Assembly (NCBI GenBank): GCA_963678705.1
Contig: OY783203.1
Span: 26,704,535-26,768,534 of the forward strand
Direction of reading: 5' to 3'
DNA length: 64,000 nt
Origin: Panorpa germanica
Taxonomy: Eukaryota > Arthropoda > Insecta > Mecoptera > Panorpidae
Part shown: piece by piece, positions 1-64,000 of the stretch
How the letters are laid out: each line of letters starts with the position of its first letter
How positions within the stretch are numbered: the stretch's first letter is position 1
Made by a program: the position numbers and the translations under genes
Notes under the pieces: model-generated
What the model was told of the DNA's origin: nothing
The model's database searches: none
Seen by the model: the letters and a program-made list of their open reading frames with translations, nothing else

Positions 1-369
1 GACTTGAACACAGACATAGCTCACTAAATACAAACGATATCAATTAAAAAAAAATTATGTAAGGAATGATTCATTATTTGAATGATGTCCACAAGGTTTG
101 ACAAGACGTGACAAGTGGGGACAAGATTGACATCTAATTCGACTAAAAAACTTCACTAAACGTCGGTCTATTTCCAATGCTGAGTCTAAGAGATGCTGTT
201 GTGGCTCAAATATGTGGGCTGTACAAATAAAAATCAATTAACTTAGTAATCACAACAACCAATCACAAAAAATATATCGCTTGTCCGTGGACCAAAGACA
301 CAGCCCTCTGGCAAGCAGAAATGCTCTCATTCGCCGTACTGTTATTAATTTTATTATAGTTTTTATATT

Positions 370-411
370 TGTATCTATAATTCCAAAATTTCATTTGGAA
401 TTATAGATACA
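370..411. repeat. 18-bp perfect hairpin
   Basis: The arms at 370-387 and 394-411 are exact reverse complements around a 6-base loop (attTCA). The stem core reads GTATCTATAATTCCAAA. No gene borders it, and no transposon termini or target duplication are visible around it. It could be a very short palindromic MITE remnant or simply a cruciform-forming site. Confidence 0.75.
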
Positions 412-1004
412 TTTCTTTAATATATTTCTCATAAAAGATCATCAATGAATTACAAAAACACACAAATTTCATGGTTTTAAATGCATTATGAATTTCTACA
501 ACCCCCCCCCCCTCCCCCCAACCTATTGTTGTGATGTCACAGATTTATTTATATAAATTGTGGTCTTATTGTTCTATTTGGAGTTGACATTACGAAATTT
601 GTAACTCCTCTCTCCCCCTTCACACTTTGATTTCAAATTGAATAATGAAAGTATTTATAATGATGCAAAGTGCATCGATATTTCGCATTTTCTCGATCGG
701 TGTTGCATGCCGTTCGATTCGATGCACGATACCTTGCTAATGTGCATAATCACTTTTATTGAAGTGTTATCACGTATATTACTGGCCATAAACAATTAGT
801 TTGTCACGTCATTTGATCATACTCGCATTGTTTTGCACTCGACGATGTGCCCTATGTAATTTCTATTGTTGTTATCAAACAATACAATCAGTTTATTATA
901 TTATATTGATAAATACTTGTGCTTGTTTTTTCTACAATTAGTTATTGGATAATTTAACAATTATTTTACCATAAAATATACAATTTTTATAAAATTAATA
1001 TAGA
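412..1004. other. Gene-free stretch
   Basis: AT-rich sequence with a C-rich run at about 501-519 followed by a pyrimidine-rich patch near 600-625. I see no ORF, RNA gene or paired termini. Confidence 0.5.
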
Positions 1005-1219
1005 CAGTACAGTGACCGAGAGCATTGATGCTTGATGCCACTGTTCTGTTGGCCCAGTGCTATATTTTCTGGGTTTCCATGTTATCAAAATTAAATTGAT
1101 TATGTGCTCACATAATCATAAAAAGTGTGTAGTATAAATATAAGAGGCCACGACACCATATAAACTTCCAATATGTTACGAGGCCGTCGGTGATAGGACT
1201 CAACATTGGAAATAGGTCG
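1005..1219 (+). repeat. tRNA-derived SINE (family H), forward copy
   Basis: The order is a tRNA-like head (ACAGTGACCGAGAGCATTGATGCT), a middle block containing CTGGGTTTCCATGTTATC and TTGATTATGTGCTCACATAATC, and a tail with GAGGCCACGACACC and GAGGCCGTCGGTG. The same blocks recur in reverse order near 5.0-5.5, 36.3, 40.7, 49.1 and 55.6 kb, and the best-preserved pol III B-box (GGTTCGATCCCC) is in the copy at 27.1 kb. The limits are where similarity to the other copies fades, so they are approximate. Confidence 0.6.
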
Positions 1220-2627
1220 TGTGTTAAATAAATTAAATAAACAATTAAATCTTTATGATAATTTACTACTTCTCTATCTTTTACATAAAATATTTTCTGA
1301 ATAAATAATTGAATAATATTTTTAGAATCGACATTAAAAATCAATTTCACATTTTACTCTTGGACTTCAAGTGTTAATTATTATTCAAATTGAGTGAATT
1401 ATTGATTTGAAAATTAATTAAATAAACTCAGTATGAATCAAAATATTTAGTTACGAGTAATTATTACTTTTTATAATTTCAAAGAAATTCATTATATTTA
1501 TTTTATATGTACAAAGACAAATTTTCAGTTTAGTACATTTGTTAATTATTTGTTAATTATTAATTTTAAAATAGGTAATTACTTTATGAATAGTCACAAA
1601 TTATATTTTGTAAAACAAGAAATATTTTACGTTTATTATTTTCTAATGTTTATAAAATAATGCCATCAATCATATTTGATTGTTATCCAAAACTTAACAT
1701 AAAAATATAAAATTTTAGTAATGAAGAATATTAATACTCGTATATAAATTTATATATATATTTTTAATCTTTAATAAACAATGAAAACTATATTAGTTGA
1801 TGTATATTTTACTAAAGCAGACTATTTTAATATAAAATTGAAAATTAAGCAAAATAAAATAACAACTGCCTCGCTGTATTTAAAAGATTGCTGATATTCA
1901 GGTACAAGCATTATTAAGTTTCAATAGATAAAAGTGTTGAAAACAAAAACCCTACTAAAATCCAAGACTGACTGTAAATCGAAAGGGTGTAGTGTAATCA
2001 GTCAATCCAGCGCAAGTATACAATGCTTCACAAATATAATTTATATATATATATATACATACAATATTTATTCAACAGTGCCAGGCAGTGTTCGCATTAT
2101 AAAAATATTTATTGCGTGATTCAGACAATACACTTACACTCGTTCATTTTTTTAAATATTTACTTTTCATTGATTCGTCGTTTGCACAAAACATTTTTCA
2201 TTATTTTTAGCGTTTTGTATTTCAGTGTAACAGGTCGAATTATTTCCATTCTTGTTATATTTTGTATCATTACTTTTTACTTGGAGGTGGTGCAGTGCCG
2301 GTATAGCAAAAGCTGAATGTTTGATATCCATTATTAAGGTGTGGGCAGGTGTAGGCAGTAGGCTATATGATATAGACATTCACGGTCGGATGTAGGGAGG
2401 CTGTTTATACATTACAAATCGATTTAAGTTTGACATGTTCACACTTTTGTAGGTCGAGATATATTACGGAAACTGTGGGGTAATGCAAAACGATACTAAC
2501 ATTGTACATTGTACATTGTTCAAGGGTCAAAATAGGTGATTTGATACTTTAACAACAGGTGCTAATCATTGACATTCGTAAATGGAGCATCTGGAACTAC
2601 ACCCGACGGCACTGTACCCGGTAAACA
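1220..2627. other. Gene-free AT-rich stretch
   Basis: Very AT-rich with short (TA)n runs at about 1750-1762 and 2040-2058. The reading frames here are short and biased toward I, Y, F and N, as expected by chance at this composition. No paired repeats recognised. Confidence 0.5.
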
Positions 2628-2760
2628 CAAAACGTAACAGAAGTTACTTGTTGTGTAAACAATGCTATCTCATAAAACAACGATTTGGGACCTGTTTCAT
2701 TACTATTTCAAAAATAAAGCTACCTTTATGACCATTATAAAGTCGTTGCTCTTATTTGCC
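2628..2760 (+). repeat. Interspersed repeat family L, copy 1
   Basis: Shares an ordered set of blocks with 34953-35072 and 45032-45140, all on the plus strand: GTTACTTGTT, a GTAAANAATG block, a GACCTG block, AAAAATAAA and a terminal ATAAAG. A possible fragment lies at 13505-13560. There is no coding potential and no obvious terminal inverted repeat. It could be a SINE or the 3' end of a LINE. Confidence 0.5.
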
Positions 2761-3099
2761 TTATGAAATGAAAACAAAAATTCAAAATGAAATTAAAACA
2801 GCGAGTGAGGATGAAACGCTTATAAAGTAACCTAGGTTTCGCTTAAGTGAAATATTACATGCAAAAATTGTCAATAATCTTACCAAGTCTTCTTCAAACT
2901 GTCAAAAAAATTGATCGAAGAAATGCTATATACACCTCTTAAACTAATGCAGCACTGCGAAAAAGAATAGCGATAAAATAAATCCATAATATATTGAATC
3001 ATATTAATGTACATTCACTCTGCTGAATTAAAAGTCACACGGAAATTATTATTATTTATATTTTTATTCGCAGTTTTAACCTAAAAAAGAAGTGTCTAA

Positions 3100-3532
3100 G
3101 GCCGTCCGCACAAGGGCCGACTGATTGCAAACGCGAGCCCCGAATCTACCGAACCAAATGAGAATGTAACTGTGTTGTTAGTGAGAGAGCGCACGTTTAT
3201 ACGAGTGAGTGAAAACACACGGCACGAACGAAACTAAACTGATTTGAAATTGGTTTTGAGCGATTGTGTTTCTCAGTCGCAGGGCAATTACGTTGCATGC
3301 TATTGATGATGACATCATGAGCAGAGATGTGTACAAAAACTGTTTAAAAGTATATAAATAAATACATACATGCAAATACCTTAGAATACGACACAATAAA
3401 ATCCCCTATTATGCTATTGTTAAAAATTCTATAGAGTGACGAAACACGGCTCGACATGGCTCGTTTTTCGTTTTCGTTGGAAACTTCGTTGCGCGGCTAG
3501 TTTGCAATCAGTTGACCCGTGTGCAGACGGTC
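3100..3532. mobile_element. PIF/Harbinger-like MITE (family B), copy 1
   Basis: Non-autonomous element with inverted ends of about 36 bp. The left end reads GGCCGTCCGCACAAGGG. The right end, on the other strand, reads GACCGTCTGCACACGGG. Direct TAA repeats at 3097-3099 and 3533-3535 look like a 3-bp target duplication, the type made by PIF/Harbinger transposases (TWA). A second copy at 13923-14316 shares both ends and the interior. No transposase is encoded; the frames inside are chance. Superfamily assignment is inferred from the duplication and the ends only. Confidence 0.75.
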
Positions 3533-3941
3533 TAAAGCACTTTTCGGCAATGTTTTTACAGTATATATTTATACTGGTGCTACTTAGACGATGGATGTAA
3601 TAACAACGTCTGAGAACTTTGATTAAACTTCTTTATCACATTTTCACATATTGTTAAATGGTTAAATTTATAAAAATCGTATTGGTTTTCCAAAGGTTTT
3701 GTTGGTTATTACAAAGATGACAATTAACGCCGGTACACGTTGTTGAAAGCAACAGTGATGGAATGTTTGGTTCCGACGACGACTGAACCGAAGATAACCG
3801 AAGGGCAACTGAACGGAATTGCCATGCGCACAACCGAGTGCATGTCAGCGTTGGCATAACAGAAGAGTAAACTAATGTAGAAAATATAAAATAGATCATA
3901 ATATAAATAACCACTCTGTTAATAACGTACAAGAAGCAATA

Positions 3942-4253
3942 TCTTAATATATATAAATTACGTGTCACGTTGTTTGTCCGCGATGGACTCCTTAACTACT
4001 TAACCGATTTTAATCAAATTTGTACACCGTGTGCAGTTTGATCCAACTGGAAAGATAGGATAGCTTACATCTCAATTTATGATTGCAATATTATCTTATT
4101 GCAAATTATTTGTCTAATTATCTGTTAGCTCCAAACGATTTTAAAAGATGGCGACATCTGTTGACTAGATTGAGTAAATATTCAATAGATGGCGCTATGT
4201 AATGTAATATGACAAAAACGTTAGCCACAGCAACGCGTGGCCGGGACAGCTAG
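3942..4253 (+). mobile_element. Helitron-like non-autonomous element
   Basis: Starts with TC (TCTTAATATATATAAATTAC) and ends with CTAG, which fits the Helitron pattern TC...CTRR. Just upstream of the 3' end is a GC-rich hairpin, GCCAC/GTGGC, at about 4223-4240. The element sits between host A and T and has no target duplication or inverted ends, as expected of rolling-circle elements. The interior carries the blocks TTGTTTGTCCGCGATGG and ACCGATTTTAATCAAATTT, which look like a widespread arthropod repeat. It has no Rep/helicase, so it would depend on an enzyme supplied elsewhere. Confidence 0.7.
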
Positions 4254-4770
4254 TTATATATAAAAAATACAAAAGTAGTATTTTATATTAAAGGTATATT
4301 AAATTCAGAACAACCCAAAACGGTACCTATCGCAAACACAAAATGTGGTATAGGTGTAATTTCAAAGTAATTTACATTGATACACTCGTATACCGTAGAC
4401 TGTTGCATACACATCACTATATGTTATGCGTGCCGATGTGGCTGTACTGTGGCTGTGGCTTTCCAATTAATTAGCAATCCCCTGAGTATTTTCTATACGA
4501 GACTAATATATTCCAGTTATTTAAATAATCAATGCTTTTAATAATATATGATATGAATCAATAAATTACAAAATTAACTAATGTAAATACGCAATTATTT
4601 ATGAGTAAATCAACTCAACATTTAATGTTAAATGAATATTATAAATTAGGATAGCACAGTGACCATGTAACATATTACCCTGCTTACCATGTGTTGGTAA
4701 ACAAAGCTATATGCCATTTCTTTAATATGTTAAATGTTAATTTTAAATGTAATATATATATATATATATA
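4254..4770. other. Gene-free stretch ending in (TA)n
   Basis: AT-rich, with a (TA)n microsatellite at about 4750-4782. No ORF, RNA gene or paired repeat seen. Confidence 0.5.
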
Positions 4771-4784
4771 AATATATATATATC

Positions 4785-4915
4785 TCTATTATTACGGCGT
4801 TGCTTTAAAGAGGCTATAAGAGCCGTATAAATCTACGATTCGATGGTGAATTTTATCTCATTTGTTCCTATATACATTATAGAAAAATATTGAGACAGAT
4901 TTTTTCATTGCATCT
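4785..4915 (+). repeat. Degraded partial copy of the 205-bp MITE (family A)
   Basis: Matches the interior of the copies at 16858-17062 and 46925-47128: an AGAGGCTATAAGAGCCGTAT block, then GAATTTTATCT and a TATAGAAAAATA block. The terminal inverted repeats are lost or unrecognisable. The start abuts the (TA)n run. Confidence 0.5.
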
Positions 4916-5009
4916 CAGATTTGTACGGAAAAACACATTATTTATTTATTTAATTTTTTTACTGTAATAATTGTAATTTTTATATTTATTTAATTTTTTA
5001 TGTATTGTA

Positions 5010-5480
5010 TTTCCGATGCTGATTTCCGGCTTACCACCGACGACCTCTTACTATGCTGGCAATTTTTGTGTTGCCATGGCTGTATATATGCATCTACACT
5101 GCTGCCTAATAAGTTTATGATTATGTATATAATCATCAATTTAATTTAGTAACAACCAAACCTAGAAAGTGTAACTCTGGGGCCCTATTCCTGAGTCTTG
5201 CGAACAATGATCGTGATCGAACAGATATGATTTATATGAGTGAAACTTTTTACGAATTACTTTTAAAAGAGTATTCCTGTACTATTCCTGAATTTTATTA
5301 TTAATTATTATTATAGTTCAGAAATACTCTTTTAAAAGTGATTCGTAAAATGTTTCACTCATATAAATCATAACTGTTCGATAACGATCGTTGTTCGTAA
5401 GACTCAGGAATAGGGCCCCTGGCCTGGGAATCCAACCCGAAGACACAGCAGTTAGCGTCAAGTATCTATGCTCTTGTCCT
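5010..5480 (-). repeat. tRNA-derived SINE (family H), reverse copy split by a MITE
   Basis: Read on the minus strand, the tRNA-like head lies at about 5420-5480 and the tail at about 5010-5140 (CACCGACGACCTC, CACTGCTGCCTAATAAG, GATTATGTATATAATC). The palindromic MITE at 5179-5419 splits it between a GTAACTCTG block and a CTGGCCTGGGAATCCAACC block. Intact copies at 23.16 and 36.37 kb show these two blocks joined. Confidence 0.6.
5179..5419. mobile_element. Palindromic MITE inserted in a SINE
   Basis: Almost the whole 241 bp is one imperfect palindrome. Both ends read GGGGCCCTATTCCTGAGTCT, and the arms continue through TTATATGAGTGAAAC and TTTTAAAAGAGTATT to a short centre near 5290-5300. The flanks suggest a 3-bp CTG duplication, because the interrupted SINE reads through as CTGGNCCTGGGA in other copies. 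It has no coding capacity. The superfamily is not clear to me. Confidence 0.75.
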
Positions 5481-7240
5481 TATTTTATTTAGGCAATAGT
5501 ATGTTTACGAAATTATTTGACTTTGAATGTTAATGCCTTAAATGTTTATTTAATGTTATAACATAGCACTTAGGGTATGTACAGGCGTATAGAAAAGAAA
5601 GCGAGTAACAAATTAACAAGTGACTGCGCATATTGTTAATGTACTACATGTGTTGTAAAATAAATTAGAAATTTCTGATAATTAAGTAATATGACCATGC
5701 TTGTATAAAAGCCCTGTATGTCTAAGTACGCTCCTGTGACTAGGTAAATGTCATATTAAAAAACCAGACCAAAGAATATTAAGTAGCTCCAATCCAAGTG
5801 TAATAAAACAGCTTTGGTTAATAAATCCTCCAGAAATCCATCTCGTTTAGTCGATATGTTACTAGTATCTCATTCCAACGGATAACCACGAATCACGAAT
5901 CACGATACTCGTACAATCGGATAGAATCATGAATTTTTCAAGTTGAGTCTCACAATCTCAAATTGGAGTGATTTCTTGTCGACTCCGTGAAAGTTATTAT
6001 CTCTTTTCTTGGTTGTCACTTCAATTTTCTTTTGCTTTTATTCAAGACATATTTTCGTTCGAACCAGCAAAATCTTACCATGGGGGGCCATTTTAATAAT
6101 ATAAATATACTGAACGAATATAAATAATAATACAGCTGCTATAGGAATGTCACTGTACTCCTCGAGAGCACCTAGTTGTGACGTCACAATCAATATGACG
6201 TCAATTTGATCTATTTAAATTTCTGTCTCTTTTTAATTTAAATTGATAGATAATTACTAAGCTCAAAACATTAGTTTGGCAAAATACTGAATACTGTAAT
6301 GTACACTGTAAACAAAATTAATCGAAAAAAGACACCTCTGTCTTAGTCTAAAGCTGCGTTTGGATCTTAGTAAAGGTTTGGATCTTTAGCAGCCTGTAAT
6401 ATTGAGTTTTTCAAACGTAACGAGTTTCTGTTTCTGTATGAAGGTAAATATGATTTAAAACATTCATGTAATCATCTATGCAATTATATATCAAATCTAT
6501 TTTATAATATAACATCTTCCTGAGAGGTAACATCAATCGTCTGTGTTTTTATACGCATGGGCTTATTGAAAATATAAAATATTTAAGCCGTTGTATGTCA
6601 GCCTTTGAACTCAATCTTGTAAAGCATATCTCATTAATCTATCTGCTTAAATCATTATACTTGTACATACGTCTTTTATATTCTTGTTAAGTAAAACTGA
6701 AGCTGATTCTGATTACCACTTATAATATAAAGTTACGTTTCGTTATTAAAATAATATATTATTAATTACCTTATTATAATTATAATTATTATTTTAATAC
6801 CATCGTCACTTTTACTTGAGACATAAAATGAAATTACCCTCGACGTTTTCCATTGTTGAAAATGGGTAATATAATATTTCAAGGTTCTCCCTGTAATTCA
6901 ATTTTATGTAACAGATAGAGACGTTAAGAATAATCAGAAAATACATGTTAGGAAGTTTTAAGCTTCAATGCAAATGTGAATTAATTGCACTTCTCAGTAA
7001 AATATTATTCTGGCTCACTGTTTTTAAATCTGTATTTAATTTAAATTGTATAGTTGTATATAAGAATACATTATATTATACTATAACCTCCAAAATGTGA
7101 CATCTGTCAAAATGCAGTAAGATTTATTTTTAAAAGAAGTTCAATGTCAGTTTGTCAAAAATAAAAAAGTAAAAACAATTTCTATTACTAATTGTTATTA
7201 AAAACAGCAATTTTAATTATTCCATATTCAATTTAGTTCA
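5481..7240. other. Gene-free stretch
   Basis: AT-rich, with a TATTATAATTATAATTATTA palindrome near 6770-6800. No supported coding region, RNA gene or recognised repeat. Confidence 0.45.
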
Positions 7241-7242
7241 AC

Positions 7243-7350
7243 TGTCATTTCTAACGACGCATGCGTAGCACCTAAATTAACTAACCTCAAATTAAACCAA
7301 GAATGTGTCTATTCTGAAAACCTGAAATCTAGATTAAAATATGAATAAAA
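7243..7350 (+). repeat. Interspersed repeat (family N), copy 1
   Basis: Shares an ordered set of blocks with 30190-30330: ACGCATGCG, a CTAA-rich segment, TATTCTGAAAAC, then a GATTAAA block. No coding capacity. Only two copies are visible, so the limits are approximate. Confidence 0.35.
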
Positions 7351-7408
7351 AACATAAACTAAATATTAAAACAGTGAGTGGAAATGAGGCTGAAGAGATG
7401 TAAATAAC

Positions 7409-7490
7409 ATTTAGATGGCTCAGTGGGTTAAAGACATTTATGGTTCCCGTCTAAAACGTTTGCTGTTCAAGTATTGAAGTGCCAATATTT
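7409..7490 (+). repeat. tRNA-like SINE head
   Basis: GATGGCTCAGTGGGTTAAAG matches a tRNA A-box, and GTTCAAGTATTGAAG about 35 bases later resembles a degraded B-box. No stable cloverleaf with a paired acceptor stem is seen, so this is read as a SINE head or tRNA pseudogene rather than a functional tRNA. Confidence 0.45.
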
Positions 7491-8289
7491 TATTTCCTTT
7501 TTTACACAATATAAAACAATAAACAAATAGCGAAGTGTATTTTGTGAATTTCTTTATACATATTTGTACCTATACTATATCTTTTTGTTAAAGAAGTCGA
7601 AGAATCCACAAAGTGTTTCATGAATGAATAATACAACACGCACGTGTCACGTGGTGTTCTTCACTGAACCTTCTGATCTTGTTTCCTTTGCCGTTGCCAT
7701 CGTATCTATGCTCTCTATTTCCTGAAGGAGAATTATGGAAACAAATCACAACGAGAAGAATATTTTGAGCCGTAATCGATTGGAAAATAATAACATTTAT
7801 GTCATAAATAAACCATGTTTTCTTTTATGTCGAATGTCGAAAAGTAAAGAATGCATAACTAAATCGACGGTGTATACTTGTATTACATCCACTTACAACT
7901 TTTCCCCAAAACTTCTGAAGAAAGTCATATTTTTGTTTATAAGGTACTTGAAATAATAAAGTTTTTGATAGTATGAAATGTTGTTCACTGATTATGGCAA
8001 GTAAGTAATTGACATCAGTATTATTTTGTCCTTCCATAAAAGCACCCTGTTCAATAAAGAAATTGATGTAATACAAGAGTTTTAGCACCACACTCTTGTA
8101 ACAACTTATTCTTTTTTTTTTATTACATGGACGGTACTTCGAGATTTTAAGTGTTCAGAGGCGCGTCTATAAAAACATTTATATGTAACTAGTAAAGAAA
8201 GCCTAACTACTGTGTGCCATTTTTCTATATTTTAATTTGTTCGATTATATTTATATTTTACTTATGCATCTTTTATGTTTCTGATGTTT

Positions 8290-8792
8290 AGATTCCATGC
8301 ACCGTCATACCAATGTTAAAACACACAAAAAACATCAGAAGGATTGCCAAATTCAGATTGAGAAACGAGGAGAAAGGAAACAGATACTGGGAAAATAGCG
8401 AGGAAAGAATGTGCAGGGTGTGCGGAACGGAGATAGAAACATTGGAGTACATTAAATTTTCATGTGAGAAAAAGGTAATAAGCGAAAAGAATATTGGGCT
8501 GTTATAGGAAGGCAGTGAAGGGAAGAGGTGGATGGCGGAGATAGAGAAAAGGAACGAGGAAAGAGAAGGAATGGCAGAGTAGAAATAGGAGGGAGAGTAG
8601 CAGGAGGAGCGAAGCAGTAGCAGTTTTGTTTTAAGTTTTATAAGGATAATTTTTTTTTTATTTTGGAAGGAGTGAGAATATTTAGATATAATTAGGATCA
8701 AAATTGAATTAAGCGCAATGATATGTAAATAAATGTTAAGGCACAAGAATGTAGTGCCAAATGGTAAAAACATTAAAAAAAAAAAAAATAAA
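8290..8792 (+). pseudogene. 3' end of a non-LTR retrotransposon (LINE), copy 1
   Basis: The frame at 8313-8507 encodes about 64 residues resembling the extreme C-terminus of insect non-LTR reverse transcriptases: a basic KFRLRNEEKGNRYWE segment followed by a zinc-finger-like CRVCGTEIET...C. The usual histidine after the ET is tyrosine here. The frame stops early; the rest is purine-rich 3' sequence running to an A-rich tail at about 8774-8792. It is strongly 5'-truncated, as LINE insertions usually are. A second copy of the same segment lies at 27540-28632 and is interrupted by a mariner. Clade not assigned. Confidence 0.7.
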
Positions 8793-8799
8793 CGAACGT

Positions 8800-10110
8800 T
8801 CAAATTTTTCTAAGTTGTCTTGCGTGTTCATCATCATCCTAGACGCCGATGGCTTGACAGAGGCATGGCAGAGCTGCAAAATACTATTAAACGACTATTT
8901 TGCAGATTAAAGAGATGTTAGAGTCGCTGTGAGAAATAAAACTGTAGGTAAAAGAAAAATGGATAATAAAAAAGGAAAGAAAATATCTTCGATAGAAAAG
9001 TGACGTTAATTGATAAAGCTGTTTCGTTTTCCTTGTGTCAGACCTTATACGAATATGTATTATACACATTTGTTGTACAAGTGTCGCCATCGTCGCAATA
9101 TTCCCATTGACCACGCCGCGGCTCACATGACATAAATAACGGTCGTTATCCTTACATCTGTGTGAAGAAAAACTTCAAACTTCTCATGCGCCTCTTACTC
9201 CTGAGCTTGAAACTAAAACCAATGGTTCGAAGGGCCTCCAATTCACCGTACGAGTAAGTTGTATGCATGTAGGAACCCGGCTAGGGCCCATATTGAGGAA
9301 GGACGTGACTTGGTTACTGATTTTACTTTGGGTTAAATACACACTTATTCAGAATTCAATTCAAGACTCGCTGGCCGTGTTTCTTTTTAACATCAATACT
9401 AAAATACAAATAAAAATATTTCAACAATTTTATTGTGTTGGTTTTGTTTAAGAAACCTTTTAATATATTTATTATTTTAACAGTTTCCATATTTTCTTTG
9501 GTGTGCTTGTAGACTAAACATTGTTGGAGCACTGCTTGAAATAATATCATTTACTCATTTAGCCAACCACCAAATCAATTGTGGTTGTATTTCTCTTAAA
9601 AGTAGTCCACAACGGCATAGATATGGGTGTCAAATTATGTCGTATATTTACTTATTAAAACTTTAATTTCAAATAGAAAACAATGTGTTTGCAAACATTA
9701 GCAAGAATAGATACATTGTCGTACTTGATACCAATTCCCCTCTCAACTGCAATATTCTAGAACCTTCTCACTCTCTCTACTGCACCCTGAGGCGATTGTC
9801 ACCTATGTCTGCTAGCAATAGACTACTTTAGAAAACAGCAGACTTAATGCGAATACAAATGATTATGTCAAAACAGAAAGAAGCCATCAATAAAAAAGTA
9901 AAATGAATATTCATATGCCCAGCTGTTTCCATGTTTATATTCCTACATCATTTAGATATTTTGATAGCAGTAGACGATAACGAAAGTAAACTATTGATAT
10001 CAAATGTAAATACAACAACAATCTAGTAACTGGTGTATGCCTGTACATATATATCCTTAGCGTAAGTCTGCTTCTCATATTGAATACGAAAAATAGAATA
10101 AAAATATCAA
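8800..10110. other. Gene-free stretch
   Basis: No supported coding region. A short GC-richer patch lies at about 9225-9300 with no visible repeat partner. Confidence 0.45.
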
Positions 10111-10114
10111 CGAC

Positions 10115-10175
10115 ACTAGTAGCTCAAAGGTTTAGAGCAGTATCGTACATTAATAAAGATCAATGAATATCGTAC
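10115..10175 (+). repeat. tRNA-like A-box segment
   Basis: TAGTAGCTCAAAGGTTTAGA fits a tRNA A-box region. The downstream B-box is degenerate (GATCAATGAATATCG). Probably the head of a decayed SINE. Confidence 0.35.
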
Positions 10176-10179
10176 AAGG

Positions 10180-11690
10180 AAAAGTAAAAAAGCTTTTTAA
10201 ATTTTACCGATTTATGAGGGCCGAAATTCTATTACGACTTTTTAGTTTATATGTTAATCCGACCCTGTCTGTTGTAGGTAATCTAGAATAGTGACTCCAA
10301 GCGTTATTGTAGCGTTCCTGTATATATAAACGAAAGTTAACATTTGGCAAACATACTTGAAAATAAAAACTCAGTTTCATTTGTAGGTGTATTCTGCATA
10401 TAATTCTCTTGCTACACGTAGCACGCGGTGGGCCCCCAGCGCATTGCGCGTTCTGACTATACCGTAGGTACGCTTATGTTTTGACCTGTCCTTGGATTAA
10501 CTGAAGATAATAATTAATAAGTTAGTTAAAGCTACTGTATTATTTACAACCATCTATTTCTTAAGAGAAATGTGGTTAGAAAAGTAAACATAGAAAACTA
10601 ACCAGACCAGTTGTCCTAGTTTAATGATAAAGCGATATTTGATATGACGGACTCCAGGGAGCATAAAAGGGGCTGTCAAAATTCATTAAACAGTGTAGAC
10701 GTGGGTGGTATTATTCTTTTTGTGATTTAAGTTAGCACATTCGTAAAACTACTAAGATGTATTACTACGAATATGATAAGTGTTCTTAATTTAGTTCAAA
10801 ATTTTTGACCTGTTGTAAAGCAAGATATTTGTCAGTTCCCCTTCTTATATATTCACCCCTTCGTATATAATGTAGCAACTCATTTTTCATGGAAGTAATA
10901 GTAGCCGAAATTTATGAGAGGTTTTGCATCCTGTTGCTTATTTTATTTATAATTCAATGTTGAACTAAGGTAGTTAGTTACACGAAATAACTACGAGTAA
11001 TTGAACCAAAGTTTGAGCATATAAAACGACATCATTAATGCCGAATGCCCTGTACAGTAGGTACAGCGTATAACGGAGGTGGCAGACGGATACTAGACCG
11101 GGAAAAGAAACAAGTTAACAGTCTGTATCTTATCAAGACGGAAGGAGAAAATAGTAAGTATTGTATCAATTTGTCATTCACAATCATTATGAGCAGGTAC
11201 GGCTTGAGGGAATGTGACGCCCGTTAAACTTAATGATATTCAAACAGTAATTTACAGGACAAAAATTATTCTTTATATATTCAAATTGGGAAGGGAAATT
11301 GAAGTATCTGAGAGATCAACACCGGTAATAGTAATAGAAACGTGGCTTCAATGTTCTTAAAACTAACATAAAGTATAAAATTTGGTACAAAAGAAATTGT
11401 TATCAGGACTGTTATTGAACAAAGACTTTTGTAAGTACGTCGTAATGTGTATATTTCATTACGCGCATAGAAGATAGTTTACGGTTACGTTATATTAGGT
11501 TCAAGGTTATGTCTGTTTAATTTGAGCTGTGAACTCGACGAAGGTTTGATTGTAATTAATTTTAAATGGTGTTTATTCCAAAAAGGGGAAAGAATCGCGT
11601 AAAATGGAGAATACAAAGCACGTGATTCACCGTGAACTCTGTTTTAAAACGACATCTATTTATCAAAACACATAACAATAATTTGTATAT
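10180..11690. other. Gene-free stretch
   Basis: Mixed AT-rich sequence with a short GC-rich patch at about 10420-10460. No coding region or RNA gene supported. Confidence 0.45.
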
Positions 11691-11703
11691 GTATATATAT
11701 ATA

Positions 11704-12085
11704 TATACATGTAAAGAAATTATATTTCTTTAGTTGGTAACACTAACCCGAAATATTACAACTGCATTCAGGTCAAGCAAGCTAACGGTATATATTAGGT
11801 ATAGCTACTTTCATTGTAGTGTGTGCCAACGGCCAACACAATTGATATTTGGAGCTGACGGAACTCACTGTGCATAATGTTAAGTTATTATAAAATTAGA
11901 TAATAAGGAGTTGACAATTTAAATAATCAATTTTAAATGTCGTTTCGAGGTTTTTAGGTAAGATAGTATAATTTAAGTTACACAGTGAAATTATTATAAT
12001 GTGTATGCAAATTACTAAAATAAAATTCTATGTTTTCAGAAGGAACACATAAGTTGGTTTAAAAATTTACAATTCCTATTCAAAT
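11704..12085 (+). repeat. Microsatellite-adjacent repeat (family D), copy 1
   Basis: Begins directly after a (TA)n run (11690-11707) with the hairpin AAAGAAATTATATTTCTTT, then TTAGTTGGTAAC, ATATTACAACTGCATTC, a GATATTTGGAG block, ACTCACTGTGCATAATG, AAATTAGATAA, a TTGACAATTTAA block and TTTAAATGTCGTTTC. It ends near a TTTAAAAATTTACAATTCCT block. Copies at 26258-26560 and 38032-38405 have the same order and orientation, each after a TA-rich run. No coding potential and no inverted ends. Confidence 0.65.
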
Positions 12086-12144
12086 TGAAACAGAAAAAAA
12101 TAAAAGTGTTGACTACAAATAGCTTCATCAATTCTTCAGCTTAA

Positions 12145-12814
12145 GGCCTGTCTCAGTATGGGACCGTATTTAAGCGACGGCGTATTCAAACGTAAATCGG
12201 CGGATTGGATGAGCTACAAAGCAAACCGCCTATGTGTGTCACAGATGTCTGTAGTCGTGTATTAGGGGGTGTATTGGAGTTCTTTAGCACTTATATAATT
12301 TATCATGAGAGCACACTTTAACTTTAATTTTTATCGATACACTACTGGTATTAAAGGGACTTTAGCATTTATTATATATCTGAGTTCTGGTGGGCGTGAA
12401 TTTAAATTTAGTTCTATCGTATCGGTATCGGTATCGGTGTCCATGATTCACTGAAATACAAACATAAACTGCATGCAGAACATAGCGACGTCGCCGATAG
12501 ATTTCATTTGAACCGTATTGCAGCGTAACGACAAGCGATCTTAGGTATCCCCTACAGTCTGAGGCGGCTGTTTGCATTTACAAAGGTTCGGATAGGATAT
12601 CGTTGTAGTAGTGGTAACGCTTGGATAAAATTCGCCTTTATACGGTTCTAATGTGCGAGGTAGTGCCGCCCGTATTCGGACGGCTTTGTAGCGTGCAGTC
12701 TGAGAGCTCCAGAGAGATCTCATTACATTTACATGGTTCGGATAGGTAAAGCGTAGTAGCCCGTATACTTCCGGCAGAAATTCGCTTAAATACGGTGCCA
12801 TGCTGAGACAGGCC
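12145..12814. mobile_element. PIF/Harbinger-like MITE (family C), copy 1
   Basis: The inverted ends of about 35 bp read GGCCTGTCTCAGTATGG and, from the other side, GGCCTGTCTCAGCATGG, and both continue into CCGTATTTAAGCG. TAA repeats at 12142-12144 and 12815-12817 look like the target duplication. The right end is partly duplicated inside the element: the segment from about 12560 (CATTTACAAAGGTTCGG to a TTTATACGGTTC block at 12650) is a diverged version of 12724-12798. A (TATCGG)n patch lies at 12417-12438. No transposase is present. A shorter copy is at 39090-39475. Confidence 0.75.
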
Positions 12815-12817
12815 TAA

Positions 12818-13919
12818 GAGTACACACCAAACTTAGTGCAAACATCAAAGGTAAATTTAGTTTGGCATGTGACTTATATGCCTGTCTTTAAGTACGACTC
12901 TGATTTTCCTTAAACCTACATTGATCAGTCTCAGTGTTTTGTCAAAATCTGTTCACAAAGAACAAGTGGAATTAATCATCCTACAAATACCTCCCCCACT
13001 CAGCCTCTCTCCTGATTCCCTACGTACTGGGTGACTTGATCTCCTGTATGTTGATTACATTGTAAAAGTGACATGATTATGCTATCACAAAACTGATTAG
13101 ATACTCGTAGATCATTATGAATACACTGAACTCGTTGTACACGATGTACACGATGTCTGCTTGTGTCTGTCAGCTTTTATTAACATAATTAGAAAGTGTG
13201 TGACGTAATGAGGATTACGCAATATCGAACCCTGTTACTGGTACTGCATTTAATTTTATATTAAATTTGAAATTAAAATTTAACAAAAATATTAGTTGTC
13301 AAAATTAATTAACCTGTATTCGAACTCGTTGAACATACAAAGCACTCGCTCAAAACTTTAGAAAATATATTTGCTTTTGCCAAATATTGTAACATACACA
13401 GCAAAATTATTTTAAAAAATATTCTTTTTTATTAATAATTAGAGAGGATACATGAAATATCATTTTATAGTCTTCCATTGGCGTATTCTACCGATGTGAC
13501 ATAACAAACCGTTTATGTGACATAACAAAATTAATCTGTTACGTAATCTGTACGATTTTTCCTAATATAATAATGTTTCATTACTAATAACACTGCTTTT
13601 TGAAAAATTCAATATACTATTCTCCGTATTTACATATTCATAAAACATCTAAGAATATCTTTTTATGGTTATGCAATGTTAAGAAGTCCTTTTTAAGAAT
13701 TTCAAGAATTGAAACCTTTTTAGATGAAATATTATTAGGTTTCACCTGAATAAAATATTACATAATATAAAGAAACATATTTGATTTGAAATTCTGCGAG
13801 ACTGGCTCAGTGTTCATGCTTAAAACGTTTGAGTCGTGTAAATATATGATACAATGAAAAAGCAGCTCATTTTATTACAATTTATATAGGAGCGAGTAAG
13901 ATAAAATTCACCATCTGTC
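12818..13919. other. Gene-free stretch
   Basis: AT-rich, with a probable fragment of repeat family L near 13505-13560. Nothing else recognised. Confidence 0.45.
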
Positions 13920-13922
13920 TAA

Positions 13923-14316
13923 GGCCATCCGCACATGGGTCGACTGATGGCAAACGCGAGCCCCGAATCTGCCCGAACCGAATGAGAATGTATACGAATG
14001 AGAGAACACACAAGCACGAATGAAAAAAAACCTGATTAGAATTTGGTTTTGAGCGACTATGTTTCTAGGTCGCAGGGCAATTACGTTGCATGATTTTGAA
14101 GGTGAACATCATGAGCAGAGATGTGCACAAATACTTTGCAAAAACATTTAAATATATACATACATACAAATACCTCATAATACGACACAATAAAATCCCC
14201 TATTATGCTATTGTTAAAAATTCTATGAAGCCACGAAACACGGCTCGACATGGTTCGTTTTTCGTTTTCGTTGGAAACTTCAAGTTTGCAATCGGTCGAC
14301 CCGTGTGGGGACGGCT
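13923..14316. mobile_element. PIF/Harbinger-like MITE (family B), copy 2
   Basis: Second copy of the element at 3100-3532. The ends are GGCCATCCGCACATGGG and AGCCGTCCCCACACGGG (other strand), flanked by TAA at 13920-13922 and 14317-14319. The interior follows copy 1, including GGTTTTGAGCGA, CGCAGGGCAATTACGTTGCA and TTCGTTTTCGTTGGAAACTT. It is about 39 bp shorter than copy 1, mainly from a gap just before the right end. Confidence 0.75.
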
Positions 14317-14319
14317 TAA

Positions 14320-16150
14320 ATCTTTTTTAAACATGAATCATCACCACTGAACTTTCCATATTTAAACCACAACAGCATTTCACAAAAAGATAAAATCGCG
14401 TTACGTTCATTTATTGTTAACATTTAAAATAAGCTACAAAGAGACATAGCTACTTTTTTTAAGTGTATTTAACGGATTGCCAGATTATGATAAATAATGC
14501 TCTGAGGTTAAATCAAGTGAGTTAAATTGTCCAACTCACAAGGTAATTGGAGTGCTTTTAGAATCAATGTTTAAGCTACAACTAAGCACCTGAAATGTCG
14601 AATAAAGGGGAGGAATAATGGTGGTGAGAAGAAAAGGGGATGATACAGAACAGAACAGAATGAGGGATGATTTGATATTTAAATTCAAGCTGTGATTTCA
14701 GTTATAAAGTGTCGGTATCCTATTGAGAGTTGTCTGAGGTAGACATAGCATCAGACGCTAGAGAGGCAGTGATAGGGAGGAGAACAGCGAGGGAGAGGGG
14801 ATGAACGAGCAGCTGTAATTCCTATTCTCTTCACACAATGTTTATAAATACACTTATGTCGATATTTTTTGTGTGTTTCTCTTTAATTTATGAAACTGAT
14901 CAACTTTTCATTGTTAAATTTGAATTTATATATAAAAGTTGTTAAAATCAATTTTATAAAAATTAATAAATATATAGCTATAATAATTAATGAAAAAGAA
15001 GTTATATAATATATGGGCAACTGTTGCTTTCATTTTCAAGTGTGTGTTATTTCGACATGACGCGCTTGACTCATTGACAGACTTGTAGTACCAAAACTCC
15101 ATTGAAATAAATGGATGGTTTTACATTAATAAAATATTTTATTTAAACAAAACCTAGTCATAATTTATCTAAAAGGACATTCTTTTATGCTTTCTATTGG
15201 ACAATATTATATTCCTTGAATAGTTTTTGCTGCATAGCGCTTTCTTTCCTATTGTCAAGCCCTATCTAATTTTATTTACTCAGATCGTTTCAAGTTACTT
15301 GAATATTTAAAAAAATGCCTGTAATATAACCTATCTTTTTTTGATAATAGCTTTATCAATACATTTATTTATCCGAGTGTAGTAGGGGTATATTTCGTTG
15401 AAGTTTTTAGACCGTAAAATATGCAATGATGCTAATGATAACATAATAAACACAATTATGTACAATTTTAATCATAACAACAATGAACTCGTATTATTTT
15501 AATTTCATTATAAATTTATATTATATTCCATAATAGAATTTAATGAACTACAATTAAAATTGAATATATGTTCATATTCATAAATTGGTTTACAAATGTA
15601 CCAACCTTAATTTACATAAAATAGATTCATTATTTTAGACAATAATTAAATATACTCGTATATACTACGTATCGATCGTCCAGTTCTTTTGTGAAACATC
15701 TCCGAAAAACCGAATTTGTGAAGTCTTATGTAAAATTGTACTCTCTATCTGATTTAATACTTAGATAAGTCATAATGCAGATAAACTTGTCGAGTAAAAT
15801 GCTTGAAACTCGAATATTGTTTTCGTGTTATCTCAAAACTCAATGTTTTGAAATGTGTTTATGCTAAACTGCCCGATCGATATACGAGTATTTACAAGTT
15901 ATTGTTATATATTTTGTAAACAGGCGCTTCCAGGCATTGGTTAGATTGCAAGCGCTTGTTCAGAACGTTCAGGTTGTAATTGTATTATACTAAATATTGA
16001 ATTGTGTTACTTTTAATAACACTGAAGGCTAAATATACATTTATATTAATATTCTAACTATCTATTTGACAATATAGATCAATCAGTCTTCTTGGAATCG
16101 GTAATACTCGTGCATTAAATTAACAATATATGAAATAAATGACATTGAAA
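14320..16150. other. Gene-free stretch
   Basis: Contains a purine-rich patch at about 14590-14660 and again at 14750-14810, then long AT-rich sequence. No supported genes or paired repeats. Confidence 0.45.
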
Positions 16151-16156
16151 ATATAT

Positions 16157-16426
16157 ATTAATAATTTTCGATTTTGTGAAAATTATTTCTGCGAAAGCTG
16201 CGATATCCGGATTGATTATTACCCAGAACTGATGACTGCATTTATTAAACCCCTAAAAACAGGCATAAAATGATTCTGCCAGAAAATACGTATTAATTAT
16301 TTTCCATTTTGTGAAAATTATTTCTGCGAAAGCTGCGATATCCGGATTAATTATTACCCAGAACTGATAGCTGCATTTATTAAACCACTAAAAACAGGCA
16401 TAAAATGGTTCTGCCAGAGAAATTGA
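16157..16426. repeat. Two-copy tandem repeat, period 135 bp
   Basis: The segment from about 16157 to 16291 is repeated with few changes at about 16292-16426. Shared blocks include ATTTTGTGAAAATTATTTCT, GCGAAAGCTGCGATATCCGG, TTATTACCCAGAACTGAT, GCATTTATTAAACC and CTAAAAACAGGCATAAAATG. Matching positions are offset by exactly 135 (ATTTTGTGAA at 16171 and 16306). Both copies share one orientation and no coding frame. This could be a minimal piece of a satellite or a local duplication. Confidence 0.85.
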
Positions 16427-16857
16427 AAGCAGAAACGTTCATTTGCGAATTTTCATTCTGCCTAAGGCTTGAGAATGTAAAGGCGCAGCCTTTGATGAAT
16501 ATGACATTCAATTAAAAAATATATTTTTTAATTAAACCACCCAAACATATTTCCAAGTGTTATTTAAAATACTAGAATATTGTTCTTAAATAGCGGGGCG
16601 CTGCAGGGCATATGCGGCGAACGTGCTTTTTGAGAAGGTATAATACATATTGTTAATTCTCTAAAACGTAATACAAAATCGTTATCAGGTTATGGGAAGC
16701 TGTACAGTAGATATTTATCTTTAATTTTCTTTCATCTTATTAAGGGATGTTGATCGAGTTGAAATTATGCTGATTGGGTATTTAATTATTATGTTTGTAC
16801 GAATTTACAACATTGGTAGGCGTTAAAAAGATAGATTGTACCCATTAAGCACAATTA

Positions 16858-17062
16858 TATATGGTCCAAATCACGATAGTTCGGCGGCGACTTATACTTA
16901 AAAGAGGTTATAAGAGCGGTTAAATCTACAATACGATAATGAATTTTATCTTATTCGTAGAAAAATAAGTGAGTCCGTGTTTTTTTAGTTACATCGGCAG
17001 TTTATGCCACACAACTTGTTTTAAGTATGAGTCGCCGCCAAACTCTGGTAATTTGAACTATA
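16858..17062. mobile_element. 205-bp MITE (family A), copy 1
   Basis: Inverted ends of about 40 bp. The left contains AGTTCGGCGGCGACTTATAC; the right, on the other strand, contains AGTTTGGCGGCGACTCATAC, with an outer TATAGTTCAAATTAC-like segment at both ends. The interior is shared with 46925-47128 and 4785-4915. The ends run into TATA, so a TA target duplication is possible but cannot be separated from the repeat. No coding capacity. Confidence 0.75.
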
Positions 17063-18620
17063 TCAGAGAATAATAAATGAAATCGGTTCAATTGTGAGTG
17101 AACTAAAAAAGGTAGATTTAGATAGGCCGGAGAGCAATTGTGAATAAATACAATAGAACTCGTCTAAGAGCTAAAAATAGGTAACTTCAGACAAACTAGA
17201 AGAAGTAAACTGGGTTCAATTGTGACTAGATACAATTGGTTTTGTATTACAGCTATAAAGAAAAGCCCCTATATTGAGTACTGATCTGAAGAATGAGTTT
17301 TGTTCTATAGTTAATGATTTTAAATACATCTCTCATACTATATTTAAATTTTAAAATTATATTGCGTTTTATGAAAAAACCTAACTATAGAAATATATGT
17401 ATACACGCATATACATGCATGTGCGTGTATATGCGTATGTAGAAAAATGTAGATTGACTTGTGATTGAAGAGACAATTCAACATGTCCCAGTCGACATAT
17501 CGATCCTTCGACTGTTCGAGTTCCATTACATTAGACATATAAGCCGCTTTATACCTTTTATTCATCCTAACCTAACTTTTAGCAGACGGCTCTTTACATT
17601 TTAGAGTTTGTGACTGTTTTAGGGCTCGAGGCTGGGAGATAGGGAGGCAGTCAAGTACACGTACGATTCTTACAATGACATGATAATTATCGCACGAACA
17701 AGTTTTTGTCGTTGCTCCGAAGCTAAACAGAATGAGAATGCTTAAGAACGTACAAGGAGAATATGGTGTAAAGCTAAGTGCTGCGATATATTTCTATTAA
17801 CATAGAATTAGTGTTATTGTTAGATAATTAGAATTAAATTAGAACTCCGAACTGTTTTTACTTCTGTTTTATATTAAAAAAATGTCCACAAATTGTTGAA
17901 TTGTATTAATAAAATTAAAACAGATATATCTGCGAACGGGCTTTTCACAAAACATAGACCTATTTTCCTTCTTAGCTGTAATTATTTTAAAAATATTCTT
18001 GTCTGACTGTGAACTCAGGAATCTGTATCAATGAATTAGTGTCATGGAGGTGGAGGGGAAGAAGGAGGGGGCATTGACTGACTTTAGTCTTTCCTGAATC
18101 TTAATTTAGCTCGCGGTATTCAACAAACATAATTACTCTTTTCTGTTTGATAATTATAGAATGAAGTCAAATGAAACGCAACGAAAGACGAGATCAGTTG
18201 ATCGGTTAAACATTTTAATATTTATTAGTATAGTACGAGTAAGGCGTCTAAACTAAACTGTTTTAACAAGAACTAGGTAATATCGATAGCCTCAGTTTAA
18301 TGAAATTGCTTTTTAGTATACATCGATTATTTTGCTTTTTATTTTATTTGCTTTTTATATGTTTAATATGAATTTTGTCCACCATCTCTTATTCATGTTC
18401 TACTATACGTCACCAACTAAAATAAACTAAACTTAATCAACAATTTGATTAGTAAGAGAAAGGGATATAAAAATATACGAACATTATAAAAGAAAACTCA
18501 CTAAACGCAAAACATGCGTTTGCGATTTTAAATTTACATGGAGCGAAGTTTTTCCCTGTGGTTTTTTTATGCAGTGCTATCTGTTCGCTACTAGAAAAAA
18601 ATGTTCGTGTACGAATACAA
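17063..18620. other. Gene-free stretch
   Basis: Contains an alternating purine/pyrimidine palindromic patch near 17390-17445 (ATATACATGCATGTGCGTGT) and a G-rich patch at about 18045-18075. No supported gene. Confidence 0.45.
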
Positions 18621-18628
18621 GAATGTTA

Positions 18629-19770
18629 CAAAAATAATTGTAATTTTTTTAAAAATATTCTTTTCATAATACACACATATATTTTTAACAAGTATTTTTA
18701 ATTACCCCCACTCCTGGTCACCTGACTACTCGTACGACAATGTCCAACCAATCACCGATCAGCGTACACAGACGCAATGAATAAATAAATGTTGTATTTA
18801 AATTATCAGTATGAATTTAGTGTAATTAATTAAACCAATCTACGGAGATGAGCACGATCTGGAAAAGCAATAAATTATCTTTAAATATAAATAAAATGAC
18901 AGTTGTTAAAAGCAATTAGAGGTAAATGAATTATATTTACAAATATTTTTAAGTGGAAAAGTAAAAATATGATCACCTGCACATTGATATTTTAAAAACA
19001 ATGTTTGTTTAATATAATTATTTTTAAACAAAAGTTGGCTCTTTTTCAGCGTTGTTGCCAGATTGACTTTTTATTATGATTTTTTATATTTAAAAAAAGA
19101 ACTGCTAACATAGGTGAATCCCGCCGAAATAGTATCAGGACAAGTACTACATAATATTAAAAAGAAATAGTTATGTATAAATAAAAACATATTCCAATTC
19201 TGACATAAAGATATAATTAAAAAAATATTCACATTATATTTATAAGACTAACTCATTAAATCTGACAACAGCCCGCTGCCTTAAGCATGATGATTAATTT
19301 TTAAAAATAAAAGAAATTATAATAAAAAGTCAATCTGGCAACAACGCGGAAATAGAGACGACTTTAGTTTAAAAATAATTATACAAAACATACATTGTTT
19401 TTAAACTGATAATATGCAGGTGTTCATTTGTTTACTTTTTAACTAAAAAATATTTGCAATTTAAATTAATTTACCTCTAATTTTTTTTAACATCTGTCAT
19501 TTTGTTTTTAGTTATAGATAATTTATTGTTTTGACCTTGATTTGTTTAACATTCTACAGATCGTACCATCCCTGTAGATTGGATTAATGAATTATCTTAA
19601 ATTAATGCTGATTATTTAAATATAACAATTATTTGTTTATTGAGCCTGTGTGCGCTAATCGGTGATTGGTTGGACATTTTTTCCGGGTAGTCAGGTGATC
19701 AGGAGTAATGAGAAATATGTGTGTATTATAAAAGATTTTGCAAAAAAATACAATTAGTTTTAAAAAGTAA
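18629..19770. mobile_element. Long inverted-repeat (foldback-like) element
   Basis: Two arms of about 470 bp (about 18629-19100 and 19305-19770) are imperfect reverse complements around a unique centre of about 200 bp. Matching blocks, from outside in: a TAATACACACATAT block; ACTCCTGGTCACCTGACTAC against the reverse of a GGTAGTCAGGTGATCAGGAG block; TGTCCAACCAATCACCGAT; CAATAAATTATCT; AATTAGAGGTAAAT; GTTGTTGCCAGATTGAC and TTTTTATTAT. Mismatches are spread through both arms, so the arms are old or no longer corrected. No ORF or clear target duplication was found. Confidence 0.8.
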
Positions 19771-19974
19771 CTTGAACCGGCAGCACGTCTCTGCTGCTCT
19801 GAGCGTAAAATTACTAATTATTTTTATTTTCTAAAATTTTAGTATGTACAAGAAAACGTGTTTTAACCTGTTTTAGACCATGCGACATTTTCACTTGTTA
19901 GAAATTCTAACATAATTTTCATGTAAGAGCCATTACTTTTCTAATAGATATTTATTTTTTATGTTATTTTATAG

Positions 19975-20128
19975 TTCATCCAAAAAGTAATACGTTGAAT
20001 ATCACTACCTCCAAGTGCACTAGGCAAAGTTTACACTGACGAATCCAAGATACCTGCGAGTCCTACGCCTTACATATGAAAAGACCACTCCATATGACTT
20101 TCTGGGATCCCACCGTACTCACTAAATT
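19975..20128 (+). other. Putative exon 1 of spliced locus A
   Basis: Preceded by a pyrimidine-rich acceptor (TTATTTTTTATGTTATTTTATAG) and followed by GTAAGTTG. It is more GC-rich than its surroundings. It carries an in-frame stop (TGA at 20037), then the first in-frame ATG at 20076. A possible earlier exon at about 19843-19920 has splice-like borders but is too AT-rich to support. Confidence 0.4.
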
Positions 20129-21634
20129 GTAAGTTGAATACTATGTTATTCTTTTTAAGAACAGTCCATGCAAATATTTTGTTGCATTATGTATTCCCGC
20201 TTAAAACAAATGTACCCTCTCCTCCCGTACCGACTGTACGCTACACCAGTGCTGCAATGCTGGTTCGTTATTAGACTCAAAGTTACAGATCATGTATAAT
20301 AGATTGCCAATTTACAATAAAGTTCATAGAGATTTTAAAGGTAATGCACTCATTGAATATGATACATTCTTGTTTATTGAATGTATCATATTTAATGTTT
20401 ATTGATGTATAAAGTCAATGCCAGCCTCATGATAGTGTAAGCAGTATTGGATGTTAAAATAACAATTATAGAATTGTCACTAGATATAATTGAAAGCAAA
20501 CTTATACACAAGTAAAACTTATCGTTGTATTATTAATACTATATAAAAATTTATTTCACATACTGCAAAAAAATAATTAAATAATTTATTTGAAGTGATC
20601 TATTATATGCACTTTGTAACTTTTGCTATAGGCTTCAAGGTGTCTGTACTGTTTATATTTTCTACGAATGATGCCCACCATGATAATGACTATACCAAAT
20701 GCAGCCTTACAATCAGTTGTGTGGTGATTGCCAAAGAACTAACATTGCTCTGGTATTATTTTTACAAAAATTATTTCTAAAAATTGAAATTTTGTTTTTA
20801 GAACTCAAAATTATTCATTTTATTAATGAATTATTAATTACCAATTATGTAACATTGGGGTTATTGTTTTAAACACGTTTTTTCGTAAAATATATTACCT
20901 GACTACGTATTTCTTGAGATCGTCATTTTCAGACATGTTCAGACTTGCATAGCTGTGTGAAACACGTGTTGGAATTAGTACGAACATTTTAATTATTTTA
21001 TTTCAAGCATTATATATGGAATATTTGTCAATTTTTTCAATATGTTTTTTTTTTACACCTGCGGGTCTCTAGCTAGGGCTACGGCTTCCTAGAGCACAGC
21101 GCGTCTGTGTTTGATTTCTGTTGTCTTTAAAATATGGAGATTATTTCAATATGTATTTTTTCTACAAAATTATTAATATGTAATTAAAATCTAAATTCAT
21201 TGTTGAATATTAAAGACATTTATTTTTGTGAGTTTTTATATTGAAATATTTATATGTATTTTATTTTTATTATTGAAACTACAGTTCCACACCAAGTAGA
21301 CTATATTATGCATCTATACGACGTACTCCTGGATCTGTAGGAGCAGGCTTTCTCCTGGAAACTTTGATTTATATTATTGGTAAGTTTCATTTTTTAAAAG
21401 CAATTAATATTATTTGCAATTTTAATTTTAGAATTTATATATCTTTTTCAACAAGTGAAAATTAAAAAAATTATTTAATTTAAAAATTATTTTGTTTACG
21501 TAGGTTTGAATGTTTACAGTTTTGTTCGAATTCTAAATTTTATTGTTGTCATTTCAGACCAAGTTGACCTTAGCGTTGATCCCAACCGACTTCTGACTCC
21601 TGGTGCAGCTTTGACCATCTCCAGGGAACTGTGA
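20076..21634 (+). CDS. Putative spliced small protein, 74 codons (locus A)
   Basis: I do not recognise a family. Exons 20076-20128, 21285-21379 and 21558-21634 (exon body to 21646) join in one frame. The borders are AAATT|GTAAGT, ...ACTACAG|TT, ATTG|GTAAGT, TTTCAG|AC and TTAG|GTAAGT. The frame opens at ATG 20076, after an in-frame stop at 20037, and ends at TGA 21632, 12 bases before the last donor, so nonsense-mediated decay is not expected. Both junctions split a codon and keep the frame. The product would start MKRPLHMTFWDP and contains two TPG motifs, one each from exons 2 and 3. There is no signal peptide or membrane segment. It may instead be a non-coding RNA with a chance frame, or an inner part of a larger gene. 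Confidence 0.35.
20351..20397. repeat. Hairpin with 19-bp stem in putative intron 1
   Basis: AATATGATACATTC at 20356-20369 pairs exactly with GAATGTATCATATT at 20379-20392 around a 9-base loop. The stem extends four more pairs past one G-T position. It is shorter than usual animal microRNA precursors. It lies in putative intron 1 of locus A. Confidence 0.6.
21061..21130 (+). repeat. tRNA-like SINE head in putative intron
   Basis: CTAGCTAGGGCTACGGCTTC followed by CTAGAGCACAGCGCGTCTG and TTTGATTTCTG resembles a tRNA head with a weak B-box. No acceptor stem is seen, so it is a SINE or pseudogene relic. Confidence 0.3.
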
Positions 21635-21744
21635 TAAAATTATTAGGTAAGTTTGATATATTCATTATTATAATATCGTTTTTTTATATAATTATATTAG
21701 GTGCATTCGTATACAAATTCTAAGTTCTTACATTCCTGGGTACA

Positions 21745-21855
21745 CACTTTATTAGGCAGCGGTGTGGTAACATATATGGGGCTTCAGTAATAGGTTTAAT
21801 ATTGGCTCAATCCCTCACATATGTGTACCACACTGCTGCCTAATAGGTTCATGTT
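21745..21855. repeat. Inverted pair of family H SINE tail fragments
   Basis: TTTATTAGGCAGCGGTGTGG at about 21750 is reverse-complemented by CCACACTGCTGCCTAATAGG at about 21827, with ATATATGGGG/CCTCACATATG inside. Both are the tail block of the SINE seen at 5.1, 27.2 and 49.0 kb. Head-to-head insertion or partial inversion is likely. It lies in putative intron 2 of locus A. Confidence 0.6.
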
Positions 21856-21966
21856 TATGTAAATACAAAATTAATTTTAAAAAATTTATAAATTCAAAAT
21901 GGATTGATTTCTAATTGATACCATTAGAAAAAATATTTTTTCTAACTGTTGTTGTACTTATTGCAG

Positions 21967-22130
21967 AACGTTGCTCCACGTAGTGACTTATTCTACATCA
22001 GAAATGCGAGAAGATTACCAGAAGATAAAAGAAAAGCTGCTTAGGCGCAGCGATGTCTACTAGCAGTTAGCAGTACGCAGAGTTCAGACCGCAAGTACAA
22101 TTTCATTTCATGGTGACGGTTCTAAGCAAC
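21967..22130 (+). other. Putative terminal exon of locus A
   Basis: Follows an acceptor TTGTTGTACTTATTGCAG and stays GC-richer (AACGTTGCTCCACGTAGTGA, AGCAGTTAGCAGTACGCAG) to about 22130. Given the stop in the previous exon it would be 3' untranslated sequence. No clear AATAAA is seen close behind, so the end is not defined. Confidence 0.3.
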
Positions 22131-22302
22131 AAGTGTCGTCTAAATCATTAAAAATCATTTAAATTTAAATTATTTAACAATTTAGTAATCCATAAATATT
22201 CATTCATATTTTATTTTCACTGTAAGAATAATTCCACTGATTTTTAATGGGTTAGATTAATATTTTGAAAATGTGCAACTGTTCTATTTCCTGTCCCTAC
22301 AG

Positions 22303-22385
22303 TAAACGGTTTTCGGTTTCGCGTCGTTTTCCGGTTCGTCGTGCGCTGAACCGATGCGCGTTGTTCGCGGTTTTTGATTAATGGG
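22303..22385. other. CpG-rich patch after an acceptor-like site
   Basis: About 80 bp rich in CG dinucleotides (TTTCGCGTCGTTTTCCGG, GAACCGATGCGCGTTG), just after CCTGTCCCTACAG at 22291-22303. It could be another exon or a promoter patch of the locus that continues at 23.4 kb. No direct proof of either. Confidence 0.25.
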
Positions 22386-22612
22386 TTTGTGAACCATGTT
22401 TTAATTTCTATAAAACTGTAAAGTTGGCCACCAGGACCTTAAATGTCAAAATATTTTTTAATAACTTGCTTTTTTTTAAAAAGATATTAACAATTAAAAT
22501 AGTCATTTTTTCCCTTAAATTATTAAAGGGATTCAACGTTTTAGAAAACTCCAACACATGTAACGTCACGTCGACTAAGTTGCAAGCTTTATACAACAGA
22601 GTATAACACAGA
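22386..22612 (+). repeat. Interspersed repeat family M, copy 1
   Basis: Shares ordered blocks with 48327-48560 and, more weakly, 27218-27395: GGACCATGTTNTAATTT, TATAAAACTG, AAAGTTGGC, CAGGACCTTAA, ATATTAACAATTAAAATAGT, and a terminal TACAACAGAGTATAA. No inverted ends and no ORF. A few hundred bases long with indistinct ends. Confidence 0.6.
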
Positions 22613-23124
22613 ACTCTTATACATATAAAAAATAACTGATTAAAAGAATTATATAAAAAGATAAAAAAAAAACTATCCCTAACAGTGCGACGTGTTACGT
22701 CATAAATACGACCGACATCTGTAGCGCTAAAACTACAATTCAAATTTTTAATTATATTTATCATATATAGAAGCCTGTTCCAGGTTTGATTTTTTGGATT
22801 TAAAATATTTTTTATTATTTATATCTTAAGTGAAACAATATACCTTAATTTAAGTTTGTAACTAATTTCTTAATAGTAACTGCACCATTTCCCGTCTTCT
22901 TCTTTATAATTTAATTGAAAAATATGATCCAGACCAAACCAATATATTTATCTATTTCGACCATTTCTAGAAAAGTATTTTTTTAATTATATCCTAAAGT
23001 GAAGCTCCGCACTAAATTGCAATTTTTGTATATATTATTCCTATAGTAGTCTATTCCTTTTGCTAACAAGCAGATATTTCGTTTTCTCTATCTATTATCA
23101 TTACACATTGTGTACTACGATTTT

Positions 23125-23232
23125 GTAAGTACATAATAACAACCCAAATATAACTCTGGTTCTGGGATTGAACCCAAAGATACAGAAGTCTATTATCAAG
23201 CATCAATGCTCAGGCCACTGTGCTGTTGTAGT
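23125..23232 (-). repeat. tRNA-derived SINE (family H), head fragment
   Basis: On the minus strand it reads through a CACTGGCCTGAGCATTGATGC-like head, a B-box GGTTCAATCCC and the CCAGAGTTATATTTGGGTTG block. The tail is missing. Confidence 0.55.
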
Positions 23233-23435
23233 ATTAATTATATTCCTAATATATTCATTTGTCGTCAAAATCTATCGTAATTTAAATAAACTAAAACACA
23301 TTTAAAACAATTAGAGTTTTGCGTATTTTAAACAAAAGTGAAAACTGTAATGAACAATGGACCAAAGTGATGTTTTAAATAAAAATTAAACTAACAGTGA
23401 TTTAAATTAAGGGTCTAAAATTTAGTGCATTGTGG

Positions 23436-23639
23436 ATGCAGCGGCTTGAAGCTGGAGCCATCGTGCGCTGGACTTTTAAAAGAAAGGTAATTCAAGATTT
23501 CAATGTTAATTTCATATTATTATTTAATGTTGATAATATTTTTCTAATCAATGTTTTTCTGTTGTTACAGATGAACTACAGGACCCCCGAACCAGCCTAC
23601 CTGATTTATAGCCTTTCGATGCATTGTTTTTATAATTAA
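23436..23639 (+). CDS. Putative spliced short ORF, 39 codons (locus B)
   Basis: Not recognised. The exon ending at 23486 (AAAAGAAAG|GTAATT) and the exon 23571-23642 (GTTGTTACAG|ATGAAC ... AAAAT|GTAAGC) join at a codon boundary. The frame runs from ATG 23436 to TAA 23637. The product would start MQRLEAGAIVRW and contains RTPEPAYLIYSL, loosely like the RTPG segment of locus A. Further exon-like segments follow at 23726-23791, 23880-23917 and from 24219, each with AG before and GT after, but carrying no shared frame. This could be the second half of one long transcript with locus A or a related neighbour. A non-coding RNA is equally possible. Confidence 0.3.
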   Translation: MQRLEAGAIVRWTFKRKVIQDFNVNFILLFNVDNIFLINVFLLLQMNYRTPEPAYLIYSLSMHCFYN

Positions 23640-23725
23640 AATGTAAGCAACACATATTTTTATTAAAATTGGAATAACAAATAATTGGTAATATTGTTGT
23701 AAACAAATTATTTCTATTGTTTCAG

Positions 23726-23917
23726 ATTTCTTTCAGTAGCAGTTCATCTTTAGGGGCAGGAGTCATCTTGCATTAGGATGTTATCAGAAAGGTGATTGTC
23801 AAACTATTATATACACTATGCACTTAGAATAATCTAATTCATCTTTAATGTTTATCTAATCAATTTTCATTAATTTTAGCTCACTACATGGTTTCAAAAG
23901 CAGTGACAATGAGCTCG
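23726..23917 (+). other. Two further exon-like segments of locus B
   Basis: 23726-23791 lies between TTCTATTGTTTCAG and AAAG|GTGATT. 23880-23917 lies between TTAATTTTAG and CTCG|GTGAGT. Both are short and GC-richer than their flanks. An acceptor-like TATATCTTTGGCAG at 24205-24218 may start a last exon. They add no open frame to the 39-codon ORF and would be untranslated. Confidence 0.3.
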
Positions 23918-24744
23918 GTGAGTGTTTTTTAAATATTTCAGTGGTTTCCAAACGTGTCTTAACTACAAATAAAAGTAGTACGCCCTCCTCCCCAATATCT
24001 TACCCTCTTTTTTATTCGCGTTTTTGTTAAATATAGGTTTTAGGTAGGAAGTTATGTATATTCATATCGATATTCCCGTGCACCTTAAGTGCCATATCCC
24101 ACAGTTTGGAAACTTCTGCTTTTTTGGTGTAGGGATGATAAAATACTGTGCATGTTGACACTTGTTGCATTTTTTTTTTTGTATAAATTTGATTTGATTT
24201 TTTTTATATCTTTGGCAGAATTAAATCTTTCAAGGACACAAATCGATTCTGTCCTATTACATTTTATTTTATTGTGTTATGTTCATTTCTGTTTTAGGTT
24301 TTTGTATTTTATGTTTAATTTACGATATGAAATTGATTATACGCTGTTGAATATGTTATGTTTATTATGTTATTTATTTATTAGATTTAGGTTGTTTACA
24401 ATATTATATTTCTTACGTATCGTTTGATTTTTAATTATTTATTTTTAAAGGTATCATTAATACGAAAGCCAATGCATCTTTAAAATCTGTTTATTATGAG
24501 AAAATTTATTTTAAGAACCGAAATGTTTTTAAAGTTTAATGAGATCTGATCTCTTAATAAAATAAAATAATAAATTTATATAAATTTTAATACACATATT
24601 ATTTAATAAGCTATTTATATATATTTATTTATTTATACGGACAATAAATTAACAAACAGATATGTTTCAAGTAATTGAAAATTCTTAAAGTCCAAAAATA
24701 TAGCGACTGCATTCTCTCTTCGATAATATTCGATTTATATATAG

Positions 24745-24858
24745 TCTTATAAATAATCGTGTTATAAAATTTATACCAGGTATAAAGCTCGTGCGTACAA
24801 ACTTATTATCAGTTTATATCTGGAATAAATTTTATAACAGGTTTATTTGTAAGGCGGT
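24745..24858. mobile_element. Short palindromic MITE-like repeat
   Basis: GTGTTATAAAATTTATACCA near 24759 is matched on the other strand by CTGTTATAAAATTTATTCCA from the segment ending near 24843. The similarity extends outward through an ATAAATAA-like block. About 110 bp, no coding capacity, no clear target duplication. Confidence 0.5.
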
Positions 24859-24859
24859 T

Positions 24860-25940
24860 TACCTGCGTAATAAACTTTTCCCTTCGTAACAATGACTATT
24901 CAAATACTTACTCAGCTTACAAGACCAACCTTGCATGCTAAGCTAAAATAACATTACCTACAAGTTTAAACGTTACACTGTAAGTGCATTGCAAGCTAGC
25001 TGGAAGCCAAAGAAAGCTAGAAACTTGAACTACATTATATGTTTCTATATGAGGAGTATAAAATTAACGATGAAATTAACTTGTGGCAAGCTAGCAGCTA
25101 GATAAACGTTATATATTAGATAATGATTTATATGTATAACATTTAAGAAAAATTGTGAAATGCACGTAGGAATATTTAGAGGAAAGTTATTTTGAATTAT
25201 TTATTAATCGTATTTAAAAAGGAACAATTTGGTGAACACATTAAAATAAAAACTGTCTGTGAAACTTTCTGTGTATCGATAAGTTTGCAAAACTGTGAAA
25301 TGCAGGTCACACCTGCGACAGTGCTACAATCTTACATCGCTACTGAAATATGAAAGCAACACACCACGGACATAAAAAGATAAAAAAGAAGATATCTGTA
25401 TTTAATCCTATATAGACCACACACTGTCTAAGATAAAGAAAAGCTTTCAATAATTGTTTCATAGTTTTTGGCGCATTGGCTTGTAAAAATGTTTTATTGT
25501 ATCTGACAGAGAACTTTGTTCATGTGTCTACACGATTTAGCGGTGATGTTAGTTATAGTCTTATTCAATAAACAGGATGAAAGTGGATTCAAGATATATG
25601 AAAGAAAGCCACTTAGAACAACAACAAAACAAACAAAACGGGGGAATTTCTATCGTTTCTAGTTTCGACTATTTGGAATATATGAGTATTATTGGATGTT
25701 AGGAGGTGATCCAAATAAATTTCAGATGAAGCAGCTGTTTATAAATTGTATTAAACACGCACACAAATATGTATATAATATAACATAATATAAAATGTAT
25801 ATAATATAATTTATGTGTATATAAATGATGGATCTAATGAGTACAAGATGGTATTAGAATTGCTCCTGCATGGAAGAGTTACGGTAATGAGATCTTAGAT
25901 GTGATAGATATTATCTATGTAATATTGTTAAAGCGTTAAA
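24860..25940. other. Gene-free stretch
   Basis: AT-rich, with AGCTAGC-rich words near 24990-25110 and (TA)n-like runs near 25775-25820. No supported gene. Confidence 0.4.
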
Positions 25941-25944
25941 AATT

Positions 25945-26030
25945 ACCAACACCTGTAGCTAAAGCGGTTAGAGCATGATCGCGCAAAAATATAAATCTCG
26001 AATTCGCATCCATCGGTTTAACTTTAAACA
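25945..26030 (+). repeat. tRNA-derived SINE head
   Basis: TAGCTAAAGCGGTTAGAGCA is a good A-box region and TCTCGAATTCGCATCC a B-box-like segment at tRNA spacing. The acceptor stem is not paired and a poly-A-like anticodon arm is present, so it is read as a SINE head, not a working tRNA. Confidence 0.5.
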
Positions 26031-26257
26031 ATTTTAACTTTCATTAAATAACTCTATTATCTGAAGTATTTCAAAGAATAAGTCACCCCATTGGAATAAC
26101 AGCCCACTAACAGTAAAACATATTATTCTTAAAAAAATATATATAATATAAATATAATATAAAAAATTTATTGACTTTATCAATAAAACTAATTTAATCT
26201 CTTTATTATAAATACCCACACTCGTGTCTATAGATATATATATATATATATATATAT

Positions 26258-26560
26258 GTGAGTAAAGAAATTATATTTCTTCAGTTGGTAATACTGACTA
26301 GAGATATTACAACTGCATTCTCTGTTATTATCTCTGCTGCATTCTTGTCAGATGAGCTAATTGTATATATTAGTTATAGCCACTTTCGTTGTAGTATGCT
26401 TGATATTTGGAGTCGAGAGAACTCACTGTGCATAATGTTAAGTTATTATAAAATTAGATAAAACGGAATTGACAATTTAAGTAATAAACTTTAAATGTCG
26501 ATTCTTTGTTTTCAGAAGCAACACATGAGTTTGATTAAAAATTTACAATTCTTAAAATGT
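26258..26560 (+). repeat. Microsatellite-adjacent repeat (family D), copy 2
   Basis: Starts immediately after a (TA)n run at 26228-26257 and follows the block order of copy 1: AAAGAAATTATATTTCTT, AGTTGGTAA, ATATTACAACTGCATTC, a TTGATATTTGGAGTC block, AACTCACTGTGCATAATG, TTGACAATTTAA, and a TTTTCAGAAGCAACACATGA block near the end. Confidence 0.65.
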
Positions 26561-26635
26561 AATATATATTTGTTGGCAGCTTATTCTGCAATCAATTACG
26601 CAATTTCATGAAGTTTACTGAAAGTCCGTTCTGGG

Positions 26636-26690
26636 CCACTGGGCGACTGTGCGACTGGGCGACTGGGCGGATGGGCGGCTGGGTGTTATG
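26636..26690 (+). repeat. Short GC-rich minisatellite
   Basis: About five imperfect units of an 8-10 bp motif, CTGGGCGACTG / GGATGGGCGG. Distinct from the AT-rich surroundings; no gene overlaps it. Confidence 0.7.
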
Positions 26691-27074
26691 CGTACTTCTC
26701 CATTACTTATAATATTTGCTTACATTATGCACACGAAGGTAAAAGTGGGAAATATAATACATATTGTGTGTACCTAACCTACTTTATTACGTCATTACAT
26801 AAATATGCTCGTATTTCGTACATATTGTCGGTTGGGAACGGTGCTGCGACATTATGAAGGGCGAAAACCCCGACCCCAATTTAATAAGCACTGTGAGTGA
26901 ACCGAGAAAGCTCTCGCTCGAATAAAAATGACATGTTACTTACACAGGGTATTATTTTATTTTGCTATTATCCTGAAGTAATATAAGTTACGCTACCGTA
27001 GCGTTATACGAATATATAGAGAATTACAACATATAACTTTTTTAATAATTATAAAAATATTTTATGATTAAATA

Positions 27075-27205
27075 TATTCCCGACGACACAGCGTGCGGGA
27101 GCACTGATGCTATGGGCTCTGCAGGTTCGATCCCCGAACCAGTTCAATTGATTATGTACATACATAACCATAAATTTATTAGGCAGCGGTGTAATATATA
27201 ATATA
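27075..27205 (+). repeat. tRNA-derived SINE (family H), copy with best B-box
   Basis: Contains GACACAGCGTGCGGGAGCAC followed by GCAGGTTCGATCCCCGAACC, in which GGTTCGATCCCC fits the pol III B-box. It is followed by the family's AATTGATTATGTACATAC block and TTTATTAGGCAGCGGTGTA. This is the strongest evidence that the family began as a tRNA-derived SINE. Confidence 0.6.
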
Positions 27206-27217
27206 CTCTTATATTTA

Positions 27218-27395
27218 TAAAGTTAGCTACCAGAACTTCATATTATAGGACGTGTTAACAGTTACCAGATAAAATATTAGTTTTTTAAAATTGTGAACAA
27301 AAAAAATAAAAATTGGATTCTCCTTTGATGTCACATCCACTTCCCACATTCTTCGATATATATACATTTAAATAGCCAATTTATACGACAGAGTA
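27218..27395 (+). repeat. Interspersed repeat family M, diverged copy
   Basis: TTATAAAGTTAGCTACCAGAACTTC and a terminal ACGACAGAGTATAAAAG match the start and end blocks of the copies at 22386 and 48327; the middle is poorly conserved. Confidence 0.4.
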
Positions 27396-27805
27396 TAAAA
27401 GAGATGCATGCAAGTGCCAATGATACGTCAGATACTACTTACAGCTGATCGAGCAACCCACAAAGCTTGATATTATGACCGTTGTAGACTAAGAAAAATA
27501 AAATTGATTACTATCGAAAATATAAATCGAAACATGAGTTGAATCGCAAGATTTAGAGAGAAAAGGACGTGCAGGGTGTGCGGGACGGAGATAGAAACGG
27601 TGGAGCAAATTAAGTTTTCATGTGAGAAAAAGGTAAAAAGTGAAAAGAATATTGTGCAGTTGTTAAAGGGAGGCAGTGAAGGGAAGACGTAGAAAGAGAA
27701 GGAATGGCAGAGTAGAAACGGGAGAGTAGCAGGAAGGGGTTTAAATTTATATGTTTTGTTTTTATTTTTATTTTTTATTTTGGGAGGAGTGAGAATAGTT
27801 AGATA

Positions 27806-28504
27806 CCAGGCATGTATTTTAAGTAAGTACCGTTTTGCGTTTCCGCCTTTGCAGCGCTACGGTCGGCGTTCCGCGCATGCGCGCTGGTTACCTACATCTC
27901 TTGTCTACGCACTGACGCCATTACAGTCTGATTCTTCATTGTATACGTTGTTTACTGAGTGTTTAAGATGCCTCCGACAATCGTGAGTCCCGCCGATTGT
28001 GAAGTACGGGCTGTTATACGATTTCTTAGTGCTAAAGGCGTAAAACCGATCGATATTCATCGTGAGATCTGTGAAGTTTACGGACAAAACATTATGAGTG
28101 ATGGAATGGTAAGGAAATGGGTGAGAGCATTTAAATATGGCCGCACAAATGTGCATGATGAAGAACGGAGTGGGCGTCCTTCGGTCTTTAATGAAGATTT
28201 TGTGCAGAAAGTGGAAGAAAAGGTGAGAGAAAACAGACGCTTTACAATTTCATCAATGTGCGACTGGTTTCCTCAATATTCTCGTAGTGTTTTGTATCGC
28301 ATTATGACAAGTCAGGCGGCAGAATTTTATGAGGAGGGTATTCAAAAACTGGTGCCACGTTATGACAAGTGCCTCAATATTCACGGAAATTATGTAGAAA
28401 AGTAGATTAAGGTACAGGCTTTCATGTAAAAATAAAATTATTGCGATATCTTTGCACGTCTTTTTTTAATTCCAAAACGGTACTTACTTAAAAAACACGC
28501 CTCG
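27806..28504 (+). mobile_element. Internally deleted mariner transposon (699 bp)
   Basis: The 32-bp inverted ends (27806-27837 and 28473-28504) differ at about three positions; the inner part reads TTTTAAGTAAGTACCGTTTTG-like on both sides. A TA duplication lies at 27804-27805 and 28505-28506. The uninterrupted paralogue at about 8680-8695 (TTAGATATAATTAGGATC) gives the empty site. Full mariners are about 1.3 kb, so close to half is missing. The flanks show it came after the LINE copy. Confidence 0.9.
27968..28405 (+). CDS. Mariner transposase lacking its catalytic core
   Basis: About 145 residues against roughly 345 in full transposases. The N-terminal half is a typical mariner paired-type DNA-binding region: a first helix-turn-helix (EVRAVIRFL...SDGMVRKWVRAFKYG), then NVHDEERSGRPS and a second (VEEKVRENRRFTISSM...FPQYSRSVLYRIM). 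It then jumps in frame to the family's extreme C-terminus (AEFYEEGIQKLVPRYDKCLN). The whole D,D34D catalytic block is absent, so no strand cleavage is possible. I chose ATG 27968 because the family starts close to the first helix; an in-frame GTG lies 9 bases upstream. The product could still bind the inverted ends. That would be inference; the frame may be open only because the element is young. Confidence 0.85.
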   Translation: MPPTIVSPADCEVRAVIRFLSAKGVKPIDIHREICEVYGQNIMSDGMVRKWVRAFKYGRTNVHDEERSGRPSVFNEDFVQKVEEKVRENRRFTISSMCDWFPQYSRSVLYRIMTSQAAEFYEEGIQKLVPRYDKCLNIHGNYVEK

Positions 28505-28632
28505 TATAATAAGGATCACAAATGTAATTAAGCACAATGATATTTAATTTAATGATTTAAGGCAGAAGAATTTAGTGCCCAATGGCAAAAACAATAAAAT
28601 AATAAATAATATAATAAAAAATAATAATAAAA

Positions 28633-30180
28633 TCGGTTTCTTATTAGTCTACAGTTGTCCCGTGACATCAAAAAAATAAAAGCGCCGCTCTACATACATA
28701 GTTTAAGAACTATTTAAATTTTAGGACTGTTTTACTAATTTTCACTGCAGAAGAAAACTTATCTCACATTTAGTTAAATGAATATACGTAATACTTTTCG
28801 TAGCGTATACCAGACATCACTTGACACACAAATAACATTTTACATCTTGTCACATCAGGCGACTGTTGAACAACTGCTTCGTTTTTCTTTGTATACTGAT
28901 TAAGTATAACCACTCCATGATCTTGAAAACTAGCAAGAAGACGTTCTCAAGAGAACTTCTAAAATATCAATAAAACCTCTCGTTCGAAACCTGAAGAAAA
29001 GGTACATGACACAATGACACATAGATATATGTATGTACGTAACACTTTAAAGATGTTATCTGAGAAAACTCCATTAAGTATATAGTTATATGGCATATAT
29101 ATAGCTTCACTGTAACAGGATTCATGTTGTGTTAAGTCTGACTTGCAATGTTTTAACGTGGGGACCAAATGATAAGGGAATAGTGTGCCAAAGGAGAGCG
29201 TAATTTTATAATTTGTTTTACCTGAAGATGACCTCGCACGGGGGGGTCGAAAGCTGCTAGTATCTTTTTATAATAGAGTTAAGTTTTCTATGATAAAAGG
29301 ATTACCTTGGATTGCGATTCTAAATAGTGAAATTGTACCGTAGCTGTCTTTGAATACGAAAAATCTTACTTAAAATTAAGTTTAATCCTTTTACATCATG
29401 AAAATAATAACTGCGTATTAAAAATACACAGTTTGATGACAGATTTCATAGACCGCTTCGTTTTTATCGTTTTACCGTTTAAAAGAAAAATTAAACCTAT
29501 TTTATTTGTTGATTCTGGTTCGCTTTTGTGTCGACCACTGTCATAGACTAATATGATACATTACAAGTACAAAAAATACTTTTCCTATGAATATTACAGG
29601 AAGTTTGTTTCTTTTTTTAAATATTTATAATAATAATATTATTGTTTTGTTGAATTTTTGGACAATGGACTACATATCCACACCTCCTACGTGGCTAAAG
29701 CATAATCCGTTATAATTAATAACATTGGTCAAATTTCCCGTTTATTCGACATATCCGTTTCCGCTCTGAGTTGAAAAGAATGATATTATTTCGGTTGTTA
29801 GTTCCTGGTGGAAATTTAGCCTCATTCACAGCTACTGCTTTTATTTTATTTCTAATTTTAATTCATGTTATATTGTATACGGCAATATGCGCAACAATTC
29901 TTCGCACTAGTTTTAACTCTATCTGTAAAAGTATTAGAACTAGAAATACTACAAAATAAAAAAATCATGAAAATGTACCATGGCAATATAATTTCTTGTT
30001 ATATATATTTTAAATGGCTACCTAGAACTACAGTCCGTTTTTTGACATATAGGCTGTACTACAACTACCCATGATTCCTATTCCAATAACTTAATATAAA
30101 AAGATTTCATCATGGCATGTTTACTTTTCTTATTCCTAAAAATATTATTATTGAAAACAGCACTTATAAATGTTCATTTT
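28633..30180. other. Gene-free stretch
   Basis: Contains a run of seven G at about 29239 and an inverted repeat (TATGATAAAAGGATTA near 29290 against TAATCCTTTTACATCATG near 29384). No supported gene. Confidence 0.4.
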
Positions 30181-30189
30181 TCACAAACA

Positions 30190-30335
30190 AAATTGCCAAA
30201 ATTTATATTACGGAAGCATGACGCATGCGCACTAAGTAATTCTCAATTAAAATACATCAAAATCTAGCAGAATTGCATATTCTGAAAACATACAATTAAG
30301 GATTAAAGGATTAAATTAGAACCAAAGTTAAAATT
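30190..30335 (+). repeat. Interspersed repeat (family N), copy 2
   Basis: ACGCATGCGCACTAAGTAAT, GCATATTCTGAAAACATAC and a GGATTAAATTAGAACC block parallel 7255-7350. Confidence 0.35.
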
Positions 30336-30855
30336 GATGCTGGAAATGGAGCTTTATTCTCATGCCTTAAAATAATGAAGAAAACTTAAGAAACGAAAAG
30401 ATAAACCCAAACCGAAGAAGGCAGTGTAGAAACTGTACAATAAAGAGTTTTAAGAAAATTCAGGTAGAGTTTACATAATACGAGTATTACAAAATAAACA
30501 TTAATTTTACGACTTCCTCGAAATATAATACTATATTATTAAATTAGTGTCAAGAAAATTATCCTAAATATGTTTTAAAATATAAATGAGAATTTTAACT
30601 CCTTCTATAATAAATATTTGTTTAATAGGGTTCAAACATTATTCCATGTCAAAAAATTCATTATTCGGTTCTATGAATAATTAAAAATCGTTTATTATGC
30701 TGTTAATTAATGTACTAATTAAAAACACATTGAAAGGAGCGTTTACAATGTTTACAACTAATTAAAAATGATATTTATATTACTGTTTTTCTGTATACTA
30801 ATCAAAGTTAATGTAAACTGTTTAGAAAAGTAATATTTGATGTTTTTACTAATGA

Positions 30856-30935
30856 CAGACGTCGGCAAAATACGGCTCGCGGCCAAATCTGGCACGCTGT
30901 CTGCTGTTAATCCGGCCCGTCCGTTCACATTGTTT
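30856..30935 (+). mobile_element. hAT-type left end, partner not found
   Basis: CAGACGTCGGCAAAATACGG followed by CTCGCGGCCAAATCTGGC resembles the CAG...CGGCAAA...CGGCC termini of hAT transposons. No matching right end was seen, so this is a solitary or truncated end. Confidence 0.4.
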
Positions 30936-31539
30936 TTCCATGATTGACTTTTTATTAAATAATATTGTCTATATAATGAGTGATTTCAATATGAATGTAC
31001 CGTTTCCAATACACACGGGTACTTAGAAGTACATGTATACGTCAATTGCAGAGTTTATAATAATGACTGCACGTGGCGCTACTTGCGTTCTAAATTCGTA
31101 TTTCTTCGTTTACCGTCCTTTGTTTAAGTAATTAAGTTAACTAATTTAAAACTACAGCAAGATGAAATATTATCTCCGAAAAAACAATTACAATCAATTG
31201 ATTTGTTCAAAGTTTAACCAGTTCTATAATACGTTTATAACTAATGGGAATATCTTATTCGTTTCCTTTTGTAAAAATAACTTTGCACAGTTAAAATCGA
31301 TTGAGTAAAACGCATGTAATGAATTTGATGTCACTTAGTAATATATTTTGAAAATTATCCCACATCGTTCTTCAATACCTTAGGGGTAGCACACGTACTT
31401 ACAATTCAGTATAAAAACTTTTCCTTAAATAATTGACGAACATTACACTTAAGAAAATGAGGTAAAGGAACGGTAAAATGACGTATTTAGTGCTTTATGT
31501 TTTATACGAATAATCAATTGTGATATATACTTATATAGT

Positions 31540-31541
31540 AT

Positions 31542-31628
<87 letters not shown>
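31540..31628. repeat. Compound (AC)n(TA)n microsatellite
   Basis: About 11 AC units followed by more than 30 TA units, the longest simple repeat in the window. Confidence 0.95.
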
Positions 31629-31631
<3 letters not shown>

Positions 31632-31639
31632 GCAGATAT

Positions 31640-32610
31640 TAAAGTCCGTACATCAAAAACTATTGTATTTATTATGACAAAATCAATAACGACTTTAAAT
31701 AATAGATGTTTCCATTTCAGTGAATATTACGTTTGTTATGGGGTATGCATATGCTCTAGGGGCAATGGCCGTCTTATGACTAAGTATAGGATAATACTTT
31801 TCGTTAAACTAAGTTCTTTTGCAACACAGAAAATGCAATTAGGGAACATTTTGTTATTACTTTAATGAAACTAATATGTCTACAATATTTATATGTGTTT
31901 TAACTAAATTAAATATCAGAACTGGGATAACGCATAAGACTGAGGAAAAGAGGCAGGTCTCTAACTTTTAGTCAAGTGCCCCATCCATAATCTAATGCGG
32001 CCCTGCGCGCATTGTTTAGTTAATAAAGTCATTCACATCGCAGCACGGAAATCCTTGGCTCAAAATATTTTTGGAATAAGTAATATGCATTTTATAAATG
32101 TTTTTGTGAGATGTTGCTTAACTGACTGCTAACTAAATTCTTTTATATACTTTGAAGACATTAAATGTTAAGAACAATGATTTGAAAACGACCATAAATT
32201 AAAAAATAAATAAACAAATAAATAAATTAGTGTGATATTTTTACGTATCTTTCAAATACGAGTTTATCCTAAAAATGTGGAACTGTTATTAATATACTAT
32301 TTATATCTCAGTATTAAAACAAATCCAGAATTCAACGACAATCCAACATCGAACAAACTCCCGAGCGTCCGACGTTTCCTTGCCCCCCTCTTCCCCCACT
32401 CAACATCTCCCTTGTCTCCCAGCCTCCCTGCAAGCCGCGTTTCATTGAAAATCCTCGGTCTTGTGCATACATATATAGTGTATTTATGAAATACTCGTAT
32501 ATGCCATTTGCTAACATGATATTTCATTTTTATGCACATATTTAAACTGGGGTACACCATACAGGCTACAGTTAAAATGAAAATTTGTTTTCGATGCGAA
32601 GCCTCTCGTA
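31640..32610. other. Gene-free stretch with one possible hAT end
   Basis: CAGGTCTCTAACTTTTAGTC at 31954, followed by GTGCCCC and TGCGGCCCTGCGCGC, resembles a hAT left end without a partner. A C/T-rich patch is at about 32370-32440. No supported gene. Confidence 0.35.
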
Positions 32611-32612
32611 TG

Positions 32613-32923
32613 CAGAGGTGGACTAGCAACTGGTGTCAGCTTAGCCCATTGCAAGTGGCCTCCAGATGAAATAGGAACGAGAAATTGAGCCGGACGGTGA
32701 TGAGGAGTACCGGTCTAAAGATTTGAAGCCTTTCTTCTGCTTTAAAGTAGACACCCTCCTTTTTAAAATTTGCCGACCCTTTTATCGTGGTGCTTGATAT
32801 ATGGTGAGCCGCAATATGAATTGTGACTTGCACAATTTTCGAAAAGATACTTATTCTTTCATTTAAGTATTTCCTGTTCTGGGTAACCCAGCTAGCAATA
32901 TTTTTCGACCTAGTTCGCCACTG
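32613..32923. mobile_element. hAT-like MITE, 311 bp
   Basis: The ends read CAGAGGTGGACTAG and, on the other strand, CAGTGGCGAACTAG, matching at 11 of 14 positions and beginning with the CAG typical of hAT elements. The 8-base flanks are CTCGTATG and GTCGTACT, sharing TCGTA, which could be a decayed 8-bp duplication. No transposase frame inside. Confidence 0.55.
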
Positions 32924-33309
32924 GTCGTACTAGAATGTACGAGTACTCGTAGTAGTAATAAAATAACATATTAAGTCGGTAAATTCCGTTTCAGGGAACT
33001 TACTAAGGATGAATTTTGTACAATAAAACCACAACATGGTAATATAGTACTTATTCAACGTATAGTACTCTACAAAAAAGAAATCTTAAAATTGTCTAAG
33101 AAAACCAAGCGTATATCTTAAACACGAGAGGTTGTTGCAGTATTAAGATTTATTGAGATGTATATAATAGAACACAGCCTCTCCAACTACAGCCGGAGTC
33201 AACTTGGTGTAATTTGTCCTAGAACATGAAGTATTCGTGACTTTACATTGATCTCTATCTGTTAAAGTAACTCTATAATTCTCGTGAAAACATGAAAACC
33301 ATTATGTAC

Positions 33310-33340
33310 TACTTGCCACTAAAGTTTGAGGATCTCTGCA
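33310..33340 (-). mobile_element. Solitary hAT-like end
   Basis: On the minus strand CAGAGATCCTCAAACTTTAG matches the general CAGNGGTTCTCAAACTTT form of many hAT ends. No partner or target duplication was identified. Confidence 0.3.
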
Positions 33341-33640
33341 TTTTAACATTAGAACATTAAACCGTCTCATATCCAATCTGGATAATACTTCATAATATTA
33401 GCTTGATACTAACGCGAAAAATATTTCTTCAGTAAAACAACCATTACTTTCTCCTTGCATTTTCAGTTTTCACAATCTCTCGCAATTTAATACCCCCCCC
33501 CCCCCTTCCTGCTACTCATTAGCACAAGCCGTCATTTTTAATACAGACAAAACCATCTTATATAATTATAATTATCATGTGGAATACGCGAGCACAGAGT
33601 TATAAGAATAGAGTGAGCAAGAGACTGAATACTGCGATAA

Positions 33641-33810
33641 AGGCAAAGAGAGAGATAGCAGCCGAGTGTCCTCTGTATCTCTTTCTAGCCGAGCACTGCG
33701 TCTATTTGCTTGCTTACTCCTTACCTCACCGCTAATCAGCCAAGCCAGTAGCAGCGGGTCAACTAGAAAGAGACAGATAGGGCACTCGGCAGCTATCTCT
33801 CTCTTTGCCT
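33641..33810. repeat. Inverted repeat with 48-bp arms
   Basis: AGGCAAAGAGAGAGATAGCA and GCCGAGTGTCC at 33641-33688 are mirrored by GGGCACTCGGCAGCTATCTC and TCTCTTTGCCT at 33763-33810. The loop of about 74 bp is GC-richer than average. Short frames that cross it on both strands are a by-product of the palindrome. Probably a MITE; target duplication not determined. Confidence 0.7.
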
Positions 33811-33814
33811 TTTT

Positions 33815-34950
33815 CTCTTCCTCTATGTACGCGACACTTGCCATATCTTTGATCCTAGGCAAGATATATAACGATACATATAGGTCGAAACAACGACACA
33901 AATGAGTGTACGGTTCTCAGGTCATATATCAGTATCGGCCGGTTTGTATCAATGTAGTGCATCAGTACCCGTATCCATTTAACAGGAGAGGAAAGGAGCA
34001 AGGACGAAGACTTTGTTGTACTTAGATGTGTGTTAGCAGAAGAATAGAAAGGAAAAAGGTTGCGCTTCCAAATAAGTGACTATCCATATAAAAAACACTA
34101 AAATCTATTGCACATGCTGCATCTAATGACTGTAATAATGATGGATGACGTCGATGTCAACACTACGTCCAGAAATAAAATTTGTTGCGACAGTGGTGTA
34201 GTCCAGAGACTTAACTACTTGTACACCTTCAGTTGCAACGTTCAAGGAATATATAATATATGGGAAGAAGGCGTTCCAACAACAACAAAAAACCTTGATA
34301 TTTAAAACCTACCTTATTATTAATATTTCTACATGCACGAGCACAGCGTATATCGGGTGTACAAGTGTAGGGGTGTAGAGCCCTTTTAGATCTTTGCCTC
34401 TCATAATAATGGGTTTGTAATATACTCAACTTGATTGATGAAAGCACGGAGTGGTGCTGGTGTCACTAGATTGATGAAGCACCTGCTTTATGATATGGAA
34501 AATAACGCTAATAACCAGTGTTGCGAAAAATGTTGATATAAAAATCCGTAAATCCACAAAACGTCCACCCGCGACTAAGTGCATTGCTTCTTATAGGTAA
34601 TATGCATAAGTATTCCTCAAAGACGTATTATCAAATTGAGAAATATGTCTCCACTGCTAAGGACTGTAGTAGACGATTATTTTGTAACTTGTTTGAACGT
34701 TTGAAAGAATCCGTCGGTCTTAATTTAGGTTTAAATAGGTACAACTGCTAAACGGAAACTTAAATAGCTTTGTTTTGTAGACCAGTCAATTACAGATGAA
34801 ATTTACAGTGATTTACAATGCTGGAAGGAAGAAAAAAATGAGCAAATATTTGTTGAATTCTCCGGAGAACCCCAAAACAAAAATCAAAATCAGTTTTTTT
34901 AATTTAATGTTTAAATATATGAATATAAGTTTCGACGCACAGTATTTAAG
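33815..34950. other. Gene-free stretch
   Basis: No supported coding sequence, RNA gene or recognised repeat in this mixed sequence. Confidence 0.4.
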
Positions 34951-34952
34951 GT

Positions 34953-35072
34953 TTATGTAACATAACAAAAATTACTTGTTACGTAAAGAATGTTATCTAC
35001 AATACTGCATTTGTGACCTGATTTTATAAAAATAAATCTACCTTCTTTCCTATTAACATAATCATAAAGCTG
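34953..35072 (+). repeat. Interspersed repeat family L, copy 2
   Basis: AATTACTTGTTACGTAAAGA, ATGTTATCT, TTTGTGACCTG and AAAAATAAATCTACC in the same order as copies at 2628 and 45032, ending ATAATCATAAAGC. Confidence 0.55.
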
Positions 35073-35074
35073 CA

Positions 35075-36050
35075 ATCCGAAAATATAAATTAATTAAAAA
35101 CTAATTTTTAAATTGTTGGTGTTATTGATAGTAACGTATCTAAGATTTTTTCGAACCGGGCAAGAACTTGAAATTGAATTGAAACCCCTTCCCTCTGACC
35201 CCTACACACTGCCCTACAATTTTTTCATTTTTATTGGAGAAAAAAAAGTAACATGATCGATTAGTTATTCATCTCCTAGAATTTTTTTAACGCACTAAAA
35301 TTGTATGCAGTGCTTTTTAAAATTTAGCACCATTATGAATTTTTATTTTGCCCCCCCCCCCCCCTTACCCTCCTGATTTTTTAGCAAATAAACGCACACA
35401 AACCTATCAAACATATACTTTTTTATTGTCATGTAATTTAACACTTTATTTTTAGGCGTTCAAAATTTAATCGTCGTGAATCGTTAGGTACTTTCAAAAG
35501 AATCTACCTAGTAAATTATAATTTATTTGCTAAGTCATTAATCAATCAGGAAATGTAACCACCTACCTAATATGTATGTGTAAGAGTATGTGTGTGTGTC
35601 GTTTCTCTATACTATAATTACGATTATTCATATTTTCCCCATATAATCGTCCTGCATTCTATATGGTATCTATAGACATGCTCCATATAATAAAATGCGA
35701 ATACGGATCGGATCCCCCAGGAGTTGGAGACCGAGGAGTTGGGACTTGTTTTAAATTGCTTGGAGCCTCGTACCTATTACTCGTAAAACAGCAGCATTGT
35801 TCTAGAAAAATGTAATGAGTGAGAACAATAAAAATAATTTGCCTCGTGATTTCCACAATACTACGAGACGAGTATTTTCTAAAGTATGCTTTAATAACCT
35901 CGTCACTTATTTCTCTTATTGTTCTATAGTTAAAATTTTCTTGTAGTTGATATTTGCCTCGTACATTAAACGAAACATTTCGCTTTAAATTAGTTGTTGT
36001 GAATGTTATGATATAGGAACAGAGTACTTTTGCTTTTACAGGTTTTGATA
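35075..36050. other. Gene-free stretch with poly-C
   Basis: A run of about 15 C lies at 35351-35365. Otherwise AT-rich, no supported gene. Confidence 0.45.
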
Positions 36051-36054
36051 TTTA

Positions 36055-36130
36055 GGACTAATGGCGGACATTCGCGGGCGTCGACATCTTGAAACAATGG
36101 CGGCTGAGACTGTTTTTATACAATATTTAC
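36055..36130 (+). repeat. Fragment of the GCCAT...ATGGCGGC repeat (family P)
   Basis: GCGTCGACATCTTGAAACAA followed by TGGCGGC, then a CTGTTTTTATACAATATTT block, parallels 47230-47285 in the MITE at 47131-47553. Confidence 0.45.
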
Positions 36131-36264
36131 ACAGATATAGTAAAATGCGCGTTGTACGAGTGTATATATAACGTTTATACCGAAAATTATGTTTATTGTA
36201 TTTTTTTTTTTTTTAATATAGATTTTTGGGCTTCGTTAAATGTTTATTGTATTATGGCCAATTT

Positions 36265-36420
36265 CCTTGCCTTTTACAAACAACATAGTGTCGTGGCCTC
36301 ATATATGTGAACTACACCTCGAATACATAATCGAATTCATTTTGTAATAAGGAAATCTACAAAATATAGTGCTGGTCCTGGGATTAAACCCGAACTCAAA
36401 GCAATCTCTAATCTAGTCCA
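36265..36420 (-). repeat. tRNA-derived SINE (family H), partial
   Basis: TGTCGTGGCCTCATATATGTGAACTACAC, AAATATAGTGCTGGTCCTGGGA and a B-box read on the minus strand (GGGTTTAATCCC). The middle is shortened. Confidence 0.5.
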
Positions 36421-36612
36421 GAACAGGGCAACTAAAATTACTCAGCGACTCAGCAAACGAAGGGAATGAGTTTAGTTTCGCTGTTATTTTTATTATTAGT
36501 GCAGAGTATGAAAGAAGTTATTACATAATACTTTATAATATATTTTTATAACTATATTTTAGTTATAAGGACACAGTCCTTATCTAGTCCTTATGTGACA
36601 TACGCTCATAAA

Positions 36613-36785
36613 GTCGCCGAGTAATTTTAGTTCATAGAAGATACATGCATAAATGGTGTCACTAAAAGCGGTTCTTGAAGTGTACCCTCTTTCCCCCTCA
36701 TTCCCTTCTTATGTTGTGTCGTCGAGTAATTTTACTTCAAAGAAGATACATCAATATATGATGTCGCTAAAAGCGGTTTTTTCGC
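36613..36785 (+). repeat. Two-copy tandem repeat, period about 105 bp
   Basis: GTCGCCGAGTAATTTTAGTT, AGAAGATACAT and GTGTCACTAAAAGCGGTT (36613-36680) recur as GTCGTCGAGTAATTTTACTT, AGAAGATACAT and ATGTCGCTAAAAGCGGTT (36718-36785). About 38 bp of C/T-rich sequence lies between them. Both are in the same orientation. No coding support. Confidence 0.8.
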
Positions 36786-36789
36786 TGTC

Positions 36790-37670
36790 GAAAGATTTTA
36801 CAGAAGATTATAATGACAAAACTATCTATATAAAATCTCTTTGTACTATTTTGAGATGAAGAAATCTATTCAGTGTTTAAGCTAATAAATAAATGTTGTT
36901 TATTTTGTTTCTTTCGTTTCTTTCGTTTAATTATATATTGTAGTGAATAAATGTACAAGATTATTTGTAGTTAAAAACTTACAAGTAATAAAAATACGTT
37001 TAACAAAACAGCGGTAAAGATAAGCGAATGAACAGAGCTGTAATCAGATTATTTAATTAAGTTTTAATTTAATAATCCTAATCTAATTCTTCTAAACTTA
37101 TTGGTTCTATTATGTCGTTTAATGTTTCTACAATTTTATAATTAATAAAAAAAAAAAAACTAACACTAACCTTAATAATTATTAATTAAGACCAATCGAA
37201 GTTGTCGGTAAATACTGATATGAACTAAATAATAAATAACTGTTTTAAAACGATTTTTTACTCAAAGATGTATGTATTTATCGGTAGTTAATAAAAAGAA
37301 TTTTAGAAACGACTCTGATAATAGTTTATTGAGTCTTTAAGCGAAAATATTTCCCAAATTAACTTGCTAAGGTCGTAAAAATATATCCGACAAAGGAACT
37401 AGTAGCAGACGTGTGATTTGTTGCTACGATCCCACTTAGTAATTGAACCACGGACAAGCCAGTCCAAATATTTTATTATATTGATTTTATTGATTATGCA
37501 TATTAAATTACAATGATACGAGTATATCTAGACAATTGATTTAACGACATGAACCATTAAAATAGATGGAAATTATAATTAAAGTAATAATATATCCGTT
37601 TTCTTGTAATAAACAGTGTCATTAAATATGTATTGCTCGTTTCTTCGATTTTGTTATCAGCCCCTCAATT
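36790..37670. other. Gene-free stretch
   Basis: AT-rich; includes a short TTTCGTTTC-type run near 36905-36925. Nothing else recognised. Confidence 0.4.
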
Positions 37671-37676
37671 ATAGCA

Positions 37677-37835
37677 GAGGTGTACTCAGGCCCGTATTTG
37701 AGGGAGGGCAGACGGGGTTACTGCCCCGGGGCCTCCACATGAGAGGGGTTTCCACAATAGAGATTTTTGCATGACCTGACGGAAAAAAATTGTTCCTTTT
37801 ATTCGGAAAACAATTAGGGACTCCACACCTCTAAA
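37677..37835. mobile_element. Possible short MITE with AGAGGTGT ends
   Basis: CAGAGGTGTACTCAGGCCCG at 37677 is partly matched on the other strand by TAGAGGTGTGGAGTCCC ending near 37833. The interior holds GGCAGACGGGG and GCCCCGGGGCC. The match is only about 11 bp, so this may be a chance pair or a decayed hAT-type element. Confidence 0.3.
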
Positions 37836-38031
37836 TGCGGCCCAATAAGTATACGTATGTTGGACTGCAGTGCATTAAATAGGAGAATACTTTAAACACG
37901 TAAAACTAAAGACAATAGTATTAACGAATTGTATGAAATTACGTTTTAGAACCTTATTAAATATATTTTTTTATAAATATAAACTTTAGCCTTCATTATA
38001 TTCAAGACTCAAATATATGCAACATTTTATA

Positions 38032-38405
38032 TATGTAAAGAAATCATATTTCTTTAGTTGGTACAAAGCTCGTCTGTCGGTAACAGTGACCGTTCAGTGA
38101 AAACATATAGTAATGAACGCCATAGATGTCACAGTTGATATTTGCAGTCGACAGAACTCATGTTTTTAGTTAATTAGTTAGTGCATATTGTGAGGTTTTA
38201 ATAAAATTAGATAGAAAGGAATTGACAATATACGGTAAATAATAAACTGTAAATGTCGTTTCTTTAAATTTCAGGTATGATAGTATGATTTGAGATAAAC
38301 AATGTAATTATTAAAATATGTATGTAAATTACCAAAATAAACTTTAAATTTCTGAAACAAGACATGAGTTTGTTTAAAATTTACAATTTCTAATAAAATT
38401 GGAGA
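38032..38405 (+). repeat. Microsatellite-adjacent repeat (family D), copy 3
   Basis: Begins after a TA-rich run with TGTAAAGAAATCATATTTCT and TTAGTTGGTA, and includes GATATTTGCAGTCGACAGAA, AAATTAGATAGAAAGGAATTG, TGTAAATGTCGTTTC and ACATGAGTTTGTTTAAAATT. More diverged than the other two, with an insertion after TTGGTA. Confidence 0.6.
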
Positions 38406-39089
38406 AATTGTCTTATATATTAAAAAATTAGGTTTTCGAAAAATGTTATTATTTATTTTGCGTAATTTAATTTGTTTTCAAATACCGTAAAAGTAATTGA
38501 AATATATTAAGCGATTATTTAACCTTGATTCGCCCCCGTAGTACTCGTATAACTATAATTGCTCCTTAGGTCTGTCAAGGGTAAAGTTGATAAGTCGTAG
38601 TGAACTACAAGTACCCTAAACCACAAAGTTTGCAATTTGTATAAAGTATTTCAGCATTCAACCACAATGGACTTGGACAATGGATGTCAGATTCCTGTTG
38701 AAGTGATGTTTCACCACTTGATTTTAAGAAATGTAACATCACTTAGTCGGTGGTATAATTACATCAGAAGAATAAAGTCTAAAGGAATTAATAATTAGTA
38801 TAGCTAACAATGTCATCCGAACCCTTATCAAACCTATTGATTGGTTCAACGTGAACGTGAACGGGAACGAGGACGGCAACCAGTGTATTCTTGCTCTTAA
38901 ATAATTAAGAGGCTGTTACCAATCAACTACTTTAGAAAATCAAATATGACGCTATGGAGATACTTCTTTATATTTTGACATCGCGTGAAACACAGTGACG
39001 GCAGCGGGGATAATGAGAACGTCAGACTACTGTGTCTTTCACAGTTTTTCGACTTTTATAATATATTTAAAATAGTCATAGAACTATTA

Positions 39090-39475
39090 GGCCTGTCGCA
39101 CTATGGAAGCGTATTTAAGCGGTAGCGAATTCAAACGTAAATCGGAGGCATGGTTGAGGGGCAGAACTCTCAAAGCACGCCGACATCTATGTCTTTGCAT
39201 GCGTGTGTTACAAAACATACATACCACGTACCGATACGACAATACGCCAAGTCAAACTTGTGTACTGTAGGAGGTGTATTGGAGTTGTTTTGCACTAACA
39301 TAATTTATCATAAGAGTATTCAGTATGAGAGCTACGTAACGTCCGTATTCGGACGACTTTGTCCTTGCAGTGTGCGAGTTTCATTACATTTACAGGATTC
39401 AAATAGGTAAAGCATAGTAGCGCATATACGTCCGGTTAAAATTCGCTTAAATACGGTTGCAGTGTACAACAGGCT
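39090..39475. mobile_element. PIF/Harbinger-like MITE (family C), copy 2
   Basis: Left end GGCCTGTCGCACTATGGAAG then CGTATTTAAGCGG and TTCAAACGTAAATCGG. The right end has CGGTTAAAATTCGCTTAAAT then ACGGTTGCAGTGTACAACAGGC. This is a shorter relative of 12145-12814, without that copy's internal duplication. TTA before and TAT after are not an exact target duplication. Confidence 0.65.
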
Positions 39476-39479
39476 ATAA

Positions 39480-42400
39480 ACAGAATCAGTATTGTAAAAT
39501 ACCATCAGACTGACAATTAACAAAATATCAATTTATTAATTTGTAGTTTGAACTGATAAATATGCTAAGTTACTGTCCCACATTTTATAAATTCAATTCG
39601 CAGTACAAATCACGCGAATCGGTGATAGACAGATCGTACTGAGTAGAAATGTTATCCGAAATACATGAGGGCTCGATTATTATTCCGCCTTATTAATAGG
39701 GCCTTATTAATTTAAAGTAAACTTTTATCCATCAAATAATTTTTCTATTCTAGTTTTGTCAAAGACCGACCATAGTTAACTAATGAAAAATATAACAGGT
39801 TTGAAACAAAAGTCATCATCAACCAAGGTTTAAATTAAATTTTAAGTAACTGTTCTATGACTGAAACCTACAGTTTGAAGTTAAAAGATTAAACTAAAAG
39901 TTAAAATGAAAACAGTAACATTTCAGTAACTGACTAAGTATTCACTAATTGTCGTACTTCAATGTGATTGCGGACTTGAGATGTTAACGTCATAAATTGA
40001 ATACATCAAAGATCCTTACAAAAGTCCTTAGAAACCCTTGCTCTAATAATTACACATTTTCTTTCTATAGTATGTCCTATGAATTAGAAAGCAAAATATT
40101 TGTTGGTGTTGATGTTAATGTGGGTGGGTGGTATTGGGGTGGGAATGATAACCCATTGTATTCTATATATTTGTTATATTATATACTCACTCGTACATAC
40201 GAGATTATGTAGGAATATTTAATCTCAAAACGAAATAATTTGTCGTTGTCAGCTTGTTTTTGAACATAAAGGAGTTATAACAAATAATATAACAAGGAAT
40301 TATATAAAATGGGGAAAAGTTTCAGCCCACGCAATAATTTAATATAGAATAGGACGAACTAAATTCTAAGAATTAAAATTTCTGCAAACGAAACAGCAGC
40401 TGAAAGCGATTCTGTTATTTACAGATAATTATCTTAAAAGCTCTTGATTTTATTATATAGTAAGTAAGTACGAGGATGTTAATTAATTTCAGGTCTGCTT
40501 TCTAACATAATATTTATTTATTATTATCCGTTAAATACAGAACGTGAATATTGCATAAAATAACGATAGAAGTTTACGTGAAAAAATGTTTATCACTGGT
40601 CTTCTACTATTTTGACAATAATTATGGTGTTAAAGCATCACATATATAGACAGTATCACTGCCTATTACGCTTTTATGATTAATCAATGACTATGCCCTT
40701 ATGTCAATCTTAGATAACAACTAAATCCAAAAAATATAATGCCGGTCCGGGGACCGACCTGACCTCCGAAGACTGGAGATTTGACATCATAAAAATTTCC
40801 AACCGATATTAAATAAATTAAATTATGAAATTAATAATAGTATCGGCTATTGTTTAAAACTTATTTTTTCTGTATTACATTTTTTAAATTTTAAAAGTTC
40901 GAGACCATTCTCGCAAAATTTCTATTTAGTTTTTATTATACTCCGTGAAAAACTATAATAAAATAAGCATTTAAAATAAATAGAACTAAGAAAAATAAAT
41001 GAATCATGTTAAAGTAAATAGCTGTAAAATTACATTAGAGTAATAGAATTACTCGTTATCACAGAATTACGAGTAAAGTAGGCGGAAAGGAAAGTGGAGG
41101 TTCATGTATGAATCTAATTCAAATTAGAGCGGTTTTCGTTTTAATTTACTTAATAATGAGAAAAGTACGAGTATGTAACAAGTTACGTCTTGAAAAAATA
41201 AGAAAATATAATTGCAACGTTTAGATTCTAGTAACAGAAGAAAAGAAAGAAATAAGCGATTTTGAAATTGTACGAGTTCCTGTTTTTTATGCATGTGCAT
41301 GAATGTAAAATTGGCGCTTATTTATGTAAAAAAATTAATATTAAGTAAATGCAAAATTTTCGATTTTTATATAGTAATTTAAGTATTATCTAAAAAAATT
41401 TAAGGTTTTTTAATTTGTAAAGGTTTTAAGAATAGATATAAAATAACAAATTAATACTTTTTTCGATTAAATATTACATGAATATTAGGTAACATTTACG
41501 TTTGGTATTTAGCGGAAATATTTTATAGAAAACAAAAAATACAACATATTAATAACATATTTCGAAACAGTTCTAAAAATAATTTATGTATATTTTACAT
41601 ATAGCATGCTCAAATTTCAGGACCAAAAAGTGACAATTTTAGTTTTATTCACTTTTATTTATCCATAACATAAATTTATATATTCATATGCAATTCAGGT
41701 GCTGGGATTCAAACTATGGTATAAGTCATGGTAAGTAAAATATATGGTACGGCACACTACTGTAAATTAGCCGGGCAGTTGTAACCGGATTACTATTCAA
41801 TTTATGTTTCGAGACGGGTTTCGGCAGCGGTATTGTGCTTCATGGACATAAAATATGGTCAAACCTTTAGAGACGTAGAATGCCGGAGGCGGAGAAGAAA
41901 CAAATGGGATTAAAATGTACCAAAAGTTTCGCGCGATGGTGTTAAAGAATGAATTGTTTATGTCTATACTAAACAAGATGAAAGTTATATATGACAAACA
42001 TGACAATTATTTGACCAAATTTTACCAAAAGTGTAAATAAATAAATATATGAATGAATTACCTTATTTACTCTGTGCGGCTCTGATTGATGTTTGCAAGT
42101 TGGAAGTTCTCCAAACACATGGCTAGTTCGCGTTTAACCATTACGCGTGTTCTAAAATAATTAACACTATCATCAACCACTGATTTTAAAACAGATTCAA
42201 AAATATAATGAAAAATCTACATTAATAAATTTTCTAAAAGAAATGATCGAGTTTTATGTGATGTGATAAACAATCACATTTGAGAACGAACCATATATTA
42301 TTGTCTTTAAATCAAAATATCAATTGATATTTTATTATTTGGATAATAAAATGTGTTTTCTGTTAAATAGTTATTTTAAAACTGATTTAAATATTTATGT

Positions 42401-43960
42401 AAGTTGCTAATGGTTCTAGCGAAGTTCTCTAGCCAACCACCACGTGCAAACTGACGTTGGACAGCGATGCTGCTGGCTATTTGAGTCAGTTCCCCCACCA
42501 CTAGCGAATCGTAGCGCGTAGCTCGAACCCTCCAAGCGCTACAAGCACTCCAAGCTTGCTCGTTTTCCGTTGCGTTCGAAATAAGTTCAACGAGCGCGCT
42601 TTACCTTTTAACAGGAAAAGACTTTCTTTCAAATTTAAATAAAATCAGACAATATCACTAGAGTATACAGTACTACTGCTAGAGACATATTAAATTCAGT
42701 GTAAATTTGTAAATTTTCCTAGTGGTACTTGGCCAATTTTCGGTTCTAATTTTATCTTATGTAAATTTTTTATTTAATTGTATCTAGTGCTAATATCTCG
42801 CTGCTTAGGATTCAGCTCAAATTAGCCCAATATGTAATTAACAAATAGCAGAAAAAAGAAGTTAGAAATCTATAAAAGGAGCATAAGAAAGGTAAGTAGA
42901 AATGTGTGAAGCTTTGCATATTTTGCCATATTTGCAGTATAATAGTGTCAAATATAATGATATTCAAATTAAATTATTTGTAAAATAATAGCTTTCGAAA
43001 AGTCCTTTTCCCTCACCATATATAACATACGGATGAACTTAGTAGAGAGATGGAAACGCCCAACGCACCTGAAGGGTAGACTTTAGGCAAATGGTGGGGA
43101 TAAATTCAAGGAAGAAAGAGATAGACATATTGTGGTTGGAAGGAAAGCAAAGGTAAAAACTAGAGAGGAATATACCACTCGTTAGGGACAAGGGTCAAAC
43201 ACACGTGAGTTCTTCGAGATTTAATAATTCAATGTCACTAAGTACCGTCTAACATTACTAAAAAACTATGAGATTCGTATGTGATGGCTTAGACTGGATT
43301 TGGAACTGCTTAGCTTGGCACTGTGCTGTTAACTTTATACATCCATTAATGAATATAGACATCAGCGGCGGTAATTACCTGTACTCGCCTGTTTCAATTG
43401 AAAAGTCTGTTTCATTGTTACCAGCTATCAGAAATTCGGCTGAAAATACTTAAACATCACGCCATAAGGAATAGCAAAAACAGAAAAAGATCTCTCTAAA
43501 AGAAAATTTGTATATAATAGTAGCAGAAGAGTTAAGAACGGAAAAGAAAGACAATGTACAATCTAAATGCTCAAAACATCTGTAAGTAGAGCTGTCTTTC
43601 TCAAATATCGACGATTGACTATAAAAACTATGAAATTTCTTTGAAGTCAATTATCAAAAATTTCCAATACTATAAAAGAACGTGGGTCCCCAGGGATGAC
43701 TCCTCATACTGCTCAAGAAGTTCTTAAATATGATTCAGACAATATCTGTCATCCTAAAATAAAATTTGGTGATGTAGCCTGATCACCTGGATCACCAATG
43801 GTGATTGAAACATTAATGCACACATTCGCCAGTAAAAGCACGTGGCCTTTTTTCAATGGAAAATCACAGACTCAACAGTGATATTCTTCTTATTAAAAAC
43901 TCACATACAATATATAAAAATATACTTGTAGGTATACAATTGTGTCAATTAGAACTAGTT
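39480..43960. other. Long gene-free stretch
   Basis: Mostly AT-rich. It contains a diverged reverse SINE (family H) at about 40600-40800 (ATATAATGCCGGTCCGGGGA) and possibly another at 41650-41760. A GC-richer block of about 200 bp at 42410-42615 contains CCAACCACCACGTGC, CCACCACTAGCGAATCG and GCGCGCTTTACC. I find no ORF or partner for that block. Confidence 0.4.
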
Positions 43961-43966
43961 TCTTGA

Positions 43967-44116
43967 GGTCAGTTATTCTTGGATCCCCACGTGGCGTTAG
44001 CAAGATGGATTACTACGCATCCACTTCACAAAGACGGGAATGTGGTTCGAGTAGTATTTCTTCAAAATCTTATAACGAGGTGTGACAATATAGTCTGGCC
44101 ACCTGGGAACAGAATC
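43967..44116 (+). pseudogene. Probable BEL/Pao retrotransposon pol remnant
   Basis: An open stretch of 50 codons, bounded by stops, reads VALARWITTHPLHKDGNVVRV and then VFLQNLITR. This fits the C-terminal pol segment of BEL/Pao elements (DUF5641: W.LaR......GkDG.vRVv.v......R). The usual proline-glycine before KDG is altered here (HPLHKDG). Upstream at about 43680-43780 a frame with one stop reads GMTPHTAQEVLKYD but I cannot place it. No LTRs recognised. Read as a heavily decayed fragment. Confidence 0.45.
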
Positions 44117-44119
44117 TGA

Positions 44120-44386
44120 TTGTGCATGAGTATTGCCACAGGTGTTTTATTCCAATATTGGCTACAGATATATAATACGCGAAAATATAAGTATACGATA
44201 ATGATGAATGCACACCCATTCTATTACAGTCAATTATTGAGTGCGTGTGCTAGGATGAGGAGGATGGCTTTTTCAAAAGAATCACGTGCTTTAATTTATC
44301 AAGACTTACTATTCTTCACAACCAATGATTTTAAGTTTAAACCTAGCAACGAACAAATGTTAATTCAGATCATTCCTATTTTCTAA
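44120..44386 (+). other. Open frame after the BEL/Pao remnant, unassigned
   Basis: An 88-codon frame whose second half begins after an acceptor-like TTCTATTACAG (44220-44230) and includes CARMRRMAFSKESRALIYQD. The composition is less AT-driven than neighbouring chance frames, but I recognise no family. It might be a gene fragment or chance. Confidence 0.2.
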
Positions 44387-44389
44387 GAG

Positions 44390-45030
44390 ACTTTTCTAAT
44401 CTAAAGTCTACATTAATATTATTTTATTCTTCAATATAAAATAAATGAGCACATTAGGTGCACAGCAGAAAATTAAATTAGCCAGAAAAAAATTGTTTGT
44501 TTGCTATTTCTAACAGCTATATTTCTGTGAATCGCCCGAAGGTAAACCCGACGTATAGAGCTTCCAGTACAGTAGCTGTTATTTCAAAATTAATTTTACA
44601 TGAAAATTATTTTTTAAATGTTATTTCTTTCCTGAAATATGTTGATGTTTTTATCTCATGATTTTTCATTTTCACCAGCACCCTCCTAAACGTTATCCAA
44701 GGTTACTAGATTAGCTTTAAATAGATTAGGTTAGGTATGAATGTAGCGTGATTTGTGAGATGATCAAAGCTGATTTAACTTCATTTTATTTTTCTAAAAA
44801 ATATTTGTTTTACCCGTCAAAAAATTCTACAATTCTTCTGTCAACATTGTTACAATTTACTCAGCGGAGGCCACTTGCTTTTTAGGCTTCAGTCTCTGCA
44901 GTTTTAGGGTTAATACAGAGCTATAAATATTTGTATTCCAAACGAAACTGGATATGGAACAAAAATAATGTTTTATTTTAAAGAAAGTGCAAGTCCAGCT
45001 AAACACAATTACGTGTTTATTTTAAGATTT
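44390..45030. other. Gene-free stretch
   Basis: AT-rich with no supported gene or recognised repeat. Confidence 0.4.
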
Positions 45031-45031
45031 A

Positions 45032-45140
45032 TTTCACATAAAAAGTTACCGGTTACGTAAAGAATGTTACAGCTTTGTGACCTATTTTACTGTTTTGTGA
45101 AAAATAAATATACGTTTTTGCACATAAATCTTAAAGCGTT
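45032..45140 (+). repeat. Interspersed repeat family L, copy 3
   Basis: AAAGTTACCGGTTACGTAAA then GAATGTTACAG, TTTGTGACCT and AAAAATAAATATACG, ending ATAAATCTTAAAGCG, in the same order as the copies at 2628 and 34953. Confidence 0.55.
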
Positions 45141-45144
45141 TATT

Positions 45145-46920
45145 TTATTACAGGCTATTAGAATAGTTATAAAATATTGGTTTAAATGTTAATGAGTCAA
45201 ATTAATCTATAAATAAAATTAAAAAATAAATAAGTCGAGCTTTTGCATTAAATATTACTCGGCAGTGCTTATGGAAATAGAGTGTTACACTTGAGTAATA
45301 TAACATCTATATTTTGTGTTTTGCAGGTGATTATTTTTAGCAAAATGGTAAATTTTCTATAAGTGTGTATTTCCAGAATGAGAGAAAGAGAGGCTTGTCC
45401 TTCCTCCTCATTTACCTTCATCTTTGGACGCGCTTGTTATATACGAGTATATAAATATTTTGAATTTTGAAAAAAAATAAATTGAGAACCAAAAATGAAA
45501 TCGTAATCTGTTTGAGAGTGTCATCAAGAATTTGAAGATTTTAAATTAATTTTATTGTGCTTTAATAACACATTTTAATTACTTTATGTCCGTTATTATC
45601 TTATTCGCGTCGTCGATACCCCCAGGAGTCCGAGGATGGTAGCCGGTACGGTGTATGTCACTGTTCTCTATGGCCATAATCCAATTAGTTTGTTCAACTA
45701 CTAACTAATATCGACACATATATACATTGCCGTCGGATTGTGCAAGGGAGGATTTTGCATAAGAAGCATCTCTTGAAGATATTAAATATTTACTCTAAAT
45801 ACCTGCAGGTAAAACGGATGGACGCTCATGGTCATATATTTGAAGTATCATCATTGTTTAGTAAATTAAAATTGTTTTTGTCAAACTATTTACACAATTA
45901 TTTTTAATTAGACTGAAATACTTAAGCACTGCATAGCGAATACAATGAAATGCGACTTATTTGTGTTTATATAAAAGTTATTTAGTAACTGCCATATGTA
46001 AATAATATTCATAAAAATGATATTGTGAAAACAATCGAATAAAAACAATAGATAGCAAATATCAACAATGGCGCCGTGGCATTGTGAGTGATCTCAGTGG
46101 CTTCAGCGTTATTTTACATTTTCTGATCTGAACTAAAGAAACACTCAAATTAAATGCTTAGTTTTCGACGTATCAATCACAAAATATAACATTTCATAAA
46201 TATTCTCTGAAAATTTGTATTTTGTATTTGAACAATATTGGTGTTTTTAACACAAATGTTTACTAGTGACTAATTGTCTTTAGTTCACGAACTACACGGC
46301 TTTTAAAAACAAAACTATTTTTACGTGAATTCCACAATGACTGCAATAAACTGCATTAAATTGTTATAAACATTCATTTTGGACGGCTTAGAGGAATTTT
46401 TAACAAATAACATGTTTTCCGGTAAATTGCTATTTTTACTCTGTTCTTGTGAGACTATGAACTCGTGCTCTGTATTGCAACTAGCTTCTGAAATGAAGAA
46501 AATGTGTTTTTAGACTACTCTAACGTTCCTTTAGATATACGAGTATATGTGGAATGATTATACTGATTATAAGTTCTGTTAAATATAAATCTATTTAGTT
46601 CTAAGATATTTAGGTAGTATTTAAAACAAATATGAACCCTAATAAATGGTTTCTCAGGCTAAAATTGAATTTTTTTTGGAATAGCGATTAGATTAATTTG
46701 TTTTAATAATTCTTGTTAATTTTCTTGTTAATATAAAAGGTTTTCTAGAGTAATTGAACCTCTCTTGTAAGTTTGTATGTGCTGACGTACTTAGTAAGCT
46801 AATTTGTGTTGAACATAATTGGTTTCATTCTCTAGTAACAACAGCATTGTGTAGTGTATTATAGTAAACTACATTCTATTGAAATACTACAAGTAGCACA
46901 GTTTTCAGAACAAAAAGAGG
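45145..46920. other. Gene-free stretch
   Basis: AT-rich. A patch at 46070-46110 (GGCGCCGTGGCATTGTGAG) is weakly tRNA-like. Nothing else recognised. Confidence 0.4.
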
Positions 46921-46924
46921 CACT

Positions 46925-47128
46925 TATAGTTCAAATTACGAGAGTTCGGCGGCAACTCACACTTATAAGAGCCGTATAAATGATACGATAATTAATTTTA
47001 TCTTATTTGTTCCTATATACTTTATAGAAAAATAAGTGAGTCAGTGCAATTTCGTTGTATCAGCAGTTTATACGGCACAACTTGTTTTAAGTATGAGTTG
47101 TGGGCGAACTCTCGTAATTTGAACTATA
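46925..47128. mobile_element. 204-bp MITE (family A), copy 2
   Basis: The inverted ends of about 40 bp read TATAGTTCAAATTACGAGAG then TTCGGCGGCAACTCACACTTA on the left, and TATAGTTCAAATTACGAGAG then TTCGCCCACAACTCATACTTA from the other side. The outer 24 bases are identical, so this is the best-preserved copy. It ends 2 bp before the next MITE. Confidence 0.85.
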
Positions 47129-47130
47129 CT

Positions 47131-47553
47131 TTACATGATGGCCGGTAAATTCACATTCTTGGATATGTTTTAAAGTTAGGGCTATTCATGAAAACTCCAA
47201 GTTATCCAATACGGGTGAAGTCGTTGCGTGCCGCCATATTGAAAAAATGGCGGCCAAAAACAGTTTATTGGAAATATCTCCTTACTGGTGCGTCCTACGA
47301 TAGAAATAGTTATTATCAAAGTTATAGAGGACTCAATTCTCTATAAGTTTTGTATACAATATTTCTTTGTGTGTCTTACAGGGACGGAGCTTCGTCACTG
47401 CAAAGTAGGGTACTTCAATGAAAATATAATAATATTTCAATTTTGAGCTCAATTTTAAGTTATTTTTTATTTGTTATATTTATTTTGGAGTTTTTATTAA
47501 TAGCCCTAACTTTGAAACATATCCAAAAATTAGAGCTACCGGTCTTCATGTAA
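47131..47553. mobile_element. 423-bp MITE with 75-bp inverted ends (family P)
   Basis: TTACATGATGGCCGG at the left and TTACATGAAGACCGG from the right (other strand) begin arms that continue through TTGGATATGTTT, AAAGTTAGGGCTATT and AAAACTCCAA. The interior has a GCCGCCATATTG/AAAATGGCGGC dyad at about 47230-47256. Related pieces occur at 36055-36130 and, reversed, at 56780-56900. No transposase. Confidence 0.8.
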
Positions 47554-47698
47554 GGTAAAAGTGTAAAGTTCCCGGGCTAAAGTGGGTTCACTTCGAAATA
47601 GATAGCGCTTGTAGTTGAAAGTAACCAATTTTAAGCTTCTATAATAATTAATTTTCTTCTCCTACGAATAAATGCTGTCCCATGCTGTACATAAATAT

Positions 47699-47986
47699 TT
47701 AAAAGAGTACAATCACAGTTCGAATATATTCCGATGCGAGTATCCATGTATCATTAGGTTGAGTCAATACTAAGATTCGTTCGTACTGATTATTGGTAAT
47801 TAAACAGTCGCTAATTAGCTTTCTTCGCACGTCATCTCGTTCATCCAGCGGATTTACTCGAAGCTTGGCAACAATGATCATCACTTGTTCGGTACAGTGA
47901 CTAGGTGTACCGTACTCGTATATTGAACTGTTGAACTGGTACGTACAACGACCGTGTGAGGTTTTGCCGTGAACTTTGACATTCAT
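47699..47986 (-). other. 95-codon open frame, unassigned
   Basis: Opens with ATG 47986 and runs MNVKVHGKTSHGRCTYQFN to a stop at 47699. It is richer in D, R, P and H than chance frames nearby; the segment LRVNPLDERDDVRRKLISD is the most protein-like. No splice sites, upstream elements or recognised family were established. It could be a gene or element fragment, or chance. Confidence 0.25.
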
Positions 47987-48326
47987 TTCAACACCTATTA
48001 AGTATTCTGTTGGAGGATCTCAATGAGTTATTAATATTTAAATAAAGCTTTTTTGTATATCAAACAGCTTGAAATTATTCTAACCTTAAAATAGTAATTG
48101 TCACTGTGTGGAAAAAGCAATTTATCAAAGAATATTAACTATGAAAATATTTTTATTGCTATTGCAGTAATGATTGTTTTTCACGTTTCTTTTTAGCAGG
48201 CATTAGTCCGCTCATATATTTTGTAAGTGGGAAATTACCAACTTTTCCTGGGCCATTATGAAAGTACTGATGTACAAAATTTATTAAATAGATTTAAAAA
48301 ATATTAATTCATTGACTCATAAAGAA

Positions 48327-48560
48327 TTGGGCTGTGGACCATGTTCTAATTTTTATAAAACTGATAAAGTTGGCTATCAGGACCTTAATTGCGCAATTAT
48401 TTTTTAATATGAGATATTACCAATTAAAATAGTCATCAAAATTTATTAAATTCAATTCATCAAGTTCTTTGTTTTATCATACTATGACTATGGCACATTT
48501 CTATTTCCTACCCTCTTCTCTTCAATGGAATGCCATCAGCTTCGTACAACAGAGAGTAAA
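48327..48560 (+). repeat. Interspersed repeat family M, copy 2
   Basis: GGACCATGTTCTAATTTTTA then TAAAACTGATAAAGTTGGC, ATCAGGACCTTAA, ACCAATTAAAATAGTCAT and a terminal CGTACAACAGAGAGTAAAG follow the order of 22386-22612. Confidence 0.6.
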
Positions 48561-48954
48561 GTAGTTTTTGATTATTGTAAGCGTTCTTAGCCGAGAAGTT
48601 TAGCTAATGTTTGCAGCCTATAAACGTCTAAACACAGTGAAACGGTCATTCACCGCACCGTACTGTCTTTTTAACTTAAGTTACTCCTTCTTTCCTTTCG
48701 AGATCAAGTATTATGGTATTTTATTAGTGGAGGGGATATATTTACCGTATAAAAATCTTGAAGTCAGTGAAAACTAAATAACTCTCATGCTAGTTGTAAA
48801 TCTACATTTGCTTATTTCATTTATTTTTTTGTAAATATGTGTGTATCATACTATATGTGAACATGACAAAGAGGTGGCCTTCCGTGTGGGGACCCGATAA
48901 TCGTCTCAAAACGCCAGGTAGAACTATACCTTCATTAGGGCTAAAGAATCTATA

Positions 48955-49160
48955 TATTTATTTAACGTTGGCATATTTCCGAAGATAATGTCTTATCACT
49001 GATAACCTACTATAATGTGATCTCATATTACTACACCACTGCCTGATAAAATTTTATGATTATGACCCAATCAATTCATCTTTGATAACAACAAAACCCA
49101 GAAAATATAGCTCTGTTCAAGCAAAACTACTCTCGGCCACTATGCAGTCTAAAGCCAGAA
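48955..49160 (-). repeat. tRNA-derived SINE (family H), reverse copy
   Basis: CTACACCACTGCCTGATAAA then TTATGATTATGACCCAATC, GATAACAACAAAACCCAGAA and AATATAGCTCTGTTC are the tail-to-middle blocks. The head at the right is degraded (CTCTCGGCCACTATGCAG). Confidence 0.5.
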
Positions 49161-49209
49161 TCTATATAAATTTTCTAAATCTATCAGATATTAGAGATTC
49201 TTAAATGAT

Positions 49210-49495
49210 GAGATATTGCACTTAAATAAAGACCCTCTACAATGCGCGTCAAACCCCTTCACACATGGCAACGCATCCAACACAGGAATAGAGGGTGCTG
49301 GTACGGATGGTAGATCGGCTTATGGTAAAGGGTTGGTTGTTGCCAAAGGACAGAAAGGGTTAGAGGTGAGTAAAGTACTGTTGACTGGTAAGGGTGGTGG
49401 GTGTTGGATGGCATAGGGTGGAATGAGGTTTCGTAGGATTCTGCCGCATTTAGAGCAGAACGGAGTGATAGTTTAAACGCAATGGGATGAGTTAC
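49210..49495. other. GC-richer block open on both strands
   Basis: About 280 bp, clearly GC-richer than its surroundings. It carries a 66-codon plus-strand frame (49216-49416, includes GNASNTGIEGAGTDGRSAYG) and an overlapping minus-strand frame of about 79 codons. Neither matches a family I know. Possibly an exon fragment or an inserted foreign segment. Confidence 0.25.
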
Positions 49496-49499
49496 AGCT

Positions 49500-52250
49500 T
49501 CAAAGGCCTAATGTACTCTCTAATATGTTGGGACTGGCCCCAAACCGAGCATGCTCGCGAGTTCCAACACAATAAATATACGATAGAATACCTTTTTTAG
49601 GTATGAGACAAACCGATCTCTTAGTATTCGAACTAGCTGTATAACAATAACCAAAATGCTTGCCGATTAGTAACATGTACTGGAGATGTGTGATGCTGCA
49701 GTCACCTACGTTCAACGCACGATTGGCCGAATTTGTATTGAGTCTTTTGCTACAGCTTAGGGGCCCTGAAATTTCGGAAACAAATAAAACTCAAGGAGCT
49801 AAGCTTGAGGAATATGGTAGATGTGGAAGTAACTCATAACGTAATTTAACTAATTTTTCAGTTACAGTTCTTATTGTTACTTACATATAATAATTAATTA
49901 CATATTTTTCAATAATCGGAATCGAAAAGTTTGTGAACCCCTGATTTAATCTATCCATGTTTTGCACCGAGCGATGCGAACTAAACTCGACTCGTGGATG
50001 TTTCCAAATGTTAATCATATTTATCGCCACGCGACTGAGGTGTGTCGAGGACAATCAATTTCAAATTGTCGTTTTAAAACCCATTATTATTACGAAGTTG
50101 TACTCAAATTATTAATCTTACTGCAAAGGGGTTCCCTATTTGGAAAGCTGCATAATACAATTACATATTTTAGTTAGGGTGGAAAATTGATCACCTCCAG
50201 GAGCGTATCTATTGAGATCAGTGGTGGATTAACCCGGCTAAGGACTGTTGAAAATGAAATATTAGAAGCCTTAGAATTGGGTTTGTGTTATTTAAAGTCA
50301 ATTTCTGATGTATTGTATTATTTATACCCCTTCCGCTTAACAATCTCCTTATATTTATGTCAAAATTAATTTTCTAAATTACCATTTTAGATATTCACTT
50401 TGTTCCTTTTGTTTCGGTGTTTGGTGTTATTATTGCCGTCACCATCTTCTTCTTTCACTCCTATTACTTCCACCTTTGCCTTAAAACTTATATTTCAGCT
50501 ATTCCACCTCCTCCTCACACATGCTCTGTCTTCAATATGTGTTTCCTCTTTCTTCGTTTCCTGGACTGAAACTTGCGATCATTCGAATATCTTTGCTTTC
50601 CTGTTTATTTACATACTGCGACTTCCTTCCCCACATTCTTCATATTTTTTATCGTCTCTTGATGCTTCTGTTTTATATTCCATTCGTTTATAATTCACTG
50701 CCACTCGCCCCTTCTTCTTTTTATCTGCTCCACTAGCATTAGTACTTCCTTCATATTATTCTTCCTGTTCTCTTCCTAATTTTCATATTCCGCTCTCCAA
50801 CGTCTTTAGATTTTCGTCCCTCCTCCATTACCAAGCACAGCGGTGTACATATATCTGCTGTTAACATACTTTGTATATTCTTCTCGTGTTGTGCTATTTA
50901 TGTATTGTATTGTATTTACGAGTATTTAATGTTTTGCCATTAAGCAGTACATTAATCTACAATAAGTTTTCGAACTTTATTACATTTATTATTTAAACTT
51001 AATCAAATTTAAGATTAAACCTAATACAACGAAACTGTTGAGGTTACTTTTCGAGTGTACAAACCCATTTCCAGAATGTAAATCATTACTTAATCAGTCT
51101 TCCTGTTTCATAAACTTCGCCATATTATTTTACAGAATTTCTGAAAGTTTCTCTTATAAACAATATAATAAGTCTTCTTCTATGAACTTTTCTCAGTAGT
51201 TTTACACTGAACACTTTCCTCGATTTTCATGTTGGATTTACATTTAAACGTTGGATTTATGCTGAAAAAGCAAGTGGAAAAAAAACTAGAAACCATTTTA
51301 ATGTAAATTTTTAAATTGGATATACACGGCTAGCGGTTTGTATTTTTAATTTTAAACATAGTATATTAAGGTTTGTCATCACTAATACAATGTTTCTTCA
51401 TAACACTTTGTTTTACAATATACAAAGTTTCACAATATTGTAAACGTCGCATATTTTCGTAACAAAAAGTAACTTTTTAATATATTATTTTAAGTTGTTG
51501 GTGTCTTGTTGACATTTCATTGGTCTTCAAACTGAGCGCATACTAATACAAAAAATGTCTTAAAAAGTATGTCGATTCGGTACGGAACTTGAGAAGTTAT
51601 GAAGATGTTCACACTCAGGTTTGGGAAAAAGGAAGACTTACAAGTGGGCCCGCTCTAGGCCCAACGCATGTCCCTTTTTTATTGTCTTCTATATGCATAC
51701 TTTTGAATATTATAACTTATTAATTTTCGCACATTTCACGTCGACCAGTAGTTGTTTAACCTATGGAATATTACATCACTATCTGTTAAATTATAAACGG
51801 ATAATATGGACAAGGTAAAAATAGACAAAAGATGATCTCATTAAATGTTGCAAAACGATATTAATTACATTAATTTTCATGAGCATAATTAAGCAAATAA
51901 AAAATCCCAAATTTTGAAAAAAAGTTGGTCAAATAATGAATAAATTGAAAATATTTTATATTCTGTTAAAAGACAAAATTGTTTTTAGGCAATTTGTACG
52001 AAAAGTTATTTTATTATTGGACGAATTAAATATTTGAATTTGAAAATAGAATTAAAATTTGAAATGAAATTACGAATTATTTTGTTGGATTCAAATTATA
52101 CACGCTAAAAAGACGTAATAAAGACGGGGGTAAAGCTCTAGTATATATACATTTAAAAAAAATTGAGAAAATATAAACAGCATCATATGTACATATTAAA
52201 CGAACAGAAACAATGGCAATAATTTTTTCCTAAGACAAACTTGTTGCAAG
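49500..52250. other. Gene-free stretch with two hAT-like ends and a C/T-rich tract
   Basis: On the minus strand CAGGGGTTCACAAACTTTTC starts at 49943. On the plus strand CAGTGGTGGATTAACCCGGC starts at 50219. Both look like hAT ends but they do not match each other. A strongly C/T-biased tract runs from about 50430 to 50850; its long plus-strand frames (S, F, L rich) follow from that bias and are not supported as genes. Confidence 0.4.
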
Positions 52251-52429
52251 AATGCGTGTTCACATAGTTTCACTGACCAGATTCAGTGGTTATCGTCCTA
52301 ACTGCGAAAAAACTGCAACCATAGTTGTCACAATTTACATATTAGTACGTAAAAACAAACTTGAACATACACCAGTGGAGACGTGCCTTTTCAACATCAA
52401 TACTTATTGTATTAACCGAGAGGACCCCT

Positions 52430-52610
52430 ATATTTATTTATATATGTATATACATACAAGTATATACATATTTATACACAAACGGACATGTGTAGCTAAT
52501 ACATTAAATCCTTTTGCAGCCATCAGAACCTTTGATAACCCATACGAGGGAAACCCTGGGTTGTATATACGTGTATGCGTAAATCTGTGCGTGTGTGTGT
52601 GTGTGTACGT
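52430..52610. repeat. Simple repeats: (TATACA)n-like and (GT)n
   Basis: TATATGTATATACATACAAG at about 52440 and a (GT)n run at 52587-52605. An apparent 132-codon frame across them is repeat-driven and rejected. Confidence 0.8.
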
Positions 52611-53116
52611 ATTTAGAGAGGGAACGTATAGACGTGGGTGTATGAATTAAGCTCACATACGAAAACTGTTATCGCGCCTTTCAATGAAAGTTTTGCCACT
52701 TTAAGTTGACCGACCTTCCCTTGATTATCTCATAATAAACTTACACGTTCTAAGCCGTTCTTAATACAACTACTTGTATCAGACTTAGAAACTTGATAAT
52801 GCGATAATTGTTTCTTTTTGCGCTAATATCACGCAATTTAATAATAATAGTATTAACATAGTAACGGTCGTTACAGTTACATAACGCATGATCATTTTTA
52901 TTGAGTTAGTTCAGCATTTAACTATAATTTCCGATACATCGTTCTTTATGTCAAACAATGTTCATCATATATACCGGTAAAACTGTATATTTGCACAACT
53001 CAGTATTCCGTATTCCTTAGTTTCAGTATTTCTATTATGATATGCCAAAACCTTGTGATCTATAGTTCCCTCCTCTCCACAAACACAGTTGGGAGACTGC
53101 AGTATGTTAATATTAT

Positions 53117-53492
53117 GCCGGTTTCACATCAGAGAGACAGTTCAATAAAACACGAACAAAAAAACCACTGTTTACACCAAAGAGATAGTTCTTAAAACAT
53201 TTTTGTCTTTTGTTGCTGTTTTAGTAAGCAAAACACATTCCCATCTAGAGTCGGTAAGATCAAAGGAAAACACATTTATTGTTGTTTTTTAGTCTGCTTG
53301 GTTTGAACACGCAGTTTTGTTTTTTTTGAAGATTTGCGCTTGTCAGTTGTTGTTTATCATGTTTATTATTTTTATGAAATACACAGAAAAACACTAAAAC
53401 AGAACTGTTTTAAAATAAACCAACATATGATTTTGTTTTGTTTTTTGACAACAAAACTGTTTTTAACTCTGTCTCTCTGGTATGAAACCGGC
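53117..53492. mobile_element. 376-bp MITE with GCCGGTTTCA ends
   Basis: The inverted ends read GCCGGTTTCACATCAGAGAG then ACAG, and GCCGGTTTCATACCAGAGAG then ACAG. The flanks ATTAT (53112-53116) and ATTAT (53493-53497) are an exact 5-bp direct repeat, though part of it could belong to the ends. The interior is rich in TTTTGTTTT and AAAACA words. No transposase frame. Confidence 0.8.
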
Positions 53493-53499
53493 ATTATAC

Positions 53500-54910
53500 A
53501 GAGATAACCGACATTTACAGTGTCCTGATCTCAATCGGCAGATTATAGTTATAAACCTCCCGGATAGTTCTTTATAAATCTATATAGAATTTCTAATAGT
53601 TTTATTAGATGAATAAAATAATTTTCCAGTGATTTGGCTTGGTTCCATATATATTTTCTGCCAATCTTATATTAGATTTTTCTTCGGCAATGATTTTCAT
53701 ATCATTCAAAATAAATTTTAAGGTAACTAAATAAAACTTCCTTTGGTAATATTTCTGACATTTCAGTCCCAATAATTTTCGAGTGTACTGATGTACATAA
53801 AAATGTATCAATCTAATATGTAACAAATTAAATATAAATACATACGACTTTGTTCTTAATGTAGCTATCAACTCAATACTCTGTACTTTTTCTAAGAAAA
53901 GAAATGCAGCATTAATAAAACTTTTATAAAAAAACGTAAAACAAAGAATTTACTTTTTTTTGTATGAGTGATGATGCAATTAAAAATAAAAATTAATTGT
54001 GTTTTACTTTAAAAGTTTTATTTTTATCAAATCAACAATTATAACCCTTTTAAGGGTAAAGGTTATAACAACTTTAATTTAAAACTCAAAACCAACAAGG
54101 GGTTAAAAAGATTTTATCAAAATAAAACTAAAAAGCTGAAACTGGTTTAATCAAATTATTTATTTTACTTGAAAAAAAAACAGCTGCGATGATTCATTTA
54201 TAAAGATGAACGTTTTGGTAAATATTTAACAAAAGTGTACATTACATCTCCTAATTGTTTCAAATATTTAAAAATTGCATTAAAACTATGTAAAAGATTT
54301 CATTTAAAAATGGCCTACAGATTTGTTCTTGATAGCGATATCGTCTTGGTTTGAAAATTATTAGAGTTTGATCGTCTTCATAATCATAAACTTATTAGAC
54401 ACTTATTAAAAGTGTTCTCTATCCCTGTACAGTGCAGTCAACCGTAGTTTGAACCTTTTACATGTATGTACATGTGTTAAACTATTCCATACGCTTTCTA
54501 TATCGCTATTCCATGCTACGCGTAATACATACGGGACGTGTACTATTAGCGTTACAAGGCAGGTATACCGTGTTTTACATTCAAAACTTATAAACACGCT
54601 TATCTATGCCAATGGAAAATATAGGACAGATCAAAAATCGGTGTAGCAGAAAACCAGGTGAAGCAGCAAACGCAAACTTCGACGTCGACTCCGACTTCGA
54701 TTCCGGAACCCAGTCGTGCTCCTGCTCGTGGTATTATTGTCATATTGGAGTCTAATTTGTGATGAGCTTTGTTTCTTGATTATTCGTGTGTGCGATATAT
54801 GAAGGAATGTCTTCACTGTTCAAATATTTCTCTACAACACCAACTGTAAAGTTCCACTTTATTCAAAAGCGTTTCTTTTTTCTAACAAGACATTCAGACA
54901 TCCCTATCTC
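53500..54910. other. Gene-free stretch
   Basis: AT-rich. An imperfect 12-bp-type repeat TTCGACGTCGACTCCGAC then TTCGATTCCGG lies at 54678-54708 in a short frame rich in T, S and P on one strand and R and S on the other. No supported gene. Confidence 0.4.
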
Positions 54911-54914
54911 GTAT

Positions 54915-55716
54915 CCCGAGTCGAAATTTTAGACCTCTCCTGATCCTAAAATGAAGCTTTGCCCGTCTTTTCATCCTAAAAACAGTACAGTGAACCTCGT
55001 TTCATCCAAACGCCTCAACCTAAATGAAATCCATGATTCTCGTCTTATTTTAAATTTATTTTATTTTTAAAATCTTTAAACCTGTGAACCTGATTTGAAC
55101 CTAAGATGGTCAAAAGGAATGTTGTGAAATGTATTTATACCTGTTTATGGGTGTACGACATATGTAGCTTGCCACAAGGTTGCTCGGATCAATTTTGAAA
55201 CTTATTTATGATTATTCTATTAGTTCCAACAAAAGAAAGAAAAGACATGAAACATTTCAAAAGACAATAAATATTTCGGAAAAACATAGAATCAAATCTT
55301 GTAAAAGCACAAAATCATTTGGAATTTTAATAAAACTAAAGTATAAACGAAATACTGCAGAGAACCTTGCCGAACACAAAACAATGAACATAGATGTTCA
55401 TGACCTTAAATCCATGTAATATTTTACTAAACCGAAACCTAATTCAATCTAATTAAAATATCTAATTTAAAAATGTCACAAATACAAATATAATTTTTTA
55501 TTTATTTTATTTAACATCGGTCTATTTGCGATCTGAGTCCTGTCACCGACGACTTCTTACTATTGTGTCGTGGTCTTGTATATGTGAACCACACCACTAG
55601 TGATGGTCATATAACAACGTTTAGGATGAGACGAGGTTCACTTCACTGTTTTTAGGATAAAAAGAGGTTCAAAGATACTTTTTAGTATCAGGATAGATTC
55701 AAAATTTCGACTCGGG
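54915..55716. mobile_element. Inverted-repeat element with subterminal repeats, 0.8 kb
   Basis: Arms of about 100 bp at 54915-55013 and 55617-55716 are reverse complements: CCCGAGTCGAAATTTT at both ends, then CCTGATNCTAAAA, ATCCTAAAAACAGT and GAACCTCGT. Within each arm the motif GAACCTC..T.ATCCTAAA recurs two or three times, and a related CTGATTTGAACCTAAGATGG lies at 55090. The centre contains family H SINE sequence (CACCGACGACTTCTTACTAT at about 55545 and a second piece at 55740-55800 just outside). A 79-codon frame at 55180-55419 is K/N/T-rich and not recognised. Confidence 0.65.
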
Positions 55717-55719
55717 CTG

Positions 55720-56775
55720 CCGGTTATGATATTTGTGAGCTCTCACATCATCAATTAAACTTAGAGAACAATCAAACCCTGAGAATATAGCTCCACTTTA
55801 CATCAATGTTATTATGATGCTTACTTTAAACCCGTGGATACGCTCCTTTACGTAAAGTAGTCTTTAGCTATAATAAACAGGAATACAGGAGTTCTCGTCT
55901 CTATAGTTCTCGTAAGCCTATTTCTGGTTTCACGTTTGAAAGCGCTTACTTAATACTCGTGTATAATCCTGTAAGCACATACGTTACCTCACGTGTCTAT
56001 GATGTTAATAAATAATCTGACGAAGTATGTCTTAATTCGTATGTTCCAAATCAGTGAAAAACAAAAGAGGAAAATGTCCATTGGACCGTCACATATCCCT
56101 GGAACATAGATTCAGGAGGTATACCATACAGGACACTTCGTTAGACCTTCCATGTCTCTGATCACACGAACTCGTAACACGTGAAGAATGATCGTCTAAT
56201 CGGGTGTTTAGATAGACTGCCAGGAAATTTCCATAAACAATATGATGATCATATGATTTTAAAAGATGTGCATATACGCCAATGAACATAAAAGCCTTGA
56301 ACAACTGAGCAACGCGAGCCATCATTAGATATTACGGTGTTATATAAATGCTCTTAGGTAATATATAAATAAAATATGGTACAACAACATGACAATAGAG
56401 TACATTTAATTAAAAACATACGAAGCCATCCGAGAAAACACAACATCAAAGGACAAGATGTTATAACATTGAACAAGTTATAACCTAGCAGTTGAAATCA
56501 CCGTAAAATAATAAAAAAGAAGTATTCTCAAAATGGAATACTGTCCAAATTTTCAGTAAAGCGCTCCACTTACAGCGGTGCAGCTCAGTATATATCAGAC
56601 ATACGAAAGAATATTTGTTACTTTATGTAATATTATTTTTAAACACAATTTTATTGACTTGACATAATGTTTTACGAAATTTCAACATACATGTCATTAT
56701 TTTGTTACTTAATTTTAAACTCTTTTGATACCATAAACGTTTTATTGTTAATTCTTAATGTACAAGATTATAGAA
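55720..56775. other. Gene-free stretch with a SINE fragment
   Basis: A family H middle block is at about 55760-55800 (AATCAAACCCTGAGAATATA). The remainder is unassigned AT-rich sequence. Confidence 0.4.
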
Positions 56776-56779
56776 AACT

Positions 56780-56900
56780 GAGTATTCTATCAAATTGATA
56801 TTAACTATTTTTATCCTACGACCCACTTGAATTAAGGTATTGCAAGGAAATCATTTTTAGCTGCCATTTTTTCAAGATGGCGATCTAAAACATCAAAATG
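56780..56900 (-). repeat. Reversed, diverged piece of the 47.2-kb MITE interior (family P)
   Basis: TTGATATTAACTATTTTTATC then CTACGACCCACTTGA and GCTGCCATTTTTTCAAGATGG align with the reverse complement of 47230-47325, including the central GCCAT/ATGGC dyad. The inverted ends were not found. Confidence 0.5.
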
Positions 56901-56904
56901 GAGG

Positions 56905-57533
56905 TTAGCAAACAAAATATTCCGACTCAGTCTGTGAAACTTCTATCTAAAATTCTATCAAAATTTAGGAAATAGTCTAATCCTATTAATCTGTAGTTTG
57001 ATAAAAAATAAATGAGTAAAATCAATACTCGCCGATGTCATCCTTGCATTATTCGCTTTAATCATGTTAACATACAACTACTACATATATGTTTTTAATT
57101 GTATTCTCCAGGATATATAGTACAAAAACCCTACACATATCGTGTTTGCTGTGTACTGTACAGCAAGGATTTAGCAGCACAGGATTTAGTTGCATTTTCA
57201 TTTTTCAATCATACTTTTTTTTTTTTTTTGCAAAAAGCATCAATTTATTTTAAAAACCATTAGTCACTTATAAGTACCTTTCTATCCTACCGTGTTTTTC
57301 CCTGCTACAGTATTTAGTACACTCTATTGAACAAATTTAACGTCCGGTTGATTACATCATAATAAAATGTCCGCATTCGGCCGGCGGTTTTCACAGCTTG
57401 ACGTCTTCCCCTTGTTACCATACATTATTAGTCATCGCTGTGAATGTAGCTTTTAAACCCCTTGAAATTAAGATTGGGATATATGAAAGCCTTGCGATGT
57501 TCTCACACTGGAAACACTGCAAACTACTTGAGA
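56905..57533. other. Gene-free stretch before the LINE
   Basis: Contains a T-run at 57217-57229 and a somewhat GC-richer segment at 57335-57420. No recognised gene. It ends at the left copy of the LINE target duplication (57534-57543). Confidence 0.4.
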
Positions 57534-57732
57534 ACTAATTTAGTTTTTTTTTTTTTTTTTATTTATTTAGGCTTTGGCTTATTCAGCCTTCTTGCCATTG
57601 CTTTTATTTGTAAAATTATATAAAAATTTACATATAAATTATAATTGTTCTAATAAATACAAAACAAATTGATTCTTTTAAAAAATTAAACTTAAAATTA
57701 AATACATACTAAATAAAATATTTTAACTTAAA

Positions 57733-59466
57733 TTACACTTCTATATTATTTTCTATCACAAAGTTTGTTAATATTTCCGCCGTTGCTTCACTTGTCATTA
57801 AACAGGACATATTGACTGGGAACTGTGTTACATTACGTAAATCATTTAAAAGTCTATCAATTTTTGATGATAAAAGATGACACCCTAGAATTATATGGTC
57901 CAAAGACCCTTCTTCTCCACATATACAATTTGGTGTGTCTTTTATATTTATTTTGTATAGATGAGCTGGACATCTAGAATGCCCAGATTTCATTCGACAA
58001 TTTGTTGAAATATATCTTCGTGAATGGTTTTTATTAAACCATGTGGTTGTTGGAATTTTTTGATTCGCTGCAAAAAAATTTTTTCCAGTACTTTGACTTT
58101 TCTCATTATATATACTCTGCCATTCTGCCATACAATTTTCTTTAATTATTTTTTTGGAATCATTTATTGACCAATTTATTTCTATTATTTCCCCATCTAC
58201 ACAAGCTTCTTTGGCCAGTTTGTCAGCCATTTCGTTTCCTTTTATGCCTACATGTCCAGGAATCCAAATAAGTTTAACATTGATATCATTTTTTTTCATT
58301 TTTAAAAGATATTCTTTAATTGAACATATTTTGTTATTATTATTGTTTTTGAATTTATTGTTATTTAAAGATACACAAACACTACGAGAATCTGTGAAGA
58401 TTAATATATTTTTATTGTCAGTTTTTTGTATTATTTCTAGTAATTTCATAATTGCTGTTATTTCTGTATTATAAGAATTTGTGATGTTGTTAAGTTTGTA
58501 TTTGTACTGTTGATCTGTATTATAATTGAAAATGCCAATTCCTCCAGTTTTAGAGTTTTTTTCGAATGAACCATCGGTAAACCATATACTCCAGTTTATA
58601 TCATCTTTTGTTATATATTCCATATATTTTTGATAAGTTATTTCCTTACTGTCATTCTTCTTGAACAAATTTATTTCTGTATGTATTGTTGTCATGCTTA
58701 TTTCTAATGGAAATTTGAAAAAAGGTATAATGTTGTGTACCTCTAAGTTCAAGTTATTATATCTATCAAAACTAGTTAAAAGTGCCGGTTTTTTATGAGT
58801 TGTCCAATATGGTTTATTATAAAGAACATATAGTTTAGATAATCTTGTATTTAAGGGGCCACATGAGTTATGTCTGTTTTTACAAAAGAAACTGTCTGAT
58901 ATTTGTTGTATTCTGATATTTACCGGAGGAATATTAGTTTGATAGTTGAGGATTTGGATTGGTGTTGAAACCATTGCACCTAATATTATTCTTAAACATT
59001 TGTTTTGTATAATTTCAATTTTTTTTAATCTTGAGTTATTTGCGGTGCAGATCATAGTACTAGAATAGTCAATATGCGGTCTAACAATAGCTTTATATAT
59101 TTTTATTAGGGTTGTTGGGTGTGCGCCCCATTTGTATCCTGCTATACATCGCATCAAATTTAAGCCTTTTTGACATTTGTTAATAATATGTGCAATTTCT
59201 TTCGCCCAAGTGCTTTTCGTATCAAAGAATATACCCAGAAATTTGGTATTTGAAGTAACAGTTATATTTTTATTTCTGATGGTTATTTTTGGACTGCAGT
59301 TTATTCTATGCCTTGTAAATATAACTATTTTACTTTTTTCTGACGATATATTTAATTTGATTTCCTTTAATAAAATATCTAGTTTTCTTAATTTCGATTG
59401 TAATCTGTTTTGAGCTATATCTTGTGTATGACCCATACTATAAATAACCATGTCATCTGCATACAT
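57733..59466 (-). pseudogene. LINE ORF2, 3' part: RT core end, RNase H, zinc finger
   Basis: 577 codons, downstream of the frameshift and without a natural start; the YADD box of the reverse transcriptase is at residues 2-5. The thumb region (KFLGIFFD at about 75) follows. RNase H lies at about 290-420: acidic residues in FTDGS (about 296), TEITAI (about 335), FTDSRS (about 356) and EMADKLAKE (about 412), with the conserved IPGHVGIKGN before the last. A C-terminal Cys/His cluster (CRMKSGHSRC ... CICGEEGSLDH..LGC) at about 490-528 is typical of this group. In an unbroken element this would be fused to the part at 59499-61442; alone it lacks the palm start and cannot act. Confidence 0.9.
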
Positions 59467-59498
59467 CAGTACTGTTGTGTTGTTATCTGATAATGTTG

Positions 59499-61442
59499 TT
59501 AACTTTTCTGTGTATATGTTGAATAATAAGGGAGATAATATTGAGCCTTGTGGAATTCCGTGATTAACTTATTATTGTATCTAACTGTTATTTCTCTATT
59601 TTGGAAGTAGTTTATAATCCAGTTGGATATTTTGGAAGATATACCTATGTTTTCTACTTTTTCTTTTAATATTTTTAGATTAACATTGTCATAAGCAGCT
59701 TCAATGTCAATGAAAGCAGCTATCATATAATGATTTTTACTGTATGTTCTTTGAATATCGATATTCAATATGTTTAAGTTATGCTGTGTACTTCTTGTTT
59801 TTCTAAACGCAAATTGTAACTCAGGTAATCTTTTATGATGTTCGAGATACCACTCCAGTCTGTTTTTGATGATGGATTCCATAGTTTTGCCCATACATGA
59901 TAGTAAAGTAATTGGTCTGAATGATTCTTCTTTGTTTGGATCTTTTCCTGTTTTTAATATAGGAACAACGATATGTTTTTTCCAGTCTAATGGTATATCA
60001 GCAGTGTTTAATGACAGATTGTATATTTGTGTAAGATGATTTATTGCATTGTCAGGTAAGTTTTGTATCATTTTGTAATTTATTCTATCAAATCCTGTGC
60101 TACTGTTTTTATTATGATTTAACGCGAATTTTACTTCATTTTTATTTATGTTATTATCTAGAAAATTATCTTTTACGATGGTGGTGGTAGTAATATTTAA
60201 ATTGTTGTTCTGTGGAAATTTTTTTTTAATGAATTCTTCTATTAAATTTTCATTATCACTTATCCTTTTAGTACTATAGCTTTTATTGTTAATTTTTCTT
60301 ATATTATTCCAGACAATGTTGGTTGTTGTGTTTGGGTTTAAATTCTCGCAGAAATTTTGCCATTCTATTTTTTTTCTGGCTCTAAAATATCGTCTGGTTT
60401 TAGCTTGATGTTTTTTATAATTTAAATAATTCGCCATTGTCATGTTTTTATTAAAAATAGTTAGTGCTAATTTTCTTTGAGCTATCATTTTATTGCACTC
60501 AGTGTCCCACCAAGACGGTTTTATTTTATTAGGAGTTATATTATACAATCTGGTAGATGGGATATGTATGTCTGCCGAATTATTAATAACATCTCTAAAT
60601 TGGTTGTATTTGTTTTCAACATCTTGGGGATTACTTGTGATTCCATTTGTGCTAAGGTTTGAAATTCTGCTTTCTATTTCAAGGCTATATTTCTCCCAAT
60701 CTGCTTTTCGGAAATTTCTCCTCGTTAAATATTCAGATGTACGGTAACGGTCTTTATTATAGTCATTCAAACAGAAAAAAATTGGGTAGTGATCACTACC
60801 TAAGCTATCTGCAAGAACTTGCCACGAAGTAATTTGTTGTGTTAAAGTCATTGATACCAATGTGAGATCCAATATACTGTCCCTTGTACTGAGATTGCTT
60901 ACTCTAGTTGGTTTATCATCGTTGATAATATTTAGATTTTCGTTTTCTATGAAATCTAACAATTCGTTACCTTCATACTGACTACCTGGACAATTTATAT
61001 CCCAAGCAAGATTAGTCGCGTTAAAATCTCCAGCAAGTATAACAGGAACATCTATTTGTTGTTTTATCTGTGACCAATTAGAATTAGATAGTTTATGATT
61101 CGGTTTAGCATAGATTGATAAAATACATATTACATCAGTTTCGTTATGTGTTAAAATTATTCCAACTATTTCGACCGAATTAAATGGGTTATTTAGCATT
61201 ACTCTTTTATATTTTATAGATTTATGAATCAAGATAGCAGCACCCCCGTGGGGATTATAGTTTGTATTCTGTATCCTATCTTCTCTTTCAATAAAATAAC
61301 CTTTGATGTTGAAATTGATATTTTTTGTTAAAAACGTTTCTGATAGTATGCATATATGTATGTTATGCTTCTGTAACATATGTTGTAGTTCCTCTTTAAT
61401 ATATCTGACTCCTCTGCAATTCCATTGAATAAAATTTATCAT
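59499..61442 (-). CDS. LINE ORF2, 5' part: endonuclease and start of RT
   Basis: 647 codons from ATG 61442. The apurinic-like endonuclease spans about 1-225, with QWNCRG (6-11), SETFL (34-38), AGDFNAT (137-143) and GSDHYPI (215-221), all catalytic motifs present. Reverse transcriptase starts near 490 (WKKHIVVPILKTGKD), with FRPITLLS, LPELQFAFRKTRSTQ and box A FIDIEAAYDNV at about 575-585. After residue 627 the frame runs into unrelated sequence and stops. The expected GIPQGS box is in the other frame just beyond 59560, so a single base appears to be missing at 59560-59561 relative to the family. Confidence 0.93.
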   Translation of the reverse strand: MINFIQWNCRGVRYIKEELQHMLQKHNIHICILSETFLTKNINFNIKGYFIEREDRIQNTNYNPHGGAAILIHKSIKYKRVMLNNPFNSVEIVGIILTHNETDVICILSIYAKPNHKLSNSNWSQIKQQIDVPVILAGDFNATNLAWDINCPGSQYEGNELLDFIENENLNIINDDKPTRVSNLSTRDSILDLTLVSMTLTQQITSWQVLADSLGSDHYPIFFCLNDYNKDRYRTSEYLTRRNFRKADWEKYSLEIESRISNLSTNGITSNPQDVENKYNQFRDVINNSADIHIPSTRLYNITPNKIKPSWWDTECNKMIAQRKLALTIFNKNMTMANYLNYKKHQAKTRRYFRARKKIEWQNFCENLNPNTTTNIVWNNIRKINNKSYSTKRISDNENLIEEFIKKKFPQNNNLNITTTTIVKDNFLDNNINKNEVKFALNHNKNSSTGFDRINYKMIQNLPDNAINHLTQIYNLSLNTADIPLDWKKHIVVPILKTGKDPNKEESFRPITLLSCMGKTMESIIKNRLEWYLEHHKRLPELQFAFRKTRSTQHNLNILNIDIQRTYSKNHYMIAAFIDIEAAYDNVNLKILKEKVENIGISSKISNWIINYFQNREITVRYNNKLITEFHKAQYYLPYYSTYTQKS

Positions 61443-61647
61443 TTTAACTGTTTTAATTAATTATTGATTTTTATATCTGTCCTTGGTCTTGTTGTTAGAT
61501 TTATTTATATATTTTATTTTATTTTATTTTCTCTCCGTTTATATAATTATTGTTGATTTAATATTTTAGTAAATTTATTAAACGATTAGGTTTAGTGATG
61601 TGAATAGATTTTTAAAAAATAAACTTAATTTATATATCGATGTTTTC
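61443..61647 (-). other. LINE ORF1-ORF2 spacer
   Basis: 205 bases between the ORF1 stop and the ORF2 ATG, AT-rich. It has no stop-start overlap or slippery site, so ORF2 would need re-initiation or internal entry. A frame in this strip overlaps the ORF1 end but reads as chance. Confidence 0.6.
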
Positions 61648-63075
61648 TTACGAGTTTGGCCATTGTACACTAGATATTTGTTTCTTGTAGCTTCTAAGGG
61701 ATTGGGATGTAATATTTGGGTCTTTGTTTGTATTTTTAATTTTGTCATCATTATTTTTATTATATATTGATGTATAGCAGGTATCATTATCATTGTTTTC
61801 CATTGTAATATCAGGTGTCTCTTGGTTGATTTGCTTTCTGTTTTTTCCTTGATTAGTTATCTTAAGGTATGTGTCGCTTTCTTCATTGTTAGGTTTCTTT
61901 TCTTCTCTTCTTCTTTTTGGAATTGGTTCTTTAGTGGATGTCGTAGGTTGTGGTTGACTGTAAGATCTTTGTAACGAGTTACCTGTATTTGATTTATTCA
62001 CTCTGGTATTAGTTCTTCTGGTTAAAGGGTTTGGTTTGTATGTTGGAATTATGTTGATACTATTGTATTTATTAGTGATATTGGGAAAAGTCTCATTGTA
62101 GTTTAGAGCTTCAAAAGAGTTTTGAGTTCTTACTGAGTATAAATAGTCTGTATTTTTTTCTGTTAATTCTAATTTTGCTTCATAAAAACTGAGATTGTGT
62201 TGGGCCATGAGATCTTTTATCTTGATTTGTCTTTTTTTTTCAGGACATTCATTGTCTGTAGCCTCGTGGTTAAGTTTACAATTTATGCATGTCGGATTAG
62301 GAGATGTGCATGCAGTACGTAAATGATCTTCACTTCCGCAGAATTTACATTTTGCTACTTTTGCTCTACATTTTGTGGCTGCATGTCCAAATTTAAAACA
62401 ATTATAACATTGTATCGTCTGTTGTACAAATGGTTCACATGCTCGTCTCACTCTCCACATGTAAACATAAGCAGGAATAGCAAGTCCTTCAAAGAATAAT
62501 TTCACTGTTGTACTGGGTTCATATTTAATAGCTCCGTCAACTCTTAGTTTTCGATTTAACCTTTGCACTCTCGTTACTTTAAAAGGTGGACACTCTATAT
62601 TATTTAAAATTGTATCTTCCGAATATTCAATATCAACACCTTTTATAATAGCAACTTTTGTGCACCAGTAAAATGGGATAAACGCTTCATACCCATTGTT
62701 TTTCAGCAATGTTGATTTGGTAATTTCATTAGCTAGTACTGCATTAGCACATTGAACGATTACTCTATTTCTTCCCACTTTTTTAATTTCTATTATATTA
62801 GATTTATTGCTAATTTTACATATTATTTCTGCTAATTTAAGAGAACTAAAAAATGTATTTCCATCACTATTATTTTTAACTATCATTACTTTATACGAGT
62901 CATATTTTGTTTCTGTGTTGTATAAATTATTAAATATTTTTTTAACATTGTCACTATTGTTATTTAAGTTTTCTGTTATATCACTGGATGTTTTATCTGT
63001 AGGAATTGATTTGTTAGTCACAGAGTTGTTTTTATTGATCGGATTTTTATCGGGAGGTTCAACCTCCATATCCAT
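61648..63075 (-). CDS. LINE ORF1, Gag-like RNA-binding protein
   Basis: 475 codons, intact. The N-terminal 60 residues are N/S/T-rich and probably disordered. About 60-220 forms an RRM-like Gag core (FFSSLKLAEIICKI, VGRNRVIVQC, FKVTRVQRLNR). Three zinc knuckles follow: CYNCFKFGHAATKC (223-236), CKFCGSEDHLRTAC (243-256) and CINCKLNHEATDNEC (about 263-277). The third has wider spacing than CX2CX4HX4C. The C-terminus is N/T/K-rich with a basic PIPKRRREEKK segment. The product would coat the LINE RNA and deliver it to the target site. ATG 63075 is the first start after the A-rich 5' UTR. Confidence 0.95.
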   Translation of the reverse strand: MDMEVEPPDKNPINKNNSVTNKSIPTDKTSSDITENLNNNSDNVKKIFNNLYNTETKYDSYKVMIVKNNSDGNTFFSSLKLAEIICKISNKSNIIEIKKVGRNRVIVQCANAVLANEITKSTLLKNNGYEAFIPFYWCTKVAIIKGVDIEYSEDTILNNIECPPFKVTRVQRLNRKLRVDGAIKYEPSTTVKLFFEGLAIPAYVYMWRVRRACEPFVQQTIQCYNCFKFGHAATKCRAKVAKCKFCGSEDHLRTACTSPNPTCINCKLNHEATDNECPEKKRQIKIKDLMAQHNLSFYEAKLELTEKNTDYLYSVRTQNSFEALNYNETFPNITNKYNSINIIPTYKPNPLTRRTNTRVNKSNTGNSLQRSYSQPQPTTSTKEPIPKRRREEKKPNNEESDTYLKITNQGKNRKQINQETPDITMENNDNDTCYTSIYNKNNDDKIKNTNKDPNITSQSLRSYKKQISSVQWPNS

Positions 63076-63282
63076 ATTGTTAATTAACCAGTGATAATTA
63101 AATAGAAGTTACTTCACTTCTAATTAATAACACTTAATAATAATATAAATTATAATTTAAAAAAAAAATAAATCACGAAAAAAAAATTTTATAATTTGCA
63201 AAAAAAAAAGATCACTATTTATTTTATTGTTTTGTTTATTGTAAATACGTGCGCTCACCAAGAAGACTCGATGTAAACTGTG
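63076..63282 (-). promoter_or_regulatory. LINE 5' UTR with probable internal promoter
   Basis: Read on the minus strand, the element starts CACAGTTTACATCGAGTCTT and is followed by TTGGTGAGCGCACG about 20-35 bases in. LINEs of this group carry initiator and downstream core elements at these positions; the CACAGTTT start resembles an initiator. The rest is A-rich (three A-runs of 7-10 in 63154-63210). The promoter is inferred from position, not measured. Confidence 0.45.
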
Positions 63283-63292
63283 ACTAATTTAG

Positions 63293-64000
63293 TGATTATC
63301 AATAAATGACGGTATAGAAGAAGACTCTTGTTCATTTTCGATAATGTTGTTTGACGATATAGTTAACATATAATTATTTCAATAATTACTATATTATAAA
63401 ATAACATTTGAAGAATACTTTGTAAAATTTTCATAAATAAATATCAAGAAATGAGGCATTGACAGCGAATCTCCGCAGACGTTACAAAAGAAAGTAACAT
63501 TGCGGTGCCACTCATAACTCATCACTGGATTATCTGAATTCAAAAACCAAATTGATTTCATTAGTTGATAAGTTTCTGCAGGTAACCCTATCGAGTTTTT
63601 CTTTTATTGATTTTTCAATTTTTTTTTACAGCACTTAGAACTCAAAATACCGATATTTCATGAAAGAAATCAGGAACTTTACTTTAGGAATACTTTAAAA
63701 TTAGCGTATCCATTCAAAATTTTTGCGAAACATATAATTTCGTAACCTGTTCTAGTGTGAGAGAGCCTTATACTTAATTTATTCATTGTAGCAAAAAGAA
63801 ATATTAATTAATGAATAAAATATAAAAAACGGAAAAACTATAAAAGTCCGCAGTCCGCTACAAGTAAAAGCAATTTAAAGGTTTTAGAGGTTCAGAGGAT
63901 GTAAGCTTTTTTAAATTTATGAATTATTACCGGTCGTGTTTTTATGAGAAATGAGTTACGCAACATTTTTTGTCGCATTACAATTATATAGCGCAGCGGC
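63293..64000. other. Gene-free stretch to the window end
   Basis: AT-rich with no supported gene. No partial gene is recognisable at the window edge. Confidence 0.4.

What the first reader, a model, noticed from the sequence alone, without database searches (positions are those of the whole stretch)
19975..22130. Spliced small-ORF locus in otherwise gene-free DNA
Four segments bounded by good acceptor and donor sites are GC-richer than their surroundings, and the first three join into one 74-codon frame that opens after an in-frame stop. Both junctions split codons yet keep the frame, which is unlikely for random sequence of this composition. The predicted product matches nothing I recognise. 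It could be a lineage-specific small protein or a spliced non-coding RNA.
Basis: partly seen in the sequence, partly recalled or inferred. Interest (0 to 1): 0.7.

Follow-up and report, generated by a model that had tools for sequence, protein, structure and literature searches.

The report
Dispersed spliced non-coding gene family
The four segments are exons of one copy of a scorpionfly gene-like repeat found at dozens of places in the genome, in which the splice signals have been kept but no protein reading frame has, so its likely product is a spliced RNA rather than a small protein.

Summary
The segments are real, but the fourth ends at a GC donor (22090), not 22130, and at least five more exons follow. 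The locus is one of many: the 3' module has 40 scored places of 164 candidates, the e4 module 40 of 97, the promoter-like module 40 of 64. In 13 of 40 3'-module places all three lie in order. Chromosome 16 holds a tandem array. Exon pairs e2/e3 and f1/f3 are paralogous. Across 16 copies, seven splice dinucleotides are kept in 108 of 109 cases (other GT 67%, other AG 77%); 8 hold-out copies gave 56 of 56. Exon indels are multiples of three in only 9 of 41, exon lengths change frame between copies, stop-free stretches are near shuffle level, and changes in the proposed ORF show no third-position excess. Part of its frame, around the e1-e2 junction, stays open in three copies, but so do other frames. 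Best reading: a dispersed family of promoter-bearing, spliced, non-coding units spread as DNA. Transcription is unproven, a mobile-element origin is not excluded, and function is unknown.

The parts
19298..19761 (+). Promoter-like module A: conserved inverted CCAAT box (ATTGG at 19665) and TATAAA at 19727
   Evidence: 40 scored of 64 candidate places in the genome; the two boxes line up in many of the aligned copies; motif positions. Promoter activity not shown.
18630..19096 (-). Second, inverted copy of module A, head to head with the first (76%)
   Evidence: another head-to-head pair lies on chromosome 17
19975..20128 (+). Exon e1 (segment 1 of the finding)
   Evidence: AG/GTAAGT; donor kept in 7 of 7 comparable copies, acceptor in 2 of 3
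21285..21379 (+). Exon e2 (segment 2); longer in 8 of 9 other aligned copies
   Evidence: donor kept 8 of 8, acceptor 6 of 6 comparable copies; lengths
21558..21646 (+). Exon e3 (segment 3), a tandem duplicate of e2 including its donor
   Evidence: local alignment score 62 with flanks, 0 of 2000 shuffles; acceptor comparable in 1 copy only, donor in none
21745..21850 (.). Strong hairpin inside the intron between e3 and e4; no comparable hairpin in the other copies folded
   Evidence: MFE -51.3 for a 115-nt stretch in the window, -13.0 to -29.1 in 10 other rows; only sub-threshold miRNA-family matches
21967..22090 (+). Exon e4 (segment 4, corrected end), followed by a GC donor GCAAGT
   Evidence: acceptor 7 of 7; donor G[T/C][A/G]AGT in all 14 places found by an exon-side motif that itself required the G
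22303..22375 (+). Exon g: start defined by acceptor CCTACAG; end uncertain; CpG-rich
   Evidence: acceptor 4 of 4 comparable copies; alignment
23404..23486 (+). Exon f1 (5' end uncertain), related to f3
   Evidence: donor kept 14 of 15 and 8 of 8 hold-out; likeness to f3, 0 of 300 shuffles without the donor, score 36 with it
23571..23642 (+). Exon f2, indel-rich (28 events per 100 nt, 4 of 20 multiples of three) with intact splice dinucleotides
23726..23791 (+). Exon f3, related to f1; likeness to e2 tentative (score 23, not beyond shuffles)
   Evidence: both sites kept 16 of 16 and 8 of 8
23880..23917 (+). Exon f4, donor GTGAGT; the most conserved exon (pair identity 0.94)
   Evidence: both sites kept 16 of 16 and 8 of 8
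23938..24124 (.). Conserved downstream intron stretch bounded by an inverted repeat CAGTGGTTTCCAAACT / AGTTTGGAAACTACTG, reminiscent of hAT-type ends (recalled likeness, not tested)
   Evidence: alignment; inverted repeat read by eye
24386..24580 (+). Probable terminal exon with AATAAA at 24556 and 24569; boundaries inferred
   Evidence: read by eye from tails of copies, acceptor lost in at least one of them (c21b); motif positions

Best explanation
This is one X-linked member of a dispersed repeat family of non-coding transcription units in the Panorpa germanica genome. A full unit starts with a conserved CCAAT/TATA module, runs through about nine or more short exons and ends after about 5 kb. 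Inferred mechanism: RNA polymerase II transcribes the unit from module A, the spliceosome joins the exons, and the mature RNA itself, not a peptide, is what selection kept. The family grew at the DNA level, introns included, by exon duplication, tandem cassette arrays, inverted duplication and scattering of whole or partial units, with exchange between copies. Shown: the copies, module order, paralogous exon pairs, kept splice signals and unkept frame. Inferred: transcription, polyadenylation, and what the RNA does. The likeliest role is either a multicopy host RNA gene or a selfish repeat whose source copies need a spliced RNA; I cannot separate the two.
For: Genome-wide copies: 3' module 40 scored of 164 candidates, e4 module 40 of 97, module A 40 of 64; the window is among them. 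13 of 40 3'-module places have e4 and A upstream, same strand and order; 19 of 40 have e4 upstream, and 0 have e4 in the wrong order or strand within 5 kb. Splice sites of the 3' module: 108 of 109 kept in 16 copies, other GT 551 of 827, other AG 481 of 625; 6 of 20000 random picks of sites do as well. Hold-out of 8 further copies: 56 of 56, 2 of 20000 random picks. 5' part: 35 of 36 against 340 of 528 GT and 229 of 395 AG. In the hold-out donors +3 is always A or G, and -3 of the acceptors is C in 23 of 24 and T in one (rows). The e4 donor varies between GT and GC. Not coding: exon indels that are multiples of three are 2/12 (f1), 4/20 (f2), 3/6 (f3) and 0/3 (f4), together 9 of 41, against 20 of 78 outside the exons. 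Stop-free lengths in 16 sequences, the window's included, are near shuffle level (p 0.08-0.83, median 0.29). In the e1-e2 part of the ORF, differences from the window over 10 copies are 140/383, 158/388 and 129/384 at codon positions 3, 1 and 2 (summed, whose counting began at the third base of the ATG). Tandem cassettes on chromosome 16. Inverted pair, 91-96% alike. Exon pairs e2/e3 and f1/f3.
Against: No transcript evidence was available. The copies are related, so site counts are not independent, and they were chosen by likeness to the window copy. Few flanks are shared outside the unit and copies sit on many chromosomes, which looks like a mobile element as much as a gene family. The first exon, f1 acceptor, exon g end and terminal exon are not settled. 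The e1 acceptor is kept in only 2 of 3 comparable copies. Several donors are weak beyond the dinucleotide (f2 donor is GTATG in all 8 hold-out copies). Exons f3 and f4 are more conserved (0.86, 0.94) than introns i2 and i3 (0.80, 0.81), and the stretch after f4 is as conserved (0.83, 0.91), which splicing alone does not explain. 13 of 16 stop-free lengths have p below 0.45, a slight lean to longer frames, and part of the window's frame stays open in three copies. The window copy may itself be dead.
Confidence: 0.7

Rival explanations
1. A family of transposable elements (DNA-mobilised, perhaps non-autonomous) whose source element carried a spliced gene; the window holds a decaying copy and the splice sites reflect constraint on the source. 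(Overlaps with the best explanation, which leaves host gene or selfish repeat open.)
For: Dispersal over 17 of 21 chromosomes in the listed places, little sharing of flanks, introns retained, copies 5'-truncated (c17b) or with internal deletions.
Against: No Pfam transposase or polymerase above cut-off in six frames of the unit or of one stretch of the chromosome 16 cassettes. No fixed 3' end among 12 printed tails, and no terminal inverted repeat apparent in the window's self-comparison. Exon frame not kept, so the spliced product would still be non-coding.
Confidence: 0.4
2. A lineage-specific small protein of 74 codons.
For: Open frame across two split-codon junctions; ATG ORF p 0.016 by shuffling. 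The same frame is open for 41, 45 and 60 codons across the e1-e2 junction in c17a, c21c and c3.
Against: Stops in every frame of c17a, the only copy covering e1-e3; other frames open 40-53 codons across the same junction in c17a and c10c, and 45 in c13b; no third-position excess of changes; e2 length differs in 8 of 9 copies; no Pfam or PDB match.
Confidence: 0.04
3. Pseudogene copies of a protein-coding gene family (for example a fast-evolving secreted protein) whose intact source was not found.
For: GC-rich short exons, tandem arrays and exon duplication are common in such families (recalled); 3'-module frames run 63, 68 and 72 codons in L059a, c10c2 and L059b (p 0.11, 0.11, 0.08).
Against: Dead copies should lose splice sites as fast as frames; here frames are lost and splice sites are not. 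No Pfam match.
Confidence: 0.12
4. Chance splice-like sites in AT-rich DNA, no gene-like unit.
For: Individual sites are weak: with recalled weights the best donor ranks 7th of all GT in the window and three others between 57th and 175th (two donors and two acceptors went unscored there through an offset of mine).
Against: Paralogous exons with shared donors and 56 of 56 sites kept in hold-out copies.
Confidence: 0.02

Closest known systems
FAM230 / FAM247 lincRNA families in human chromosome 22 low-copy repeats (PMC6162681, PMC5906017, PMC7549372; search listing and start of abstracts seen)
   Same: A family of non-coding RNA genes made by copying genomic DNA.
   Different: Those are described as formed in segmental duplications of chromosome 22; this one is scattered over many chromosomes as a short unit with few shared flanks, in an insect, with exon-cassette arrays.
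Xist/roX-type repeat-bearing RNAs of dosage compensation (recalled)
   Same: Non-coding, repeat-bearing exons; the window lies on an X, and the X of Panorpa cognata is reported as dosage compensated in heads and carcasses (PMC10715201, passages seen).
   Different: No Rfam family at gathering score in the window and only sub-threshold hits in the unit; 28 of the 40 listed 3'-module places are autosomal; no functional evidence.
Non-autonomous DNA transposons / captured-exon elements such as Helitrons or Pack-type elements (recalled)
   Same: Dispersed, intron-containing pieces of gene-like sequence.
   Different: No fixed ends found; exon-intron structure kept across the family, whereas captured fragments are expected to decay (recalled).

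Membership tests
Spliced long non-coding RNA gene | Conserved splice signals | tested here: met
   108/109 and hold-out 56/56
Spliced long non-coding RNA gene | No conserved reading frame | tested here: met
   part of one frame stays open around the e1-e2 junction in three copies
Spliced long non-coding RNA gene | Is transcribed and processed | not testable with these tools
   no RNA data in the collections
Protein-coding small-ORF gene | Frame conserved between paralogues | tested here: not met
   c17a has stops in all frames; no third-position excess
Protein-coding small-ORF gene | Recognisable protein family | tested here: not met
   0 Pfam and 0 PDB matches; a new protein need not match
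DNA transposon | Transposase in the element or a relative | tested here: not met
   six-frame Pfam scans of window 19700-24600 and L059 3250-7500; other copies not scanned
DNA transposon | Terminal inverted repeats and target-site duplications | tested here: inconclusive
   no terminal inverted repeat in the window's self-comparison; variable 3' ends; target-site duplications not systematically tested
Processed retrocopy / LINE product | Introns lost, poly(A) tail | tested here: not met
   introns retained in aligned copies; no poly(A) directly at the ends of homology printed
Known structured RNA (Rfam) | Match at gathering score | tested here: not met
   0 in the window at gathering; only sub-threshold hits in the unit; none up to E 2 in L059

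The most novel reading that the evidence does not exclude
A new class of dispersed insect RNA gene: a self-amplifying, promoter-bearing unit of many tiny exons in which natural selection maintains splicing while letting frame, and much of exon f1-f2 sequence, drift. The spliced RNA, possibly from many X and autosomal copies, would act as an RNA, either to the family's own benefit (spread or escape from silencing) or in chromosome-scale regulation.
Probability: 0.2. Interest if true: 0.75.

Novelty: new variant of a known kind. Interest (0 to 1): 0.5.

Why it matters
Dispersed repeats are usually kept for a coding gene or for their ends. A family in which the exon-intron architecture is kept without the frame would be direct evidence that a repetitive non-coding RNA must be spliced to persist, and it offers dozens of natural variants as an internal test set. 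It also shows that a tempting three-exon micro-protein can be an accident within a non-coding unit.

Tried and rejected
Small-protein reading: rejected on stops, frame changes and codon-position pattern. Chance splice sites: rejected by hold-out. miRNA in the e3-e4 intron: the window hairpin is strong, but the other copies folded lack a comparable one and Rfam hits are below gathering. Conserved exon hairpin in e2 (CTCCAG/CTGGAG): seen in some copies, not pursued. One repeat family of all four exons e2, e3, f1, f3: only the two pairs hold up; the link between pairs rests on score 23 and on a profile trained on the four themselves. Of 56 exon comparisons (28 pairs, both strands) two had 0 of 300 shuffles and two more 6 and 7 of 300, about what chance gives. 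Viral relatives: one exact 33-base pattern in viral contigs, 0 hits. LINE in phage records: no match. X enrichment: 12 of 40 listed 3'-module places are on the X, which is 10.3% of the genome (binomial 0.0005); I do not lean on it because the query is X-linked and only 40 of 164 candidates were scored. Literature: five searches. The listings of 63 and 88 (15 of 37 and 15 of 63,877 papers shown) named no such family in a scorpionfly, but 88 was swamped by human lncRNA papers, so I claim no proof of absence from print.

Full report
Where it is. The window is contig C21:26704535-26768534 of a 464,208,970-base assembly in 249 contigs. The total and the lengths of the chromosomes sampled match the published Panorpa germanica assembly, in which the 47.99 Mb chromosome is the X (PMC11464959, passages seen; the paper gives 254 scaffolds). 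The mitochondrial contig has an insect-type order with tRNA-Gln beyond the ND2 end (order read by eye). So this is, by lengths, scorpionfly X chromosome.

The observation. The four segments are present with the stated acceptors and, for three, GTAAGT donors. They are GC 0.39-0.46 against 0.17-0.28 in the introns between them. The 74-codon frame exists. By shuffling the joined 338 bases its ATG ORF has p 0.016 and its stop-free length p 0.058 (3000 shuffles). That is not compelling given the choice of segments.

Exons are repeated. e2 and e3 align over their length and through the donor (score 62, 0 of 2000 shuffles). f1 and f3, further downstream, are related (0 of 300 shuffles without the donor; score 36 with it). 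A link between the two pairs is tentative (best score 23). A profile of the four finds just these four in the window with E below 1e-7, but they are its own training set.

The locus is a family. Searching the genome with e2 gave a second place on C17, which matches window 19400-24484 in collinear blocks that include intron sequence. The 3' module (23404-24483) has 40 scored places of 164 candidates, the e4 module 40 of 97 and module A 40 of 64. These include the window itself. From the tabulated places, 13 of 40 3'-module copies carry e4 and A upstream in order on the same strand, 19 of 40 carry e4 upstream, and none has e4 in the wrong order within 5 kb. Module A occurs head to head at two loci and doubled in tandem at five or more. 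On chromosome 16 four cassettes, spaced 3.25-3.65 kb and 92-96% alike over the long matches, repeat the exon set without module A in the 19.5 kb read. A head-to-head pair 91-96% alike lies at C21:3.86 Mb.

Splice sites versus frames. In an alignment of the window's 3' module with 16 copies, the seven splice dinucleotides are kept in 108 of 109 cases. Other GT are kept in 551 of 827 and other AG in 481 of 625; 6 of 20000 random picks of four GT and three AG do as well. In 8 copies fetched afterwards and not used before, 56 of 56 are kept, and 2 of 20000 random picks match that. For e1-e4 and g it is 35 of 36 against 340 of 528 and 229 of 395; that test covers only copies alignable around each site, and e3 has one comparable acceptor and no comparable donor. 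Inside the hold-out sites +3 is always A or G and -3 is C or T; other donor positions are less strict. The e4 donor reads G[T/C][A/G]AGT at all 14 places found by an exon-side motif that required the G. In contrast, exon f2 has 28 indel events per 100 nt, 4 of 20 of them multiples of three; over four exons it is 9 of 41, outside them 20 of 78. f1 and f2 show pair identity 0.78, the intron between them 0.88; but f3 and f4 (0.86, 0.94) exceed introns i2 and i3 (0.80, 0.81). Exon lengths change modulo three between copies. Stop-free stretches are near those of shuffled exons (16 sequences including the window, one incomplete copy dropped; p 0.08-0.83, median 0.29, 13 of 16 below 0.45).

c17a, the only copy covering e1-e3, has stops in every frame. 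The window's frame does stay open for 41, 45 and 60 codons across the e1-e2 junction in c17a, c21c and c3, but other frames are open for 40-53 codons there in c17a, c10c and c13b. Differences from the window in the e1-e2 part over 10 copies are 140 of 383, 158 of 388 and 129 of 384 at codon positions 3, 1 and 2 (summed, where counting began at the third base of the ATG). A protein under selection should show an excess at position 3; there is none.

Interpretation. Neutral decay should strike splice dinucleotides and frames alike. Here splicing was kept and frame was not, so the lineages that led to these copies were probably selected for being spliced but not for coding. Module A carries an inverted CCAAT box and a TATA-like box in many copies, a reasonable promoter. 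AATAAA signals lie at 24556 and 24569. I infer a Pol II transcript of about nine or more exons. No transcript data were available, so this step is inferred.

How it spreads. Copies keep introns and, in c21a and c21c, an inserted repeat at the same position as the window, so spread is DNA-mediated. Few flanks are shared outside the unit, 3' ends vary, and one copy (c10a) joins a module A close to that of c17a (compared by eye) to a 3' module 92.7% like the window's. That pattern fits ectopic exchange and scattered duplication, but a mobile element with eroded ends is not excluded.

Not found. No Pfam family above cut-off in six frames of 19700-24600 (none up to E 1) or of L059 3250-7500 (two sub-cut-off minus-strand hits); no PDB relative of the 74-residue product up to E 1; no Rfam family at gathering in the window.

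Limits. Copies are not independent. Alignments in indel-rich exons are uncertain. Letters from the genome were capped, so 24 copies of the 3' module (16 and 8) were aligned, out of 164 candidates. No other mecopteran genome was available.

Noticed in passing
57733-63108: A LINE on the minus strand: ORF1-like protein with CCHC-type motifs (by eye; no Pfam match), then endonuclease, reverse transcriptase and RNase H domains in two overlapping frames, so the polymerase frame is interrupted.
   Followed up: partly
27959-28405: Mariner-type transposase fragment with the Mos1 HTH domain; near-identical pieces (98-99%) of 27801-28508 lie in the fetched stretch around a family copy on the X (c21b).
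   Followed up: partly
16147-16423: Two tandem copies of a 135-base unit, 92% matches.
   Followed up: no
23126-23225: A dispersed short repeat, SINE-like by its B-box-like stretch (by eye), present at the same position in copies c21a and c21c, useful for subfamily history.
   Followed up: no
22377-22753: Another dispersed repeat inside the window copy, with matches at unrelated positions in several fetched copies.
   Followed up: no
L060 and other contigs: Nuclear fragments of mitochondrial COX1: 20 matches in all, one of them the mitochondrial contig.
   Followed up: no
22091-22160: The intron just after the e4 donor looks strikingly conserved across copies (by eye), more than splicing needs; perhaps a regulatory or RNA element.
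   Followed up: no
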